Below are positions 1-64,000 of a stretch of 64,000 nucleotides of DNA, in pieces (within the stretch, counting starts at the first letter, position 1; each line of letters begins with the position of its first letter). Origin of the DNA: Planktothrix paucivesiculata PCC 9631 (lineage in GTDB: Bacteria > Cyanobacteriota > Cyanobacteriia > Cyanobacteriales > Microcoleaceae); the NCBI RefSeq assembly GCF_900009265.2, contig NZ_LR734982.1, positions 102,684-166,683 of the forward strand, in the 5' to 3' direction. Below the pieces are notes generated by a model. That model was not told the DNA's origin. It saw only the letters and a list, made by a program, of their open reading frames with translations, and did not search any database. The translations under genes and the position numbers were made by a program.

Positions 1-9
1 TTTAAAATT

Positions 10-582
10 ATGGCGATCGCAACTGTTAAAAAATTTACCATCGAAGACTATCATCGCCTAACTGAATTAGGCTTTTTCCAAGAAAATGATAGAGTTGAAC
101 TGATTCGCGGAGAAATCATTGAAATGGCAGCAAAAGGAATGCTTCACGCAACTGTCAACAGACGGTTAACTAGAGAATTATCTGACATAATTGGTAAGGG
201 TGCAACTTTACAGGGTCAAGATCCTATTATTTTATCTAACTATAGTGAACCTGAACCAGATGTTGTGATTCTTAAAAATAAAGAAGATGACTATTTGAGC
301 AGTCATCCCCATACAGAAGATATTCTACTCTTGATTGAAATTTCTGATTCATCTTTAGACTATGATCAAACTACAAAACTATCAGTTTATGCTGAGAATA
401 ATATTACCGATTATTGGATCTTTAATTTAGTCGATTTTTGTTTAGAATGTTATAGCGAACCCTATCAAAAATCACAAGGAGAGTTTGGTTATCTTCGTAA
501 ACTGATTTATTTACCCAGCCAGTCTGTAACCTTACCTTATTTTCCTGATTTAACCTTAGATTTATCTAAAGTATTTCCGTAG
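10..582 (+). CDS. Uma2 family endonuclease-like protein (DUF820)
   Basis: This 190-residue protein belongs to the Uma2/DUF820 family, restriction-endonuclease-fold proteins that are highly multiplied in cyanobacteria and whose physiological role is mostly unknown. The start ATG lies in a HIP1 octamer (GCGATCGC). The N-terminal part has the usual FTIEDYHRL and RVELIRGEIIEM blocks. The PD-(D/E)XK-like core is visible as EPEPDVVI followed by ILLLIEIS, about 25 residues later, and a lysine in TTKLSVYAE. Length is normal for the family (about 180-200 residues), so it looks intact. It is followed after 68 bases by the AAA-cyclase gene on the same strand; no functional link is evident. Family assignment is firm; nuclease activity is inferred from the family. 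Confidence 0.85.
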   Translation: MAIATVKKFTIEDYHRLTELGFFQENDRVELIRGEIIEMAAKGMLHATVNRRLTRELSDIIGKGATLQGQDPIILSNYSEPEPDVVILKNKEDDYLSSHPHTEDILLLIEISDSSLDYDQTTKLSVYAENNITDYWIFNLVDFCLECYSEPYQKSQGEFGYLRKLIYLPSQSVTLPYFPDLTLDLSKVFP

Positions 583-650
583 TTTAATACGTGATGAGTT
601 AACTTTCTGGTAAAATACTAACATCAGTATTGTAGCGACTTGAGGGCAAT

Positions 651-2267
651 GTGAGCGAACTTCATCCACGACCCCAAAGTACCCCAAACCCATCCCTGAA
701 TCTGGAAGAACCACTGGGTCAGGTTCCCCTGGACTCCGCATTTTATATTGAACGCTTTCCCATTGAATCAGACTGTTATCAAACCATTACTAAATCCGGG
801 GCTTTAATTCGAGTCAAAGCCCCTCGACAAATGGGTAAAAGCTCTTTACTATCTCGAATTCTTAACTATGGTAATCAACAAGGATACCAAACTGCCTATC
901 TCAATTTTCAATCGGCTGACAGCAAATTTTTAAGCAGTTTAGATCAATTTTTACAGTGGTTTTGTGCCAGTTTGAGTGATCAACTGAATCTTGAAAATAA
1001 ACTGGGGGATTACTGGAAAGATGATTATTTAGGAAGTAAAAGCAAAAGTACAAATTATCTTCAAAGATATTTACTTGCAGAAATTTCCCATGCCGTAGTT
1101 GTAGGACTAGATGAAGTTGATCAGATTTTTCAATATCCTGAAATTGCCACAGACTTTTTTGCCCTACTGCGAACTTGGCATGAACAGGGAAAAAATATGC
1201 CCGCTTGGAAAAAACTACGGTTAGCGATCGCCCATTCTAAAGAAGTTTATATTCCCCTTCATATCAATCAATCTCCCTTTAATGTGGGTCTACCGATTGA
1301 ATTACCTGAACTGAATGAACTTCAAGTACAAGATTTAATCCAACGACATCAGTTAAATTGGCAAGAAGCTGAAGTTCAACAACTGATGGTAATCTTGGGA
1401 GGAAATCCTTATTTAATTCGAGTAGCTTTGTATGAAATTGCACGGGAACGATTAAATTTAGAACAATTAATCGCATTAGCACCCACTGAAGAAGGGCCAT
1501 ATTATGAACATTTACGCCGTCATTTACTGAATCTTGAAAGTGATGAGTCTTTATTAACAGCTTTTAAACAAGTTGTTAACTGTGAACAACCGATCCGTAT
1601 TGGTTCCTCAGAAGCGTTTAAATTACGCAGTATGGGATTAGTAAAAATTCATGGTAATTTAGTTGAACCCTTATGCAATCTGTATCGAGACTATTTTCGA
1701 GAACATTTACCTGATCATTTAAGTGTTACCGGAGTATTAGCACGCGACCAACCACCATCTCATCGGATCTTAGCTGCTATTGTCTTTACAGATGTTGTCA
1801 ATTCAACGCAACTGATGGTTGCCAATCAAACCCAGATGTTAGAATCACTAACTCGTGATTTTCAATGGATGCGAGACATTTGTAATCGCTATGAAGGTCA
1901 AGTGTTAAAATCGATGGGAGATGGATTATTAATGTATTTTAACAGTGCTGTTCAAGCCGTTTCTTGCGCTCAAGAAATTCAGAAAAACTTAGTGCGTTCT
2001 GCTACTTATTTACCCTCTAATCAGGTACTTTATCATCGAATTGGGATTCATTTGGGAGATGTGTTTTTTAGTGGGGATGATGTGTTAGGCGAAGGAGTTA
2101 ATATGGCAGCACGCCTGCAAGGTCAAGCGGGAATGAATGGTATTTGTATTTCTAAAACAGTCTATGAAGTGGTGAAAAATCATATACCTTTACAGGCAGA
2201 ATATATAGGATTAAAACCGCTAAAAGGATTTCCCGAACCTGTGGATTTGTATCAAATTAATCCTTAA
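651..2267 (+). CDS. AAA-like NTPase fused to class III adenylate/guanylate cyclase
   Basis: A 538-residue signalling protein with a GTG start. Residues about 30-345 are an AAA-like (AAA_35 type, cyanobacterial) NTPase: the P-loop is the variant APRQMGKSS (residues 58-65 region), and a Walker B-like VVVGLDEVDQIF follows. Residues 370-538 are a class III nucleotide cyclase that would make cAMP or cGMP. Its metal-binding aspartates D381 (FTDVVNST) and D424 (KSMGDG) and the transition-state pair N484/R488 (VNMAAR) are all present, so it should be active. There is no membrane segment, so it is probably cytosolic. The next gene, 40 bases downstream, has the same AAA module and also a cyclase, suggesting a duplicated or co-operating pair. 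The signal sensed is not visible. Confidence 0.85.
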   Translation: MSELHPRPQSTPNPSLNLEEPLGQVPLDSAFYIERFPIESDCYQTITKSGALIRVKAPRQMGKSSLLSRILNYGNQQGYQTAYLNFQSADSKFLSSLDQFLQWFCASLSDQLNLENKLGDYWKDDYLGSKSKSTNYLQRYLLAEISHAVVVGLDEVDQIFQYPEIATDFFALLRTWHEQGKNMPAWKKLRLAIAHSKEVYIPLHINQSPFNVGLPIELPELNELQVQDLIQRHQLNWQEAEVQQLMVILGGNPYLIRVALYEIARERLNLEQLIALAPTEEGPYYEHLRRHLLNLESDESLLTAFKQVVNCEQPIRIGSSEAFKLRSMGLVKIHGNLVEPLCNLYRDYFREHLPDHLSVTGVLARDQPPSHRILAAIVFTDVVNSTQLMVANQTQMLESLTRDFQWMRDICNRYEGQVLKSMGDGLLMYFNSAVQAVSCAQEIQKNLVRSATYLPSNQVLYHRIGIHLGDVFFSGDDVLGEGVNMAARLQGQAGMNGICISKTVYEVVKNHIPLQAEYIGLKPLKGFPEPVDLYQINP

Positions 2268-2307
2268 CGATTTACTCATCTGTTTAATCATTTTGAAGGA
2301 ATAACTG

Positions 2308-5300
2308 ATGTTTGATGCTCCGAGATTAACCGATTTTTATCAAGTTGGGGGTAGTCTCCCCCCCGATGCACCCACTTATGTGAAACGACAAGCGGATGAA
2401 GAATTATATCAAGCCTTAAAAGCGGGAGAATTTTGTTATGTTTTGAACTCCCGACAAATGGGAAAATCCTCTCTGCGAGTCCAAACTATGCAACGATTAG
2501 AAGCAGAAGGTGTAGCTTGTGCTGCTATTGATATTACTTTAATTGGGACTTGTGATATCACCGCAGAACAATGGTATGCGGGGTTAATTGATAGTTTAGT
2601 GGGATATTTTGATTTATATAAAAATTTTGATCTCAATACTTGGTGGAAGCAAAACAGCCTATTATCTTATATTCAGCGTTTAAGTAAGTTTATCGATGAT
2701 ATTTTATTGAAAGAAATTCAGCAAAAAATTGTTATTTTCGTAGATGAAAGTGATAGTATTCGCAGTTTAGACTTTAATATAGAAGACTTTTTTGCCTTAA
2801 TTCGAGCTTGTTACAATCTTCGGGTTGATAAACCTCAATATAAACGATTAACCTTCACTATTTTAGGCGTTGCGAGTCCCTCCGATTTAATTCAAGACAA
2901 AACCCGTACCCCCTTTAATATTGGTCGCGCCATTGAATTAACGGGATTTAATCTACAAGAAGCTCAACCCTTAGCCATGGGATTAACGACAAAATCTATC
3001 AATCCTTTAGCAACGTTACAAGCCGTATTAAACTGGACAGGGGGACAACCCTTTTTAACCCAAAAAGTCTGTTCCTTAATTCAAACTTTAGCAGAACCTA
3101 TTCTTGAAGGACAGGAAAGTATTAGGGTTGAACAATTAGTGAGAAAACACTTGATTGAAAATTGGGAATCCCAAGATGAACCCGAACATTTACGAACCAT
3201 TCGAGATCGGATGTTAAGAGTGAGAGAACGAACAGCAAGACTGTTGGGATTATATCAACAAATTGTACAATACGGCGAAATTGTTGCAGAAGACAGTCCA
3301 GAACGAACGGAATTACAACTGAGTGGTTTAGTGGTTAAACGGTTAGGAAAAATTCAAGTTTATAATCGCATTTATGCTGAAGTTTTTAATCAAAATTGGA
3401 TTACCAATGTTTTAGCCGATTTACGTCCCTATTCTGAAAAAATAGCAGCTTGGATTGCGTCTCAATGCAAAAATGACGCTTACTTACTGCGTTCTCAAGA
3501 ATTACGAGAAGCTCAAAAGTGGGCTGTCGGTAAAACTTTAATGTTACAAGATTATCAATTTTTAACTGCGAGTCAAGAATTAGAAAATAGAGCCATTGAA
3601 GAAGCTTTTAGCTTAATTAATCAAGAAGATAAACTCAAAGCAAAAACTTCAAGTAATCACGACGAAATTCTCTCCAAATTAGTTGGGATTTTAGGTGTCT
3701 CTAATCAATTTTCTCAATTGAAAAACATTGAAAATATAAGAAAAAATGAGGGTAGTCTAATATCCAAATCACCAACTAATTCTGTATCTGGGGGTGGTCG
3801 AAAATCTGCACCCCCAACCAATTCTATATCTGGAGAATCAGCCGTTGTTTCAGCACAAATTCTTGATGTAGCTGCTGTTGAAAAATCCACAGGTTCTTCA
3901 TCAGACAAAGGGGGGGGTTTAGTTGTTATGCCGCAACAGGGTGGCAATTTCTCCTCTTTTTTAGCACCTGTAGCCAAAGATAATTTTGTTCAAGTCGTTA
4001 AAGAAGTTGAGGATAAACCCAAAACTGTTAATCAAACCCTATCGATGCTGAATAATCTCCTCGATGCTCAAGGGTTTGAGGAAATTCTCAATGAAATGCT
4101 GCGATCAATTACGATCAAAATTGGGGAATTACTCAATGCACATCGCACCACAATATGGCTATTCAATGAAGAAAAACATGAACTCTGGTCAATGGTAGCC
4201 GGAGGAGCCGAAGGAAAACCCCTAGAACTGCGGATTCCTTCAACAGCCGGAATCGCCGGAGAAGTCGCTACAACCCGATCTGTTGTTAATATTCCTTACG
4301 ATTTTTACGCTGATCCGCGTTCTGCTGCTGCCCAGAAAATGGATCAGAAAAACGGATATCGGACTTATACCATGCTGGTCATGCCTATATTAAATCGTGA
4401 AAATCAATTGCTAGGAGTGGTACAATTAATCAACAAATTAAAAGCAAATGTTGATCCCTTACTTCCCTTAGAAGAAAAAATAGATTTTGGGGGGTTTAGC
4501 TCGCAGGATGAAACAACCTTTGAAAAATTTCTTCCTTCGGTTTGTCCGGTTTTAGAATGCTCTTGTTCGTTATATGCCACAATGATAAAACAACAGACTG
4601 CTGCTGCATTAAGGAAGGCGATAGATGTCTTAAATAAGAGCAGTTTAGACTTAGACGAAACGATAAAGAATATTATGGATCAAGCCAAAGAATTAATCAA
4701 TGTTGATCGGAGTACCCTCTGGTTATTAGATGAAGAAAAAGCAGAACTCTGGACGAAAATTCCCATCAATGGAAAACTCGTAGAAATTCGGATTCCTCAA
4801 CACGCCGGGTTTGCTGGAATTGTTGCGCAAAGTGGCGAACCTGTATTAATTCCATTTGATCTTTACAATGCTCCGCGTTCCGAAACCTCTAAACACACGG
4901 ATCAAAAAACTAAATATCGGACGTGCAGTATGTTATGCACACCCATTTATAATGCCGATAATCAACTGATTGGTGTAACTCAGTTAATTAATAAGAAAAA
5001 ACAAGGAGAATATCCTCCGTATGATCCGACCAATTGGCCAGAAGCCCCGGAACAATGGAAAGTCAGTTTTAACACCAATGATTTAGAATTCATGCGAGCG
5101 TTTAATATTCAAGCGGGAATTGTTCTTGAAAATGCAAAATTATTTCAAAAAATCAAGAGTAAAGATCGGCAAAAACAAAATATTTTACAATCTTTAAACA
5201 ATGCTGTTATCTCTACAGATCAAGATGGGAAAATTTTAACTTTTAATAAATTAGGGAAAGAACTATTAGGAATCACAGAAAACCAAAAATTGCAAGGATT

Positions 5301-6456
5301 ATTGTTGCGAGATTTGATTCAGATTGTAGAAGGAGATTTTTCTCACTGGTTAAATATAGCACTCGCTCCTCAAAAATCAATGGATTATGAGCAATATTAT
5401 CCTGATCAAACTTTAGTTTCTATCGCTTCAGGTTCTTCTTATAATATCAATCTTTTTATTAACTCAATTTTAGACACTAATAATTCCCAAAAAGTAACGG
5501 GTGCTTCAATTATGATTGAAACTATTACGGAAATAAAATCTATTAAAAACTTTTTATATCAATATATGACACCTACGGTTGCTGAAGAATTTATTTCCAG
5601 TGAAAATACTGAACTTGAAGGAACATATAAAAATGTTACAATTATGTTCTCAGATATTCGGGACTATACCCGCTTAACCCAAGAATTATCACCTCCTGAT
5701 GTTATTAGTTTACTGAATGAACATTTTGAAGAAATGGCAACGAGTGTCCTCCGCTATAAAGGAATCGTTGATAAATATATTGGGGATGCAATGATGGCTG
5801 TTTTCGGGGCTTTTCCTCCCTTAAAAGATCATGGTTGGATGGCAATACAATCGGTGGTTGAAATGCGCGAGCACTTAGTTCAATTTAACCAAAATCGAAT
5901 CAATCGAGAATTGACACCGATCGAATTTGGCATCGGTTTAAATTCAGATGAAGTGATGTGTGGAAAAATAGGTTCAACGAAACGGATGGACTTAACTTTT
6001 ATAGGCAGTGGGGTCAATTTAGCGTCTTATTTAGAATCTTTAAATAAACGCTATGGGACAGCTATTCTTATGAGTGAAAGCACTTGTAAACCCTATATAG
6101 ATAGAATCATAGTTCGAGAATTGGATTTAATTCGACCTTGGAAAAATAGTAAACCAATCCATATTTATGAATTAGTTGGAATGCGGGTGGGTCAGTATGC
6201 CCGTCCTCTCCCAGAACAGAAGCAAAAAATTATTGAATATTATCATAAGGGACGAGAATATTATCTTAAACCTGCCCAGAAAAACCTAACGACTACTCAG
6301 GCTAAAAAATGCTTTAAAACTGCTAAACAGGAATTTTTAAAAGTATTGAAAGTTGATCCTGAAAATAAAGCTGCAAAACTACAGATTGAACGCTGTAGCT
6401 TTTATGAAAGTAATCAACTTCCCGATCAAAATTGGGATGGGGTTTGGAATCACTAA
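2308..6456 (+). CDS. AAA-like / GAF / GAF / PAS / class III cyclase multidomain sensor
   Basis: A 1382-residue protein. Domain order: AAA-like NTPase (about 1-400; P-loop variant SRQMGKSSL; Walker B-like IVIFVDESD), a Ser/Gly-rich linker (about 440-570), two GAF domains (about 590-740 and 770-955; each carries a 'YRTxxML' block), a PAS-like segment (about 965-1080), a class III cyclase (about 1105-1285) and a short charged tail resembling TPR helices. The cyclase keeps the metal aspartates D1116 (MFSDIRD) and D1160 (YIGDAMM) and the cyanobacterial IGSTKRMD block, but the transition-state arginine expected four residues after N1237 is Y1241 (codon TAT at 6028-6030). Activity is therefore uncertain. 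It lies 40 bases behind another AAA-cyclase gene and is probably co-transcribed. GAF domains suggest small-molecule or light input; a chromophore cysteine was not identified. Confidence 0.85.
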
Positions 6457-6612
6457 GAAAGTTCTGATCAGCATTCAAGAAATATTTATCTATCTGATGA
6501 TCAGTTGACTCCAAAACAAAATGTATTGGGAGGTTAATCAAAATCTGCATTTATAACCGGACATTAATCTGCGATAATAATAAATTAGTCTTTAATTTTA
6601 GGAAGTATAAAA

Positions 6613-8421
6613 ATGCGACTCTCTCAAATGCTATTTGTCACCCTGCGCGAAGATCCCAAAGAAGCGGAAATTCCCAGTCATAAACTATTAGTCCGGGCGG
6701 GATATATTCGCCGCATTGGGAGTGGAATTTATGCTTATCTTCCCCTGATGTGGCGAGTTTTGCAAAAAGTCTCTCAAATTGTCCGAGAAGAAATGAACGC
6801 CACGGGAGCCCAAGAATGTCTACTTCCCCAAGTCCAACCCGCCGAACTTTGGCGCGAGTCGGGACGCTGGGATACTTATACCAAAGCTGAGGGAATTATG
6901 TTTTCCCTAACTGACCGCCGGAAGCGGGAATTAGCATTAGGCCCAACCCATGAGGAAGTGATTACAACTATTGCTAAAGATATGATCCGTTCCCATCAAC
7001 AATTGCCGATTCATTTATATCAAATTCAGACTAAATTTAGAGATGAAATTCGTCCTCGGTTTGGCTTAATGCGGGGTCGGGAATTTATTATGAAAGACGG
7101 TTATTCTTTCCATAGCGATGAAGAAAGTTTGAAGAAAACCTATCGAGATATGGATCAAGCCTATCGAAATATGTTAAGCCGTTGTGGGTTACAATATCGA
7201 GCGGTAGAAGCTGATTCTGGAGCGATTGGGGGCAGTGGTTCTCAAGAGTTTATGGTCTTAGCAGAAGCGGGAGAAGATGAAGTTCTCTATACTGAAGATG
7301 GCAAATATGCTGCTAATACGGAAAAAGCCACATCCCATCCGGTTGATGCGGAACCTTCTAGCTTTACCGAATATCAAAAGTTAGAAACTCCGAATACGAA
7401 CACCATTGCCACCTTAGCTAAATTCTTGAATTGTTCCCCGACACAAATTGTTAAAAATGTTCTGTATCAAGTTGTTTATGATAATGGAACAACGGTTTTA
7501 GTTTTAATTAGTATTCGAGGTGATCAGGAGGTTAATGAAGTTAAATTTCAAAATGAATTAACAAAATTAGCCCATGAATTTAAGGCAAAAACTATATTAT
7601 CTTTAACGGTTCCTGATGAAGAAGCTCAAGAAAAATGGAGAACAAAACCTTTGCCTTTAGGCTATATTTCTCCTAAATTAGAAGATGTTTATATTACCCA
7701 TCGAGAACAACTTGAGTCTAAGTTTTTAAGACTGGTGGATCAAACCGCCGTTGAATTAAAGAATTTTGTCACCGGGGCGGATGAATCAGGATATCACGTT
7801 GTTGGGGCAAATTGGGGCAAAGAATTTACCTTACCTAAAACTATTGTTGATCTCAGAAAAGCTCAAAAAGGCGATCGCGCAGTTCATGACCCTGAACAAA
7901 TTTTACAGAGTGCTAGGGGCATTGAAGTGGGTCATATTTTCCAACTGGGGATTAAATATTCTCAGGCGATGGGAGCAACCTTTAGCAATGAACAGGGGGA
8001 AGAATTGCCCTTAGTCATGGGATGTTATGGCGTGGGGGTATCTCGGTTAGCGCAATCGGCCGTGGAACAATCCTATGATAAGGATGGGATTATTTGGCCC
8101 GTGGCGATCGCACCCTATCAAGTCATCATTGCCATTCCTAATATTAGCGATGCTCAACAGGTAGAAATTGCCGAAAAACTCTATACGGAGTTAAATCAAG
8201 CCGGAATTGAAACCCTCCTCGATGATCGCAATGAACGGGCCGGGGTAAAATTCAAAGACGCTGATTTGATTGGGATTCCCTATCGGATTGTCACGGGACG
8301 TTCAATCAAATCGGGTAAAGTGGAACTGGTAGAACGAGCCACCCACAATGCCCAAGAAATCGCTATTGAGGACGTCGTATCAACCCTCAAACAGAATATT
8401 AAAGCAGCATTGGAGAATTAG
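6613..8421 (+). CDS. proS: prolyl-tRNA synthetase
   Basis: A class II aminoacyl-tRNA synthetase that charges tRNA-Pro, cytosolic and essential. The 602-residue length and order fit the bacterial-type ProRS: N-terminal catalytic block with motif 2 ([17 protein letters not shown]), an inserted YbaK-like editing domain at roughly residues 225-400, motif 3 around CYGVGVSRL and the C-terminal anticodon-binding domain ([12 protein letters not shown] onward). A RBS-like AGGAAG (6600-6605) precedes the ATG by a short spacer. It stands alone, 156 bases after the cyclase gene and about 190 bases before atpI. Confidence 0.97.
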
Positions 8422-8613
8422 GGGTGTTGTTAGTTGATGGTTAAGAAAGCCCTGAAGGGCTTACTACAATTGGTGAGCGAAATTAATTTTCTTTGAAGTG
8501 CTGTTGCCACAACATGATATTATTCATAGTGGCTTGCAGAGCGTGTTATGCGCTGTGTGCGTGAACTTGGGGAAAGTTAGAACTGTCGGTTTCGGATTTC
8601 GGAGCAAGCAGTT

Positions 8614-9069
8614 GTGACTGAACTAAAAATTGGTGAACCTGTCCAAGTACCTATGACAAACCCAGAGGAAACAGTAGAATCCGGGTCTAAACTGACTATA
8701 GAACCCGACCCTTCCATGCGAGAGTATTATCAGTTGCAGCAAGAGGTGTTACTGATCGCGATCGCCAGTGCCGGGGTCATTTTTGCTGTGGTTTGCTGTT
8801 TCTATCCTTTGGAAATTGCCCTGAACTATTTGCTAGGGGCGATGGTGAGTGTAGTCTACTTGCGGATGCTAGGCAAAGATGTAGAGAAAATCGGTCGAGA
8901 AAAAGGAAAACTTAGCCAGAATCGGCTCGGTGTCTTCGCGCTTTTAATCATTGTAGCCACTCAATGGGAACAGCTAAAGATTCTACCGATTTTTTTAGGG
9001 TTTCTCACCTATAAATTGGCTCTCATCCTCTATGTCATCAAGACAACGTTCACCCCTGAGCCGAAGTAG
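8614..9069 (+). CDS. atpI: ATP synthase protein I
   Basis: AtpI, a 151-residue membrane protein that aids assembly of the rotor ring of F-type ATP synthase. It begins with GTG. The N-terminal 45 residues are polar, followed by about four hydrophobic helices ([55 protein letters not shown]). It is the first gene of the atp operon, as is usual in cyanobacteria, and atpB follows after 56 bases. Sequence conservation in this protein is low, so the assignment leans on position, length and topology. Confidence 0.9.
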
Positions 9070-9125
9070 GTCACGCGGTTTTTGGAATCCTCCAGTCCTC
9101 AATCTGTAGAGGAAGCCTACTCAAG

Positions 9126-9884
9126 ATGGAAATGCTGACTATCTTAAACAACTTTAATCATCTTCCCCTCGCCAATTTAGAAGTTGGCCGGCAGTTATAT
9201 TGGGAAATCGGCGGTTTCAAACTCCATGGTCAGATTTTCCTGACCTCCTGGTTTGTGATCGGCTTGCTGATTATCGCCTCGGTGCTTGCTAGTAGCAAGG
9301 TACAGCGAATTCCCAGTGGAATGCAGAATTTTATGGAGTACGTCCTAGAATTCATTCGCAATCTGGCCAAAGACCAAATCGGGGAAAAAGAATATCGTGC
9401 TTGGGTTCCCTTTGTCGGAACACTGTTCTTATTCATCTTCACGTCCAACTGGTCAGGTGCTTTACTTCCCTGGAAGTTGATCGAACTCCCTTCTGGAGAA
9501 TTAGCCGCCCCGACTAGCGACATCAATACCACCGTCGCCTTAGCGCTGTTAACGTCTTTAGCGTATTTCTACGCCGGAATTAGCAAAAAAGGCCTATTAG
9601 GTTATTTTGCTGACTACGCCAAACCCGTTCCCTTCCTCGCTCCATTCCGAGTGATTGAAGATTTTACCAAACCCCTCTCCCTGAGTTTCCGTTTGTTTGG
9701 TAACGTTTTAGCGGATGAATTGGTGGTTGCGGTATTAGTGTTCTTGGTACCTCTGTTTATTCCCCTACCTTTAATGGTTTTGGGTTTATTCTTGAGCGCC
9801 ATTCAAGCCCTGATTTTTGCGACCCTAGCGGCGAACTATATTGGTGAAGCCCTAGAAGGACATGGCGGAGATCATCACGACTAG
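9126..9884 (+). CDS. atpB: ATP synthase F0 subunit a
   Basis: Subunit a of the thylakoid F-type ATP synthase, forming the proton half-channels next to the c-ring. 252 residues, multi-spanning. The essential arginine is seen in [14 protein letters not shown], followed by the long C-terminal helices ending with [12 protein letters not shown] and a histidine-rich tail. It is the second gene of the operon. In cyanobacterial and plastid naming subunit a is also called atpI/atpB depending on the scheme; here atpB is used as in bacterial nomenclature. The downstream gap to atpE is 267 bases, unusually wide for the operon. Confidence 0.97.
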
Positions 9885-10079
9885 GGAAAGAAATAAAGAC
9901 TTTAAGATTTATTTTCTTAGCTCTGAATTTTTCCAAAATGTTCCCTGGGGTTAAACTTGATCCCCTTTATTGGTAAAATAGCGTTTTGGGGACTCCAATC
10001 CATCTAAAAAATCTGGCATTTGTAACGGGACAAAGAAGAAAAGTATTTTCTTCAAAACTCCCAGTTTAAGCAATGCTGA

Positions 10080-10397
<318 letters not shown>

Positions 10398-10493
10398 ACA
10401 GTAATCCAAAACATGGATTTTAGGTTTTAGGTTTCAGGGTTCTGAAATTTAAGTCTAAAATCCATCTTTAATGCAACTCTTCAAGGGACAATA

Positions 10494-10976
10494 ATGCACG
10501 GGACAATTCTATTTGCGGTTGAAGAGGCTGCCAAAGAAGGAGGACTTTTTGATCTGGATGCAACCCTGCCTTTAATGGCAGTCCAGTTCTTAATCCTTGC
10601 AGCAATTTTAAACCAGGTTTTTTATAAACCTTTAGGAAAGGCAATTGATGAACGCTCAGATTATATCCGCGAGCGCGAGTCCAACGCCAAAGAACGTCTG
10701 GCTAAGGCGGAAAAATTAGCCCATCAGTATGAATTAGAGTTAGCAGAAACTCGCAAAAAAGCTCAAGCGACCATTGTAAACGCCCAAGCTCAAGCTCAGA
10801 AAAATGCCTCTGAGAAAGTAGCAGAAGCCCAACAAGAATCGCAAAAAGTCAGAGAAAAAGCGGCTCAAGAAATCGAGCAGGAAAAACAACAAGCCCTACA
10901 AGCATTAGAGCAACAAGTTGAACCGCTCAGTCGCCAAATTTTAGAAAAATTATTAGGGGCTGAGTTAGTTAAATAA
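10494..10976 (+). CDS. atpG: ATP synthase F0 subunit b'
   Basis: The b' peripheral-stalk subunit, a diverged duplicate of b found in photosynthetic organisms. 160 residues: one N-terminal membrane helix ([20 protein letters not shown]) followed by a long charged coiled coil rich in Ala, Gln, Glu and Lys. It lies between atpE and atpF in the standard cyanobacterial order; b and b' pair to form the stator. The symbol atpG is the cyanobacterial usage for b' (atpF' is the alternative), and must not be confused with the E. coli gamma gene. Confidence 0.95.
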
Positions 10977-11122
10977 TCTTGGATGCCCTAGCTTGTGAAG
11001 CAGCAAAGCCCATTCGCTTGTTAGATTCCCAGAAAATTCCGATTTGAAGATAGCCCAGGCTCAAGTCTGACCTTCTAAATCAGAGGTTAGATCTTCAGCC
11101 GCGCATTTATGAGAAGAACATC

Positions 11123-11650
11123 ATGGAGACTGTTTTATTACTAGCCACAGAAGCTAGCTCTGAAGCTGGATTCGGTCTCAATACCAATATTTTAGAGACG
11201 AACCTAATTAACCTAGCTATTCTGATTGGTGTACTGGTTTACTTTGGCCGAGGTTTTTTAGGAAAAATCCTAAGTGAAAGACGCTCCGCCATTGAAGAAG
11301 CCATTAAAGAAGCGGAACAGCGTCAGGAACAAGCCCAGGCTTCTCTTGCCAAACAACAGCAGAAACTCAGTGAAGCCCAAACCGACGCCCAACGAATTTT
11401 AGCCGAAGCCGAAGCCCGGGCTAAAACCGTTGCTGACTTGATTCTGACCAAAGCCACTGAAGATGTGGAACGGATGAGGGCAACTGCCAGCCAAGAGTTA
11501 GATTCAGAACGGGAACGGGTGATCGCTCAACTGCGTTCTGTGATTGCGAGTCAAGCCATTGAACGGGCAGAAGCCCAAATCAAAGAGCGGCTTGATGACC
11601 GAATTCAGGAGCGATTGATTGATCAGAGTCTAATGCTGCTGGGAGGTTGA
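11123..11650 (+). CDS. atpF: ATP synthase F0 subunit b
   Basis: Peripheral-stalk subunit b, 175 residues. A short N-terminal segment precedes one membrane helix (NLINLAILIGVLVYFGRGFLG), followed by a long coiled coil (SERRSAIEEAIKEAEQRQEQ onward). It holds the F1 head against the stator together with b' and delta. Its stop codon is immediately followed by atpH, whose ribosome binding site (GGGAGG, 11641-11646) lies inside the last codons of atpF, so translation of the two is probably coupled. Confidence 0.96.
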   Translation: METVLLLATEASSEAGFGLNTNILETNLINLAILIGVLVYFGRGFLGKILSERRSAIEEAIKEAEQRQEQAQASLAKQQQKLSEAQTDAQRILAEAEARAKTVADLILTKATEDVERMRATASQELDSERERVIAQLRSVIASQAIERAEAQIKERLDDRIQERLIDQSLMLLGG

Positions 11651-11652
11651 AG

Positions 11653-12198
11653 ATGAGCGCGATCGCAGGACAAATTATTGAGCCCTACGCCTCGGCGTTA
11701 ATGTCCGTGGCTCAATCTAAAAATTTAACCGAAGAATTCGGGAATGATATTCGTTCATTACTCGAATTACTCAACAGTTCCGCAGAATTAAAAACCTTTT
11801 TAGGAAGTCCGGTGGTAAAACCCCAGGATAAAAAAGCGATTCTGCAACGCATCACTGGAGATGAAATGAATCCCGCCTTGCGGAATTTCTTAATGCTCTT
11901 AGTAGATCGGGGCCGGATTTTATTCCTAGAGGGAATTGGTCAACAGTATTTAGCCTTACTGCGGAAACTGAATCAAACGGTATTGGCTGAAGTCACTTCC
12001 GCCCATCCGTTAACCGAGGCTCAATACGATACCTTGACGGCAAAAGTCAAAGCCATGACTAATGCTCGAGCCGTGGAAATTTCCACAACCATCGAGCCTG
12101 AACTCTTAGGCGGTGTGATTATCAAAGTTGGATCTCGCGTGGTAGATGCCAGTCTGCGTGGACAACTGCGCCGAATTGGAATCAAATTAGCCCAATAA
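11653..12198 (+). CDS. atpH: ATP synthase F1 subunit delta
   Basis: The delta subunit that links F1 to the peripheral stalk, 181 residues from the ATG at 11653. A TTG two codons earlier (11647) would overlap the atpF stop, but the ATG has an ideal GGGAGG six bases upstream and is preferred. Recognisable blocks are IAGQIIEPYASALMSVAQ at the N-terminus and EPELLGGVIIKVGSRVVDASLRG at the C-terminus, both hallmark OSCP/delta family segments. A hairpin with a T-run follows the stop codon before atpA. Confidence 0.96.
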   Translation: MSAIAGQIIEPYASALMSVAQSKNLTEEFGNDIRSLLELLNSSAELKTFLGSPVVKPQDKKAILQRITGDEMNPALRNFLMLLVDRGRILFLEGIGQQYLALLRKLNQTVLAEVTSAHPLTEAQYDTLTAKVKAMTNARAVEISTTIEPELLGGVIIKVGSRVVDASLRGQLRRIGIKLAQ

Positions 12199-12206
12199 AA
12201 TCTAGT

Positions 12207-12239
12207 GACCCGTCATGATCATGTCGGGGATCTTTTTTT
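12207..12239 (+). terminator. hairpin plus T-run between atpH and atpA (attenuator-like)
   Basis: Arms of ACCCG and CGGG(G) enclose a near-perfect palindrome (CATGATCATG core with one T-T mismatch either side), followed directly by a run of seven T. It has the form of a factor-independent terminator, but lies inside the atp operon, 32 bases before the atpA start. It may therefore act as a partial terminator or mRNA-processing/stability element that sets F0:F1 expression ratio. Function is inferred from shape only. Confidence 0.6.
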
Positions 12240-12270
12240 AACTTATAACCTCTAACTACTGACAACAACA

Positions 12271-13788
12271 ATGGTAGCGATCAGACCTGACGAAATTAGC
12301 AGTATTATTCAACAACAAATTGAACAGTACGACCAAGACGTTAAAGAAACCAACGTCGGAACTGTTCTACAAGTCGGTGACGGAATTGCCCGGATTTATG
12401 GTTTAGATAAAGCCATGTCCGGCGAACTATTAGAATTTGCGGATGGCACTATCGGAATTGCCCTCAACCTAGAAGAAGATAACGTCGGTGCGGTGTTAAT
12501 GGGTGAAGGTCGGGAGATCCAAGAGGGTTCCGCCGTCACCGCCACCGGAAGAATTGCTCAAATCCCCGTGGGCGACGCCATGTTAGGCCGGGTGGTTGAT
12601 GCCTTAGCCCGTCCCATTGATGGCAAAGGCGATATTAAAAGCTCGGAAAACCGCTTATTAGAATCTCCTGCTCCTGGGATTATCGAGCGTCGTTCTGTTT
12701 GCGAACCCATGCAAACCGGGATCACCGCCATTGACTCCATGATCCCCATTGGTCGGGGTCAACGGGAATTAATCATTGGTGACCGTCAAACTGGGAAAAC
12801 CTCCATCGCCATTGACACGATCATTAACCAACAGGGCGAAGACGTGATCTGCGTCTACGTTGCCATTGGTCAAAAAGCCTCTACGGTGTCTCAAGTCGTT
12901 GCAACCCTAGAAGAAAAAGGGGCGATGGAATATACGGTCGTTGTGGCGGCTAGTGCTAGTGAATCCGCGACCCTGCAATACCTGGCTCCCTATACTGGGG
13001 CAAGTATCGCCGAGTATTTCATGTACAAAGGCAAACACACCCTGGTCATCTATGATGACTTATCAAAACAGGCCCAAGCCTACCGTCAAATGTCCCTGTT
13101 ACTCCGTCGTCCTCCCGGACGGGAAGCCTATCCCGGGGATGTGTTCTATCTCCACTCTCGTTTATTAGAGCGGGCTGCGAAACTGAACGACGAACTCGGT
13201 GGCGGCAGTATGACGGCGTTACCGATTATTGAAACTCAAGCCGGTGACGTTTCGGCCTATATTCCGACTAACGTGATTTCGATTACCGACGGTCAGATCT
13301 TTCTCTCCTCTGACTTGTTTAACTCCGGTTTACGTCCGGCGGTGAATGCGGGGATTTCTGTGTCCCGGGTGGGTTCAGCAGCCCAAACCAAAGCCATGAA
13401 GAAAGTGGCCGGGAAAGTGAAATTGGAGTTGGCTCAGTATGCTGAATTAGCTGCATTTTCTCAGTTCGCCTCCGATTTAGACCAAGCAACTCGTAACCAA
13501 TTGGAACGGGGCAAACGTCTGCAAGAACTGTTAAAACAGTCCCAAAATTCTCCCCTGCAATTGTTTGAACAGGTGGCGGTGATTTACGCGGGAATTAATG
13601 GTTATCTCGATGAGATCCCCGTTGAAAAAATCGTTACTTTTGCCATTGGACTGCGGGAATATCTGAAAAATAGCAAACCCAAATATGTGGAAATCGTTCA
13701 AGGCAAAAAAGTCCTTGATGATGAAGCCGAAGGTCTGCTGAAAGAAGGGATCAACGAATTTAAACAAACCTTCTTAGTTTCTCCTTAA
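12271..13788 (+). CDS. atpA: ATP synthase F1 subunit alpha
   Basis: The alpha subunit of the F1 catalytic head, 505 residues, the usual length. The P-loop is GDRQTGKTS, and the family block [17 protein letters not shown] is intact. Alpha binds a non-catalytic nucleotide and alternates with beta. Beta (atpB in plastid naming, atpD in E. coli) and epsilon are not in this window, in keeping with the cyanobacterial split of the ATP synthase genes into two operons. Confidence 0.98.
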
Positions 13789-13880
13789 TTAGTTAACAGT
13801 TATCATTTATCAGTGAAAGAGTTAAGGGTGATCAGTGAAAAGTTAAGATCCTGTTCACTGTTGACTCTTTAACTGTTGGG
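13789..13880. repeat. short repeat block (AGTTAACAGTTATCA type)
   Basis: Between atpA and atpC lie imperfect direct and inverted copies of AGTTAACAGTTATCA, ATCAGTGAAAAGTTAA and CTGTTCACTGTTGACT. The same word family recurs at 51411-51485 and at 58143-58170. This is a dispersed intergenic repeat common in cyanobacterial genomes; no function is known to me. Confidence 0.55.
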
Positions 13881-13988
13881 TGATACAGCAGTCGCGCCCA
13901 AAAATGTTTGACAAAGACTGATGTGGCAAACCTTGACTGCTGAAACCTGTTCCCAGATCCGAAATTCCTTGCTATAACTGACAAAAAT

Positions 13989-14939
13989 ATGTCAAATTTA
14001 AAAGCGATCCGCGATCGCATTGATTCGGTTAAAAACACTAAGAAAATCACAGAAGCGATGCGTCTAGTTGCTTCGGCTAAAGTGCGTCGTGCCCAGGAAC
14101 AAGTCTTGGCCTCCCGCCCTTTTGCTGATCGATTAGCCGGAATTCTTTATGGGTTACAATCCCGTTTGAAATTTGAAGAAGCAGATTTACCTTTGCTCAA
14201 ACAACGGGAAGTTAAAAAAGTCGGATTATTAGTGATTGCTGGTAATCGGGGCTTGTGCGGCACTTATAATAGTAGCGTGATTAAACGGGCTGAAACTCGC
14301 GCCCAAGAGTTGCAAGCCGAAGGGATTGAATGCAGCTATTTGTTAGTGGGACGCAAAGCGATTCAATATTTTCAAAGACGGGATACTCCTATCCGCGCAA
14401 CGGTAGAAAATCCTGAAAAAAATCCCGCCTTAGAAAGAGTCAGGGATTCTGCGGACAATCTTTTGGCTTTATTTTTATCCGGGGAATTGGATCGGATTGA
14501 GTTAATTTATACGAAATTTGTTTCGTTAATTGCTTCTCGTCCGGTAATTCAAACCCTGTTACCTCTTACTCCTCAAGGGTTAGAGCCAACGGATGATGAA
14601 ATCTTCCGTTTGACAACTAAAAATGGTCAATTTGAAGTAACACGGGAGAAAGTCAAAAATACTCTCACGGATTTACCCAGAGATATGATTTTTGAACAAG
14701 ATCCGGCTCAGATTTTGGATGCGTTATTACCTTTGTTTTTAACCAACCAATTATTACGCGCTTGGCAAGAATCGATTGCCAGTGAGTTAGCCGCCCGGAT
14801 GACGGCGATGAGTAATGCGAGTGAAAATGCTGGAGATTTAATTAAATCCCTGACCTTATCCTACAACAAAGCTCGTCAAGCTTCCATTACCCAGGAACTT
14901 CTGGAAGTGGTTGGCGGTGCAGAAGCTTTGAAGGGTTAA
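13989..14939 (+). CDS. atpC: ATP synthase F1 subunit gamma
   Basis: The central rotor shaft, 316 residues. N-terminal ([25 protein letters not shown], split across residues 4-28) and C-terminal ([15 protein letters not shown]) conserved helices are present. The protein is longer than the approximately 285-residue heterotrophic form because of the photosynthetic-type insertion near residues 195-235 (around [12 protein letters not shown]). No paired redox cysteines are seen there, as expected for cyanobacteria rather than chloroplasts. It is separated from atpA by 200 bases containing short AGTTAACAGT/ATCAGTGA-type repeats, and is the last gene of the operon. Confidence 0.97.
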
Positions 14940-14962
14940 TTTTTAATTCAATATTGATTTTC

Positions 14963-15003
14963 AGGTGGGTTTACGCAAGTTATAACTCACCTTATTTTTT
15001 TTA
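14963..15003 (+). terminator. candidate terminator of the atp operon
   Basis: An imperfect stem AGGTG(g)GTT ... AAC(t)CACCT is followed by TATTTTTTTT, 24 bases after the atpC stop. The loop is long (about 14 bases), so strength is uncertain. Confidence 0.5.
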
Positions 15004-15020
15004 GAATTTATCCACACCTC

Positions 15021-15085
15021 AAGAAACCGGGTTTCTGACAACAACTTTGGGATAGAATCAAGATTTTTTTAGAAACCCGGTTTCT
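15021..15085. repeat. inverted pair of AGAAACCGGGTTTCT palindromes
   Basis: AAGAAACCGGGTTTCT (15021-15036) and AGAAACCCGGTTTCT (15071-15085) are reverse complements 34 bases apart and each is itself nearly palindromic. They lie between the convergent atpC and kinase-GUN4 genes. The same 15-mer recurs near 19633, 30224, 30288, 30340 and 52992, always between genes. Confidence 0.7.
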
Positions 15086-15133
15086 GTGTTGCTTGAATAT
15101 AGTGTTTTGCGGGGTGTAGCCCATCGCACACTG

Positions 15134-16537
15134 CTATAAATCATCGCGAGACAGTAACGTTGCCCAAAAATAGCCATATCCCATAAAACTTTGATTAAGC
15201 ATACTGAGCGCTAATTTCCTATAAACTGGTATAACTCTGGATGGACTTTCTAAAAACCATAATTCAGGTAAATACATCAAAATTGGTAAATGTCCTAAAG
15301 GAGCATCGGGACTTTCATTAATTTTATTGAAAGAGAAAGAAAACCAGCCATAGTTTAATTTCCACTCCCCTACACGCTGACAAAATTCTTTCCAGACTTG
15401 TTCATCATAAGTAGAAGTACCTCCTAACTCTCGATAAATTCTCTTTTGTGTAGTAAAACCAAATTTATTATCACTATAAGATGACCAAAGTTGATTAATG
15501 GTTTTGAGGTCTTGTGAGGGAAAGCTGATAACATCAGTAACTTGGAGTTTACCTTTATTATTTTCTCCCATAATTTTACACATGATTTCTGTTGTTTCCC
15601 AATCAGCGGCATACCAATTTTTAGTTTTTAAGAACCGTTCTAAGTTTCGATAATCAATTCCACAGACCGAAAGTAATTCAATCGGCTTAGATCTAGTTTC
15701 AATAACAGAAAAAGTCTGATCGCTTCCTAGCATTTTTAGCCATTCCTGCATAGATTGGGGACGATCACTAGAGTTCAATTCTAAGCCTTTCAAAATAGCT
15801 TTACTAACAGCATTACTAATTACACGGTTTAAGCTTTTTGGTACTTTTATTTTTTTAATTAACTCTCTTTTTTCAGGGCTTTCTTGTGCATATTTACCTG
15901 TAACGAGATAATATAAAGTTGCAGCTAAAGCATATATATCGATGGTCGGTTGACAATTTCCTTGCTTTTGTTCAGGAGCAATAAACTGAGGATGGCCATA
16001 ATTATTCAAGTCTAAGCTCTGAGGTGAAATTTCTATTGCTAGTCCCAAATCAATTAATATGGGTTTATCCTTATCACTAATGATAATATTACCAGGATGA
16101 ACATCTCGATGAACAAATCCATTTTGATGAAGAATATCTAACGCTTCACCTATTTTTAAGATATATTTTAAAGCAACTTCTTCAGAAAGATTCTTTTGAC
16201 TCTTAACTATATCCTTCAAACTTTCACCACAAACTAAGTCCATGACAATACAGGGAATAGAAAACTCTTCATCTTCTTCATCAAATAAATCTGTTACTTG
16301 AACAATATTAAGATTTTGAGGTAATTTTTTTAAGATTTGAGCTTCTTTAATAAATGCAACTGTATACTTACTATAATTTACATCTTTAATTAAGTCATCA
16401 TTTGGGGTTTTAATAACAACCGAATCGTTTAATTTTAGGTGTAGTGCTTTGTAGGTTACAGCAAAGCCTCCTCGCCCGATCTGCTTTTCAATTATATACT
16501 TACCATTATTTAACTCTTTTCCTGGATTCCAAGTCAT
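15134..16537 (-). CDS. Ser/Thr protein kinase with C-terminal GUN4 domain
   Basis: A 467-residue fusion. Residues about 10-270 are a eukaryotic-type Ser/Thr kinase: glycine loop GRGGFAVTY, ATP-binding lysine K43 (VVIKTP), catalytic loop HRDVHPGN (D145, N150), metal motif DLG (163-165, the variant common in cyanobacteria) and APEQ activation segment. Residues about 295-467 are a GUN4 domain: LERFLKTKNWYAADWET, DLKTINQLWSSYSDNKFGF, APLGHLP and the terminal LLSRDDL. GUN4 proteins bind protoporphyrin IX and Mg-protoporphyrin and stimulate Mg-chelatase, so a tetrapyrrole-responsive kinase is a reasonable inference, not shown. No membrane segment is seen. The gene is alone, convergent with the atp operon. 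Confidence 0.9.
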   Translation of the reverse strand: MTWNPGKELNNGKYIIEKQIGRGGFAVTYKALHLKLNDSVVIKTPNDDLIKDVNYSKYTVAFIKEAQILKKLPQNLNIVQVTDLFDEEDEEFSIPCIVMDLVCGESLKDIVKSQKNLSEEVALKYILKIGEALDILHQNGFVHRDVHPGNIIISDKDKPILIDLGLAIEISPQSLDLNNYGHPQFIAPEQKQGNCQPTIDIYALAATLYYLVTGKYAQESPEKRELIKKIKVPKSLNRVISNAVSKAILKGLELNSSDRPQSMQEWLKMLGSDQTFSVIETRSKPIELLSVCGIDYRNLERFLKTKNWYAADWETTEIMCKIMGENNKGKLQVTDVISFPSQDLKTINQLWSSYSDNKFGFTTQKRIYRELGGTSTYDEQVWKEFCQRVGEWKLNYGWFSFSFNKINESPDAPLGHLPILMYLPELWFLESPSRVIPVYRKLALSMLNQSFMGYGYFWATLLSRDDL

Positions 16538-16708
16538 TTATTAAGTCCTCAATATTGTTTTTATTATAGTCTTCTGATTGCGCTCAAGCGCAACAACGGG
16601 TTTTACTAAATTTAGGGTGAATTTGGGTTATATATTTTGCCTTGATAATGTTAGTTGAAGGTGCGATCGCTCACTCCAAACACCGCACCGTCAAATGTTA
16701 ACTCACCC

Positions 16709-17797
16709 CTAATTTTTACGACTGGGAAACACCCGCAAGGCATTTTCCAGGACAGAAACATTAACTCGCATTCCCACGGGTAAAGCGGTTGTAGCACTGG
16801 TTCGGGCGATGAGTTCCCGACCGGATGGAACCTGTAAACTATAGTGATTTTCCCGTCCGAGAAATTGGCGATCGCGAATCACAACCGGGGCGTTATCATC
16901 GGGTTTAAGAATAAAATCCTCTTGCCGTACCATTAATTCCACCCGGTCTAATTCCTCCCAATCGGGGGTAACAGCATCCACAAGATATGGGTTAATCGCA
17001 AAACAACCCACTTCTGTTTCCCAAAAATCTCCCCGACGTTTGGCGGGAATAAAATTAGCTTGGGTGACAAATTCTGCCACGAACCGAGAGGCGGGTTGGC
17101 GATAAATTGCTTCAGGCGTGCCAAACTGTTCTAAGCGTCCGTTTTGCATTACCGCTACCCAATCGGAAATTGCTAGGGCTTCTTCTTGGTCATGGGTGAC
17201 AAAAATTGCGGTGGTTCCTGCTACTTTTAAAATATCCCGTAATTCCTGCCGCAATCTTAACCGCACCTGCACATCTAAATTACTTAAAGGTTCATCTAAT
17301 AAGACTAAAGCCGGATGGGGAGCTAAGGCGCGGGCTAGGGCGACCCGTTGTTGTTGTCCTCCCGAAAGTTCATGGGGATAGCGTTTTTCATAACCCGATA
17401 ATCCGACTAATTCTAAAACTTCTGCTACCCGTCTGTTAATCCCTAAACTAGATTTTTTCTTAGTATTTTTTAAGCCAAAGGCAATATTTTTGGCAACGGT
17501 TAAATGGGGAAATAGGGCATAATCCTGAAACACCATTCCCACATCCCGTTGTTCTGGCGGTATCCAATAGTCCAAGCCCGCCACTTCCCGCCCCGCTAGG
17601 GTAATGGTTCCGGTGTCCGGCTGTTCAAATCCGGCAATCATTCGCAATAAGGTAGTTTTCCCACACCCAGAAGGGCCTAATAGGCCTAAAATATCCCCTT
17701 CATGTAAGTCTAGGTTAACGGCTTGAACGGCTGGGGTCTGGTTGTGAGGAAACTGTTTACCGACGTCCTCTAAATGCAGAATTACAGATTGAGTCAT
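16709..17797 (-). CDS. iron(III)-type ABC transporter ATP-binding protein (FbpC/FutC-like)
   Basis: The ATPase of a ferric-iron-type importer. Motifs are Walker A GPSGCGKTT, signature LSGGQQQRVALARA, Walker B LVLLDEPLSNLD and a C-terminal TOBE-like regulatory domain (about residues 230-360). I start it at the ATG at 17797 (MTQSVILHLEDV), where family similarity begins; an ATG at 17809 and a TTG at 17830 are possible upstream starts. It is divergent from the fused permease gene 136 bases away, and the two must form one transporter. A periplasmic binding protein is not present in the window. Iron as substrate is inferred from the family; thiamine or another cation is less likely. Confidence 0.85.
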   Translation of the reverse strand: MTQSVILHLEDVGKQFPHNQTPAVQAVNLDLHEGDILGLLGPSGCGKTTLLRMIAGFEQPDTGTITLAGREVAGLDYWIPPEQRDVGMVFQDYALFPHLTVAKNIAFGLKNTKKKSSLGINRRVAEVLELVGLSGYEKRYPHELSGGQQQRVALARALAPHPALVLLDEPLSNLDVQVRLRLRQELRDILKVAGTTAIFVTHDQEEALAISDWVAVMQNGRLEQFGTPEAIYRQPASRFVAEFVTQANFIPAKRRGDFWETEVGCFAINPYLVDAVTPDWEELDRVELMVRQEDFILKPDDNAPVVIRDRQFLGRENHYSLQVPSGRELIARTSATTALPVGMRVNVSVLENALRVFPSRKN

Positions 17798-17825
17798 CTT
17801 TACAGGCATTAATTTGATCTTAGGG

Positions 17826-17843
17826 TTCAACGGTACTGTTGAA
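17826..17843. promoter_or_regulatory. inverted repeat in divergent ABC promoter region
   Basis: TTCAAC-N6-GTTGAA is a perfect 6-bp inverted repeat in the 136-base divergent region between the ATPase and permease genes. It has operator-like symmetry and position, and would suit a dimeric repressor acting on both genes. It does not match the classical Fur box closely. Confidence 0.35.
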
Positions 17844-17933
17844 ACTAATATTGCTGAAACTTCATTCTAATTATACCCCCTTTTTAGGATATATTCTCAC
17901 TAAGACTTGATTAAATTTTAGGAGTGCTTATTT

Positions 17934-19607
17934 GTGTCCCTATTCTCCGTTAAGTCCAGCCTCAAAGCTTTGCGTAGTTTGAAGCTGGACGTTTGGACTA
18001 TTTTTGTGGTGGCGATCGCAGTGTTGATCGCTACTCCCGTATTATTTGTATTAAGCAGTATTTTCACCAATTCGGCTGAAGTCTGGAACCATTTAAGCTC
18101 AACGGTTCTCCCCGGCTATATCCTTAATTCCTTATTGCTAATCTTTGGCGTTGGCAGCATCGTCTTGCTGTTGGGCGTGAGTAGTGCTTGGTTAGTCACC
18201 ATGTGTCGGTTTCCGGGGAGCCGTATGTTTGAATGGGGGTTGTTAATTCCCCTAGCGGCCCCTAGTTATATTCTTGCCTATGTGTACACCGAATGGTTAG
18301 AATTTTATGGCCCGGTGCAAACCCTACTCCGAAATATCTTTGGATGGAGCAGTATGGATGAATATTGGTTTCCTGATATTCGTTCTATTTGGGGGGCAAT
18401 TTTTTTATTATCTTTAACTTTATATCCCTACGTTTATTTATTAACTAGAGTTGCTTTTTTAGAACAATCCACTTGTACCTTAGAAGCCAGTCGTTCCCTC
18501 GGTTGTAACCCTTGGAAAAGCTTTTTTACCGTAGCTTTACCCCTAGCCCGTCCCTCTATTATTGCGGGATTATCCCTAGCATTAATGGAAACCTTAAACG
18601 ATTTTGGAACCGTTCAATATTTCGGGGTTGATACCTTTACAACCGGAATTTATCGAACTTGGTTTGGCATGGGAGAACGGGTTGCTGCTTCCCAATTAGC
18701 CGCAGTTTTAATGTTATTTATCTTAGGATTAATTCTACTAGAACTTTGGTCACGTCATCAAGCCCAATATTATCAAACCGGAAATCGCTTTCAATCATTA
18801 AACCCGTTTAAACTCACCGGATTTAGGGCGGGATTAGCCTTTTCTATCTGTTTATTTCCGATTATTTTAGGGTTTCTGGTTCCTAGTATTATTTTATTAA
18901 AAATGACCTTAGAAAATTTAGAAACCTTTTTCAATACTGAGTTTTGGAGTTATGCCTTACACAGTTTAACTTTAGCAACGATTAGCGGACTATTAGCGGT
19001 TCTCATCGCCTTAATTATGGCCTATGGTGTCCGATTAAATTCTAATTCTCTGATGCGATTATCTACCCGTATTGCTGCTATGGGATATGCCATTCCTGGT
19101 TCGGTAATTGCGGTAGGGATTTTAATTCCGATTGGTCGATTAGATAATGCAATTGATGGGGTGATGCGGTCTACCTTTGGTATTTCTACGGGGTTGTTAT
19201 TGAGTGGCACAATTATCGCTTTAATTTATGCCTATTTAGTCCGATTTTTAGCGGTTTCTTTTGGGACAGTAGAATCGAGTTTAAGTAAAATCAAACCTAA
19301 TTTAGATGAAGCTGCGCGTAGCTTAGGATATGGAGCGACGGGTACTTTAATTAAGGTACATACTCCGATTATGTGGAGTGGGTTATTAACAGCCGGAATG
19401 TTAACATTTGTCGATGTCATGAAGGAGTTATCAGCAACTTTAGTGATTCGTCCCTTCAATTTTGATACCTTAGCAGTTCGGGTCTATAATTTAGCCTCAG
19501 ATGAACGATTGGCTGAAGCCGCCACCCCCGCATTAGCGATTGTTTTAGTCGGGATGATTCCGGTTATTTTCTTGAGTTTAAAAATAGCTCAATCCCATCG
19601 TTCATAA
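17934..19607 (+). CDS. iron(III)-type ABC transporter permease (FbpB/FutB-like, two fused permease domains)
   Basis: A 557-residue inner-membrane protein with about 12 transmembrane helices, made of two repeated permease halves. Each half has the cytoplasmic EAA loop that docks to the ATPase: EASRSLGCNPWKSFF in the first and EAARSLGYGATGTLI in the second. This fused arrangement is typical of FbpB/FutB iron permeases. The start is GTG with AGGAG (17921-17925) nine bases upstream. It is divergent from the matching ATPase, so the pair shares a control region. Confidence 0.88.
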   Translation: MSLFSVKSSLKALRSLKLDVWTIFVVAIAVLIATPVLFVLSSIFTNSAEVWNHLSSTVLPGYILNSLLLIFGVGSIVLLLGVSSAWLVTMCRFPGSRMFEWGLLIPLAAPSYILAYVYTEWLEFYGPVQTLLRNIFGWSSMDEYWFPDIRSIWGAIFLLSLTLYPYVYLLTRVAFLEQSTCTLEASRSLGCNPWKSFFTVALPLARPSIIAGLSLALMETLNDFGTVQYFGVDTFTTGIYRTWFGMGERVAASQLAAVLMLFILGLILLELWSRHQAQYYQTGNRFQSLNPFKLTGFRAGLAFSICLFPIILGFLVPSIILLKMTLENLETFFNTEFWSYALHSLTLATISGLLAVLIALIMAYGVRLNSNSLMRLSTRIAAMGYAIPGSVIAVGILIPIGRLDNAIDGVMRSTFGISTGLLLSGTIIALIYAYLVRFLAVSFGTVESSLSKIKPNLDEAARSLGYGATGTLIKVHTPIMWSGLLTAGMLTFVDVMKELSATLVIRPFNFDTLAVRVYNLASDERLAEAATPALAIVLVGMIPVIFLSLKIAQSHRS

Positions 19608-19615
19608 TTAACAGG

Positions 19616-19718
19616 ACTTACGCACCCAACCAAAGAAACCGGGGTTTTTTCCGAAAATATTTCGTTGTGACCCACATATTATCTAAAAAACTCGGTTTCT
19701 CGGTCTCAATGCGTAAGT
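19616..19718. repeat. miniature inverted-repeat element (ACTTACGCA ends)
   Basis: About 103 bases bounded by ACTTACGCA (19616-19624) and TGCGTAAGT (19710-19718). Inside are AAGAAACCGGGGTTTTTT and CTCGGTTTCT, i.e. inner inverted arms related to the AGAAACCGGGTTTCT palindrome. The left end (CAGGACTTACGCA) matches the outer end of the element at 52965-53025, so both belong to one family. It lies between convergent genes. Confidence 0.6.
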
Positions 19719-19761
19719 TATAATTAAGTTGTTGTTAGGGCGTACACTATGCTTAAACACC

Positions 19762-20697
19762 CTAGGAGATTTGGTTAATAAATTTAGCGACAATTTTAAC
19801 GAATTCTGAGGTCGATTCATAGGGTAAAACGTTGCGCCCTGGAATCATAGCAGATTGGCAATTTTTCCAGCCTTTTTCATAAAGTTGACAGCGTTGTTCG
19901 GGAGTTTCTGAAAATCCACTGCGACTAATACTAGATGCAGTTGTGCCAAAAACTGCTAGGGTGGGAATAGAAATTTCTGCCATAATATCCGTATAGTTTT
20001 GTCGCCAAAATCCAGCTAAAAATGAATAAACGGCATAACGAGTTTGAGCATTTTTAGCTCCTGTTTCTAATAGGTCTAACCAATTTTTATCGACATCTTC
20101 GGCTTGAGCAAACAGTTGACGAATGGAAAAGGATTGGATAAATTGACGACGACGAGCATAGAGCCAGAATAAATTGCCAATGGGAGAATCAAAGAATAGA
20201 TTCCAGGCAAGTTTTTGTTGTTTTTCTGAACCAGGTTCGCTCATGACTCGCCAAGCTGGGGGGCCGGATAATATTAATCCTTGAATTAAGTTAGAATTAG
20301 ATTGGTTTTGGAGTTGGGTGAGGGCGATCGCAACGGGTAACAAAGCGCCTTGTACTACAATAATAACAGGTTTTTGAATAACATTTTCCAAAAAATAATG
20401 CAATTGTTCTGCCCAATCCTGGGGATAATAAGCAACTTTCGGAATTTCAGACTTTCCACAACCGATTAAATCAGGATTATAAATGGTATAATTTAACCCT
20501 TGTTGCCGTGATTCTTGACAGAATCGATACCAAAAATTTCCCGATAATCCGACTCCAATCGGATGAATTAATAGTAATGAAATATCCTGATTATTGGGAT
20601 TAACAGGCGGATAATATTCATAGGAACATTGATATCCCTGCCAATTATAGAATTTATCTTCAGAACTAAATGGGGAAGATGGGGGAGTAGCTTTCAT
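19762..20697 (-). CDS. alpha/beta-hydrolase fold protein lacking the catalytic serine
   Basis: A 311-residue alpha/beta-hydrolase fold protein. The fold is supported by LLLIHPIGVGLSGNFW near the N-terminus, YNPDLIGCGKSE, and the nucleophile-elbow region PVIIVVQGALLPVAIA, and by IPTLAVFG before the C-terminal part. However, the elbow reads VQGALLP where active enzymes read GxSxGG, so the nucleophile serine is replaced by glycine. The C-terminal region IPGRNVLPYEST also has asparagine where the catalytic histidine is expected. It is therefore probably a non-hydrolytic member or an enzyme with another chemistry. The gene stands alone. Confidence 0.75.
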   Translation of the reverse strand: MKATPPSSPFSSEDKFYNWQGYQCSYEYYPPVNPNNQDISLLLIHPIGVGLSGNFWYRFCQESRQQGLNYTIYNPDLIGCGKSEIPKVAYYPQDWAEQLHYFLENVIQKPVIIVVQGALLPVAIALTQLQNQSNSNLIQGLILSGPPAWRVMSEPGSEKQQKLAWNLFFDSPIGNLFWLYARRRQFIQSFSIRQLFAQAEDVDKNWLDLLETGAKNAQTRYAVYSFLAGFWRQNYTDIMAEISIPTLAVFGTTASSISRSGFSETPEQRCQLYEKGWKNCQSAMIPGRNVLPYESTSEFVKIVAKFINQIS

Positions 20698-20758
20698 AAA
20701 TATCTGTAAATAATCAATTGAATTAATTTTACAGATTATATTAACATCTATTCCGAAA

Positions 20759-20797
20759 CAGGGCTACGCCATGCTATGGGTAGCTGCGTAAGCCCTG
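20759..20797. repeat. palindromic repeat (CAGGGCTACGC / GCGTAAGCCCTG)
   Basis: Arms CAGGGCTACGC (20759-20769) and GCGTAAGCCCTG (20786-20797) pair with a single-base bulge around a 16-base loop. It is likely a short interspersed palindromic repeat; no T-run follows, so it is not a normal terminator. Confidence 0.45.
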
Positions 20798-21002
20798 CTA
20801 AAGTTAACGACGGTACTCTAACCCAACTGTCCAACAAAAGTTTTTACTCGTAGCGGCGGGTTCTGTAGTAAATTATGATACTTACAGATAACTTTGATAA
20901 ACCTGTCCATTTTCCACGATCACATACTCCCGTAAATCTCAGTTTTTTAATAAATTCTTATATAAGAATCACGAATAATCAGTAAAAATTATGTAATTAA
21001 CT

Positions 21003-21031
21003 ATACTCAGTTCATGTTGATACTGAGTATA
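21003..21031 (+). promoter_or_regulatory. perfect inverted repeat upstream of the small hydrophobic protein
   Basis: TATACTCAGT (21003-21012) and ACTGAGTATA (21022-21031) form a perfect 10-bp inverted repeat with a 9-base spacer, ending 45 bases before the ATG at 21077. It could be a repressor operator overlapping the promoter or a 5'-leader hairpin. Confidence 0.45.
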
Positions 21032-21076
21032 ATGATGAGTAGTAGTATTTTTTTTAGTCAGACAAGGAGGTTTTCA

Positions 21077-21409
21077 ATGGGAAATGAGGTAATTAAAGAA
21101 ATGGCTAATGCTGCCGGATGTGCGTTCGGTAAAACAATCGCTAATGCGGCGGTATCTGCGTTAGTAGGTTCAACAATCACTACGGCTGCGGGATCTGCTG
21201 GGTTAGGCAGTTCGATTGTTGTTGCTACAGTACCTACAGCTGTTACATCTGTAGTATCTGCTGGCGGTTTGGCAGGTTTTTTTGGTATTACGACAACTGT
21301 TACATCTATAGTAGCTGCTCCAGTTACTGTACCAATTGCGGGAGTTATAGCAGTAGGAGCTTTACTCACCTATGGGGGAGTGGAAACTTATAAGTTTTTA
21401 AATAGTTAA
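21077..21409 (+). CDS. small hydrophobic Gly/Ala/Val/Thr-rich protein of unknown function
   Basis: The ATG at 21077 is chosen because a perfect AAGGAGG (21064-21070) precedes it by six bases; this yields 110 residues. The upstream in-frame extension to 21014 covers the hairpin and is rejected. After a short polar start (MGNEVIKEMANAAG) nearly the whole chain is hydrophobic and rich in small residues, with three or four possible membrane segments (for example LAGFFGITTTVTSIVAAP and IAGVIAVGALLTYGG), giving a glycine-zipper appearance. I do not recognise a family. It could be a small membrane protein, a membrane-active peptide toxin or a bacteriocin-like product; the sequence does not decide. 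Confidence 0.7.
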   Translation: MGNEVIKEMANAAGCAFGKTIANAAVSALVGSTITTAAGSAGLGSSIVVATVPTAVTSVVSAGGLAGFFGITTTVTSIVAAPVTVPIAGVIAVGALLTYGGVETYKFLNS

Positions 21410-21489
21410 GACGGACAAAACGGAGCCTAAATTTTAAAATCAAGTGGGGATAGGGCAGGTTTTGATCATTTGTTTGTGGGTAGCAAATA

Positions 21490-21510
21490 TTTAGGAGAAA
21501 CCTCCCTAAA
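21490..21510. terminator. weak hairpin between convergent genes
   Basis: TTTAGGAG and CTCCCTAAA can pair with one bulge around an AAAC loop between the small hydrophobic gene and the pentapeptide gene. On the minus strand it would end the neighbouring transcript, but the T-run is poor. Confidence 0.25.
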
Positions 21511-21578
21511 AAGATAAACATAAAAAATACCGTCCTCAACTCAAGTTAACGACGGCGTGGGAAGATAGAATTTTGTTC

Positions 21579-22235
21579 TTAGCGACGAATATCCATTAAA
21601 TTAGCATTAACCATGGTTGTATTTTCTAACGTCGCTCCGGCTAAATCGGAAGCGGTTAAATTTGCACCCGTGAGATTGGCATTGGTTAAATCGGCATCGC
21701 GTAAATTAACACCACTGACATCAAATCCGTATAAACTGCCTTCTTGTAGTTTCACTTGACCTAAATTAGCAACAGATTGTTGAGCATTTCTCAGGTTAGC
21801 ACCCGTTAAATCTGCACTTTCTAAATTTGCTCCAATCAAATTAGCATGACTCAAATTAGCATTATTCAAATTAGCAATCACTAAACCCGCTAAACTCAAG
21901 TTAGAATGGCTTAAATTAGATTTCTCTAAATTAGCCCCATGTAATTTAGCTGCAACGAGATTGGCACTTTCTAAATTCGCCTCGGTCAATACAGCCCGAT
22001 TAAAATTCACTTCATTTAGATTAGCGCCCTGTAAATTAACTCCTTTCAAGTTGGCATCCCGAAGATTAGCACCCTGAAGATTCACACCTGGTAACTGAGC
22101 GCCACTGAGATCACATCCAGGGCAGTTTTTGGTTTCCAATAGCTGCTTGAGATGGGCGGGGTTCTCGGCTTGAGCGGGAACAGTTAAACCCAAGATCATC
22201 ATGACTACTGTGGTGGCTACTGTTGCGAATTTCAT
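21579..22235 (-). CDS. secreted pentapeptide-repeat protein
   Basis: A 218-residue protein starting at the ATG at 22235, which has GAGGG seven bases upstream; a GTG two codons earlier is less likely. Residues about 1-24 form a signal peptide (TVVMMILGLTVPAQA, cleavage after AQA). A short motif with two cysteines, NCPGCDLSGAQL, leads into a nearly uninterrupted run of A(N/D)LXX pentapeptides to the C-terminus, which should fold as a right-handed quadrilateral beta helix. It is exported to the periplasm or thylakoid lumen. Such proteins are plentiful in cyanobacteria and mostly have unknown roles. Confidence 0.88.
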   Translation of the reverse strand: MKFATVATTVVMMILGLTVPAQAENPAHLKQLLETKNCPGCDLSGAQLPGVNLQGANLRDANLKGVNLQGANLNEVNFNRAVLTEANLESANLVAAKLHGANLEKSNLSHSNLSLAGLVIANLNNANLSHANLIGANLESADLTGANLRNAQQSVANLGQVKLQEGSLYGFDVSGVNLRDADLTNANLTGANLTASDLAGATLENTTMVNANLMDIRR

Positions 22236-22385
22236 ACCCACACCCTCAAAAAACTTTATCTTCTACATCATCTATTATTATCGGCCATCGGGGTATGCGT
22301 GAAATCCCAGTTGTATGTGATATTATTTTGATCCCCGTGTGACGGAAATCACTGAGAAAAACCGTTGTTATTGATACAGGCCCCT

Positions 22386-23450
22386 CTAAACCACAATCTT
22401 TCGGATTAAATCCCCTAACTGTTGGGCACTGTTGGGAATGGCGACGGAGGCGGTGGCTTGGGCCATTTGTTGTAACTGTTCGGGTGATTGTAACAGATAC
22501 AAAACTTTACTCGCTAATAAGTCTGCGGTCAAGTCCTTTTGTTGAAACATCCACGCCGCACCCGCCCCGGTAAAAACTTTAGCGTTATAGGTTTGATGGT
22601 CTTCGGCAGCAAAGGGATAGGGAATTAAAATTGATGGAGTGTGGGTAATGGCTAATTCCGTTAAGGTTCCTGCCCCTGCCCGACTCACGGCTAAAGTCGC
22701 CCGTTGAAACAGGGCTGCCATATCGTTATAAAAAGGCATTTTAATATATTGAGGATGGTTTAACACCTGGACATCGGGATCATTATTTCCCGTTAAATGG
22801 ACGACCCACGCCCCGGCTGCAAACCAACTAGGGGCTGCCTCTCGGACTAACTTATTCACACTCACCGCCCCCTGACTTCCCCCCACCACCACAATAACTG
22901 GAACATCATCGGGGAGGAAAAAAGATAAGGGGGCAGAGGTCTGGAGAAAGTTGGAACGCACGGGAGTTCCGACAACAACGGTACGAGTACGGGGAAGGGA
23001 GGGAACGGCCGCTTCAAACCCCAAACCCACAGCATCACACCAGGGGCCAAAATTGCGCGTTACTTTTCCCGGTAAAGCGTTGGACTCATGGAGAATTACG
23101 GGCAGACCCAGGGAACGAGCCGCAATAATCGCAGGGGCTGCAATATAGCCTCCGGTGGTGAACACTCCGCGAAATTTACCTTTTTTCAGGAGATGGCGAA
23201 CTTGCACCAGGGAACGGGCGAATTTGACTAAAATCTTCAAGGTTCCTAAACCCAAGGGTTTCTGGAAACCTTCAACAGATATGGTATGGAGGGGATATTG
23301 GGATGGGACTAATTCTCGTTCGAGGCGATCGGGCACACCTAACCATTCTATCTCAAAATCCGACAGGTTTTCGGCGGTGGCGATCGCCGGAAATAAATGT
23401 CCACCTGTCCCACTGGCGGCAATGAGTAAGCGAATGGGTGTCTGACTCAA
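22386..23450 (-). CDS. murG: UDP-GlcNAc:undecaprenyl-pyrophosphoryl-MurNAc-pentapeptide transferase
   Basis: MurG converts lipid I to lipid II on the inner face of the plasma membrane in peptidoglycan synthesis. 354 residues of GT-B fold. Signature blocks are the N-terminal GTGGHLFPA, the central VVVGGSQGAVSVN and the donor-site SRAGAGTLTEL. The start appears to be TTG (23448-23450), preceded by GGGGAG (23457-23462) at good spacing, as no ATG lies nearby. It stands alone rather than in a dcw cluster, which is usual in cyanobacteria. Confidence 0.95.
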   Translation of the reverse strand: MSQTPIRLLIAASGTGGHLFPAIATAENLSDFEIEWLGVPDRLERELVPSQYPLHTISVEGFQKPLGLGTLKILVKFARSLVQVRHLLKKGKFRGVFTTGGYIAAPAIIAARSLGLPVILHESNALPGKVTRNFGPWCDAVGLGFEAAVPSLPRTRTVVVGTPVRSNFLQTSAPLSFFLPDDVPVIVVVGGSQGAVSVNKLVREAAPSWFAAGAWVVHLTGNNDPDVQVLNHPQYIKMPFYNDMAALFQRATLAVSRAGAGTLTELAITHTPSILIPYPFAAEDHQTYNAKVFTGAGAAWMFQQKDLTADLLASKVLYLLQSPEQLQQMAQATASVAIPNSAQQLGDLIRKIVV

Positions 23451-23545
23451 GTGTTCTCCCCTAGAATCCGTTCAAATTTGTGTTACAGCTTTTTAAGCTA
23501 CCATAAAACTTACACGAAATCGCTATTCTTAATCTTGAAATTCAG

Positions 23546-24388
23546 ATGACAAATTTTCCCATCACTCAACGGCAATCTTTTCAGAACAGGTATGGTGTAC
23601 AGACGCGCTATTCATGGGCAAAGCCGTTATTTTCCGTAGTTCTAGGAACGATACTTTGGGGAATGGGTACGGGAATTTCCCCACGGGCGAATGCCGAAAC
23701 CCCAGAAACAGCCCCCGCCAATGTGACTAATCTTTTAAATCAAATTGATGCCGCCGCTAATCGTCGAGATGTGGAAAAGGTCATGGGATTTTATGGCTCA
23801 GATTTTACTAATTCCGACGGTTTAGACTATCAAAGTTTGAGACAAGTTCTTAAAGATTTTTGGAATAGATATTCTCAGCTTAATTATCGCACAGAATTAC
23901 AATCTTGGCAACAAAATGGTGATATTTTAACCACAACAACGATTACGGAAATTACGGGAACTAAAAAAATTGATAATCGTGAGTTTGCCTTAACCTCCAC
24001 CATCACATCGGAGCAACAAATTCAAGGGGAAAAAATTATTAAACAGGAAATTATAGCAGAAAAAAATCAACTCACATTAGGGAAAAAACCGCCAACGGTA
24101 GTTTTTAATATTCCCGAACAAGTTAAAGCGGGTCAAGAATTTAATATTGATGCCATTGTCCAAGAACCTTTAGATAATGATATTTTAATTGGAACCGCCA
24201 TTACACAACCTATCACCTTAGAAGCCTATAATGATTCGGGTCTTTTACAATTAGAATTTTTACCCTCTGGCGGTATTTTTAAGGTGGGTCAAGCGTCTAA
24301 TACCGTCGGAAATAATTGGATTTCTGTAATTTTAATGCGTCAAGGAGGAGTAACCTTACTCACGCAACGTTTACGAGTAGTTAAATAA
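23546..24388 (+). CDS. exported NTF2-like domain protein of unknown function
   Basis: A 280-residue protein. Residues about 22-51 form a signal peptide (FSVVLGTILWGMGTG, then SPRANA with likely cleavage after ANA). Residues about 60-160 look like an NTF2/SnoaL-type cone fold: NLLNQIDAAANRRDVEKVMGFY followed by a ...FWNRYSQLNYRTEL... block, a pattern common in cyanobacterial nuclear-transport-factor-2-like proteins. The remaining 120 residues look like a beta-rich domain (VVFNIPEQVKAGQEFNIDAI). The gene stands alone and is divergent from murG. The role is unknown. Confidence 0.7.
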   Translation: MTNFPITQRQSFQNRYGVQTRYSWAKPLFSVVLGTILWGMGTGISPRANAETPETAPANVTNLLNQIDAAANRRDVEKVMGFYGSDFTNSDGLDYQSLRQVLKDFWNRYSQLNYRTELQSWQQNGDILTTTTITEITGTKKIDNREFALTSTITSEQQIQGEKIIKQEIIAEKNQLTLGKKPPTVVFNIPEQVKAGQEFNIDAIVQEPLDNDILIGTAITQPITLEAYNDSGLLQLEFLPSGGIFKVGQASNTVGNNWISVILMRQGGVTLLTQRLRVVK

Positions 24389-24497
24389 TCAATCATCAGT
24401 TGTAGGGGCGGGTTCATCAAGATTTAGGTGATTAACAAAAATCTAAAATAACTCGCCCGTACCAGTTATCAGTTTATTACCCAATTCGTAATTCCTA

Positions 24498-25469
24498 ATG
24501 ATTCCCTTATTAGAGGTTAAAAATCTAGCCGTTAAGTTCTTTACCCTTGATGGGGTAATTCATGCAGTGAATGAAATTTCCTATCAAGTTTATCCCGGGG
24601 AAACCCTAGGAATTGTCGGGGAGTCGGGGTCAGGAAAAAGTATTAGCGTCCTATCGATTTTAGGGTTAATTCCATCACCGCCAGGGAAAATTACCCAAGG
24701 TGAAATATTATTTGAAGGTAAAAATTTAATTCAATTCAATCCTCAACAATTACAACAACTTAGGGGTCATGAAATTTCCATGATTTTTCAAGACCCGATG
24801 ACTTCCCTAAACCCGGTTTTAACTATTGAAAAACAACTTACTGAAGCTCTACAAATTCATCTTAAATTAACATCAGAACAAGCTAAAAACCGAGCTATTC
24901 AACTGTTGAAACAGGTGGGAATTTCTAGCCCAGAAAAACGCTTAAAAAGTTATCCCCATGAATTTTCAGGGGGAATGCGTCAACGGGTAATGATTGCCAT
25001 GGGTTTAGGATGTCAACCTAAATTATTAATCGCAGATGAACCTACAACCGCCTTAGATGTAACGGTACAAGCTCAAGTTGTAGAATTAGTTAAACAACTC
25101 AAAAATACACAGGGAATGTCCGTAATTTGGATTACCCATGACTTAGCATTATTAGCAGGATTAGCTGATAGAATTATAGTGATGTATGCGGGGCAAATTG
25201 TGGAACAAGCCACGGTTCATCAACTCTATAAAAACCCTCGTCATCCCTATACAATTGGACTATTAGAAAGTTTACCTCGACTGGATCAAATTCGTCAAGA
25301 ACCCTTAAAAGCTATTGAAGGAACTCCTCCTAATTTAATTGATTATCCCCCAGGATGTCCCTTTGCTCCGCGATGTCGATTTGCGATTGAATATTGTTTT
25401 CAAGAAAATCCTATGTTGGAATTGATTGAAACCGAGCATCAAGTCGCTTGTTGGGTGAAACCAACTTAA
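24498..25469 (+). CDS. peptide-type ABC transporter ATP-binding protein (DppD/OppD-like)
   Basis: The first ATPase of a dipeptide/oligopeptide/nickel-type importer, 323 residues. Walker A is GESGSGKS, signature FSGGMRQRV, Walker B LLIADEPTTALD. The C-terminal oligopeptide/dipeptide extension with CPFAPRCRFAIEYC is present and often holds cysteines for metal binding. Its natural partner (DppF/OppF-like) is at 27275, but a toxin-antitoxin pair lies in between. No permease or binding protein is in the window, so the substrate cannot be stated. Confidence 0.9.
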   Translation: MIPLLEVKNLAVKFFTLDGVIHAVNEISYQVYPGETLGIVGESGSGKSISVLSILGLIPSPPGKITQGEILFEGKNLIQFNPQQLQQLRGHEISMIFQDPMTSLNPVLTIEKQLTEALQIHLKLTSEQAKNRAIQLLKQVGISSPEKRLKSYPHEFSGGMRQRVMIAMGLGCQPKLLIADEPTTALDVTVQAQVVELVKQLKNTQGMSVIWITHDLALLAGLADRIIVMYAGQIVEQATVHQLYKNPRHPYTIGLLESLPRLDQIRQEPLKAIEGTPPNLIDYPPGCPFAPRCRFAIEYCFQENPMLELIETEHQVACWVKPT

Positions 25470-25494
25470 TAATAACTTTATTCCTACTCTAAAA

Positions 25495-26121
25495 ATGTCC
25501 ATCCTAATTTATCATATTACCGACTTTAACAATCTTCCTTCTATTTTAGAGAGTCGGGGATTAATGTCCAAGAATCAACAATTTAAAAACTCTATAAAAT
25601 ATATTAATATTTCTCACGATAGCATACAAGATAGAAGAAATAGACAAAATGTTCCTTGCGGAAGTTATGGCACATTACATGATTATGTTCCTTTCTATTT
25701 TGCTCCTCGTTCTCCCATGCTTTATACGATTAATAGAGGAAATGTTCAAAGCTATAAAGATGGACAAAATTCGATTATTCATCTAGTTGTAGAAGTCGAT
25801 GAAATTATAGAGTCAGAAATTCCCTTTGTATTTACTGATGGTCATGCTATCATGGAATATTCGGATTTTTATACTGATCTTAATGATTTAAGAATGATTG
25901 ATTGGGACGTGATGGAGTTAACGTATTGGCATGATACGGATGATGATCCTAATCGCAAATGTCGTAGACAAGCTGAGTTTTTAATTTATCAATTCTGTCC
26001 TTGGGGTTTGATTAAAGAAATTGGTGTAATCAACTTTAGTATGCAAAGTCAGGTTCAGAAAATTTTACAAAACTTTGAACAAAAAACTCCTGTTTGGGTG
26101 TATCCTCAATGGTATTATTAA
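25495..26121 (+). CDS. darT: DarT-family DNA thymidine ADP-ribosyltransferase toxin
   Basis: A 208-residue DarT (formerly DUF4433) toxin. The family uses NAD+ to ADP-ribosylate thymidine (or guanosine in DarT2/1 variants) in single-stranded DNA, blocking replication, and can act in phage defence. Seen: the opening IYHITDFNNLPSIL, YVPFYFAPRSPMLY, TDGHAIM, and RRQAEFLIY with the candidate catalytic glutamate E161. Arginines at 47-50 lie where the family's NAD-contact arginine is expected. It starts 25 bases after the DppD-like gene and is followed by darG after 46 bases, the canonical toxin-then-antitoxin order. It looks complete. Base specificity cannot be read from the sequence. Confidence 0.9.
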   Translation: MSILIYHITDFNNLPSILESRGLMSKNQQFKNSIKYINISHDSIQDRRNRQNVPCGSYGTLHDYVPFYFAPRSPMLYTINRGNVQSYKDGQNSIIHLVVEVDEIIESEIPFVFTDGHAIMEYSDFYTDLNDLRMIDWDVMELTYWHDTDDDPNRKCRRQAEFLIYQFCPWGLIKEIGVINFSMQSQVQKILQNFEQKTPVWVYPQWYY

Positions 26122-26167
26122 TGTATATTAATCAAAAAATTATTGAACAAACACAGCAATTAAAGAA

Positions 26168-27202
26168 ATGATTAAGTTTGAGCAAGGAAACCTTTTGACA
26201 GCCAATACTGAAGCCCTAGTTAACACCGTAAATTGTGTTGGTGTCATGGGCAAAGGAATTGCCTTGCAATTTAAACAAGGTTTTCCCGAAAACTTTCTTC
26301 AATACAAAAGAGCTTGTAATGTCAAGCAAGTTCAACCGGGTAAACTGTTTACCTTTGCAACTGGAAATCTATTTAATCCTAAATACATCATCAATTTTCC
26401 AACTAAATTGCATTGGCGTGAAAAATCCAAACTAGAATACATCGAAGTAGGATTAAAAGCATTAATAGAAGAAATTAAACAACTTAAAATTCAATCTGTT
26501 GCTATTCCTCCATTGGGCTGTGGGAATGGAGGATTAAATTGGATAGACGTTAAACCACTTATTTTAGAGGCATTTGCAGAATTACCAGAGATACAAGTTC
26601 TAATTTTTGAACCGATAGGCGCGCCAAAAGCTGATCAAATTCAGGTGACAACAGAAACACCTAAAATGACCCGTTCTCGTGCTTTGTTTATTCGTCTGTT
26701 GGAATTATATGGAATTCCGGGATATCGCTTAACAAAATTAGAAATTCAGAAACTAGCTTATTTTCTACAGGTAGCAGGTGAAGATTTAAAATTGCGTTAT
26801 GAAAAGCATAAATTTGGCCCTTATGCAGATAACTTAAACCATGTTTTACAAGTATTAGATGGTCATTTTATCCAAGGTTATGGTGATAGAAGTAAAAACT
26901 CCGAGATGTATGTTTTACCAGAAGGTCAAGCCGTAGCACAAGAATTCTTAGAACAACATCCTAATGCTAATAATCGCCTTGAACGAGTGCAGTGTTTAAT
27001 TGAAGGATTTGAAACTCCCTACGGGTTAGAAATGTTAGCAACGGTTCACTGGGTAACAATAGAAGATACCCAAGCCGCAATAGATTGTGAACAGGCGATT
27101 AGGAGAGTACAAGAATGGAGTGAACGCAAACGTCAAATATTTAAACCTCACCATTTGTGTAAAGCCTGGGAACGTTTATATGAACAAAAGTGGTTAAATT
27201 GA
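26168..27202 (+). CDS. darG: DarG-family antitoxin (macrodomain DNA ADP-ribosylglycohydrolase)
   Basis: A 344-residue antitoxin. Residues about 1-155 are a macrodomain: GNLLTANTEALVNTVNCVGVMGKG, split here, then PPLGCGNGGLNW. The NFPTK motif places a lysine at residue 80, the position I recall as catalytic in the Thermus DarG. Residues about 168-344 are the DarT-binding C-terminal domain (LTKLEIQKLAYFLQ, YEKHKFGPYADNL). The protein should both remove ADP-ribose from DNA and bind and block DarT. Its placement right behind darT is diagnostic. Confidence 0.92.
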   Translation: MIKFEQGNLLTANTEALVNTVNCVGVMGKGIALQFKQGFPENFLQYKRACNVKQVQPGKLFTFATGNLFNPKYIINFPTKLHWREKSKLEYIEVGLKALIEEIKQLKIQSVAIPPLGCGNGGLNWIDVKPLILEAFAELPEIQVLIFEPIGAPKADQIQVTTETPKMTRSRALFIRLLELYGIPGYRLTKLEIQKLAYFLQVAGEDLKLRYEKHKFGPYADNLNHVLQVLDGHFIQGYGDRSKNSEMYVLPEGQAVAQEFLEQHPNANNRLERVQCLIEGFETPYGLEMLATVHWVTIEDTQAAIDCEQAIRRVQEWSERKRQIFKPHHLCKAWERLYEQKWLN

Positions 27203-27274
27203 TAGCAAAATCAAGATTTTAGTTAATCTGATCATTGACTATGTTTATTTAATAATATTTTTTGGAATAAAAAT

Positions 27275-28294
27275 ATGCTTCTATCCTCATCACAAAAACA
27301 ATCCATTTCTCAAAAAAATACTCCCCTAATTCGGGTGGAAAACTTACAAAAATACTTTCCAGTCATGGAAGGAATTTTGCTACAACGTCAAGTAGCAGCG
27401 ATTAAAGCCGTTGATGGAATTACCTTTAATATTCAACGGGGAGAAACCTTAAGTTTAGTGGGGGAGTCGGGTTGTGGAAAAAGTACAACGGGACGAATGA
27501 TTTTACAGCTTGCTCGTCCCACAGGGGGAACAATTTACTTTGAAAATATCGATTTAACCCGTTTAAACGAGAAAGAATTACATCCCTTTCGTCGTCGGAT
27601 GCAAATGATTTTTCAAGATCCCTATTCTTCCTTAAATCCTCGAATGACCGTGGGTAAAATCATTAGTGAGCCTTTAATTATTCATCAATTAGCTACTAAT
27701 AAAATAGCGCAAAATCGAGTCAAAGAATTATTGGGATTAGTGGGATTAAATTCCGATGCAATTAATCGTTATCCCCATGAATTTTCGGGGGGACAACAAC
27801 AAAGGATTGGGATTGCGAGAGCCTTAGCGATGAATCCTGATTTTATTGTTTGTGATGAACCGATTGCCTCCTTGGATGTTTCCATTCAAGCCCAAGTGAT
27901 TAATTTAATGCAAAACCTACAGCAAAATTTAGGGTTAACCTATCTTTTTATCGCCCATGATTTAAGTGTAGTTCGTCATATTTCTGACCGAGTTGCAGTG
28001 ATGTATTTGGGTAAAATTGTTGAACTTGCAGATAGAATTTCTTTGTATGAAAATCCTCTGCATCCCTATACCCAAGCCCTATTATCTGCGGTTCCTATTC
28101 CTGACCCAGAATTAGAAGCAAAACGACAACGAATTTTATTAACTGGAGAAATTCCCAGTGCCTTAAACCCGCCAACAGGATGTCGATTTTGTAGCCGTTG
28201 TCCCTCTGTTATGGAACAATGTTGGCTGGAAGAACCGCCATTAAAAGCTATGGGTTTAAACCATTCTGTAGCCTGTCATTTGATTAAAGATTAA
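27275..28294 (+). CDS. peptide-type ABC transporter ATP-binding protein (DppF/OppF-like)
   Basis: The second ATPase of a peptide-type importer, 339 residues. Walker A is GESGCGKST, signature [14 protein letters not shown], Walker [12 protein letters not shown]. The C-terminal extension has [15 protein letters not shown]. In most genomes this gene directly follows the DppD-like one; here darT-darG separates them with all four on the same strand and gaps of only 25, 46 and 72 bases, so one transcript is possible. Confidence 0.9.
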
Positions 28295-28479
28295 TCACAA
28301 ATTTAATCAATTTAGCCCTAAACATCAAATAATTTTATCAGATTCGACATTTAATAATCCTCAAGAAAATATTAAGTTCCCAGTCGGGTCTGAACAGCCC
28401 ACACTCCGATCAAAATTCAGGCTATCATAATTTCAAATCAACCCCTATTGTTTATGGAGGGCCAGGAAACTGGTAAAAC

Positions 28480-30213
28480 GTGCCTATCGAAACGATTTAT
28501 GGTCAACTGCAAGGTCTAAAAGCCAGTCAGCTTAAACGGTTGCAAAGCCTGTATCATCAACGATTACCCGGCGATTTGATTACAACCGTAGAATTTGCCC
28601 AGCGACTAGCGGCCATCAGCACAGAAATTGATCAGCCTCTGTGCGCCTATATTAACCGCAGGGGACAGGTAATCCGGGTGGGAGTGGGAACTCCTCGCCA
28701 AACTCAAATTCCCCCCTTAGAACTGCCCCGCTATGGGAATGGACGCCTGAGTGGAATTCGCTGTATTACCACCCAAACTAGCCCGGAACCCCCTAAAGAA
28801 GCTGCTTTGACCGCCATGGCGATTCAACGTTTGGACATCCTGGTGGTTCTCACCCTAACTGGAAGTGGTTTTCAGCGACGGGGCGGGGGTGAAACGGGCT
28901 ATATCAAAGACACCTATCTGGCTCACCTTGTCCCGGATATGGACACGGGAAATCATCAACAAATTGATAATGGCTTTTCGGCTATTCCCTATTATTTGTC
29001 GTTGCCCATGAGTCTGGATGCCCTATCGCAACAGGATTTTCTCGATTTAGTTAACGAACTAGAAACGGAATTTGAACGGGAATTTGTTGCCCGGGAAGTT
29101 GATTCTAGTCAGGATAAAGTGCTGTTAGTGGGGGTGAAAACAGAGAAGATATCCCCCCAACGGTTTGAAGATGGGTTAACGGAATTGGTGCGTTTAGTTG
29201 ATACCGCCGGGGGCCAGGTGTTACAAACTTTACGCCAAAAGCGATCGCATCCTCACCCCCAAACCGTTGTCGGAGAGGGTAAAGTCCAGGAAATTGCCTT
29301 GGTTGCCCAAACCATCGGAGCTAATTTAATTGTATTTGACCGTGACCTATCTCCGGCCCAAGTTCGGAACCTGGAAACCCAAATCGGGGTCAGGATTGTA
29401 GACCGAACCGAACTTATCCTCGATATTTTTGCTCAACGCGCCCAGTCGGGGGCGGGAAAATTACAGGTGGAACTGGCCCAACTCGAATACAGTTTACCCC
29501 GGTTAACGGGTCGAGGTCGTGCCATGTCTCGGTTAGGGGGCGGAATTGGAACCCGGGGGCCAGGAGAAACGAAGTTGGAAACGGAACGACGGGCCATTCA
29601 ACGCCGTATCTCCCGGCTCCAGCAGGAAGTGAATCAACTCCAAGCCCATCGTTCTCGTCTGCGCCAAAATCGTCAAGCTCAAGAGGTTCCTACCTTAGCC
29701 TTAGTTGGCTATACCAACGCCGGAAAGTCAACGCTATTAAATGTTTTAACCCAGTCGGAAGTCTATACGGCTGACCAACTGTTTGCTACCCTTGACCCCA
29801 CGACTCGCCGTTTAGAGATTTCTGATACGATAACGGAGGAGCCTTTGACGGTGGTTGTCACCGATACGGTAGGATTTATTCATGAACTCCCACCTCCTTT
29901 AGTGGATGCGTTTAGAGCTACTTTAGAGGAGGTGACGGATGCCGATGCCTTGATTCATTTGGTGGATTTATCCCATTCGGCTTGGGAAAGTCAAATTGAG
30001 TCAGTGATGCAGATTTTAAGGCAAATGCCTGTTACTCCTGGCCCAGCATTATTAGCGTTTAATAAAATCGATCAAACTGATGGAGAAAATTTACGATTAG
30101 CGCAAGAAAAATATCCCCAAGCGGTTTATATTTCCGCTTCTAAAGGATTAGGATTAGAAACCCTAAGACAACGCATGGCGGCTTTAGTCCACTATGCAAT
30201 TTCTAATCCCTAA
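28480..30213 (+). CDS. hflX: GTPase HflX
   Basis: HflX, a ribosome-associated GTPase that splits stalled ribosomes. 577 residues with a GTG start; cyanobacterial members carry an N-terminal extension of about 140 residues compared with the approximately 430-residue E. coli form. The HflX domain (VGEGKVQEIALVAQTIGANL) precedes the glycine-rich linker (RLGGGIGTRGPGETKLE) and the G domain with Walker A GYTNAGKST, DTVGFI (G3) and NKID (G4). It stands alone, convergent with the protease gene. Confidence 0.95.
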   Translation: MPIETIYGQLQGLKASQLKRLQSLYHQRLPGDLITTVEFAQRLAAISTEIDQPLCAYINRRGQVIRVGVGTPRQTQIPPLELPRYGNGRLSGIRCITTQTSPEPPKEAALTAMAIQRLDILVVLTLTGSGFQRRGGGETGYIKDTYLAHLVPDMDTGNHQQIDNGFSAIPYYLSLPMSLDALSQQDFLDLVNELETEFEREFVAREVDSSQDKVLLVGVKTEKISPQRFEDGLTELVRLVDTAGGQVLQTLRQKRSHPHPQTVVGEGKVQEIALVAQTIGANLIVFDRDLSPAQVRNLETQIGVRIVDRTELILDIFAQRAQSGAGKLQVELAQLEYSLPRLTGRGRAMSRLGGGIGTRGPGETKLETERRAIQRRISRLQQEVNQLQAHRSRLRQNRQAQEVPTLALVGYTNAGKSTLLNVLTQSEVYTADQLFATLDPTTRRLEISDTITEEPLTVVVTDTVGFIHELPPPLVDAFRATLEEVTDADALIHLVDLSHSAWESQIESVMQILRQMPVTPGPALLAFNKIDQTDGENLRLAQEKYPQAVYISASKGLGLETLRQRMAALVHYAISNP

Positions 30214-30352
30214 AATATCCGAATAGAAACCGGGTTTCTATCAATATCTAGTTTGAGATCTTAATCTCTCAGCAGAAAATATCGGAATAGAAACCGGGTT
30301 TCTATCAATATCTAGTTTGAGATCGTAATCTCTAAGCAGAAACCCGGTTTCT
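30212..30352. repeat. two tandem 64-bp repeats with AGAAACCGGGTTTCT palindromes
   Basis: Copy 1 (30212-30275) and copy 2 (30276-30339) differ at only a few positions (for example CCGAATAG versus CGGAATAG, and CTTAATCTCTC versus CGTAATCTCTA). Each contains GAAACCGGGTTTCTA, and a reversed copy AAACCCGGTTTCT follows at 30340-30352. The block fills the gap between convergent hflX and the protease gene and may act as a bidirectional terminator. Confidence 0.8.
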
Positions 30353-30360
30353 AGGAAAAG

Positions 30361-31800
30361 TTAAACCGAAATAAAAGAACCTTGAAGTTGTTCAGGAAGA
30401 AGATTATAAACTATGCCTAAAACTTGATTTGAACCCGTGACACGAATGACTGTTTGAGAAAAAGAACCTGTTGATAACTCTAAGGTTAAATTCCCTTCTG
30501 TTAAACCTTCTGTTAAGCCAATTTTATCAATACCGGGTTCAAAATCTTCAATAATATCCGCTAAATTTTGATCTAAATTAGAGGTTGCTAAGGAAAGAAT
30601 AAACAGATCAGATCCTATTCCTCCAGTTAAATAGTCACTCCCTAAATCTCCAGTTAACGTATCATTTCCGGCTTCTCCGTAGAGGTAATCAAAATCTTGA
30701 CCTCCTGCTAATAAATCATTACCTAATCCACCCCAAATTATATCAAATCCTAAATTTCCATATAAATTATCATTCCCTTCATCTCCATAAAGATCATCGG
30801 AATTTTTCCCGCCAAATATATTATCATTTCCCTCTAAACTCTTAATAGTATCATCTCCTTGATATCCATAGAGAAAATTGTCATTAATTGTGCCAATAAT
30901 ATTATCATTTCCGCTATAAACAGAGGTATTAATAATTTGATTAATCCAATCTGCATAAACTGAAACTCGGGTATCAGAAGCATATTCTCCAAAGCTCTCA
31001 TCTAAGCTACTGGTAACATCAATACCCTGTGCTGCCGGGGTAAAACCCGTGGAAGTTAGACCCGCAATTTTGCCATCAATAAAAGCTGGCCCTCCCGAAT
31101 CTCCCGGGCTAATATTGACTTCTTCTAATCCCAATCCTAAATCATAAATACCAAATTCTTTTCCAAAAGCATCATTTTGGGGCAAACCATTATCAAAATC
31201 ATAAATTAATTGTTTTCCAGGTTGATGATTATAATAATACGGAGCGCCATTAAATAAATCACCCAGAGCATCATAACGATTTTTTCCTGTCCGTTTGGTT
31301 GCAACAGCATCAGGATAACTATTTTGTCCTAAATTACCCGTTGCCGGAACACCATAACCGACTTTTTGCATCACTTGACCCACCTCATCAAACCCCGTAT
31401 AAATCTCATAACGATTGGCAGTGGGCGGTGCAGGTTGAGCCAACTCTAAAATAGCAATATCATTGTTATAATTAAAGTCAGCATTCCAATCGGGATGAAT
31501 ATAAATTTGAGAGACAGGAATAGCAATTTGACCCGAGGGTAAATCAAAATAAATCGTATATTCTGAAGGAGAAAAATATTCTGGATTTCCTGATTTATCC
31601 GTAACACAATGGGCAACGGTTAAAATATGATTCCCCGTTATTAATAATGATCCGGTACAACTGCCGCCATTAATATCTTGAATCTTAACAACACCATCTA
31701 AATTTGTCCCTGGTTGTACAATATAACCAGGATTGAATGGATCAGAAGTGGGAACAGAAATCCGAGGTTGAGGTGCAATTACAGAAAAAGAAGTTGACAT
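30361..31800 (-). CDS. trypsin-like serine protease with RTX calcium-binding repeats
   Basis: A 479-residue extracellular protease. Residues about 25-285 are a trypsin-like (S1) domain with the triad visible as LTVAHCV (His), NNDIAILEL (Asp) and GDSGGPAF (Ser). Residues about 290-400 carry glycine/aspartate nonapeptide RTX repeats (GGKNSDDLYGDEGNDNLYG and similar), which bind calcium. There is no N-terminal signal peptide, so type I secretion through the C-terminal signal is expected. No type I exporter genes are nearby. Likely function is secreted or surface proteolysis; substrate unknown. Confidence 0.9.
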   Translation of the reverse strand: MSTSFSVIAPQPRISVPTSDPFNPGYIVQPGTNLDGVVKIQDINGGSCTGSLLITGNHILTVAHCVTDKSGNPEYFSPSEYTIYFDLPSGQIAIPVSQIYIHPDWNADFNYNNDIAILELAQPAPPTANRYEIYTGFDEVGQVMQKVGYGVPATGNLGQNSYPDAVATKRTGKNRYDALGDLFNGAPYYYNHQPGKQLIYDFDNGLPQNDAFGKEFGIYDLGLGLEEVNISPGDSGGPAFIDGKIAGLTSTGFTPAAQGIDVTSSLDESFGEYASDTRVSVYADWINQIINTSVYSGNDNIIGTINDNFLYGYQGDDTIKSLEGNDNIFGGKNSDDLYGDEGNDNLYGNLGFDIIWGGLGNDLLAGGQDFDYLYGEAGNDTLTGDLGSDYLTGGIGSDLFILSLATSNLDQNLADIIEDFEPGIDKIGLTEGLTEGNLTLELSTGSFSQTVIRVTGSNQVLGIVYNLLPEQLQGSFISV

Positions 31801-31920
31801 TTTGCTTTACTTAAATCAGGATAGTCTGGGTGGGTTTGGTCTGAGGATTCAGAATCAAATAGATCAATTTTTGATTTCATATTAACATAAAGAAAAACCA
31901 TTCAATTTCCAGAACCTTCT

Positions 31921-32178
31921 ATGGCAGCAAACGTTGAAATTTACACTTGGAGTACCTGTCCCTTTTGTATCCGAGCTAAAGCATTACTGAAAAAAAAAGG
32001 TGTAGACTTCACTGAATATACCATTGATGGGGATGAAGGGGCGCGAGATCAAATGGCACAACGGGCTAATGGTAGTCGTTCGGTTCCCCAAATCTTTATT
32101 AATGATCAGTATATTGGGGGGTGTGATGATATTCATGCTTTAGATCGTCAGGGAAAACTTGATCCTTTACTGGGTTAA
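31921..32178 (+). CDS. grxC: glutaredoxin 3
   Basis: A class I dithiol glutaredoxin, 85 residues, cytosolic. The redox motif is CPFC (residues 13-16), and the glutathione-binding blocks RSVPQIFIN and GGCDDI follow. It uses glutathione to reduce protein disulphides. gshB lies 117 bases downstream on the same strand; this grxC-gshB pairing is conserved in cyanobacteria and links the reductase with supply of its cofactor. Confidence 0.95.
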   Translation: MAANVEIYTWSTCPFCIRAKALLKKKGVDFTEYTIDGDEGARDQMAQRANGSRSVPQIFINDQYIGGCDDIHALDRQGKLDPLLG

Positions 32179-32295
32179 TTCTAATATCAATCCTGGCAAA
32201 ACAAAACACTCTTGATTTACTCTGAGTTGGTTTTTAATGCCGGGATTTATCGATCATTCGTTGTTTGATTTGTTAACTATTAATTGTAAATAAAG

Positions 32296-33267
32296 ATGAA
32301 ATTTGCTTTCATTATTGACCCGGTTAAAACATTAAATCCCAGTCATGATACCAGCGTTGCTTTAATGGAAGCTACGCAACTTTTAGGACATGAAGTTTGG
32401 ATCACACAAGCTCACCAATTAAATGTGGTTGAAGGTCAAACCTGGGCGCTTTTAACCCCGGTTTCTCTGACTCCGATTATCAGAGATCAGGATCGTTGGA
32501 AAGTTGATGAACCCTGGTTTTCGGTGGGTCAATCGATACTCCAACCCCTAGAAAATATGGATGCGGTATTCATGCGAACCGATCCTCCGGTGACAATTCC
32601 CTATCTCTATGCTACCTATCTTTTAGACTATATTAACCCCGAAAAAACTTTGGTTGTTAATTCTCCCCATGGGTTAAGAAAAGCAAATGAAAAAATGTAC
32701 GCGCTGCAATTTAAAGATTGTATTCCTACAACTATTGTTAGTGGTGATAAACGGGTAATTAGGGAGTTTGTTGAACGTCAAGGAGCGGCGGTTTTAAAAC
32801 CCTTGGGTGGAAAAGCGGGAGAGGGTATTTTGTTTTTACAAGGTAGCGATCGCAATTTCAATTCTTTAATTGAAATTAGTACCAAACAGGGTTTATATCC
32901 GGTCATGATTCAGACTTTTTTACCCGAAGCAAAAGAGGGAGATAAACGGATTATTCTGTTAAATGGTGAACCGATTGGAGCTATTAATCGGATTCCTACG
33001 GGTCAAGAATTTAGAGGAAATATGGCTGTAGGTGGACGGGTTGCTAAAACCGAAATTACAGATCGAGAACGGGAAATTTGTCAGAAATTAGCATCTCAAT
33101 TAATCGCTGATGGCTTATATTTTGTAGGAATTGATATCATTGGAGGATATTTAACTGAAGTTAATGTTACCAGTCCCACCGGGATTAGAGAAATTGATTT
33201 ATTGGATGAAGTTTATTTAGGAAAACAGGTGATAGAATGGGTAGAAAATAAAATTAAGACCCGTTGA
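32296..33267 (+). CDS. gshB: glutathione synthetase
   Basis: GshB joins gamma-glutamylcysteine and glycine with ATP to make glutathione. 323 residues, ATP-grasp fold: the N-terminal IIDPVKTLNPSHDTSVALM, the MRTDPPVTIPYLYATY block, the ATP-site VLKPLGGKAGEGI and metal/substrate block EVNVTSPTGIREID are all present. It is downstream of grxC. Confidence 0.96.
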   Translation: MKFAFIIDPVKTLNPSHDTSVALMEATQLLGHEVWITQAHQLNVVEGQTWALLTPVSLTPIIRDQDRWKVDEPWFSVGQSILQPLENMDAVFMRTDPPVTIPYLYATYLLDYINPEKTLVVNSPHGLRKANEKMYALQFKDCIPTTIVSGDKRVIREFVERQGAAVLKPLGGKAGEGILFLQGSDRNFNSLIEISTKQGLYPVMIQTFLPEAKEGDKRIILLNGEPIGAINRIPTGQEFRGNMAVGGRVAKTEITDREREICQKLASQLIADGLYFVGIDIIGGYLTEVNVTSPTGIREIDLLDEVYLGKQVIEWVENKIKTR

Positions 33268-33642
33268 TAAATATTAACTGCTAGAGGGAAAGCGATCGCA
33301 TCTCCCAACAAATTTGTTGAAGCTAATACAAATACCCCCATATTCGCTTGCACAATAGTCAAAGGTTGAGAGGTGCGATCTTTGGTAATAAACCCGGTTA
33401 TTGCGCCGTTGTTGCGCCGTTGTTGCGCTTCAGCGCAATCCGATAAATAACCATGACCGATAAACAGTTTTTTAAACATAGAATTAGCAGTAGTCTCTGT
33501 TTATGAATAGCGATCGCCCACTGATGAACAAACCCTATATAGCAATCCTCAATCAGTTGTAATAAATTATAGGACTCAAACTCTACGTTAGGGGGTAATT
33601 CATGAATTGTTCCTACCGTAAATCAAAGAGGATTGCTATAGT
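33268..33642. other. intergenic region with a possible gene remnant and a MITE
   Basis: This 375-base gap holds three things. First, a minus-strand open frame (about 33213-33479) that begins MFKKLFIGHGYLSD and runs into antisense gshB; it has no recognisable family and may be a remnant. Second, inside it, two tandem GCGCCGTTGTT units and a TTGCGCTTCAGCGCAA palindrome (33398-33440). Third, a 103-base inverted-repeat element (33538-33640). Confidence 0.5.
33538..33640. mobile_element. miniature inverted-repeat element (TATAGCAATCCTC ends)
   Basis: Perfect 13-bp terminal inverted repeats TATAGCAATCCTC (33538-33550) and GAGGATTGCTATA (33628-33640) bound a 103-base non-coding segment. It abuts the stop codon of the lipoprotein gene (33643-33645). 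The TATAGCAATC ends resemble those of MITE-like elements I know from filamentous cyanobacteria; no transposase is present in the window. Confidence 0.65.
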
Positions 33643-35280
33643 TTAATCGATATTAACGGTTTGGGTTTCTTCTGTGATGGTTTGAGTTTTAATAGTTAAT
33701 TCCGGTGTGGAATCTTCTATTTCAGAAATAGAATTTTCTTCTTCTAAAAGAAGTTCTGGAACTGGATTAATATTTTCTGAGTCTTGGGGTTCGATGATAG
33801 GTTCTGGAAATGGAACTTGATCAGCAATTTCAGGTAAGGGTGTCGGAGAATTAGATGTGACTTGAACTGGACTGAATAACTGAAGACGGAAACGACTCAA
33901 AAATCCACCCAATTGTTTAGCTAGGGGTTCAGGAGGAACATCCGGTCTTGTTTCTTGGGGTGGGATTTCAGATCCTACAGGTTCAGGTTGTTCTGCTTCT
34001 ACAATAGGTTCAGGTTCCACCGTTAATTCTACGGGTTCCGATGGAGTCGCTTCAGGTTCCACAGTCAATTCTGCGGGTTCCGATGGAGTCGCTTCAGGTT
34101 CCACAGTCAATTCTGCGGGTTCCGATGGAGTCGCTTCAGGTTCTAGGGTTGTTTCTACTTCGGGCGCGGTTTGGTCAACGGGCTCAGTCGTAGGTTCATC
34201 TACGGGAGTCGAAATAAGTTCCGGTTCGGTCGTGGGAAGTTCTTCCGGTTCAGGTGTTTCAATCAAGTCTTGAGTGGCAAAATTAGGATTAAGGATTCCT
34301 TTGAGATCTGCAAAAGATAGTTTTTCTTGAGTAAGTTGAGACAGGGTATTTTTTAAATTAGGATTATAGGTAATCACCCGGCCGGTTTTATTAAAAACAT
34401 TATCAACGGGATTTCCCTGTTCATTCAGATATTCAATTTGTACCCAGTTTTTACCCGGTTTTAGCCCTTTAAGGTATAAAGGTTGCCATTTATCGGTGGT
34501 GAAGCTTTCGCCATTAACAGTAATCCGAATTTGCCAATCAACAATTTCATCTGCTGGATTATCTTGGGCAACAATATGTAAAGGGGCATTATTTAGGTGA
34601 AAGTCTAGTAATATCGGTTCCGCACCGTATACTCCCTGGGGACGGTTATAAGTTAGTAAGGGTAGATTTTGATCGGGGTGATGATCAGGGGTTTTTGTGA
34701 AAATATGAAAGGTGGTTTGGGCAAAAGATCCTTCATTTTTGTAGCTTTCATCCCAAGGATAGGCAGCAAAAACCCTTAAAGTATGGGTTCCGGGGTCTAA
34801 ATTCTCGAAAGTAATGGGAGTGGTAAGATCGTAAACGTCAATATTGGGTTGATTATCCAAGATCACTTGTAAATGGGGCCCTAAACCATATTTAGGATCT
34901 TGGAATAGGGGAAAACCCTGAACTTGGAGTTGCAAGTTAATCCTATCGTCTTCTAGTAGTTGATCGGGTTGAGGATTGAGGATAGTTACTTGAGGCTGGT
35001 AAACGTCAAGGGATGGACGAAGTTTTTGGATCAGTTTGGGGGGAGAAACCTGAGAAATCGGTTGGACGGCTTTAGAGATCCCCAGGGGGGGAGAAGTTAG
35101 AGGCGGAACTTCTGATGCGGAATTTCCACATCCAGTCAGACTGATAATGATTAAGAGTGCTAACAGGGTTGTGAGTTGGGTTTTTGCTCTTGTCCATCCC
35201 TGAAGTATGGGGTTTAGCACCTGATTTTTTTGAAGGAAGCCCAATCTAGTTTTATCCATAGGTTTTTTATTGAAAATCAT
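33643..35280 (-). CDS. repeat-containing Pro/Glu-rich lipoprotein of unknown function
   Basis: A 545-residue protein anchored by a lipoprotein signal: a hydrophobic stretch (TTLLALLIIISLTG) ends in the lipobox SLTGC with C51 as the lipidated cysteine. Residues about 95-310 appear to be beta-rich, Ig-like domains (VTILNPQPDQLLEDDRINLQ; DPGTHTLRVFAAYPW). Residues about 330-480 are Pro/Glu/Thr-rich and include three perfect-register copies of a 14-residue unit (EATPSEPAELTVEP), encoded by 42-bp DNA repeats. The C-terminal end is acidic. Probably periplasmic or cell-surface and extended; the function is unknown. Confidence 0.75.
   Translation of the reverse strand: MIFNKKPMDKTRLGFLQKNQVLNPILQGWTRAKTQLTTLLALLIIISLTGCGNSASEVPPLTSPPLGISKAVQPISQVSPPKLIQKLRPSLDVYQPQVTILNPQPDQLLEDDRINLQLQVQGFPLFQDPKYGLGPHLQVILDNQPNIDVYDLTTPITFENLDPGTHTLRVFAAYPWDESYKNEGSFAQTTFHIFTKTPDHHPDQNLPLLTYNRPQGVYGAEPILLDFHLNNAPLHIVAQDNPADEIVDWQIRITVNGESFTTDKWQPLYLKGLKPGKNWVQIEYLNEQGNPVDNVFNKTGRVITYNPNLKNTLSQLTQEKLSFADLKGILNPNFATQDLIETPEPEELPTTEPELISTPVDEPTTEPVDQTAPEVETTLEPEATPSEPAELTVEPEATPSEPAELTVEPEATPSEPVELTVEPEPIVEAEQPEPVGSEIPPQETRPDVPPEPLAKQLGGFLSRFRLQLFSPVQVTSNSPTPLPEIADQVPFPEPIIEPQDSENINPVPELLLEEENSISEIEDSTPELTIKTQTITEETQTVNID
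34019..34144. repeat. three 42-bp tandem repeats within the lipoprotein gene
   Basis: Units at 34019-34060, 34061-34102 and 34103-34144 are nearly identical and code for 14-residue Pro/Glu-rich units. Copy number is likely to vary between strains by slippage. Confidence 0.85.
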
Positions 35281-35918
35281 AAGCCCAACCTTAATCTATC
35301 GGTTTTCGGGGGGTATTTAACTTCCCTGGGTTCGGTAGGGTGTCACTTGAGGAGTTCAGACCAATCCTAGCGCGGAATTGGGAAAGAAAAAAAGTAAAGT
35401 AAAGTCCCCGGAGTTGGTTTTGATCCCAGGTTTAAACGGACAAGGTTTTGTATCTTCTAGGTTATGGGGATATATTTTAAGTTTTGTAACATTTGTGGGG
35501 AAAAATTTGACTTTTTGAAATGCTTGTGAAAACTAAAATGATGATTTTGTAAAGAATCACGGGGAATTTTAATTATTGTTAACAAGTAGTTCCCCCCGGA
35601 TTCAAAAAGATGATATATCATTTAAAGACAACAGCTACCCCAAACGGAAAGCCACTGCTATGCAAGGGTTTAGGTGCGGGTTAGTTGTCGAAATAAAATT
35701 TTAAAAGCCTTAAGGCAAACACAGGGGTGTTCTGTTGCCCCCGAACAAAGGTTGGTTTTAGTGCAGGTATAAACCTGAATAATTAGTCTCATAGAAATTT
35801 ATCTATGAAACAAGTTAACGAAACACTAACTTTTGTTAAGGATTTTGAAAAAGGGGTATAACTTCTGTCAAAATCTGCAACGTTACTTATTTTTTGTCAC
35901 AGGTCGAGGAGAGTCTAA
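35281..35918 (+). promoter_or_regulatory. long leader/control region of psaA-psaB
   Basis: This 638-base region has no convincing ORF and lies between the divergent lipoprotein gene and psaA. A good sigma-70-type promoter candidate is TTGTTA (35833-35838), 18-base spacer, TATAAC (35857-35862), 57 bases before the ATG. GAGGAG (35906-35911) is the psaA ribosome binding site. Cyanobacterial psaAB is known to be strongly light-regulated from multiple promoters with RpaB (HLR1) sites; I found no unambiguous HLR1 direct repeat by eye. Confidence 0.5.
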
Positions 35919-38174
35919 ATGACAATCAGTCCTCCAGAGCGTGAGGCAAAAGTAAAGGTTACGGTTGATAAAAATCCGGTTCCTACATCTTTCGAAAGAT
36001 GGTCTAAACCAGGACACTTTCGCCGTGACCTCGCCAAAGGGCCAAATACAACCACTTGGATTTGGAACCTACACGCCGACGCTCACGACTTCGATAGTCA
36101 TACCAGCGATTTAGAAGATATTTCGCGTAAAATTTTTAGCGCCCATTTTGGTCATTTAGCCGTGATTTTTATCTGGTTAAGTGGTGCCTACTTCCACGGC
36201 GCTAAATTTTCGAACTACGAAGCTTGGTTGGCTAACCCTACGGGGATTAAGCCTAGCGCTCAAGTTGTATGGCCAATTTTCGGCCAAGAAATTTTAAACG
36301 GTGATGTTGGTGGTGGCTTCCACGGGATTCAGATTACCTCTGGATTATTCCAACTGTGGCGAGCTTCTGGTTTCACCAACACATACCAGCTTTATTGCAC
36401 CGCCATTGGTGCGCTGGTAATGGCAGGTTTGATGCTGTTTGCTGGTTGGTTCCACTATCACAAACGCGCTCCCAAACTGGAATGGTTCCAGAATGTGGAG
36501 TCGATGATGAACCACCACTTAGCTGGCTTGTTGGGTCTAGGCTGTTTGTCTTGGGCGGGTCACCAAATTCATGTGTCCTTACCCGTGAACAAACTGCTGG
36601 ATGCGGGAGTGGCGGCGAAGGATATTCCTTTACCCCATGAATTCATCCTCAATCCCAACCTGATGGCAGAACTGTATCCCAGTTTTAAAGAAGGTTTAAC
36701 ACCATTCTTTACCTTGAATTGGGGAGTCTATTCGGACTTCTTAACTTTCAAAGGTGGATTAAACCCCCAAACAGGCGGTCTGTGGTTATCCGATACTGCA
36801 CACCATCACCTGGCACTGGCAGTCCTGTTCATCATTGCTGGCCATATGTACCGGACAAACTGGGGCATTGGTCACAGCATGAAGGAAATCTTAGAAGCCC
36901 ATAAAGGCCCCTTCACCGGAGAAGGCCATAAAGGACTCTATGAAATCCTGACCACCTCTTGGCACGCTCAGTTGGCGATTAACCTCGCATTGATGGGTTC
37001 TTTGAGCATCATTGTGGCTCACCACATGTACTCAATGCCTCCCTATCCTTACATTGCGACGGATTATCCCACCCAGTTGTCTCTGTTCACACACCATGTG
37101 TGGATTGGTGGCTTCCTGATTGTGGGTGCAGGAGCTCACGCTTCCATTTTCATGGTGCGTGATTACGTTCCGGCCAACAATGTCAACAACTTGCTAGATC
37201 GGGTGCTTCGTCACCGCGATGCAATTATCTCCCACCTGAACTGGGTCTGTATCTTCTTGGGATTCCATAGCTTTGGGTTATATGTTCATAACGACACCAT
37301 GCGTGCGTTTGGACGTCCCCAAGATATGTTCTCGGATACAGGGATTCAACTCCAACCCGTGTTTGCCCAATGGGTGCAAAACATTCACGCTCTGGCCCCG
37401 GGTAGCACTGCTCCCCACGCCTTAGCTAGTGTTAGCCCTGTATTTGGCGGCGGTGTCGTAGCCGTCGGTGGCAAAGTAGCAATGATGCCGATTGTGTTAG
37501 GTACGGCGGACTTCATGGTTCACCATATCCATGCCTTCACGATTCACGTCACAGTTTTAATTCTGCTGAAAGGCGTTTTATACGCCCGTAGCTCTCGCTT
37601 GGTTCCCGACAAGAGTGAATTGGGTTTCCGATTCCCTTGCGATGGGCCAGGTCGGGGTGGTACTTGCCAAGTCTCTGGCTGGGATCACGTTTTCCTGGGT
37701 CTGTTCTGGATGTACAACTCCCTCTCCATCGTAATTTTCCACTTTAGCTGGAAGATGCAATCCGATGTCTGGGGAACCGTTGGTTCAGACGGCACCGTTT
37801 CTCACATCACCAGTGGCAACTTTGCCCAGAGTGCCATTACCATTAACGGATGGCTGCGTGATTTCCTGTGGGCGCAAGCTGCTCAGGTAATCAGTTCCTA
37901 CGGATCAGCCCTCTCCGCCTACGGTCTGTTGTTCTTGGGTGCCCACTTCGTTTGGGCGTTCAGCTTAATGTTCCTGTTCAGTGGCCGCGGTTACTGGCAA
38001 GAACTGATTGAGTCCATTGTTTGGGCGCATAATAAGCTGAAATTAGCCCCAGCAATTCAACCTCGCGCTCTGAGTATTACTCAAGGTCGTGCGGTTGGTG
38101 TAGCTCACTACCTCTTAGGAGGCATTGCTACAACTTGGGCATTCTTCCTAGCCCGAATTATTTCAGTAGGATGA
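35919..38174 (+). CDS. psaA: photosystem I P700 apoprotein A1
   Basis: PsaA, one of the two reaction-centre subunits of photosystem I in the thylakoid membrane; binds P700, antenna chlorophylls, A0, A1 and half of the FX iron-sulphur cluster. 751 residues with 11 transmembrane helices and many chlorophyll-ligating histidines (for example [22 protein letters not shown]). The FX-ligand loop [18 protein letters not shown] has both cysteines. Transcribed with psaB 91 bases downstream. A GAGGAG ribosome site fixes the start. Confidence 0.99.
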
Positions 38175-38185
38175 AAACTCTCTGC

Positions 38186-38229
38186 TCAGGGGCTGGGAAA
38201 GGCTGAATCAGCTTTCTCCTTCCCCCTGA
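38186..38229 (+). promoter_or_regulatory. long stem-loop between psaA and psaB
   Basis: TCAGGGG (38186-38192) pairs with CCCCTGA (38223-38229), and inner segments GAAAG/CTTTC and CTGA/TCAG extend the stem with small bulges. There is no T-run, so it is more likely an mRNA-stability or processing element than a terminator. It lies in the 91-base psaA-psaB gap. Confidence 0.6.
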
Positions 38230-38265
38230 AGCGGAATAACAAAGAACACGATTTAGTTAGGACTT

Positions 38266-40494
38266 ATGGCAACTAAATTCCCAAAATTTAGCCAGGACTT
38301 GGCCCAAGACCCGACAACACGTCGGATTTGGTACGGGATTGCCACAGCCCATGATTTCGAGACCCATGATGGTATAACAGAGGAAAATCTTTACCAAAAG
38401 ATCTTTGCTTCCCACTTCGGTCACCTCGCTATCATTTTCCTCTGGACTTCAGGCAACCTGTTCCACGTCGCTTGGCAAGGTAATTTTGAACAATGGGTTA
38501 AAGATCCTTTAAATATTCGCCCCATTGCTCACGCCATTTGGGATCCCCAATTTGGCCAACCTGCGGTAGAAGCTTTCACCCAAGCGGGTGCTTCTAACCC
38601 AGTGAACATCGCTTATTCTGGGGTATACCACTGGTGGTATACCATCGGAATGCGCTCAAATGCTGACCTGTATCAAGGGTCTATCTTCCTGTTGCTTTTG
38701 GCTGCTACCTTCCTGTTCGCAGGTTGGTTACACCTACAACCGAAGTATCGTCCCAGTCTGTCTTGGTTCAAGAATGCTGAATCTCGTTTGAACCACCACT
38801 TGGCAGGTCTGTTCGGGGTTAGTTCCCTGGCTTGGACTGGTCACTTGGTTCACGTTGCCATTCCTGAATCTCGCGGACAACACGTGGGTTGGGATAATTT
38901 CCTCAGCACTCTGCCCCACCCGGCAGGTCTGGCTCCCTTCTTCACGGGTAACTGGGGTGTGTACGCACAAAGCCCAGATACCGCTGGTCACATTTTTGGA
39001 ACCTCTACGGGTTCTGGAACCGCTATTCTGACCTTCTTAGGTGGTTTCCATCCTCAAACTGAGTCTCTCTGGTTGACGGATATGGCTCACCACCATTTGG
39101 CGATCGCAGTGTTGTTCATCATTGCGGGCCATATGTACCGGACAAACTTTGGAATTGGTCATAGCATCAAAGAAATGATGAATTCCAAAGATCCTCTGTT
39201 CGGGATCAAAAATGAAGGGCCGTTCAACCTGCCTCATCAAGGGTTGTACGACACCATGAATAACTCCCTGCACTTCCAGTTAGCATTTGCTCTGGCTGCG
39301 CTGGGTGTGATCACCTCCCTGGTAGCGCAACATATGTACGCGCTGCCTCCCTACGCCTTCATCGCTAAGGATTACACCACGATGGCGGCGCTGTATACCC
39401 ACCACCAATATATTGCTGGGTTCTTAATGGTCGGGGCTTTCGCTCACGGGGCAATCTTCCTGGTGCGCGACTATGATTCCGAACAGAACAAAGGCAACGT
39501 CTTGGATCGGATGTTACAGCACAAAGAGGCCCTCATCTCTCACTTAAGCTGGGTGTCTCTGTTCCTCGGTTTCCACACTCTGGGCTTATATGTCCATAAC
39601 GATGTGGTGGTTGCCTTTGGAACTCCTGAAAAGCAAATTCTGATTGAACCGGTTTTTGCCCAATTTGTTCAAGCGGCTTCGGGTAAAGTGCTGTATGGCA
39701 TGGATGTTTTATTGTCCAACGCTGACAGCATCGCCACCACTGCTTGGCCTAACGCTGGTAACGTCTGGTTGCCCGGTTGGTTAGATGCTATCAACTCTGG
39801 TAGCAACTCCCTATTCCTGAGCATTGGCCCTGGAGACTTCTTAGTTCACCATGCCATCGCTCTAGGTCTGCACACCACCACCTTGATTTTGGTCAAAGGT
39901 GCGTTGGATGCCCGTGGCTCTAAGCTGATGCCCGACAAGAAAGACTTCGGTTATGCCTTCCCTTGTGATGGCCCTGGCCGTGGTGGTACTTGCGACATCT
40001 CCGCTTGGGACTCTTTCTACCTGTCGATGTTCTGGATGCTGAATACCATTGGTTGGACAACCTTCTACTGGCACTGGAAGCACCTGGGCGTCTGGCAAGG
40101 AAACGTTGCTCAGTTCAACGAATCCTCCACCTATTTGATGGGCTGGTTCCGTGACTATCTGTGGCTGAATTCCGCTCAGTTAATTAACGGTTACAACCCT
40201 TATGGAACCAATAACCTGTCGGTTTGGGCTTGGATGTTCCTATTCGGACACCTAGTTTGGGCCACTGGATTTATGTTCCTGATCTCTTGGCGGGGTTACT
40301 GGCAAGAGTTAATCGAAACGATTGTCTGGGCCCATGAGCGGACTCCTTTGGCGAACTTAGTTCGTTGGAAAGACAAACCTGTGGCTCTATCTATCGTTCA
40401 AGCTCGTGTGGTTGGTTTAGCTCACTTTACCGTTGGCTATATCCTCACCTATGCAGCGTTCCTAATTGCCTCGACTGCGAGTAAGTTTGGTTGA
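38266..40494 (+). CDS. psaB: photosystem I P700 apoprotein A2
   Basis: PsaB, partner of PsaA in the PSI core. 742 residues, 11 transmembrane helices. The FX loop [18 protein letters not shown] supplies the other two cysteine ligands. Conserved histidine-rich helices ([13 protein letters not shown]) are intact. Second gene of the psaAB operon; a strong terminator follows. Confidence 0.99.
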
Positions 40495-40531
40495 TGTAAC
40501 TATTAATTCAATCCTCGTTTGATAGGTAATT

Positions 40532-40567
40532 AAAAATATCCCCTGCTTTCGAGTGGGGGATTTTTAT
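40532..40567 (+). terminator. factor-independent terminator of psaAB
   Basis: AAAAATATCCCC pairs with GGGGGATTTTTATT around an 11-base loop. The G/C stem flanked by A-run and T-run, 37 bases after the psaB stop, is a textbook terminator. Confidence 0.85.
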
Positions 40568-40722
40568 TGGTTATTTTTTAATAAAAATTTTGATTCAGAC
40601 TTGCTATTTTTCTAGTTTCTATGATTTGCGGTAAAATATTCATATTCATCTTTTATAGGCTAAAATCAACATAAATATACCTCAAGTTAAAAATCCAGTT
40701 GAAGCTATCGATTTAATATAAA

Positions 40723-42732
40723 ATGAGTATCTCCACGTCGGTACTAAAGGAATTGGTGCATTTCTTGCCCAATTTAAAGCCCCAAATTTATTTTAAATCC
40801 TCTTTAACTGCCCTATCTCATGCGATGGAGGATCAGGTTTTAGCCGCAACTGAACAACCTCTAGTAATTGCTACCTTTCAACAGGAAAGATTTTATCGTC
40901 AAGAAGCTCACCGTTACCGAAAAATTGCCGCGATCACACCCCAGGTTTATGTGATGGCAGCCGAAGAAACAGAGTTTCAAAACTCCTCTGATATTCACGA
41001 AACAGTAGCATTTGCCCCGCAGGAGCAACTGAGTCAAGAATGGAATTTATTGGTTTTAGGACAATATTATTCAACCTGTTTAGTTTGTGTTGAACGAGAA
41101 GATTTAGTTCAGAAGTCTGATATACCCGAACAGTTATTAATGGATCAGGCTCGTCCCTTTGAAGGAATTTGGACATCTGATCGCCAAGTTTGTATTAAAG
41201 TTGCAGAATTACTCCTAGAAAGAATTTTATATTACCGTCCTGAATTAGCAGAAAAAGTGACACAAGCCTTTCTTTCTTATAATATTCGTTCCGCAACTAA
41301 AAAACCCAAAAAATCTTCAAACCGAACAAAATCTAATTCGAGTTCTAGCGATTATTCTTCCGTGAATGATCCCTTTGCTTATCGTTTAGTCACCTATTTA
41401 CAAGCGGGTCAACATAAACTTTTACGAGTTTATCGGTCTTTGGCTGCTAAGGAACGAAAAGAACGTTTAGTTAATTCTATTACATCCACTATTCGCCAAT
41501 CTCTCAATCCTCAAGAGGTGATTAAAGTCGCAACCCATGAGTTAGGGGAAGCTATGGGTGCCTGTCGTTGTCTGATTTATCGCTGCAAAGCCACGGATAA
41601 TTCTGTTAAAGTTTCTAATGAATATTTATATAATAATGTGATTTCTGTGATGGGAAAAACTTGGATTTTGCGAGAAAATCCTTTGTTTCAAGAAGTCGTT
41701 AAACGTCAAGAACCAATTTATATTAATACCACCGATAACATTGAAATAGAATGGATTAATACCTGGAATAATGATCCTGTAAAATCTAAGGAATCCCTAA
41801 AAAAAATAACCCAAAAATGGCAAATTAAAGGCTGGTTAATGATTCCTATTTTATACCAAGGTCAACTCTTGGGTATGGTAGAATTACACCAATGTGATTG
41901 TAATAATGTGGTTTGGCAAGAAGATGATTTATTAATGGTAGATGCGATCTCTACTCAACTTGGTGCTGCGATTATTCAAGCGGAAACCTATGCCAACTTA
42001 GAAGATCTAAACCAACAATTAGAAGCATTAGAACGCACTCGTAGTAATTTAATTGCGATTACCGGCCATGAACTTAGAACTCCCTTATCCACCATTTTAA
42101 TTTGTTTAGAAAGTTTGAATCAAGAACCAGATATGCCCTTGGAAATGCGAAAAGTCATGTTAGATACGGCCTTAGAAGATGCAGAAAGGTTAAGAAAATT
42201 AGTCCAAGATTTTTTAAAATTGTCCCATTTAGAAAGTGGTCGAGTTGATTGGAACCCCGAATCTTTAAGACTCAAAGAATGTATTGATTTAGCGATTAGT
42301 GGAATTCGTACCCATCATAATCAAAATCAAGTTCCCGGGATTGAAACAGAAGTTCCCTCGAATTTACCTTTAGTTCAAGCCGATGGCGAATGGTTAGTAG
42401 AATTACTCTCTAAACTATTAGATAATGCCTGTAAATTTACCGATTCTGATGGTAAAGTTACAATTAACGCCAAATGTAATGGAGATCAAATGATAGAAGT
42501 GACGATCTCCGATACCGGACGGGGCATTGAACCCAATCGTTTAGACGCGGTATTTGAGCGGTTTTATCAAGAAGAAGGTTCCTTGCGTCGAAGTGTCGGT
42601 GGAACGGGCTTAGGATTAGCGATCGGCAAACAAATTGTTAACGGTTGGGGCGGGAAAATCTGGGCAGATTCCCAGGGTAAAAATCAAGGAAGTCAGTTCC
42701 ATTTTACAATTCCCTATGTTGAAGGGGATTGA
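40723..42732 (+). CDS. DICT-GAF sensor histidine kinase
   Basis: A 669-residue soluble histidine kinase. Residues about 1-135 are a DICT domain (a sensory domain found with diguanylate cyclases and two-component proteins, known in light-signalling contexts). A Ser/Lys-rich linker (about 190-210) follows, then a GAF domain (about 250-425), HisKA with the phospho-accepting H449 (TGHELRTPL) and a HATPase domain (N box LLDNACKF, SDTGRGIEP, GGTGLGLAI). No receiver domain or response regulator is next to it, so it is an orphan kinase. It lies 228 bases after psaB behind the terminator, so it is probably transcribed separately. Confidence 0.9.
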   Translation: MSISTSVLKELVHFLPNLKPQIYFKSSLTALSHAMEDQVLAATEQPLVIATFQQERFYRQEAHRYRKIAAITPQVYVMAAEETEFQNSSDIHETVAFAPQEQLSQEWNLLVLGQYYSTCLVCVEREDLVQKSDIPEQLLMDQARPFEGIWTSDRQVCIKVAELLLERILYYRPELAEKVTQAFLSYNIRSATKKPKKSSNRTKSNSSSSDYSSVNDPFAYRLVTYLQAGQHKLLRVYRSLAAKERKERLVNSITSTIRQSLNPQEVIKVATHELGEAMGACRCLIYRCKATDNSVKVSNEYLYNNVISVMGKTWILRENPLFQEVVKRQEPIYINTTDNIEIEWINTWNNDPVKSKESLKKITQKWQIKGWLMIPILYQGQLLGMVELHQCDCNNVVWQEDDLLMVDAISTQLGAAIIQAETYANLEDLNQQLEALERTRSNLIAITGHELRTPLSTILICLESLNQEPDMPLEMRKVMLDTALEDAERLRKLVQDFLKLSHLESGRVDWNPESLRLKECIDLAISGIRTHHNQNQVPGIETEVPSNLPLVQADGEWLVELLSKLLDNACKFTDSDGKVTINAKCNGDQMIEVTISDTGRGIEPNRLDAVFERFYQEEGSLRRSVGGTGLGLAIGKQIVNGWGGKIWADSQGKNQGSQFHFTIPYVEGD

Positions 42733-42844
42733 TACTCTCTCTCACTCATTTTTTCCAAAATAGCCAAAATTCTAGGCGGTTAAGGGTTTATCGACATCTC
42801 GCCAAGGTTGGAGTTGTTCCCGAATTTCTGATATCATTTTATTT

Positions 42845-43231
42845 CTATCCCCCCGAACAAGATTTTAAAACCCAACCGATGACAATTCCTAACCCTCCAA
42901 AACGAACCGCTTGCCAAAAAGGTTCCTTAAAACTTCCCCAAGTCACCAAACGACTTTCTAAATTAAATTCTATAGTTTCTAACTGCGTTTTTAACTGTTC
43001 TAATTCCTCTTTTAACTGTTGCGATTTCGTTTCACGAATTTGAGGAATCACTTCATCAATCCGGTTTTTTAATTCGATTTGACGTTGTTCATCCTGTTGA
43101 ATTTGCGTCAATCGTTGTTTAAGATTAATCAAAGATTGTTCAACCTCGATTAACCCCTGTTCAATAGCTTGAGTCCCATCCTGATCAGAATTATTCGTTG
43201 ATGGGGGTTGAGACGATGGTTGACTTGCCAT
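42845..43231 (-). CDS. coiled-coil protein with C-terminal membrane anchor, unknown function
   Basis: A 128-residue protein. A Ser/Pro/Gln-rich head (MASQPSSQPPSTNNSDQ) is followed by a long coiled coil (about residues 22-95) and a C-terminal hydrophobic segment (AVRFGGLGIVIGWVLKSC) which may anchor it as a tail-anchored protein. It is divergent from the DUF6439-like gene with a 44-base gap. I do not recognise a characterised family. Confidence 0.7.
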   Translation of the reverse strand: MASQPSSQPPSTNNSDQDGTQAIEQGLIEVEQSLINLKQRLTQIQQDEQRQIELKNRIDEVIPQIRETKSQQLKEELEQLKTQLETIEFNLESRLVTWGSFKEPFWQAVRFGGLGIVIGWVLKSCSGG

Positions 43232-43275
43232 AATAGTAAAAGACAGAATTCACCCCGCAATTAAAACTATAATTT

Positions 43276-43599
43276 ATGACTAACTCCAATTCCACAACTA
43301 CCGACCTTTCTAACCATAATATCAGTCCACGCACGGCTAGTCTCAGCGAGTATAGCACATTGGAACTCGCCCAAGCCCTGTCGGAACGGTTAGCCATTCC
43401 TGAACGAGACTGGCATCGCCTCAAGTCTGACCGCAATGCTCGCGCTGGGGAACATTTGGCGGCGGCTTTAGTGTTTTTGCTTAAGAATCAGCCCAAGGAA
43501 GTAATTCCTCGGTTAAATCAAGCAGTAGGTTGGTTAGAACGATTGATTTCTGCTCCTCCTTGTCCTACCCATGGCACAACTAAAAAAAATAAGTCGTAA
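43276..43599 (+). CDS. DUF6439-like small cyanobacterial protein
   Basis: A 107-residue protein resembling a conserved cyanobacterial family (DUF6439 from memory). The conserved core is STLELAQALSERLAIPERDWHRLKSDR followed by a helix AGEHLAAALVFLL and NQAVGWLERLI. A polar, Ser/Thr/Asn-rich head of about 25 residues precedes it. Helical, soluble, function unknown. Confidence 0.75.
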   Translation: MTNSNSTTTDLSNHNISPRTASLSEYSTLELAQALSERLAIPERDWHRLKSDRNARAGEHLAAALVFLLKNQPKEVIPRLNQAVGWLERLISAPPCPTHGTTKKNKS

Positions 43600-43741
43600 C
43601 CATCCTATCACAAACTAACCTTAAAATTGGGAGTTGAAATCCAGCAGGTTAGGAAATAATCAGAGATAAAATCTTAACTAATAATCACTCAACTCCCTAT
43701 CAAAATAAGTCGTTTTGACGAATTTTAACGGATTAAAACCC

Positions 43742-44212
43742 TTACCAATCCTGTCGTTTATAAGCGCTTGCCACTTTCTTACATAACGTCAGTTCTGTTC
43801 CGGTTCGATTCCATTGCACACGATCAAAAAGTTGATAGAGAATGTACAAACCTCGTCCGCATTCATGTTCATCATGGGGTAAATCAGAATCATGGGTTTG
43901 TTCGCAGTCTTCCTCCTCCCGCAATCGACATTGACAAGGAGGTTTAAAACCGCCGCCCTGATCTGATATAATCCACCAACAATAATCTTGAATTAAACAA
44001 AAACGGACGACTACTGTTTTACTCGGGTCTAGCTTATTGCCATGCTTGGCAGCATTGACAAGGGCCTCTTGTAGTCCCAGGCGAATTTCGGCTTGCAACC
44101 GGTCTGGAATTTCAGAGAGAAGCAAGTCCAAAACTGGACAGAGATACAACGTGGAAGCAAAGCTAATGGTGACCCAGTTTCGTTTAACCGGACGCGATGT
44201 TAAAGCAATCAC
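43742..44212 (-). CDS. anti-sigma regulatory factor-type Ser/Thr protein kinase (HATPase_c)
   Basis: A 156-residue RsbW/SpoIIAB-like ATPase domain. The N-box EALVNAAKHGN, the G1 motif SDQGGGFKPP and the G2 motif GRGLYIL are present. Between G1 and G2 is an unusual acidic, cysteine-rich insert (CQCRLREEEDCEQ to DEHECG). The start is GTG at 44212 with GGGAG at eight-base spacing. Such proteins phosphorylate anti-anti-sigma factors; no partner is adjacent. A 411-base gap separates it from the divergent hydrolase gene. Confidence 0.85.
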   Translation of the reverse strand: MIALTSRPVKRNWVTISFASTLYLCPVLDLLLSEIPDRLQAEIRLGLQEALVNAAKHGNKLDPSKTVVVRFCLIQDYCWWIISDQGGGFKPPCQCRLREEEDCEQTHDSDLPHDEHECGRGLYILYQLFDRVQWNRTGTELTLCKKVASAYKRQDW

Positions 44213-44623
44213 ACGGAAAACTCCCTGGCAACGTGGTGGATAAACCTCACACCCTGTATAGTTATAAATTCTCTCCTACTCTGGAACTTAACTTGGGTGG
44301 GTGAGCGTGAGTACCCGTTCATTCATTAGATTACCAAAAGAATAGGAAAAAACACAATTAATTTGGAAAAATAGTGTATTTTTTTGTATTATAAATGAAA
44401 TATAAACAATCTCAACCTTCGAGAAATCAAGGAATTTTGCAGAAAACAAGCCAAGAGAAGACTTAGATTTGACTGTTGATCACGATGACAAAATCAACCT
44501 TTTTGATTTATGCTAATCGGTGAAAGTTAGTAGCTATTGATACAAAAGAACAAATTAGCTTTGATTCTTATAATCCTTTTGTTAATATTATTAATGTAAC
44601 TTAATATTTTTTGATAAAACGAC
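44213..44623. other. divergent intergenic region
   Basis: This 411-base AT-rich gap between divergent genes has no convincing ORF or RNA gene. It includes a perfect 7-bp inverted repeat (AAATCAA/TTGATTT, 44491-44509, loop of five) about 115 bases before the hydrolase start, of operator-like form. Confidence 0.45.
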
Positions 44624-45520
44624 ATGATAACTCCCCCAACTCTGACTCCAGAAGTGCTCCCAGGACAATATTGGCAGTGGCGGGATCAGTCGATTTACTA
44701 TGTCCGCGCCGGTGAACGTCATCCCCAGCGTCCGCCGTTGCTGCTGGTGCATGGGTTTGGAGCATCAACGGATCACTGGCGGAAAAATATACAAGGGTTA
44801 CAATCGGATTTTGAGGTCTGGGCGATTGATTTATTAGGGTTTGGTCGGTCTGCAAAACCCAAAGTCGAATATAGCGGTCAACTGTGGCGAGATCAACTCC
44901 ATGACTTCATTACCGAGGTGATTGGTCAACCCGTGATTTTAGCGGGAAATTCTTTAGGGGGGTATGGGTGTTTATGTGTTGCTGCCCAATGTCCATCGAC
45001 GGCAAAAGGTATCATTTTACTCAATAGTGCTGGGCCATTTACAGAGACAGAACCCCGTCCAGAACCTGCCTTTTGGCAAAAGGCTATTTCTCAAACTACG
45101 CGATCGCTTTTCCGTCAAGATTGGGTGAGTTTTCTGATTTTCCAATGGACAAAACGCCGTTCAATTATTCGGAAAACCCTCCTGAAAGTCTATGTTAATC
45201 CCGATGCAGTTACGGATCAATTAGTCGAAGAAATTTATCGTCCCTCCTGTGATTCCGGTGCAGCCCAGGTGTTTGCCTCAGTATTCAAAAGTCCCCAAGG
45301 AGAAAAAGTCGATGTATTATTAAATCAATTAACCGCTCCTCTATTATTAATTTGGGGAGAAGGAGATCCCTGGATGAAATGTCGAGAACGAAGTGGCAAG
45401 TTTCATCAATATTATCCCCAATTAAAAGAATACTTTCTAAGGGCGGGTCATTGCCCCCATGATGAAGTTCCCGAACAGGTTAATAATATTATTCATTCTT
45501 GGGTTTTGGAACAGGTTTAA
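44624..45520 (+). CDS. alpha/beta hydrolase
   Basis: A 298-residue alpha/beta-fold hydrolase of the type frequent in cyanobacteria. Oxyanion block LLLVHGFGAS, nucleophile elbow AGNSLGGYG, acid region LLLIWGEGDPW and catalytic histidine in RAGHCPHDE are present. The substrate is unknown; similar proteins include haloalkane-dehalogenase-like and pheophytinase-like enzymes, and the latter relationship (PPH family) is a possibility only. Confidence 0.88.
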   Translation: MITPPTLTPEVLPGQYWQWRDQSIYYVRAGERHPQRPPLLLVHGFGASTDHWRKNIQGLQSDFEVWAIDLLGFGRSAKPKVEYSGQLWRDQLHDFITEVIGQPVILAGNSLGGYGCLCVAAQCPSTAKGIILLNSAGPFTETEPRPEPAFWQKAISQTTRSLFRQDWVSFLIFQWTKRRSIIRKTLLKVYVNPDAVTDQLVEEIYRPSCDSGAAQVFASVFKSPQGEKVDVLLNQLTAPLLLIWGEGDPWMKCRERSGKFHQYYPQLKEYFLRAGHCPHDEVPEQVNNIIHSWVLEQV

Positions 45521-45621
45521 TCGCCTAATTATGGCTTATCAATCCCTCTTTTTTAGGGGGATGTAATCAACTCTTTGCCCATGAATTAAATCCTTAAGAT
45601 GCGATGAATCGCAACAACGGT

Positions 45622-45924
45622 TTAATAATATTCATATCGGGGATGAATCCGAGGGTTAAGTCTATCTTGGACAGGTTCGCCTTCTTTTAGGTGTTGTTCA
45701 ACGATCAGAGAAACATCTTCGGGTTTAACCCGATAATACCAAATTTCATCAGGAATTACCCGCACCGTCGGGCCAGTATTACATTGACCCAGACAACCAC
45801 TCGCTTCTATGGTAACGCCCTCAATATTACAATTTTGGAAAGTCTCCAGAACTTTACTAGACCCTTGGAGTTGACAAGACTGATGTTGACAAATTAACAC
45901 ACAACGAGGGGGTTGAGTTGGCAT
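45622..45924 (-). CDS. (2Fe-2S) ferredoxin domain, thioredoxin-like
   Basis: A 100-residue protein starting at the ATG at 45924 (MPTQPPRC); an in-frame TTG at 45948 is less likely. It belongs to the thioredoxin-like 2Fe-2S family related to NuoE: cysteines in CVLICQHQSC and EASGCLGQCNTGPTV are the likely cluster ligands. The fold's tail (VSLIVEQHLKEG) is present. It probably carries electrons in the cytosol; the partner is unknown. Confidence 0.88.
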   Translation of the reverse strand: MPTQPPRCVLICQHQSCQLQGSSKVLETFQNCNIEGVTIEASGCLGQCNTGPTVRVIPDEIWYYRVKPEDVSLIVEQHLKEGEPVQDRLNPRIHPRYEYY

Positions 45925-46085
45925 AGATAAACATTTAATTTCAATCAAAAACTAACAATTAACTCCATCTACAATTTAACTTAAAACAACTCCAAAGATC
46001 AAAGTTAGTGTTTACAACTTCTTTGTGTCTTTGTGGTTAAATTAGCTATAAATTATTTTGATGCGTGCGCTTTGCTGACATACCC

Positions 46086-46118
46086 GAAAAAAAACTGCTC
46101 TAGCGGATGCTAAAGCAG
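46086..46118 (-). terminator. factor-independent terminator of ppsA
   Basis: On the minus strand the arms CTGCTTTAGC and GCTAGAGCAG (one mismatch, four-base loop) are followed by TTTTTTTT. It begins about 25 bases beyond the ppsA stop codon. Confidence 0.85.
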
Positions 46119-46141
46119 AGATTGACTTACACTATATTTAA

Positions 46142-48571
46142 TTAAAGCGATGCTTCCATCTGAGCAATATCCAAAGTTGTCCTCAACACCGAATCAGGAT
46201 TTAAACTGATGGAATCTATTCCTAATTCCACTAAGAAACGAGCAAATTCAGGATAATCACTGGGAGCTTGACCACAAATTCCGATTTTACGATTATATTC
46301 TTTAACCGTTGCGATCGCCATTTCAATCATCCGTTTCACCGCTTCATTCCGTTCATCAAAAATATGGGCAACCAAAGCAGAATCTCGATCTAATCCTAAC
46401 GTTAATTGGGTTAAATCATTCGATCCAATTGAGAATCCATCAAACACCTGACAAAACTCATCAGCCATCAAAATATTACTGGGTAATTCACACATCACAT
46501 AGACTTGTAACCCCTGTTGACCGCGAACTAACCCATGTTTTGCCATTTCTGCTAAGACTTTTTTCCCTTCTTCCGGGGTTCGACAAAAAGGAATCATCGG
46601 GATCACATTTGCCAGTCCCATTTCATTCCTGACCCGTTTTAAGGCTTCACATTCTAAGGCAAAAGCCTCTTGATATTTCGGGTCATAATATCGGGAAGCC
46701 CCCCGCCAACCAATCATTGGATTTTCTTCGGTAGGTTCAAATTGCCGACCCCCCAATAAATTCGCATATTCATTACTTTTGAAATCACTCATCCTTACCA
46801 CCACAGGATTCGGATAAAAAGCCGCCGCAATCATACTAATTCCCTGGGCAAGTTTATCGACAAAGAAATCCGGTTTATGGTCATATTGTTCGGTTAATTG
46901 GGCGATTTCTTGTTTAACACTTTGATCCTCTAATTGATCAAAATGAATTAACGCTAATGGGTGAGTTTTGATATGATTGGCAATAATAAATTCTAACCGA
47001 GCTAACCCGACCCCATCATTTGGAATCGCCGACAATTTAAACGCTTCTTCTGGGTTTCCCACATTCATCATAATTTTAGTCCGGGTTTTAGGAAGATGGT
47101 CTAATACCGTTTCTTCCACCACAAAAGGAACTAACCCTTGATAGACTTTTCCTTCTTCTCCTTCTGCACAGGAAACCGTAATTTTATCACCAGTATTTAG
47201 GATTTCTGTGGCATTAATTGATCCGACAATTGCCGGGATTCCTAACTCCCGGGCAATAATCGCCGCGTGACAAGTTCTGCCCCCAGAGTTAGTAATAATG
47301 GCACTGGCTTTTTTCATAATCGGTTCCCAGTCGGGGTCAGTGCGATGGGTAACTAAGACATCTCCGGGTTGGAACTGATCCATGTTTTTAACATTAGTCA
47401 TGATACAGGCTTTTCCCTGTCCAATTTTGTCCCCAACTGCCCGACCAGTAAGCAATACTCGACCTTTACCTTGCAATTTATAATTCTCTAATACCCGACC
47501 TGTTTTTTGAGATTGTACGGTTTCCGGGCGAGCTTGAACAATAAATAGTTCTCCGGTTAAGCCATCCTTTGCCCACTCAATATCCATCGGCGAATAACAT
47601 TGTCGGACTTGGGAATAGTGATCCTCAATCATCACTGTCCATTGTGCTAATTTGAGAATTTCATCGTCTGAGAGGGCGTATTTTTTCTGTTCAGAAATCG
47701 GAACATTAATATTTTTGGTAGTTTGTCCCATTTCATAGACCATTTTAATCGCTTTTGTGCCTAAGCGTTTCTCTAAAATGGGTTTGAATCCTTCCCGTAA
47801 GGTGGGTTTAAAAACTAAATATTCATCGGGATTAACTGTCCCTTGAACCACATTTTCTCCTAACCCGTAAGCTGCCGTAATTAAAGCGGCATTTTTAAAT
47901 CCAGTTTCCGTATCAATGGAGAACATTACCCCCGATGTAGCTAAGTCAGAACGTACCATTTTTTGAATGCCAACAGATAGGGCAATATTCAGATGATCAA
48001 ATCCTTTTAAAGCCCGATAGGAGATGGCGCGATCGGTAAAAATAGAGGCAAAACATTGACGAGTTGCATTTAATAAAGCTTTACCCCCTTTAATATTTAA
48101 GTAGGTTTCTTGTTGTCCGGCAAAACTCGCATCGGGTAAGTCTTCGGCGGTGGCGGAGGAACGCACGGCGACATCGGTATTTTGACCGTAGCGATCGCCA
48201 AGTTTTTGATAAGCTGATAGGATTTCCGTTTCTAATTTTGGGGGAAATAAAGTATTTAAAATTAGCGATCGCGCCTGTTGACCACAATTACGCAGATTTT
48301 TCAGATCTTCGACATCCAACTTAGCAAATAATTGTCTGAGTTGTTGTTCTAAATTAGCATAAGTAATAAAATACCAATAGGCGTAAGCTGTAATTGCAAA
48401 TCCTTGAGGAACATTAATGCCTTTGGGCTGTAATTGTTGAATCATTTCCCCCAAGGAAGCATTTTTTCCTCCTACCAAACCAATATCTTTAATTCCCACT
48501 TGATCAAACCAGAGAATTAAGGCTTGTTCTTTCTGTTGAGATACGGGTTTAAACGGTAAAGTTTTTAACAT
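46142..48571 (-). CDS. ppsA: phosphoenolpyruvate synthase
   Basis: PpsA converts pyruvate and ATP to phosphoenolpyruvate, AMP and phosphate, feeding gluconeogenesis. 809 residues in the usual order: N-terminal pyruvate phosphate dikinase/ATP-binding domain (VGGKNASLGEM; RSSATAEDLPDASFAGQQE), the phosphohistidine swivel domain (SGGRTCHAAIIAREL) and the C-terminal TIM-barrel PEP-binding domain (GSNDLTQLTLGLDRD, GICGQAPSD). The gene is divergent from an HxlR regulator, and its upstream region holds an inverted repeat at 48599-48617. Confidence 0.96.
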   Translation of the reverse strand: MLKTLPFKPVSQQKEQALILWFDQVGIKDIGLVGGKNASLGEMIQQLQPKGINVPQGFAITAYAYWYFITYANLEQQLRQLFAKLDVEDLKNLRNCGQQARSLILNTLFPPKLETEILSAYQKLGDRYGQNTDVAVRSSATAEDLPDASFAGQQETYLNIKGGKALLNATRQCFASIFTDRAISYRALKGFDHLNIALSVGIQKMVRSDLATSGVMFSIDTETGFKNAALITAAYGLGENVVQGTVNPDEYLVFKPTLREGFKPILEKRLGTKAIKMVYEMGQTTKNINVPISEQKKYALSDDEILKLAQWTVMIEDHYSQVRQCYSPMDIEWAKDGLTGELFIVQARPETVQSQKTGRVLENYKLQGKGRVLLTGRAVGDKIGQGKACIMTNVKNMDQFQPGDVLVTHRTDPDWEPIMKKASAIITNSGGRTCHAAIIARELGIPAIVGSINATEILNTGDKITVSCAEGEEGKVYQGLVPFVVEETVLDHLPKTRTKIMMNVGNPEEAFKLSAIPNDGVGLARLEFIIANHIKTHPLALIHFDQLEDQSVKQEIAQLTEQYDHKPDFFVDKLAQGISMIAAAFYPNPVVVRMSDFKSNEYANLLGGRQFEPTEENPMIGWRGASRYYDPKYQEAFALECEALKRVRNEMGLANVIPMIPFCRTPEEGKKVLAEMAKHGLVRGQQGLQVYVMCELPSNILMADEFCQVFDGFSIGSNDLTQLTLGLDRDSALVAHIFDERNEAVKRMIEMAIATVKEYNRKIGICGQAPSDYPEFARFLVELGIDSISLNPDSVLRTTLDIAQMEASL

Positions 48572-48945
48572 GGTTTAAATCTCTCCAAACGCAACGGACT
48601 ATCTAATTGTTAGATAGGGTGTGTGTACTTTTGTTGCAAAATAAGTCTGTTGAGGGAAAAGGTTAGTTTTTTCTGTCTTTCGACAGAGTTAACGTTTCCT
48701 CTAAAATATGAAAACCCTTGATCCCCAATATTTAAACGTCGAGTTTTATTTTGTTATAGTTGGAGAGCAGGGGGTGGCTGACTCAATTCCTGGCGTTTAA
48801 TTGTTCCTACTTTTATCTTATTTCGTCTGTGGGAAATCGACATCCCTCTTGGTAGAATAGTCTTAGTTACTTAAAGGAAAGAATGGCGACCTATCGGCTT
48901 CTGAGAGATAGTTTAAGAAACATTAAGTTTTTTTAGGAGGCGCGA
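48572..48945. other. divergent control region between ppsA and the HxlR regulator
   Basis: 374 bases with no ORF. It contains the palindrome at 48599-48617 near ppsA and, near the other end, the AGGAGG ribosome site of the HxlR gene. No other structure was recognised. Confidence 0.5.
48599..48617. promoter_or_regulatory. inverted repeat in the ppsA upstream region
   Basis: CTATCTAATTGTTAGATAG is a perfect 8-bp inverted repeat with a 3-base centre, 27 bases upstream of the ppsA ATG. Its place suits a repressor operator or a 5'-leader hairpin. The neighbouring HxlR-type regulator is a natural candidate to bind it (inference). Confidence 0.45.
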
Positions 48946-49338
48946 ATGAAAGTTAAGGAATGTTACAAAACCACGGAGATCTGGGAAAGCAACCAATGTC
49001 TGGACGCCATTTGTCCCATTGAGTTCATCCTGGAGTTAATCGGAACTAAATGGTCAATCTCCATCCTGCGGGAGTTATTTCGGGGACATCAACGCACCCA
49101 TGAATTATTAGAATCCTTACCCGGAATTAGCACCAAAACCCTCACCGTCCGGTTGCGGGAGTTAGAAAAACATGGGTTAATTCTCCGCACGGTTTATGCT
49201 GAAATTCCTCCACGGGTAGAATATTGTCTAACCGATAAGGGGCGGGAACTTCAACCCATTTTAATCGCTTTAAAACAGGTGGGAGAACGCTGGTTAAAGG
49301 ATAGCCACTGTGTTTGTCCCTTAGAATTGGGGGTTTAG
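48946..49338 (+). CDS. HxlR-family winged helix-turn-helix regulator
   Basis: A 130-residue HxlR regulator. The family pattern is clear: CPIEFILELIGTKWSISIL, then the recognition helix region LPGISTKTLTVRLRELEKHGLI and the wing RVEYCLTDKGREL. Cysteines (C6, C19, C25 and two near the C-terminus, CVCPLE) could sense redox or electrophiles, as in several HxlR members. AGGAGG (48935-48940) precedes the ATG. It is divergent from ppsA. Confidence 0.92.
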   Translation: MKVKECYKTTEIWESNQCLDAICPIEFILELIGTKWSISILRELFRGHQRTHELLESLPGISTKTLTVRLRELEKHGLILRTVYAEIPPRVEYCLTDKGRELQPILIALKQVGERWLKDSHCVCPLELGV

Positions 49339-49339
49339 G

Positions 49340-49367
49340 GAATTACGAATTACGAATTACGAATTAC
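49340..49367. repeat. heptanucleotide tandem repeat (GAATTAC)x4
   Basis: Four exact copies of GAATTAC begin two bases after the HxlR stop codon. Short tandemly repeated heptamers of this sort are a known trait of filamentous cyanobacterial genomes. Confidence 0.9.
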
Positions 49368-49617
49368 GAAAGCAAACTGTTCCGGTGTTCCCTAGTGCGT
49401 AGCGCTATAACAGAGTTTTCCAGTTCCTGTCGATAACCCGCGCTGAAATGGATTTCAGAACTAACATCGAACGTCTTTTTTACGCGATTGTTGAGATTAG
49501 ATGATTAGAGAAATCCCGGACAGGGTGCGGGTTTCAGGATCATCAAATCTGATGTAGAATTCTGAGGGATATTGAATACTCAAAATAATCGCAATTCTTG
49601 ACAAGAATGCTTTGCTA

Positions 49618-51426
49618 ATGTTGTATCAAAAAAATTTATTTGGCTTGGCGACCATTATGCGTCCCCTGCTCAATTGGAGTTGTCGGTTATTGGGATTACC
49701 GAGTCTGAATGAGTTAGAAGCTAACCTCCTAGCAGAAACGATCAAGATTGAGCAGATGAAGCAACAGCAGAATGCTCTTTATCGTGTGATTAGCAAAATT
49801 CGAGCCTCTTTAGACATTGATTATATTTTTCGCACGACAACTAAAGAAACCTGTAAACTTTTAGGAGTGGAACGGATTGCCGTTTATCGTTTTTATGAAG
49901 ATTGGGGCGGAGAATTTGTCAGTGATTTTGAATTTGCTGAAGCTGGTTGGATCGATCAGGAAAGTTTAGGAAAAAATACCGTTTGGATTGATACTTATCT
50001 TCAACAAAATCAAGGAGGGCGGTATCGAGACAATCAAACTTTGGTTGTTTCTGATGTGCTGAAGACTGAATTATCCCAATGTCATCTCGATGTTTTACAA
50101 CAGTTTGGTATCCAAGCCTATGCAACGGCTCCTATTTTTACGAAACAAAAACTTTGGGGAGTTTTAGCGGCTTATCAACATTCAAAACCTCGGCAATGGC
50201 AAAATTCAGAGGTAGAATTTTTAGCTCAAGTTGCCACACAGTTAGGGTTTGCTGTACAGCAGGCCGAATTATTAGCTCAATCGGAACAAAAAGCCAAGGA
50301 TTTACAAGAAACCAGCGAACAACAGCAGATTTTATTAACTGTAATTGCAGCAATTCGGGAATCTTTAGATTTAGATATTCTATTCAAAACCACAGCCAGA
50401 GAAGTTCTTAAAGCCCTTAATGCCGATCGCGTAGGAATCTTTCGTTTTGATCCAGAAACCAACTATTGTTCCGGTCAATTTGTTTCAGAGAGCGTTTTAC
50501 CAATTTATGATTCTGCTTTAATTATTCCGGTTAATGATCGATGTTTTGGAGAAAAATATGCCCTTGATTATCAACAGGGCCGAATGCAAGTTTTAAACAA
50601 TATTTATGAATCTGGGTTGAAAGATTGTCATCTTAAAATTTTAGAAAAATTTCAGATTCAAGCCCATATTGTTTCGCCTTTAATGAAGGGTGAAATACTC
50701 TGGGGATTACTCTGTATTCATCAATGCGATCGCCCCCGTCAATGGACACAAACCGAACTCCAATTTGTCAAGCAGTTAGCGGCTCAATTCAGTATTGCCC
50801 TGAGACACTCGGATTTATTAGTTCAAACTCGTTCCCAAGCCGAACAATTAAACCTAACCCTTAAAGAACTGAAAACCGCCAATTTAAAATTAGAAAACCT
50901 GGCTCGCAGAGATGGGTTAACGGGTATTGCTAATCGTCGTTATTTTGATGCCTTTTTGCACAAGACTTGGACAATAGCTAGAAACAATCATCAATATTTA
51001 TCTCTGATTTTATTTGATGTCGATTATTTTAAACTTTATAACGATTTTTATGGACATCCCGCCGGAGATCAATGTTTAATTAATATTGCCCGATCCGTGC
51101 AAAAGATCCTACGCTCAACGGATCTTTTAGCTCGGTATGGCGGAGAAGAATTTGCGGTGATTTTACCCAATACCAGTCCGGATCAAGCCTATCGTGTGGC
51201 TGACAACATTCAGGCGGTGGTCAGAAACTTAACGATTTCCCATGTCAATCTTCCGACGGGAAAATCCATCGTTACAGTCAGTCAGGGAATTTCCAGTCAA
51301 ATTCCCCGAGCGGATCAAATTCCCCAAGACCTCATCACCGAATCCGATCAAGCCCTCTATAGTGCCAAAAAACAAGGACGAGATCAATGGGTTTCCTGGG
51401 TGCAACCCTTATCAGTGATCAGTTAA
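49618..51426 (+). CDS. GAF-GAF-GGDEF diguanylate cyclase
   Basis: A 602-residue c-di-GMP synthase from the ATG at 49618; an in-frame TTG at 49612 is less likely. A short N-terminal region and coiled coil lead into two GAF domains (about residues 60-220 and 245-405), each with the phytochrome-type pattern (RIAVYRFYEDWGGEFVSD and RVGIFRFDPETNY). The GGDEF domain begins near 430 with DGLTGIANRRYFD and the active site is GGEEF at 508-512. I did not find the canonical bilin-binding cysteine with histidine, so chromophore binding is uncertain. The final codons (LSVIS) are written by a repeat (ATCAGTGATCAG). Confidence 0.9.
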   Translation: MLYQKNLFGLATIMRPLLNWSCRLLGLPSLNELEANLLAETIKIEQMKQQQNALYRVISKIRASLDIDYIFRTTTKETCKLLGVERIAVYRFYEDWGGEFVSDFEFAEAGWIDQESLGKNTVWIDTYLQQNQGGRYRDNQTLVVSDVLKTELSQCHLDVLQQFGIQAYATAPIFTKQKLWGVLAAYQHSKPRQWQNSEVEFLAQVATQLGFAVQQAELLAQSEQKAKDLQETSEQQQILLTVIAAIRESLDLDILFKTTAREVLKALNADRVGIFRFDPETNYCSGQFVSESVLPIYDSALIIPVNDRCFGEKYALDYQQGRMQVLNNIYESGLKDCHLKILEKFQIQAHIVSPLMKGEILWGLLCIHQCDRPRQWTQTELQFVKQLAAQFSIALRHSDLLVQTRSQAEQLNLTLKELKTANLKLENLARRDGLTGIANRRYFDAFLHKTWTIARNNHQYLSLILFDVDYFKLYNDFYGHPAGDQCLINIARSVQKILRSTDLLARYGGEEFAVILPNTSPDQAYRVADNIQAVVRNLTISHVNLPTGKSIVTVSQGISSQIPRADQIPQDLITESDQALYSAKKQGRDQWVSWVQPLSVIS

Positions 51427-51485
51427 CAGTTATCAGTGATCAGTTAATAGTGATCACTGATCAGTTATGAGTTAACAGTCATCAG
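51411..51485. repeat. short repeat block (CAGTTATCAGTGATCAGTTA type)
   Basis: Several imperfect direct and inverted copies of AGTTATCAGTGATC and AGTTAACAGT lie head to tail, starting inside the last codons of the GGDEF gene. The words match those at 13789-13880 and 58143-58170. Confidence 0.65.
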
Positions 51486-51486
51486 T

Positions 51487-51513
51487 GTAGAGACGTGCCA
51501 TGGCGCGTCTGTA
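51487..51513. repeat. near-palindrome around GCCATGGC
   Basis: A 27-base imperfect palindrome with GTAGAGACG on one side and CGTCTGTA on the other of a GCCATGGC centre. It resembles a dispersed palindromic repeat known in cyanobacteria. Confidence 0.5.
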
Positions 51514-51564
51514 TCAGTAATGGACAATAGACAACGCCCCAATCACTCATAAACGTAAAATTCT

Positions 51565-51578
51565 GTAACAATTATTAC
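51565..51578 (+). promoter_or_regulatory. NtcA-type box upstream of gdhA
   Basis: GTAACAATTATTAC matches GTA-N8-TAC, the consensus for the nitrogen regulator NtcA, 86 bases before the gdhA start. A TAGGCT hexamer 30 bases downstream could be the -10 element, a longer spacing than the canonical 22-23 bases for activation, so function is tentative. Confidence 0.45.
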
Positions 51579-51664
51579 AAATTTAATCTTTTCTTCGGGA
51601 TCACAGGTTAGGCTACAGATATGAAGACAAATTCAACTATCTGATCTCAATAGGAGGTCTGCAA

Positions 51665-52954
51665 ATGGTATCCTCTCCTGTCAGAATTAATCCCGCACCG
51701 ACTCCAGCCTATATTTGTCCCTACGATCGCACCTGTAGCTATTTGGGACAAGCGGCGGTTGAGTTAGATCTCGATGACAATGTGCTGGTGGTGTTACAAC
51801 AACCCCGCAAAGTTGTCACCGTCTCAATTCCCGTCAAACTCGATAACGGTAAAGTTGAGGTATTAGCCGGACATCGTGTGCAACATTGCGATGTACTTGG
51901 CCCCTATAAAGGCGGTTTACGCTATCATCCTTCGGTGAACTTGGGGGAACTCTCCGCCCTAGCGATGTTAATGACTTGGAAATGCGCTTTATTGGGAATT
52001 CCCTACGGGGGTGCTAAAGGTGGCATTGGCTTTGACCCCCACCAATATAGTATTAATGAGTTAGAACGGATCACCCGTCGCTACGCGAGTGAACTGATTA
52101 AAGATATTGGGCCAGAAACCGATATTCCCGCGCCCGATGTGGGAACTTCCGCTCGAGAAATGGCTTGGATTATGGATACCTATTCGATGAACATGGGACG
52201 GGCCGTGTTGGGGGTGGTAACTGGAAAACCCCTATCTATTGGTGGGTCAAAAGGACGGGAAATGGCAACCGGACGGGGTGTGATGATTACCGTGCGCGAA
52301 GCCTTAGCCGAACAGGGCAAATCCCTCGAAGGTGCAGCGATTGTGATTCAGGGTTTTGGAAAAGTCGGCGCGGCGGCGGCGCAATTGTTTTATGAAGCCG
52401 GGGCAACGGTCTTAGCGGTTTCTAATGTCCATGGTGGGATCTATTCAGAAAATGGCCTAGATATTCCTGCCCTGCAAGCCTACGCAGCCCAAAACAATCA
52501 TGATATTACAGGATTTCCTGATACTGAACCGATTAGCAATGCCGAATTATTAACATTAGCTTGTGATGTGTTAATTCCGGCAGCTATGGAAGATCAAATT
52601 ACCGAAGAAAATGCCCATCAAATTAAGGCTAAAATGATCGCCGAAGCAGCGAATGCCCCGATTACGTTATTGGCGGATCAAATGTTAGAAGCTCGGGGAA
52701 TTATGGTTTTACCTGATATTCTCGCTAATGCGGGCGGCGTGGTCGTCAGTTATTGGGAATGGGTACAAGGTCAATCCTTTGTCTTCTGGGATGAAGAACG
52801 GGTGAATCATGAGATGGAACACCTGATGGTACAAGCCTATTCTCGGGTGAGTGAGCGAGCCAAAAAACGGGGGGTTTCCATGCGATTAGCAGCCTATACT
52901 TTAGGCGTTGGTCGAGTGGCTCAAGCCTTAAAAGATCGGGGTTTGTATCCTTAA
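51665..52954 (+). CDS. gdhA: glutamate dehydrogenase (Glu/Leu/Phe/Val dehydrogenase family)
   Basis: A 429-residue hexameric-type amino-acid dehydrogenase interconverting glutamate with 2-oxoglutarate and ammonium. The substrate block GPYKGGLRYHPSVN, the catalytic PYGGAKGGI and the Rossmann motif QGFGKVGAAAA are intact. AGGAGG (51652-51657) lies seven bases before the ATG. Length and NAD-type arrangement suit glutamate dehydrogenase; leucine or phenylalanine dehydrogenases are shorter (about 350). An NtcA-like box lies upstream. Confidence 0.9.
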   Translation: MVSSPVRINPAPTPAYICPYDRTCSYLGQAAVELDLDDNVLVVLQQPRKVVTVSIPVKLDNGKVEVLAGHRVQHCDVLGPYKGGLRYHPSVNLGELSALAMLMTWKCALLGIPYGGAKGGIGFDPHQYSINELERITRRYASELIKDIGPETDIPAPDVGTSAREMAWIMDTYSMNMGRAVLGVVTGKPLSIGGSKGREMATGRGVMITVREALAEQGKSLEGAAIVIQGFGKVGAAAAQLFYEAGATVLAVSNVHGGIYSENGLDIPALQAYAAQNNHDITGFPDTEPISNAELLTLACDVLIPAAMEDQITEENAHQIKAKMIAEAANAPITLLADQMLEARGIMVLPDILANAGGVVVSYWEWVQGQSFVFWDEERVNHEMEHLMVQAYSRVSERAKKRGVSMRLAAYTLGVGRVAQALKDRGLYP

Positions 52955-53272
52955 TTAGTTTACGCTTAATCAGGACTTACACATGAGGCTCAAGAAACCG
53001 GGTTTCTGCGTAAGTCCTGATTAAGATGAAATTCGAGATGTTGCTGAAAAGTTTGTGTTAGCTAACTGGTATGACCCGAAAGTGACAATGCAATTTTTTA
53101 ATGACTCTTGAACGTTTAACAAAGCAATTGGTTAACTTGGCTGCTAGTTTATCACTGGAAACCCTTGCCATTTTCTGTGCCAGGTATTGAGTTCGGAAAA
53201 AGCCGATGTTTGTGTAAAAAAAGACTAAAAAATAAGCTTGACAAAAAGCCTGAAGTTCTTATCTCCTAAAGG
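52955..53272. other. intergenic region with MITE and possible gene remnant
   Basis: 318 bases. After the 61-bp element come two short frames in different phases: one reads RDVAEKFVLANWYDPKVTM to a stop at about 53110, the other MTLERLTKQLVNLAASLSL to a stop at 53190. Together they look like a decayed gene, but no family could be named. Confidence 0.4.
52965..53025. mobile_element. 61-bp miniature inverted-repeat element with perfect 16-bp ends
   Basis: CTTAATCAGGACTTAC (52965-52980) and GTAAGTCCTGATTAAG (53010-53025) are exact reverse complements. The centre holds AAGAAACCGGGTTTCT (52992-53007). It is 10 bases after the gdhA stop and resembles the larger element at 19616-19718. No coding capacity; probably a non-autonomous MITE. 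Confidence 0.8.
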
Positions 53273-55585
53273 TTACAAGTCTTTGCGCGAGAGAAGAGAC
53301 AGACGCCACCGCCCACCGCCGCCCACCGACTCCTCCGATCCGACGAACGCCACCAACAACGGGAAGTGGCCCACAGGGGCTGCTTCTCGATCATAAGTTA
53401 GGTCTTCGTAGTACAACCACTTCCCTTTTACGCGCCAACCGACGCGATCGCCAAACTTAAACCACAACCCCTGATTATACTTTCTTGTGCCTCCCAGACT
53501 CTGGTAAATTTCCTTCTGAACACTAAAACCAAACTTACCGTTACTATAATCCAGCCAAAGTTGGTTAATGGTGCGTAAATCTTCACAGGGTAAATTTTCT
53601 AGGTCTTCTGGGTCAAGCCATTGCCCTTCTTCCTTACGCACCGTTTGAAGCATCATACGATAGGTTTCTTGATCGGCTTCTTTCCACTGTTTATTTTTCA
53701 GATAGTTTTCTAACTGCTGATATCTTTGCTTTTGTAATGTTGTTTCAATTGTTAAATCAACTTTTATGAGTGATTCTTTGAGGCATTCATCGGCTAGTTT
53801 AACCGCTTCTTGATTCCCGATTTTTAATAATTTACGAATTAAATTAGTCGGATTAACTTGAGCGCAATACAGTAAAATTGTTTCCTTCCACCAGGAATTT
53901 TGCCAATGGTTTAGCAATAATTCTTCTTGTTTTTTTGTTTTGATTTCTGCTGCTGCTAAATAACCTTGAAAACTCAAATGAGCAAATTCGTAATTCTCAT
54001 CATGCTTGACAATCAATTCGCTCACATCTACGATTTGATTCAAAAAATCCGAAGGGGCTACATTTGGAAAATCTAGGCTTTGGAGGTGAGTAGAAATCTG
54101 AGTTTCTAACGCCTGCCGTTCAACATTGGGCTGGTTCTGCACGACCAAAGCCAATGCCAGTTTTTGCAGCACCTGTTGACTTTCTGGGAAAGGCACTAAC
54201 ATATCAATGCCTCTATATCGGGGTCGGTCTTTAAGTTGTAGGGTGAAGATATCTTGATATAATTCGCTGCGTTGTTGTGGCAGTTGTTGACCCGCATAAC
54301 TACGGTGCAGGTTTGCCATAATGTTCAATAGCAGAGGGTTTTTAGCTAAAATCTCTAGTTCGGGGCGTTGGTGAAGCTGTTCTAGGAGATTAGCAGCATT
54401 GTTGTCAGCTATCCGCTTAACTTCTGGTATCTTGCTCCCAGGCCTAGCACAGCGTTCTTGAGCGAAATACCATTGTCGGACGAATCGTTCTCTTTGGTTA
54501 GCATTGAAGGGTTTAACAAAAAGCTTGCAACTTGGTGGGTTTGCTGCAATATAATCTTTATAACCTGCGGGGCGTGAGGTCAGGATAAACACCGCTTTTT
54601 GATAATCCGTCATTTGCTTGTCAAGCCATGTACTGACAGGTCTACGCCATTCGGGTTTGACTTCATCAAATCCATCAAACATAACCAGCATTTTCCCGTC
54701 TTTTAGCTGTTTTTTTGCCCACTGGGGCGGTAATTTTAGGTTAGTCCCTTCTGGCAAACTAGGAATGTGATGCTTTTCAATCAGACTGGGTAAATCTAGG
54801 TTCTGTTCAGTGGCGATCACTTTTTGCCATTTGCGGAGGGGTAACAGGACAGGCAAAAATTCAGGTGCTTTGTATTGGCGATGGCGACGTTCAGCATAGG
54901 TAGAGGTAATATGCTTGAGTAGCGTCGTTTTTCCGTAGCCACCCCAAGCCAAGATTGCCATACGACTGTAAACGGGATATTGCTTAACTTTCGCTAATAA
55001 GTCCCAAATTGTCAGTTCATTTGGTGCGCTTCCCTGTATTAGTTCTGAATCTTCTCGACGAAAACCAGCCGGCATCGGCAGTTCTTCTCCACTGATTACT
55101 CTGAGAAAATCACCACTGAGTTCTAATGGGACAAAAACATCAGATAGTAGAGGAACAAATGACCCGCGACTGTAGCCTTCGGTGCGATATTCACAGCAAG
55201 CACTTCCCTGACAGCGCAAATACTTATCCTCTGTCCCCGCCAGTTGCCACTGAATCGTCTGATCCGCACTCTCCAACCAACCCATCAGGGAATCAACATC
55301 TTTCCTGCCCCGTTCTTGATAAACTTCTCGCAAGCGCGTCAAAAAACTTTCAGTATAAGCAGCCCAAACGCCTGTTACGACCATTACGGGAAACATCAAC
55401 AACGCTTGTAGCCATTCTCTTTGGAGAAGAAAGGAAACAAATGCAAATCCACTTCCTCCGATCGGCATTAACTGAAGGAGGGTTTGGGTAAAGCCTTGAA
55501 CAATTTTACGCGCCTTGGTTGCTTCTACTTCTCCTGATGCAGGCAGATTTTTCTCTGAATCTTGTGACCGTTGCTGATCGCTCAT
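53273..55585 (-). CDS. membrane-anchored NACHT NTPase with C-terminal GUN4 domain
   Basis: A 770-residue STAND-type protein. Two hydrophobic segments (about 34-56 and 58-76) should anchor it in the membrane. A cysteine-containing region (CQGSACCEY, 125-133) follows. The NACHT NTPase has Walker A GGYGKTT (215-221), Walker B LVMFDGFDEV (300-309) and the sensor LTSRPAGY (R338), followed by helical repeats (about 390-600). Residues 621-770 are a GUN4 domain: NYLKNKQWKEADQET, DLRTINQLWLDYSNGKFGF, APVGHFPLL and terminal LLSRKDL. NACHT proteins switch on when a sensor domain binds a ligand or partner; GUN4 suggests tetrapyrrole or a related ligand. The outcome is unknown, and an immunity role is possible. 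Confidence 0.92.
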   Translation of the reverse strand: MSDQQRSQDSEKNLPASGEVEATKARKIVQGFTQTLLQLMPIGGSGFAFVSFLLQREWLQALLMFPVMVVTGVWAAYTESFLTRLREVYQERGRKDVDSLMGWLESADQTIQWQLAGTEDKYLRCQGSACCEYRTEGYSRGSFVPLLSDVFVPLELSGDFLRVISGEELPMPAGFRREDSELIQGSAPNELTIWDLLAKVKQYPVYSRMAILAWGGYGKTTLLKHITSTYAERRHRQYKAPEFLPVLLPLRKWQKVIATEQNLDLPSLIEKHHIPSLPEGTNLKLPPQWAKKQLKDGKMLVMFDGFDEVKPEWRRPVSTWLDKQMTDYQKAVFILTSRPAGYKDYIAANPPSCKLFVKPFNANQRERFVRQWYFAQERCARPGSKIPEVKRIADNNAANLLEQLHQRPELEILAKNPLLLNIMANLHRSYAGQQLPQQRSELYQDIFTLQLKDRPRYRGIDMLVPFPESQQVLQKLALALVVQNQPNVERQALETQISTHLQSLDFPNVAPSDFLNQIVDVSELIVKHDENYEFAHLSFQGYLAAAEIKTKKQEELLLNHWQNSWWKETILLYCAQVNPTNLIRKLLKIGNQEAVKLADECLKESLIKVDLTIETTLQKQRYQQLENYLKNKQWKEADQETYRMMLQTVRKEEGQWLDPEDLENLPCEDLRTINQLWLDYSNGKFGFSVQKEIYQSLGGTRKYNQGLWFKFGDRVGWRVKGKWLYYEDLTYDREAAPVGHFPLLVAFVGSEESVGGGGRWRLSLLSRKDL

Positions 55586-55929
55586 TTTTCCCCAGAATCA
55601 AGCTATTTTTTAACCAAGTCTTTCAGTTGCCTCACTTGTCGTTCTAACTCAGCCATCCGTTGGGTCAACGGTATGCTATCAACACAGCCGATGTATTGAG
55701 CGATCGCACTCCATCGAACTCACATTAACATAATATTTTTGATAATATTAAATAATCAGCGACATACCTTGACAAACACCTAATAGCACTTCCGCAAAAA
55801 TGAGGATTTCAAGGGATTGAAATGATTGAAGGTGGTTTTAACCATTCTTTATCGAATTTTATCTTAGACTGAGTTTTCAATCTCCCATGTTATTTTATAA
55901 ACCATGAATATTAAAAATCCACCACAATC
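55586..55929. other. intergenic region upstream of NACHT-GUN4 and the esterase
   Basis: 344-base divergent gap. It contains the minus-strand fragment at 55603-55719 and an AT-rich inverted repeat (TAATATTTTTGATAATATTA, near 55729-55750). Nothing else recognisable. Confidence 0.4.
55603..55719 (-). pseudogene. possible gene fragment upstream of the NACHT-GUN4 gene
   Basis: A minus-strand frame, closed upstream by a TGA, reads RWSAIAQYIGCVDSIPL then MAELERQVRQLKDLVKK and a stop 17 bases before the NACHT-GUN4 ATG. It looks like the C-terminal coiled end of a helix-turn-helix-like or small regulatory protein whose 5' part is gone; a mini-protein from the internal ATG (17 codons) is also possible. 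No family recognised. Confidence 0.35.
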
Positions 55930-56553
55930 ATGGCTTTAAAGTTTATCTCCATTCCCCCTGAAACTGGCAAACCCCCTCAAGGCTTAATTGTGCTGATGCA
56001 CGGTTGGGGAGCAAATGCAGAGGATCTCACCTCCCTGGCTCCGATGTTGCGTTTGAGCGACTATCAATTTATCTTTCCCCAGGCCCCCTTTCCCCATCCT
56101 CAAGCCCCGATGGGACGGGCGTGGTACGCCTTAGAAACCCCCGAATATGAAGGATTAGCCGAAACCCAACAGCAGGTTAAGGAATGGTTAGAATCCTTAG
56201 AAGCGAGTACCGGAGTTCCCCTGTCCCGAACTATTTTAGGGGGATTTTCCCAAGGGGGGGCGATGGTGTTGGATATGGGACGTTATTTCCCCTTAGCGGG
56301 TTTAATTATTTTAAGTGGTTATTTGCATTTTTCCCCCGAACCTTTAGACCATGATTTACCCCCGGTATTAATTGTTCATGGAAAACAAGATCCGATTGTG
56401 CCAATAGAAGCCGCCGGGCAAGCCAGGAATGCCTTTGAACAGTTGGGGGCAAAAGTTCAGTACCAAGAATTTAATATGGGTCATGAAATTCGACCCGAGG
56501 TTTTAGGCTTAATAAGAAGTTTTGTAATAGATTCGATACCACAATCAACCTAA
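55930..56553 (+). CDS. phospholipase/carboxylesterase-type alpha/beta hydrolase
   Basis: A 207-residue esterase of the carboxylesterase/thioesterase 2 (YpfH-like) family. Oxyanion block LIVLMHGWGANAEDL, nucleophile elbow GGFSQGGAMV, acid in VHGKQDPIVP and catalytic histidine in MGHEIRPEV complete the triad. Cytosolic; substrate unknown, probably short acyl esters or thioesters. Confidence 0.9.
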   Translation: MALKFISIPPETGKPPQGLIVLMHGWGANAEDLTSLAPMLRLSDYQFIFPQAPFPHPQAPMGRAWYALETPEYEGLAETQQQVKEWLESLEASTGVPLSRTILGGFSQGGAMVLDMGRYFPLAGLIILSGYLHFSPEPLDHDLPPVLIVHGKQDPIVPIEAAGQARNAFEQLGAKVQYQEFNMGHEIRPEVLGLIRSFVIDSIPQST

Positions 56554-56641
56554 TAGCCTTAGTATAGAGATGGAGTTATCCATTAATGGAAACTCCGCCA
56601 GTCATAATCACAGCAAATGCAATTCACGGGAGGTTTAACTC

Positions 56642-56854
56642 ATGGCAACCTTGACTCTATCCTCACCGAATATGGCAAATCTAACGGCCGATGATGTGGC
56701 GCAACTGGCTGCGCGTCTGGAACGAGATGATTATGATAATGCCTTTGAAGGACTCAATGATTGGCATTTGTTACGCGCGATCGCATTTCAACGTCCTGAG
56801 CTAGTGGAACCCTATGTTTACCTGCTCGACCTTGAAGCCTATGATGAAGCCTAA
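56642..56854 (+). CDS. DUF2555-like small conserved cyanobacterial protein
   Basis: A 70-residue acidic protein resembling the cyanobacterial/plastid family I know as DUF2555. The conserved C-terminal half is FEGLNDWHLLRAIAFQRPE followed by LVEPYVYLLDLEAYDEA, covering almost the entire length expected. A GGGAGG precedes the ATG. It lies 42 bases before coaBC on the same strand and could share its transcript. Function unknown. Confidence 0.8.
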   Translation: MATLTLSSPNMANLTADDVAQLAARLERDDYDNAFEGLNDWHLLRAIAFQRPELVEPYVYLLDLEAYDEA

Positions 56855-56896
56855 CCCTTTATCGTCTTCAGGTGACAACTCGATTAACGAACAGAA

Positions 56897-58168
56897 ATGA
56901 TTTTGCCTTCCACCTTGAACAAGCATATTTTAGTTGGAATTAGTGGGGGCATTGCAGCTTATAAAGTCTGTGAAATTGTTTCAACTTTAGCAAAAGCTGG
57001 GGCTGATGTGCGCGTGATCTTGACCGAATCAGCCCAAGAATTTATTACTCCTTTAACCTTTGCGACTCTCTCCCGTCATCGGGCCTATACGGATCAAGAA
57101 TTCTGGCAACCAACTCACGGCCGTCCGCTACATATTCAGTTAGGGGAATGGGCGGATGTTTTTTTGATTGCACCCCTAACAGCAAATACCTTAGCTAAAT
57201 TAGCCTCGGGATTTTCCGATAATTTACTCACCAATACGGTTTTAGCCTCTAGTTGTCCGGTGTTACTCGCTCCAGCCATGAATCGGGAAATGTGGAAACA
57301 AATTTCGGTACAACGTAATTGGCAAACCCTATTTTTAGATCCTCGGTTTCATGGGATTGCCCCCAGCGATGGAATTCTTGCCTGTGATCTGCCCGCCACA
57401 AGCCCAGGCAATTCCTCTAAGCAAGGGGCTGGAAGAATGGCTGAACCAAAACAAATATTAGCTCATATTAATTCTTTATTAAATACCAAAGGTAAACGAG
57501 ATTTAATTGGAAAACAGATATTAATTAGTGCGGGCGGAACCCGGGAACATCTTGATCCGGTGCGGTTTATTGGCAACCCGTCAACTGGTAAAATGGGACT
57601 GGCTTTAGTACAGGCGGCGATTCATCGAGGCGCCTCAGTCACCTTTGTCCATGGCCCGATGAATACGGAATTAGTCGCAAATTTACCCGAAGTGGAGTTA
57701 GTCTCCGTCACCAGTGGGGAGGAAATGTATCGGCAGATGCTGACAGGATTTCCCCAAGCGGATATAACGGTGATGGCGGCGGCCGTGGGGGATGTGAAAC
57801 CGGCTGTTTATAGTCAGGATAAATTACCCAAGGCTCTTTTACCCACGGAACTGCCATTAGAACCTATTATTGATATTGTCGCAGAATTGGGAAAAATTAA
57901 ACAACCCCATCAAAAATTAGTCGGATTTGCCGCCCAAACCGGAGAAATTGTTAGTCCGGCGGAAGATAAATTACATCGAAAAAATTTAGATGTTATTGTT
58001 GCTAATCCTATCGATTTACCTGATGCTGGATTTGGCAGTGAAACCAATCAAGGGATATTATTAAGTCGTCAGGGACAGAAGTTAGAAATTGGGGCTTGTA
58101 GCAAGTTAAACTTAGCCCATCAGCTATTTGATTTTATAGCAGACAATAGACAATTAACTGATAACTGA
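56897..58168 (+). CDS. coaBC: bifunctional phosphopantothenoylcysteine decarboxylase/synthetase
   Basis: CoaBC performs two steps of coenzyme A synthesis. The N-terminal CoaC flavoprotein domain (about 1-190) has GISGGIAAYK, the APAMNREMW motif and the ILACDLPA / GAGRMAEP substrate lid with its cysteine. The C-terminal CoaB domain (about 200-420) has SAGGTREHLDPVRFI and NPSTGKMG. 423 residues. The last codons lie in a short dispersed repeat (AACTGATAACTGATAACT), so the C-terminal tail RQLTDN is probably repeat-derived. Followed five bases later by the EAL protein. Confidence 0.96.
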   Translation: MILPSTLNKHILVGISGGIAAYKVCEIVSTLAKAGADVRVILTESAQEFITPLTFATLSRHRAYTDQEFWQPTHGRPLHIQLGEWADVFLIAPLTANTLAKLASGFSDNLLTNTVLASSCPVLLAPAMNREMWKQISVQRNWQTLFLDPRFHGIAPSDGILACDLPATSPGNSSKQGAGRMAEPKQILAHINSLLNTKGKRDLIGKQILISAGGTREHLDPVRFIGNPSTGKMGLALVQAAIHRGASVTFVHGPMNTELVANLPEVELVSVTSGEEMYRQMLTGFPQADITVMAAAVGDVKPAVYSQDKLPKALLPTELPLEPIIDIVAELGKIKQPHQKLVGFAAQTGEIVSPAEDKLHRKNLDVIVANPIDLPDAGFGSETNQGILLSRQGQKLEIGACSKLNLAHQLFDFIADNRQLTDN

Positions 58169-58170
58169 TA
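58143..58170. repeat. short repeat (ACAATTAACTGATAACTGATAACT type)
   Basis: A copy of the dispersed ACTGATAACTGTTAACT-like repeat overlaps the end of coaBC and leads right up to the next start codon. Confidence 0.5.
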
Positions 58171-58173
58171 ACT

Positions 58174-60489
58174 ATGCTAACACCTCATAATTCTCGGTTT
58201 TTAGCAAAAAATAGAGTTTTCCGTGTTGATGATCAGAGCAGTTTTGTTAAACAAACAGAAGCAGAATTGCAACAACAAAAGCTAGATTTTCAGGTAGTTA
58301 ACCGAGCGCTGGCGGTATTAAGTGCTTGTACTCAAGCCGTGATTCGCGCTACCGATGAAATAACCCTCCTGCAAACCCTTTGCGAGTTAATTACCCAAGA
58401 AGCAGCCTATCGGATGGCTTGGGTGGCTTACGTTTGCCATGATCAGGTTAAAAGCGTCAAAGCGATGGCTTGGGCTGGCTATGAAGCCGATTATTTAGAA
58501 ACCCTAAATATTACCTGGGCGGATACCGAGAGAGGTAGGGGCCCCACGGGACAAGTAATTCGTTCTGGACATCCGGTGGCCTGCCAAAATATGCTCAATG
58601 ACCCCAATTTTGCCCCCTGGCGTGAAGCGGCCCAACAGCGCGGCTATCAATCCTCCTTAGTGCTTCCTATGTTTAATAATGGCGAAGTATTTGGGACTTT
58701 GAATATTTACTCCGCCGAAGCCTATGCTTTTAATCCCAAAGAAGTCGAACTATTAACACAACTTACAGATAGTCTGAGTTTTGGAATTATAGCATTACGC
58801 GCTGAACAATCCCTGCGAGAAAGCGAACAACGCTATCGTTTATTAGCGGAAAATATTAGTGATTTAGTGTGTCTTCATGATCGGGATCGTCGTTATCTCT
58901 ACCTGAGTCCTTCCTGTGAATCTTTGCTAGGTTATGGTTATGACGAATTAATTGGAAAAGACCCGTATATTCTATTCCATCCTGATGACCGAGATCGCAT
59001 TTCCGAAGAATTTCGCGCTGCAATTTTAGGTAAAAACAATATTTCTATAACCTATCGCATTAGTCAGAAATCAGGAAACTATATTTGGTTAGAAACTTTA
59101 ACAAAACCAATTTTAAATGAGGCGGGTAAGGTCGTTCAAATTCAAACAACTTCTAGGGATATCACGGAGAGAATTTTAGTCCGAGAGCGTTTCAAATATG
59201 AAGCCCTACACGATACCCTAACGGGTTTACCTAATCGTAATCTCTTGATGGAAAGGTTGAAATTAGGGATTAACCGAATTCACAATTTTGAAGGCTATCA
59301 CTTTGCCCTTTTATTTCTCGATCTCGACCGATTCAAAGTGATTAATGATAGTCTAGGGCATTTAGTAGGAGATCAGTTATTAATTGCTGTCGCCCATAAG
59401 TTTCAGTCAATTTTGCGCTCCACCGATCTTGTGACTAGAATGGGTGGTGATGAGTTTGTAATATTATTAGATGAAATTAAAGATATTCAAGAAGCAATTA
59501 GAGCGATTGAGAATATTTTTCAAGCATTAGCTTGCCCATTAATCGTCGAAGAAAGGGAAATTCATATAAGTACAAGTATTGGGATTGTGTTTGGGACAAA
59601 AGACTATATTCGAGCCGAGGATTTGCTCCGAGATGCCGATATCGCCATGTATCGGGCTAAAAAGAAAGGGAAGGCAAGATATGAAATTTTTGATCGAGAA
59701 ATGCACGCGATCGCTATTAATAGACTACATTTAGAAAACGATCTTCGTGGAGCCATCAAGAAACAGCAATTTTTAGTGTATTATCAACCAATCATTGATA
59801 TTTTCAATCATCGCCTAATAGGATTTGAGGCCTTAGTCCGTTGGCAACATCCCACTCGCGGATTTATTTCTCCCGCAGAATTTATTCCTTTAGCCGAAGA
59901 AACTAACTTAATTGTAGCGATTGATAGTTGGATGTTATCTACAGCCTGTCAACAACTCGCAACCTGGAACAAAAAATTTCCCAGTTGTCAACCTCTGAAG
60001 ATGAGTATTAACCTTTCTGCTCAGGATTTTCGCAAAGTTAATTTAATCGAAGAAATTGATACTATTTTAAGAGAAACAGGTTTAGAAGGGAATACAATCA
60101 CGTTAGAAATTACAGAAAGTATGCTCATTGAAGATATCAATAAAACCATAGATTTATTGACGAAAATTAAGTCTCGAAATATTCAGATTAGTATTGATGA
60201 TTTTGGTACGGGATATTCCTCTCTTAATTATCTTCATCGTTTTCCTATAGATAATTTGAAAATTGATTATTCCTTTGTCAGTCAGATGCAGGAAAAAAAC
60301 CGTAATTATCAAGTTGTTAGTAGCATCATTGATTTAGGTCATCACCTGGATTTAGTTATTGTGGCTGAAGGGATTGAAACAGCCCAACAAATGCAATGGT
60401 TACGAGCAATGGGTTGTGAATTGGGTCAGGGTTATTTATTTTCCAAACCTTTATCTCCTCAAGAAATTGAAATCAAATTTTTAAAATAA
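58174..60489 (+). CDS. GAF-PAS-GGDEF-EAL cyclic di-GMP protein
   Basis: A 771-residue hybrid c-di-GMP enzyme. GAF (about 45-205) and PAS (about 215-335; RYRLLAENISDLVCLHDRD with a PAC motif TSRDITER) come first, then GGDEF (about 345-510, active site GGDEF at 424-428) and EAL (about 520-771, EAL at 552-554; later IDDFGTGYSSLNYL). Both active sites appear intact, so it could make or break c-di-GMP. No transmembrane segment. It starts five bases after the coaBC stop; the two may be co-transcribed. Confidence 0.93.
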   Translation: MLTPHNSRFLAKNRVFRVDDQSSFVKQTEAELQQQKLDFQVVNRALAVLSACTQAVIRATDEITLLQTLCELITQEAAYRMAWVAYVCHDQVKSVKAMAWAGYEADYLETLNITWADTERGRGPTGQVIRSGHPVACQNMLNDPNFAPWREAAQQRGYQSSLVLPMFNNGEVFGTLNIYSAEAYAFNPKEVELLTQLTDSLSFGIIALRAEQSLRESEQRYRLLAENISDLVCLHDRDRRYLYLSPSCESLLGYGYDELIGKDPYILFHPDDRDRISEEFRAAILGKNNISITYRISQKSGNYIWLETLTKPILNEAGKVVQIQTTSRDITERILVRERFKYEALHDTLTGLPNRNLLMERLKLGINRIHNFEGYHFALLFLDLDRFKVINDSLGHLVGDQLLIAVAHKFQSILRSTDLVTRMGGDEFVILLDEIKDIQEAIRAIENIFQALACPLIVEEREIHISTSIGIVFGTKDYIRAEDLLRDADIAMYRAKKKGKARYEIFDREMHAIAINRLHLENDLRGAIKKQQFLVYYQPIIDIFNHRLIGFEALVRWQHPTRGFISPAEFIPLAEETNLIVAIDSWMLSTACQQLATWNKKFPSCQPLKMSINLSAQDFRKVNLIEEIDTILRETGLEGNTITLEITESMLIEDINKTIDLLTKIKSRNIQISIDDFGTGYSSLNYLHRFPIDNLKIDYSFVSQMQEKNRNYQVVSSIIDLGHHLDLVIVAEGIETAQQMQWLRAMGCELGQGYLFSKPLSPQEIEIKFLK

Positions 60490-60532
60490 ATATATAATAC
60501 AGCACAGGTTGATCAGGATTGCGTGCGATCGC

Positions 60533-61003
60533 TTATTCTTCATCCGCCAAATAATCAACCCTCAAAACCACTTCTAAATTAAACGGACATTCATCAGGAA
60601 AAACATTAACTTTTAATTGAGTTTCTGTTGCTGCATCCCGACGCGCATCTTGATAACATTCTGCAAAAATTTCTTGACTGTATGCCTTTAAACTGGGGCT
60701 ATCTTTAAACAAAATTAATAAACTTCGTCGATGCTCAACAATTTTACTCCTCCAACTTTGAGATCGTTTATTCGGTTGATATTTATATTTAAGTAAGTGC
60801 ATTAACAAAACTGTTAAATTACTTTGAACAGAGCGTTTTTCACTCCTTCCCATACTTTCTAACTCGGCAATTAAATTTTGAAGATCAATCTCTTGAAATT
60901 GGTTATGATGTAATTGTTCTATAGTTTTCTGAATCCATAAATAATAATCTTGTTCATAAAGAGTTAAATCACTTGACTCTCTTTGAGATAACTGAGGATT
61001 CAT
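60533..61003 (-). CDS. DUF29 family protein
   Basis: A 156-residue DUF29 protein from the ATG at 61003, which has GAGGTGA about eight bases upstream; an in-frame ATG at 61024 would overlap that site. The pattern YEQDYYLWIQKTIEQL, LQNLIAELESMGRSEKRSV and HLLKYKYQPNKRSQSWRSKI defines the family, which is widespread in cyanobacteria, often near transposons and toxin genes. Function unknown. Confidence 0.88.
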   Translation of the reverse strand: MNPQLSQRESSDLTLYEQDYYLWIQKTIEQLHHNQFQEIDLQNLIAELESMGRSEKRSVQSNLTVLLMHLLKYKYQPNKRSQSWRSKIVEHRRSLLILFKDSPSLKAYSQEIFAECYQDARRDAATETQLKVNVFPDECPFNLEVVLRVDYLADEE

Positions 61004-61135
61004 AAAAAAATCACCTCTAAACACTCATGTCTTGTATAGTTTAACTTTTTTTGTTAGATGAGGAGCGATCGGTTATAATAAAACTAACCCTGATCCTATT
61101 TTATTATTTTTATTGAGATTGAAGGAGGTAGAATA

Positions 61136-61372
61136 ATGGACAAGCCGAAATTCTGCAAAGGTCAAAAAGTTGGTGTTTATAGTCCCAATAGTGTAAGAAT
61201 CATCTATGAAGTTGATAAAAGATGGTGGACAGGAGCTAGTTGGGTATATAACTTTGTACATTGTGATACTAAAAAGCCTGTTTATATCTATTTTTCTAAT
61301 GGTGGTTTTACCCGATATCAACAGCAAGAAAGATGGTTACGTTTGGAAATCCCTCTAAAAAATTATCAATAG
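61136..61372 (+). CDS. small hypothetical protein
   Basis: A 78-residue protein with an ideal AAGGAGG (61122-61128) before its ATG. It is rich in Trp, Tyr and Lys (VDKRWWTGASWVYNFVH), suggesting a small beta-barrel or SH3-like fold. Its last 20 codons overlap, on the opposite strand, the truncated end of the DUF433 ORF, so its C-terminus (LRLEIPLKNYQ) is probably not native but made from antisense DUF433 sequence. No family recognised. Confidence 0.6.
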   Translation: MDKPKFCKGQKVGVYSPNSVRIIYEVDKRWWTGASWVYNFVHCDTKKPVYIYFSNGGFTRYQQQERWLRLEIPLKNYQ

Positions 61373-61493
61373 ACTCTCCTGCCTCTAAATAGTCAAATAG
61401 CGTTTGTATGGGAACTCTTGTACCTATAAATACTGGAGTTCCCCCCCCCATAATTTCAGTAGATATACTAATTATAGATGAATTCTCAGACAT
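61308..61493 (-). pseudogene. truncated DUF433 antitoxin-like gene
   Basis: The 61-residue frame matches DUF433: GGTPVFIGTRVPIQTLFDYLEAG then FLEGFPNVT. The final helix of about 15-20 residues normal for DUF433 is replaced by FLAVDIG, and the 3' end overlaps the convergent small gene by 65 bases. The usual partner toxin (DUF5615, PIN-like) is absent. A C8 run (61441-61448) also sits in the gene. It is best viewed as a 3'-truncated remnant. Confidence 0.7.
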
Positions 61494-61567
61494 GATTTTA
61501 GCCTCAAATTAGATTAATTGTTTAAGTATCGCTTATAATTATACTAACTCCATCCCTCCCCTTAACT

Positions 61568-61927
61568 ATGATTCCCATTACCTTAGATGACAATAAACTT
61601 AAAGATGCTCTAAAACAGGCGATTCGAGAACTGATTCAAGAGGATCAAAAAATGATTTCTAATTTAATCGTGGAAGTCATAGAAGATATTGCTATTGAAA
61701 ATGCGATTAAAGAAGGAAAAACCACTGAAACAGTTAATCTTTTAAATCCCTATCAAAAAACCGAAAAAAACTTAAAACTTAACGTAACTCTTAAAAAACC
61801 ATCTGAACAGCAAGCTGTACAAGCGCTAGATGAATTTGACCAAGCGGTTAAGCAATTTTTAGAGGAAACAGATATAACACGGGAAGAATTAGCTGAAGCT
61901 TTAGATTTAAGTCAACCCTTAAAATGA
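61568..61927 (+). CDS. putative antitoxin paired with PIN protein
   Basis: A 119-residue acidic, helical protein. N-terminal DDNKLKDALKQAIRELIQED and AIENAIKEGKTTETV resemble cyanobacterial antitoxins whose C-terminal part binds a toxin. The C-terminal part (DITREELAEALDLSQPL) looks like a short helix-turn-helix. It overlaps the PIN gene by four bases (ATGA), the usual coupling of antitoxin and toxin. Confidence 0.7.
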   Translation: MIPITLDDNKLKDALKQAIRELIQEDQKMISNLIVEVIEDIAIENAIKEGKTTETVNLLNPYQKTEKNLKLNVTLKKPSEQQAVQALDEFDQAVKQFLEETDITREELAEALDLSQPLK

Positions 61928-62358
61928 TGCACTTAGTTGTTGATGCTAATATTTTAATTTCAGAGTTGTTGAGGCACAGGGGGAAGGAGTTAATTCAAAA
62001 TCCTTCTATAATTTTATATGTGACCGAATCTGTTTTATCAGAAACTTCTTATGAATTGAGAAAACGAATTAATGCTATTATTCATCGAAAAAGTGCATCT
62101 GAAATCATCGGTCAAGCATTATTAGAATCGGCACAAAATGTGATTAATACTAAAATTAATATTATTGAAAAATCAGTTTATATTCACCTGGAAACAGAAG
62201 CCAGAAATCGTATTCCTAGAGATCCCAACGATTGGTCAACGGTTGCTTTAGCATTAGTGATGAATGTGCCAATTTGGACGCAAGATTGTGATTTTTTAGG
62301 TTGTGGTTGTCCAACGTGGACAACAGAAACATTACTGACTCAACTTACAGTAGCGTAA
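61924..62358 (+). CDS. PIN-domain toxin (VapC-like ribonuclease)
   Basis: A 144-residue PIN-domain protein. Acidic metal-site residues are seen in VVDANIL, in SETSYEL, in RDPNDWSTVALAL and in TQDCDFLGCG. The family cleaves RNA (often tRNA or rRNA). Start ATG at 61924 overlaps the antitoxin stop; the next ATG at 61927 is also possible. The pair forms a type II toxin-antitoxin unit. Confidence 0.85.
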   Translation: MMHLVVDANILISELLRHRGKELIQNPSIILYVTESVLSETSYELRKRINAIIHRKSASEIIGQALLESAQNVINTKINIIEKSVYIHLETEARNRIPRDPNDWSTVALALVMNVPIWTQDCDFLGCGCPTWTTETLLTQLTVA

Positions 62359-62374
62359 ATGATTACCAATAAAA

Positions 62375-62407
62375 ATAAACCCGATTTCTTCAAGAAATCA
62401 GGTTTAT
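62375..62407. terminator. palindromic bidirectional terminator between PIN and ndhD
   Basis: A 33-base palindrome with ATAAACC and GGTTTAT ends and a GATTTCTTCAAGAAATC centre, with one mismatch. It lies between convergent genes and is likely to end both transcripts. Confidence 0.6.
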
Positions 62408-62429
62408 GAAATCAATATTTGATAATTAA

Positions 62430-64000
62430 CTAATTGCCAATTTTAGGCGCGGTCACTGAGAGGAATTTCCATTTACTCGGTTTAACTTCTGGCGTTTTTT
62501 GCGCTAAAGTCGGAACAGAATTACGAATTAATGCCGTTAACTGTGTGGTCGTCGAATCATAGACTTGAGTTAATATTTTGGGATATAATCCAATCCCAAT
62601 AATCGGCACCAATAAACAGGCAATGATGAACACTTCCCGGGGTTCGGCATCTACCAGTTTTTCGTTTTTAACTAACTCTTTATTCTCGGGGCCGTAGAGA
62701 ATTTCACGCAACATCGACAGCAGATAAATTGGAGTTAAAACCACTCCAATGGCGGCTAATAAAATCACAATGACTTTAAAAGTTGGGTTATAGGCATCGC
62801 TAGTGGCAAACCCAATAAACACCATTAACTCGGCTACAAATCCACTCATCCCCGGCAATGCTAAGGATGCCATACTGCAAGCTGTCCACATGGCGAAGAC
62901 CTTTTTCATCTTGATACCAACACCACCCATTTCGTCCAACATTAAAGTATGGGTGCGGTCGTAGGTACAGCCGACTAAAAAGAATAAACTTGCCCCAATT
63001 AACCCGTGGGAAACCATTTGTAACATCGCCCCACTCATGCCAATATCGGTGAAGGATGCCATCCCAATTAACACAAACCCCATGTGGGAAATTGACGAAT
63101 AGGCAATTTTTCGCTTGAGGTTTCTTTGGGCAAAGGAAGTGAAAGCGGCATAGACAATATTAACCACCCCCAAAATTACTAAAATCGGCGCAAATACCGC
63201 ATGGGCATCGGGCAACATTCCGACGTTCATTCTTAGTAACGCATATCCTCCCATTTTTAACAGAATGCCTGCTAGTAACATATGGGCGGGGGCGGTGGCT
63301 TCTCCATGGGCATCGGGAAGCCAAGTATGGAGGGGAAAAATGGGTAATTTCACCCCGTAAGCTATTAGGAACCCACCATATAATAACAGTTGTAAATTCA
63401 GGGGATAATGTTTGGCGGCGATCGCTTGCATATCAAAAGTGACCGTATCCCCAAAGAATGCCATGGCCAGGGAACCCACCAAAATAAATAGCGAACCTCC
63501 TGCTGTATAAAGAATAAATTTTGTAGCAGCATAGAGGCGTTTCTTGCCGCCCCAAATCGATAGAATTAGGTAAACCGGAACTAATTCTAATTCCCAAACT
63601 AAAAAGAACAGCAACATATCCTGTACCGCAAAGACAGCAATCTGTCCGCCGTACATTAATAACATCAGAAAATAGAATAATTTCGGTTTGAGGGTGACCG
63701 GCCAAGCGGCTAAAGTCGCTAAAGTGGTGATAAATCCGGTCAAAATAATTAGGGGCATGGATAACCCATCGGCGCCCACTGACCAATTCAAATCAATTTG
63801 GGGAACCCAAGTATATTTTTCTACGAGTTGTAACCCTGGGGTCTGGAAATCGTATCCCGTATTAAAGCCATAAATGAGAATAGCAAAATTGATCAGTCCC
63901 ACAATTAAAGCGTACCATCTCACCGTTTTTCCATCTTTATCGGGAATAATTGGAATCAGTAAGGCGGCGATAAGTGGAAATAAGATGGTAATTGTTAGCC
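62430..64000 (-). CDS. ndhD: NAD(P)H-quinone oxidoreductase subunit 4 (partial, 5' end outside window)
   Basis: NdhD, an antiporter-like proton-pumping subunit of the thylakoid NDH-1 complex. The C-terminus ends at 62430 ([12 protein letters not shown]). The open frame continues to the right window edge ([19 protein letters not shown]), so the GTG at 63923 is internal and the gene is cut off. Conserved membrane blocks include [35 protein letters not shown] and [14 protein letters not shown]. About 12-14 transmembrane helices. Confidence 0.95.

Follow-up and report, generated by a model that had tools for sequence, protein, structure and literature searches.

A conserved three-frame DNA element and a hypervariable tract at the GUN4 end of a cyanobacterial NACHT protein

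What might a NACHT NTPase sense when a GUN4 domain stands in place of its sensor? This question is raised by a single 770-codon open reading frame at 53273-55585 on the minus strand of the window, i.e., the stretch of 64,000 nucleotides from Planktothrix paucivesiculata PCC 9631 analyzed here. A sequence-only reading had described its product as a membrane-anchored NACHT NTPase carrying a full GUN4 domain, which would either gauge tetrapyrroles or serve as a protein-binding module in immunity. The protein is laid out as follows:

53276..55585, minus strand: NACHT-GUN4 protein of 770 aa, with its stop codon at 53273-53275
55358..55480, minus strand: two predicted membrane helices, residues ~36-76, from hydropathy and low-confidence model helices
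55187..55222, minus strand: Y-L-R-C-Q-G-S-A-C-C-E-Y segment, residues 122-133, from the 15-protein alignment
54446..54961, minus strand: NACHT NTPase, residues ~209-380, from Pfam and the 15-protein alignment
53360..53734, minus strand: GUN4 core, residues 618-742, ending at GHFP and lacking the canonical last helix, from Pfam, alignment and model

Both domains lie above their Pfam cut-offs (NACHT at residues 216-373, E 3.6e-11, 43.6 bits against a cut-off of 26.7; GUN4 at residues 618-749, E 2.8e-40) and are shared by relatives, confirming a NACHT NTPase with a GUN4 domain in the C-terminal sensor position. The Walker A (GGYGKTT), Walker B (LVMFDGFDE) and TSRP motifs are present, and the protein thereby shows the Walker A, Walker B and sensor motifs that define a NACHT STAND protein. 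Eleven residues (G216, G218, K219, T221, D304, G305, D307, E308, S337, R338 and P339) are invariant in 15/15 aligned proteins. Since the 14 long relatives in this alignment are 34-68% identical to the window protein, the architecture is no chance fusion. In a set of 148 genomes from the order, the best eight relatives are 68 to 46% identical, and a named relative from Xenococcus sp. MO_188.B8 reaches 69% over its best segment. Relatives that match over most of the length are found in scattered genomes; in three genomes of the same genus, the best matches (among seven candidates compared per genome) cover GUN4 only. The 15 aligned proteins conserve the residues of the NACHT motifs and a large part of the GUN4 core, and a hydrophobic stretch occurs in most of their N-termini.

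Hydrophobic peaks in the window protein occur at residues 36-54 and 58-76 (Kyte-Doolittle 1.68 and 1.69, 19-residue window), and the AlphaFold model places helices at 45-54 and 58-75 with low confidence. The two stretches claimed earlier are thus present, and anchoring in the membrane is likely rather than proven. The CQGSACCEY patch was also read correctly, with only partial conservation: Y122 is kept in 14/15 aligned proteins, and cysteine is kept in 7/15 at position 125, 11/15 at 130 and 3/15 at 131, counting the window protein itself.

A closer inspection of the GUN4 domain gave a different picture from the one first drawn. By sequence profile, its core matches solved Gun4 (1Z3X, E 3.5e-30), and the protein has the GUN4 domain by which Gun4 proteins are recognized. 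The likeness to canonical GUN4 breaks off at GHFP (residue 742). The supposed full domain ending in LLSRKDL therefore does not hold, because residues 743-770 replace the last canonical helix; they consist of a hypervariable stretch followed by one of three possible readings of a conserved DNA element. In the full-length AlphaFold model (15 sequences, mean pLDDT 76.8), NACHT and GUN4 are ordered and residues 743-770 fall below 50. A model of the GUN4 domain alone (53 sequences, mean pLDDT 85.2) has high values in the core and ~52 in the tract. It also predicts a short helix at domain positions 152-160, i.e., residues 757-765 (block mean 68), which reaches from the end of the tract over the first three residues that the element encodes.

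The missing helix bears directly on tetrapyrrole sensing. The porphyrin-binding arginine, whose Synechocystis counterpart we take to be R214, falls at a position inside the segment taken over by the hypervariable tail. In Arabidopsis the conserved arginine is R211, and the available part of PMC8967248 reports that R211A/E weakens porphyrin binding. The position equivalent to Arabidopsis F191 is mostly Ile, Leu or Val, as matched by counting along alignments by hand rather than by a tool, and the F of the canonical LYF is not conserved. By the same hand count, the pairing of a last-helix arginine with an aromatic partner that characterizes Gun4 is absent. A NACHT switch that gauges tetrapyrroles, with an irrelevant tail, would fit the match of the core to solved GUN4 proteins, and sensing of this kind has been proposed for fused GUN4 domains (PMC7159879, in the portions available). 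Loss of the canonical arginine together with its helix, and the mostly aliphatic aromatic position, leave this first role unsupported by sequence, and we consider it very improbable. Porphyrin binding could persist through other contacts.

The 3' ends of the relatives' genes explain the odd C-terminus. Their peptides differ (e.g., LLSRKDL, FSRAKTCNL, SLAQRLVTCKI) while the DNA beneath them is nearly identical, showing one element of ~65 nt read in three frames, of which LLSRKDL is one reading. The following features make up this end of the gene:

53293..53359, minus strand: hypervariable tract of 67 nt, residues 743-764 plus one base of 765, from comparison of sites
53234..53299, minus strand: conserved DNA element, consensus TCTCTTCTCTCGCGTCGAGACTTGTAAACTGTAACATATAAGGGTTACAG..., running beyond the stop codon into non-coding DNA
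53273..53275, minus strand: stop codon used in the window gene, element offset +17, used by 39/125 sites
53266..53268, minus strand: staggered stop TAG of the second frame, offset +24, used by 36/125 sites
53259..53261, minus strand: staggered stop TAA of the third frame, offset +31, used by 35/125 sites
53250..53292, minus strand: two short inverted repeats of the element consensus (TCTCG/CGAGA and CTGTAAC/GTTACAG)

The last 7 nt of the window tract (TCTCTTC, 53293-53299) already belong to the conserved element. Conservation extends from -7 to ~+58 around TCTCGCG, past the stops, and that of positions 0 to 33 is partly due to the search pattern, which required them. Whichever frame is used, the element mostly encodes -SR- near the protein end (34/36, 36/37 and 30/35 by frame); SR lies within the last 12 aa for 100/108 tracts, and S766 and R767 are almost invariant among 96 aligned proteins. 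Both inverted repeats are imperfect in the window copy, as judged by eye. Across copies the repeat pairs are kept in 91% and 72.5% of cells, as compared to at most 58.5% and 36% when the partners are slid. Covariation was looked for and rejected; since double changes (1 and 33) are no more frequent than in the slid controls, a secondary structure of the element remains a suggestion.

The element is largely confined to the window's order and is tied to GUN4. A 34-nt pattern of the element alone, allowing at most 3 mismatches, occurs in 42/386 genomes of the phylum (0 for the reversed pattern), all but one of these 42 belonging to the order; in one genus 15/16 genomes carry it. A GUN4 domain lies within 900 nt upstream at 92/100 distinct fetched sites, loci that were fetched almost wholly through element matches. 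Of the eight sites without GUN4, one ends at a contig edge. At some, tract and element have outlived the body of the gene: a kinase is joined straight to them (L221), or a gene start is (L220). At two (L222, L225) the element follows a conserved gene without a Pfam family above cut-off; others lie in non-coding DNA. One further site, counted as GUN4-bearing, has lost GUN4 by internal deletion and retains its tract (L226); the deletions at L221 and L226 are both anchored at the element. The site lists were built with a looser 19-nt pattern and depend on the GUN4 link for their specificity: with 3 mismatches it gave 6 matches in the window genome against 8 for the reversed control, and with 2 mismatches the control gave 2 matches in 14 genomes. 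One exact 19-mer of the element had 0 copies in the viral contig collection. The window genome holds 14 GUN4 matches; the gene at 15134-16537 of the window ends in LLSRDDL, a similar peptide on decayed DNA, and others of this genome are alike.

We then turned to the statistics of the tract itself. Of 125 GUN4-linked sites, 110 end at the stops at +17, +24 and +31 (39/36/35). Composition was counted after leaving out the 15/125 sites with another stop and 2 duplicate or very short tracts; earlier, smaller site counts agree with the final ones. The 108 unique tracts enter the element about equally in its frames (36/37/35) and have a median length of 67 nt (range 18-259). Base frequencies over the three codon positions are G.38-.41, T.31-.34, A.15-.20 and C.10-.13, with A lowest at the third position and otherwise almost no codon periodicity; the GUN4 coding sequence upstream lacks this G/T bias (G.27, T.26). 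Runs of G, A and C are about as frequent as in shuffled tracts. Because T runs lie moderately above the shuffled level and the pairs AC, CA and CC occur more often than expected, the composition is patchy and a single random source is not established. In-frame stops number 0 in 2291 codons against 116.7 expected by shuffling, a result that the filter on stop position makes partly definitional, and the other two frames hold ordinary numbers, 106/2256 and 126/2220. Broken copies exist, with early or internal stops at three loci (L103, L120, L196) and in the GUN4 domain of a fourth (L031). In the tips that the tracts encode, Gly, Val, Leu, Trp, Arg and Phe are abundant. Three observations are thus firm: the element readable in three frames, its link to GUN4, and a mostly unalignable tract with almost no codon structure.

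Such a tail might have arisen passively, if a weakly constrained end drifts fast, gaining indels, and the element owes its conservation to a function as terminator or mRNA end, its three stops being incidental. GUN4 genes that keep a similar end peptide on decayed DNA, such as the LLSRDDL gene at 15134-16537, are compatible with drift. So are two pairs with identical tracts, whose upstream identities are.983 and.940 and downstream identities.940 and.553 in a separate comparison; because of these pairs, tract turnover is not constant. Against drift stand the 12 pairs in which each 120-nt flank is at least 85% identical. Some members occur in more than one pair, and the pairs are therefore not independent. 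In 11 of them tract identity is.37-.58, and in one the tracts are identical (random tract pairs: mean.453, 95% point.581). Flanks of 85-97% identity thus lie beside tracts that are either at random level or at 1.0, without gradation. The G/T-rich composition, nearly free of codon periodicity and spread equally over three frames, likewise contrasts with the conserved GUN4 coding sequence beside it. We therefore regard passive drift as unlikely, and the tracts are probably replaced as whole events, as far as sequence comparison can tell.

These comparisons run between species and show no variation inside one species or clone, as the genome collections hold one genome per species. In a genome of the same genus, the window locus recurs, with 88% identity over the downstream flank and the greater part of GUN4, and 94% on the opposite side. 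The tract there differs, the NACHT part is absent, and another short N-terminus gives a protein of 243 aa in which Pfam finds only GUN4; a 166-nt piece around the start of the gene (84%) may be left over from the NACHT form. One plasmid locus in three strains gives no rate, because it is identical over the 5348 bases fetched and carries no recognizable element. In many pairs the flanks are more alike downstream than upstream, and part of the pairs may therefore reflect shared repeats or recombination instead of simple descent; some downstream flanks do resemble shared repeats.

Homologous recombination between GUN4 genes, with homology arms provided by the conserved 3' end of GUN4 and by the element, would shuffle existing tracts as cassettes. 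Mosaic flanks, and tandem copies of GUN4 in which repeats are fused or deleted (L071, L072, L178), point to such exchange. Shuffling moves tracts and creates none, while 108 different tracts are seen, and the three tracts searched for in their own genomes have no second copy there. As the full explanation we find it decidedly improbable; it may act in addition.

Where, then, do the tracts come from? The three searched tracts, two from the window genome (97.5% complete) and one from a same-genus genome (5 contigs, 100% complete), gave next matches of only 19-21 nt (E 0.2-0.5). Copying from the flanks was rejected as the main source, as 5/104 tracts hold a match of at least 12 nt to flanking sequence; two of them, L087 (24 nt, a copy of upstream sequence) and L239 (12 nt), lie above all 40 of their own shuffles. 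No linked mutator gene was found in an all-against-all frame comparison of 20 fetched loci and the window flank, where only GUN4 and kinase genes recur widely among the matches listed.

In bacteria, diversity-generating retroelements (DGRs) are the best-known means by which the tip of a protein is made hypervariable in a targeted way. A DGR, or a divergent one, could use a template repeat to rewrite the tract and be directed there by the element as a homing signal. DGR targets share 3'-end hypervariability, remote and dispersed positions and the same effector types (PMC7517822, PMC10907252 and PMC7159879, in the portions available). The reverse transcriptases give a mixed record. Among ten other element-bearing genomes, 29 classified loci comprise 25 of group II type, 3 of DGR type and 1 other, the DGR type being present in at least two of the ten genomes (G381 and G434); frames of 357-383 aa in G344, G095 and G350 could be further DGR reverse transcriptases. 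In the window genome, by contrast, the RVT_1 loci translated (9/11) are all of group II intron type. The tracts themselves argue against a DGR. The near-identical template repeat expected of DGRs was found for none of the three tracts in two genomes, and instead of adenine-directed change on a shared template at fixed frame and length, the tracts are unalignable, G/T-rich, 18-259 nt long and read in three frames. We judge a DGR origin improbable.

The domains that accompany the tailed GUN4 suggest its use. Among the 96 aligned GUN4-tail proteins, 52 carry a kinase, 11 TIR_2, 10 NACHT, 4 a caspase and 1 CHAT. Given the frame-random variable tract and the shared element, these kinase, TIR, NACHT and caspase proteins appear to have in GUN4 a receptor module that is hypervariable and is varied at the level of DNA. 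The second role proposed for GUN4, a protein-binding module in immunity, thereby gains indirect backing only, from these effector partners and from a tail that varies like an antigen-sensing tip. The neighbors scanned in the window encode a diguanylate cyclase, a Glu/Leu dehydrogenase-family protein, an esterase, a GGDEF-EAL protein, and DUF29 and PIN proteins; a further neighbor presumably encodes Dfp. These are mostly metabolic or signaling genes, and a defense-island context was rejected; a PIN toxin-like gene lies ~6 kb from the window gene. We also discarded a PADLOC match to the PD-T4-6 model as evidence for NACHT defense, as it covers only residues 560-752, the stretch holding GUN4. Elsewhere, 39 records show plasmid-borne GUN4 genes. 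On plasmids of Calothrix sp. NIES-4105 and Nostoc sp. CENA543, a tract and an element in partial decay accompany the GUN4 gene. Two other GUN4 loci, with elements absent or decayed, lie near MoxR ATPase genes, where the available part of PMC7159879 places the ternary conflict systems.

Taken together, we hold it to be slightly more probable than not that the product of the window gene is a STAND switch tethered to the membrane, in which a GUN4 scaffold with a hypervariable tip serves as the sensor, the tract being made by an active DNA process. In such a process, the element would be cut or nicked at its left edge, nucleotides (chiefly G and T as read on the coding strand) would be added without a template, nearby sequence would sometimes be copied in, and the ends would be rejoined to the GUN4 reading frame. 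Selection would keep open frames, and the three-frame element would turn nearly every open junction into a finished protein. The resulting random loop would be exposed next to the former ligand groove, at the site that the last helix occupies in canonical GUN4. Recognition of a putative ligand, perhaps of phage, would release the NACHT domain, which would then oligomerize and act on the membrane. Reaching further, and with corresponding hesitancy, we raise the possibility of a cyanobacterial junctional-diversity system serving innate immune-type receptors. In it, dedicated trans-acting machinery would open the DNA at the element behind GUN4, add G/T-biased untemplated nucleotides and rejoin the ends, so that receptor tips arise anew; the element would be a frame-independent adaptor, and kinase, TIR, caspase and NACHT switches, the window protein among them, would share the variable module interchangeably.

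Among known systems, the nearest are DGRs with C-type lectin variable proteins (a cyanobacterial clade and Thiohalocapsa PB-PSB1), which, according to the portions available of PMC7517822 and PMC10907252, diversify C-terminal sensors on similar effectors (NACHT, kinase, TIR, peptidase and vWA partners) at dispersed targets. The present system differs in its GUN4 scaffold, its unalignable G/T-rich tracts of variable length and frame and its three-frame stop element, with no template repeat found for the three tracts. By this analogy, the tailed GUN4 would seem to give such effector systems a second sensor module of hypervariable kind. If true, the diversification of effector-linked receptors without a template and in any frame would be a second bacterial route to hypervariable protein tips, mechanistically unlike DGRs. 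The antiviral bNACHT/Avs STAND NTPases share the central NACHT domain with Walker A/B and the C-terminal sensor (available parts of PMC12169576 and PMC10907252); here the sensor is GUN4 with a hypervariable tail, and N-terminal hydrophobic helices replace a recognized effector. For the insertion chemistry, Pol theta offers a random mix of untemplated and nearby-templated insertions (PMC4912351), and it and the Abi polymerases (PMC9508834) perform template-independent synthesis, according to the accessible portions; they are offered here as analogues only, no such enzyme having been found linked to these GUN4 loci.

In vertebrates, V(D)J N-region diversity places untemplated nucleotides of variable length at a junction, in random frame, at the tip of a receptor. 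The sequence pattern of the GUN4 tracts resembles these junctions in looking untemplated, varying in length and frame and encoding a putative receptor tip. It differs in being prokaryotic, with one junction, no segment library or recombinase seen and a DNA element that serves all frames; if true, its logic would parallel vertebrate junctional diversity. Within the family itself, Gun4, the magnesium-chelatase cofactor (PDB 1Y6I, 1Z3X), shares the GUN4 core by sequence profile and keeps the last helix with the porphyrin arginine that the hypervariable tail replaces here. The literature searched, with subscription papers and most preprints outside its scope, yielded no report of hypervariable GUN4 tails. 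Fusions of GUN4 to kinase, caspase, trypsin and TIR are already in print, where GUN4 on signaling or conflict domains is treated as a signaling or tetrapyrrole domain; the available portions of these papers (PMC7159879, PMC1262709, PMC2853523) mention neither a variable tail nor a DNA element. If true, our reading would change how such fused cyanobacterial domains, so far proposed as tetrapyrrole sensors (PMC7159879, in part), are understood, and would make it testable what GUN4 proteins beyond the Mg-chelatase cofactor sense.

The conserved element (a ~65-nt DNA block 3' of GUN4) occurs together with the hypervariable G/T-rich tract that precedes it in tandem units and behind a truncated kinase, and by itself in doubled form:

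L072 3029-3735 and L071 3900-4170, window genome: tandem GUN4-tract-element units
L231 around 9990-10080 and L155 around 2510-2600: two closely spaced elements after a single tract
L221 8963-9649: truncated protein kinase, joined in frame via a short tract to the element

Of the two units at L071, the second has no GUN4 core, and the reading frame encloses the element of the first, an arrangement that recombination between repeats would be expected to leave. The paired elements at L231 and L155 follow one tract at an element-to-element spacing of 51 and 70 nt, respectively, i.e., they are duplications of the element itself. At the place in L234 that matches L221 lies a similar kinase gene, there with GUN4. 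The RVT_1 (Pfam reverse transcriptase family) loci of the window genome, L060-L070, contain several group II intron reverse transcriptase genes that are near-identical to one another.

Another GUN4 gene of the window (15134-16537, minus strand) encodes a protein kinase with GUN4 and a longer tail ending in WATLLSRDDL. Its element DNA is too decayed for the search pattern, while the end peptide is still kept.

A decayed element (CCTCCTGTCAAGACATGTA) was also found in the GUN4 gene of a plasmid locus:

L313 6519-9976, on a plasmid of Cylindrospermopsis curvispora: gene for a MoxR ATPase and, after it, one for a protein of 828 aa with GUN4 at its end

This pair of MoxR and GUN4 genes possibly represents a plasmid-borne ternary conflict system of the GUN4 type.
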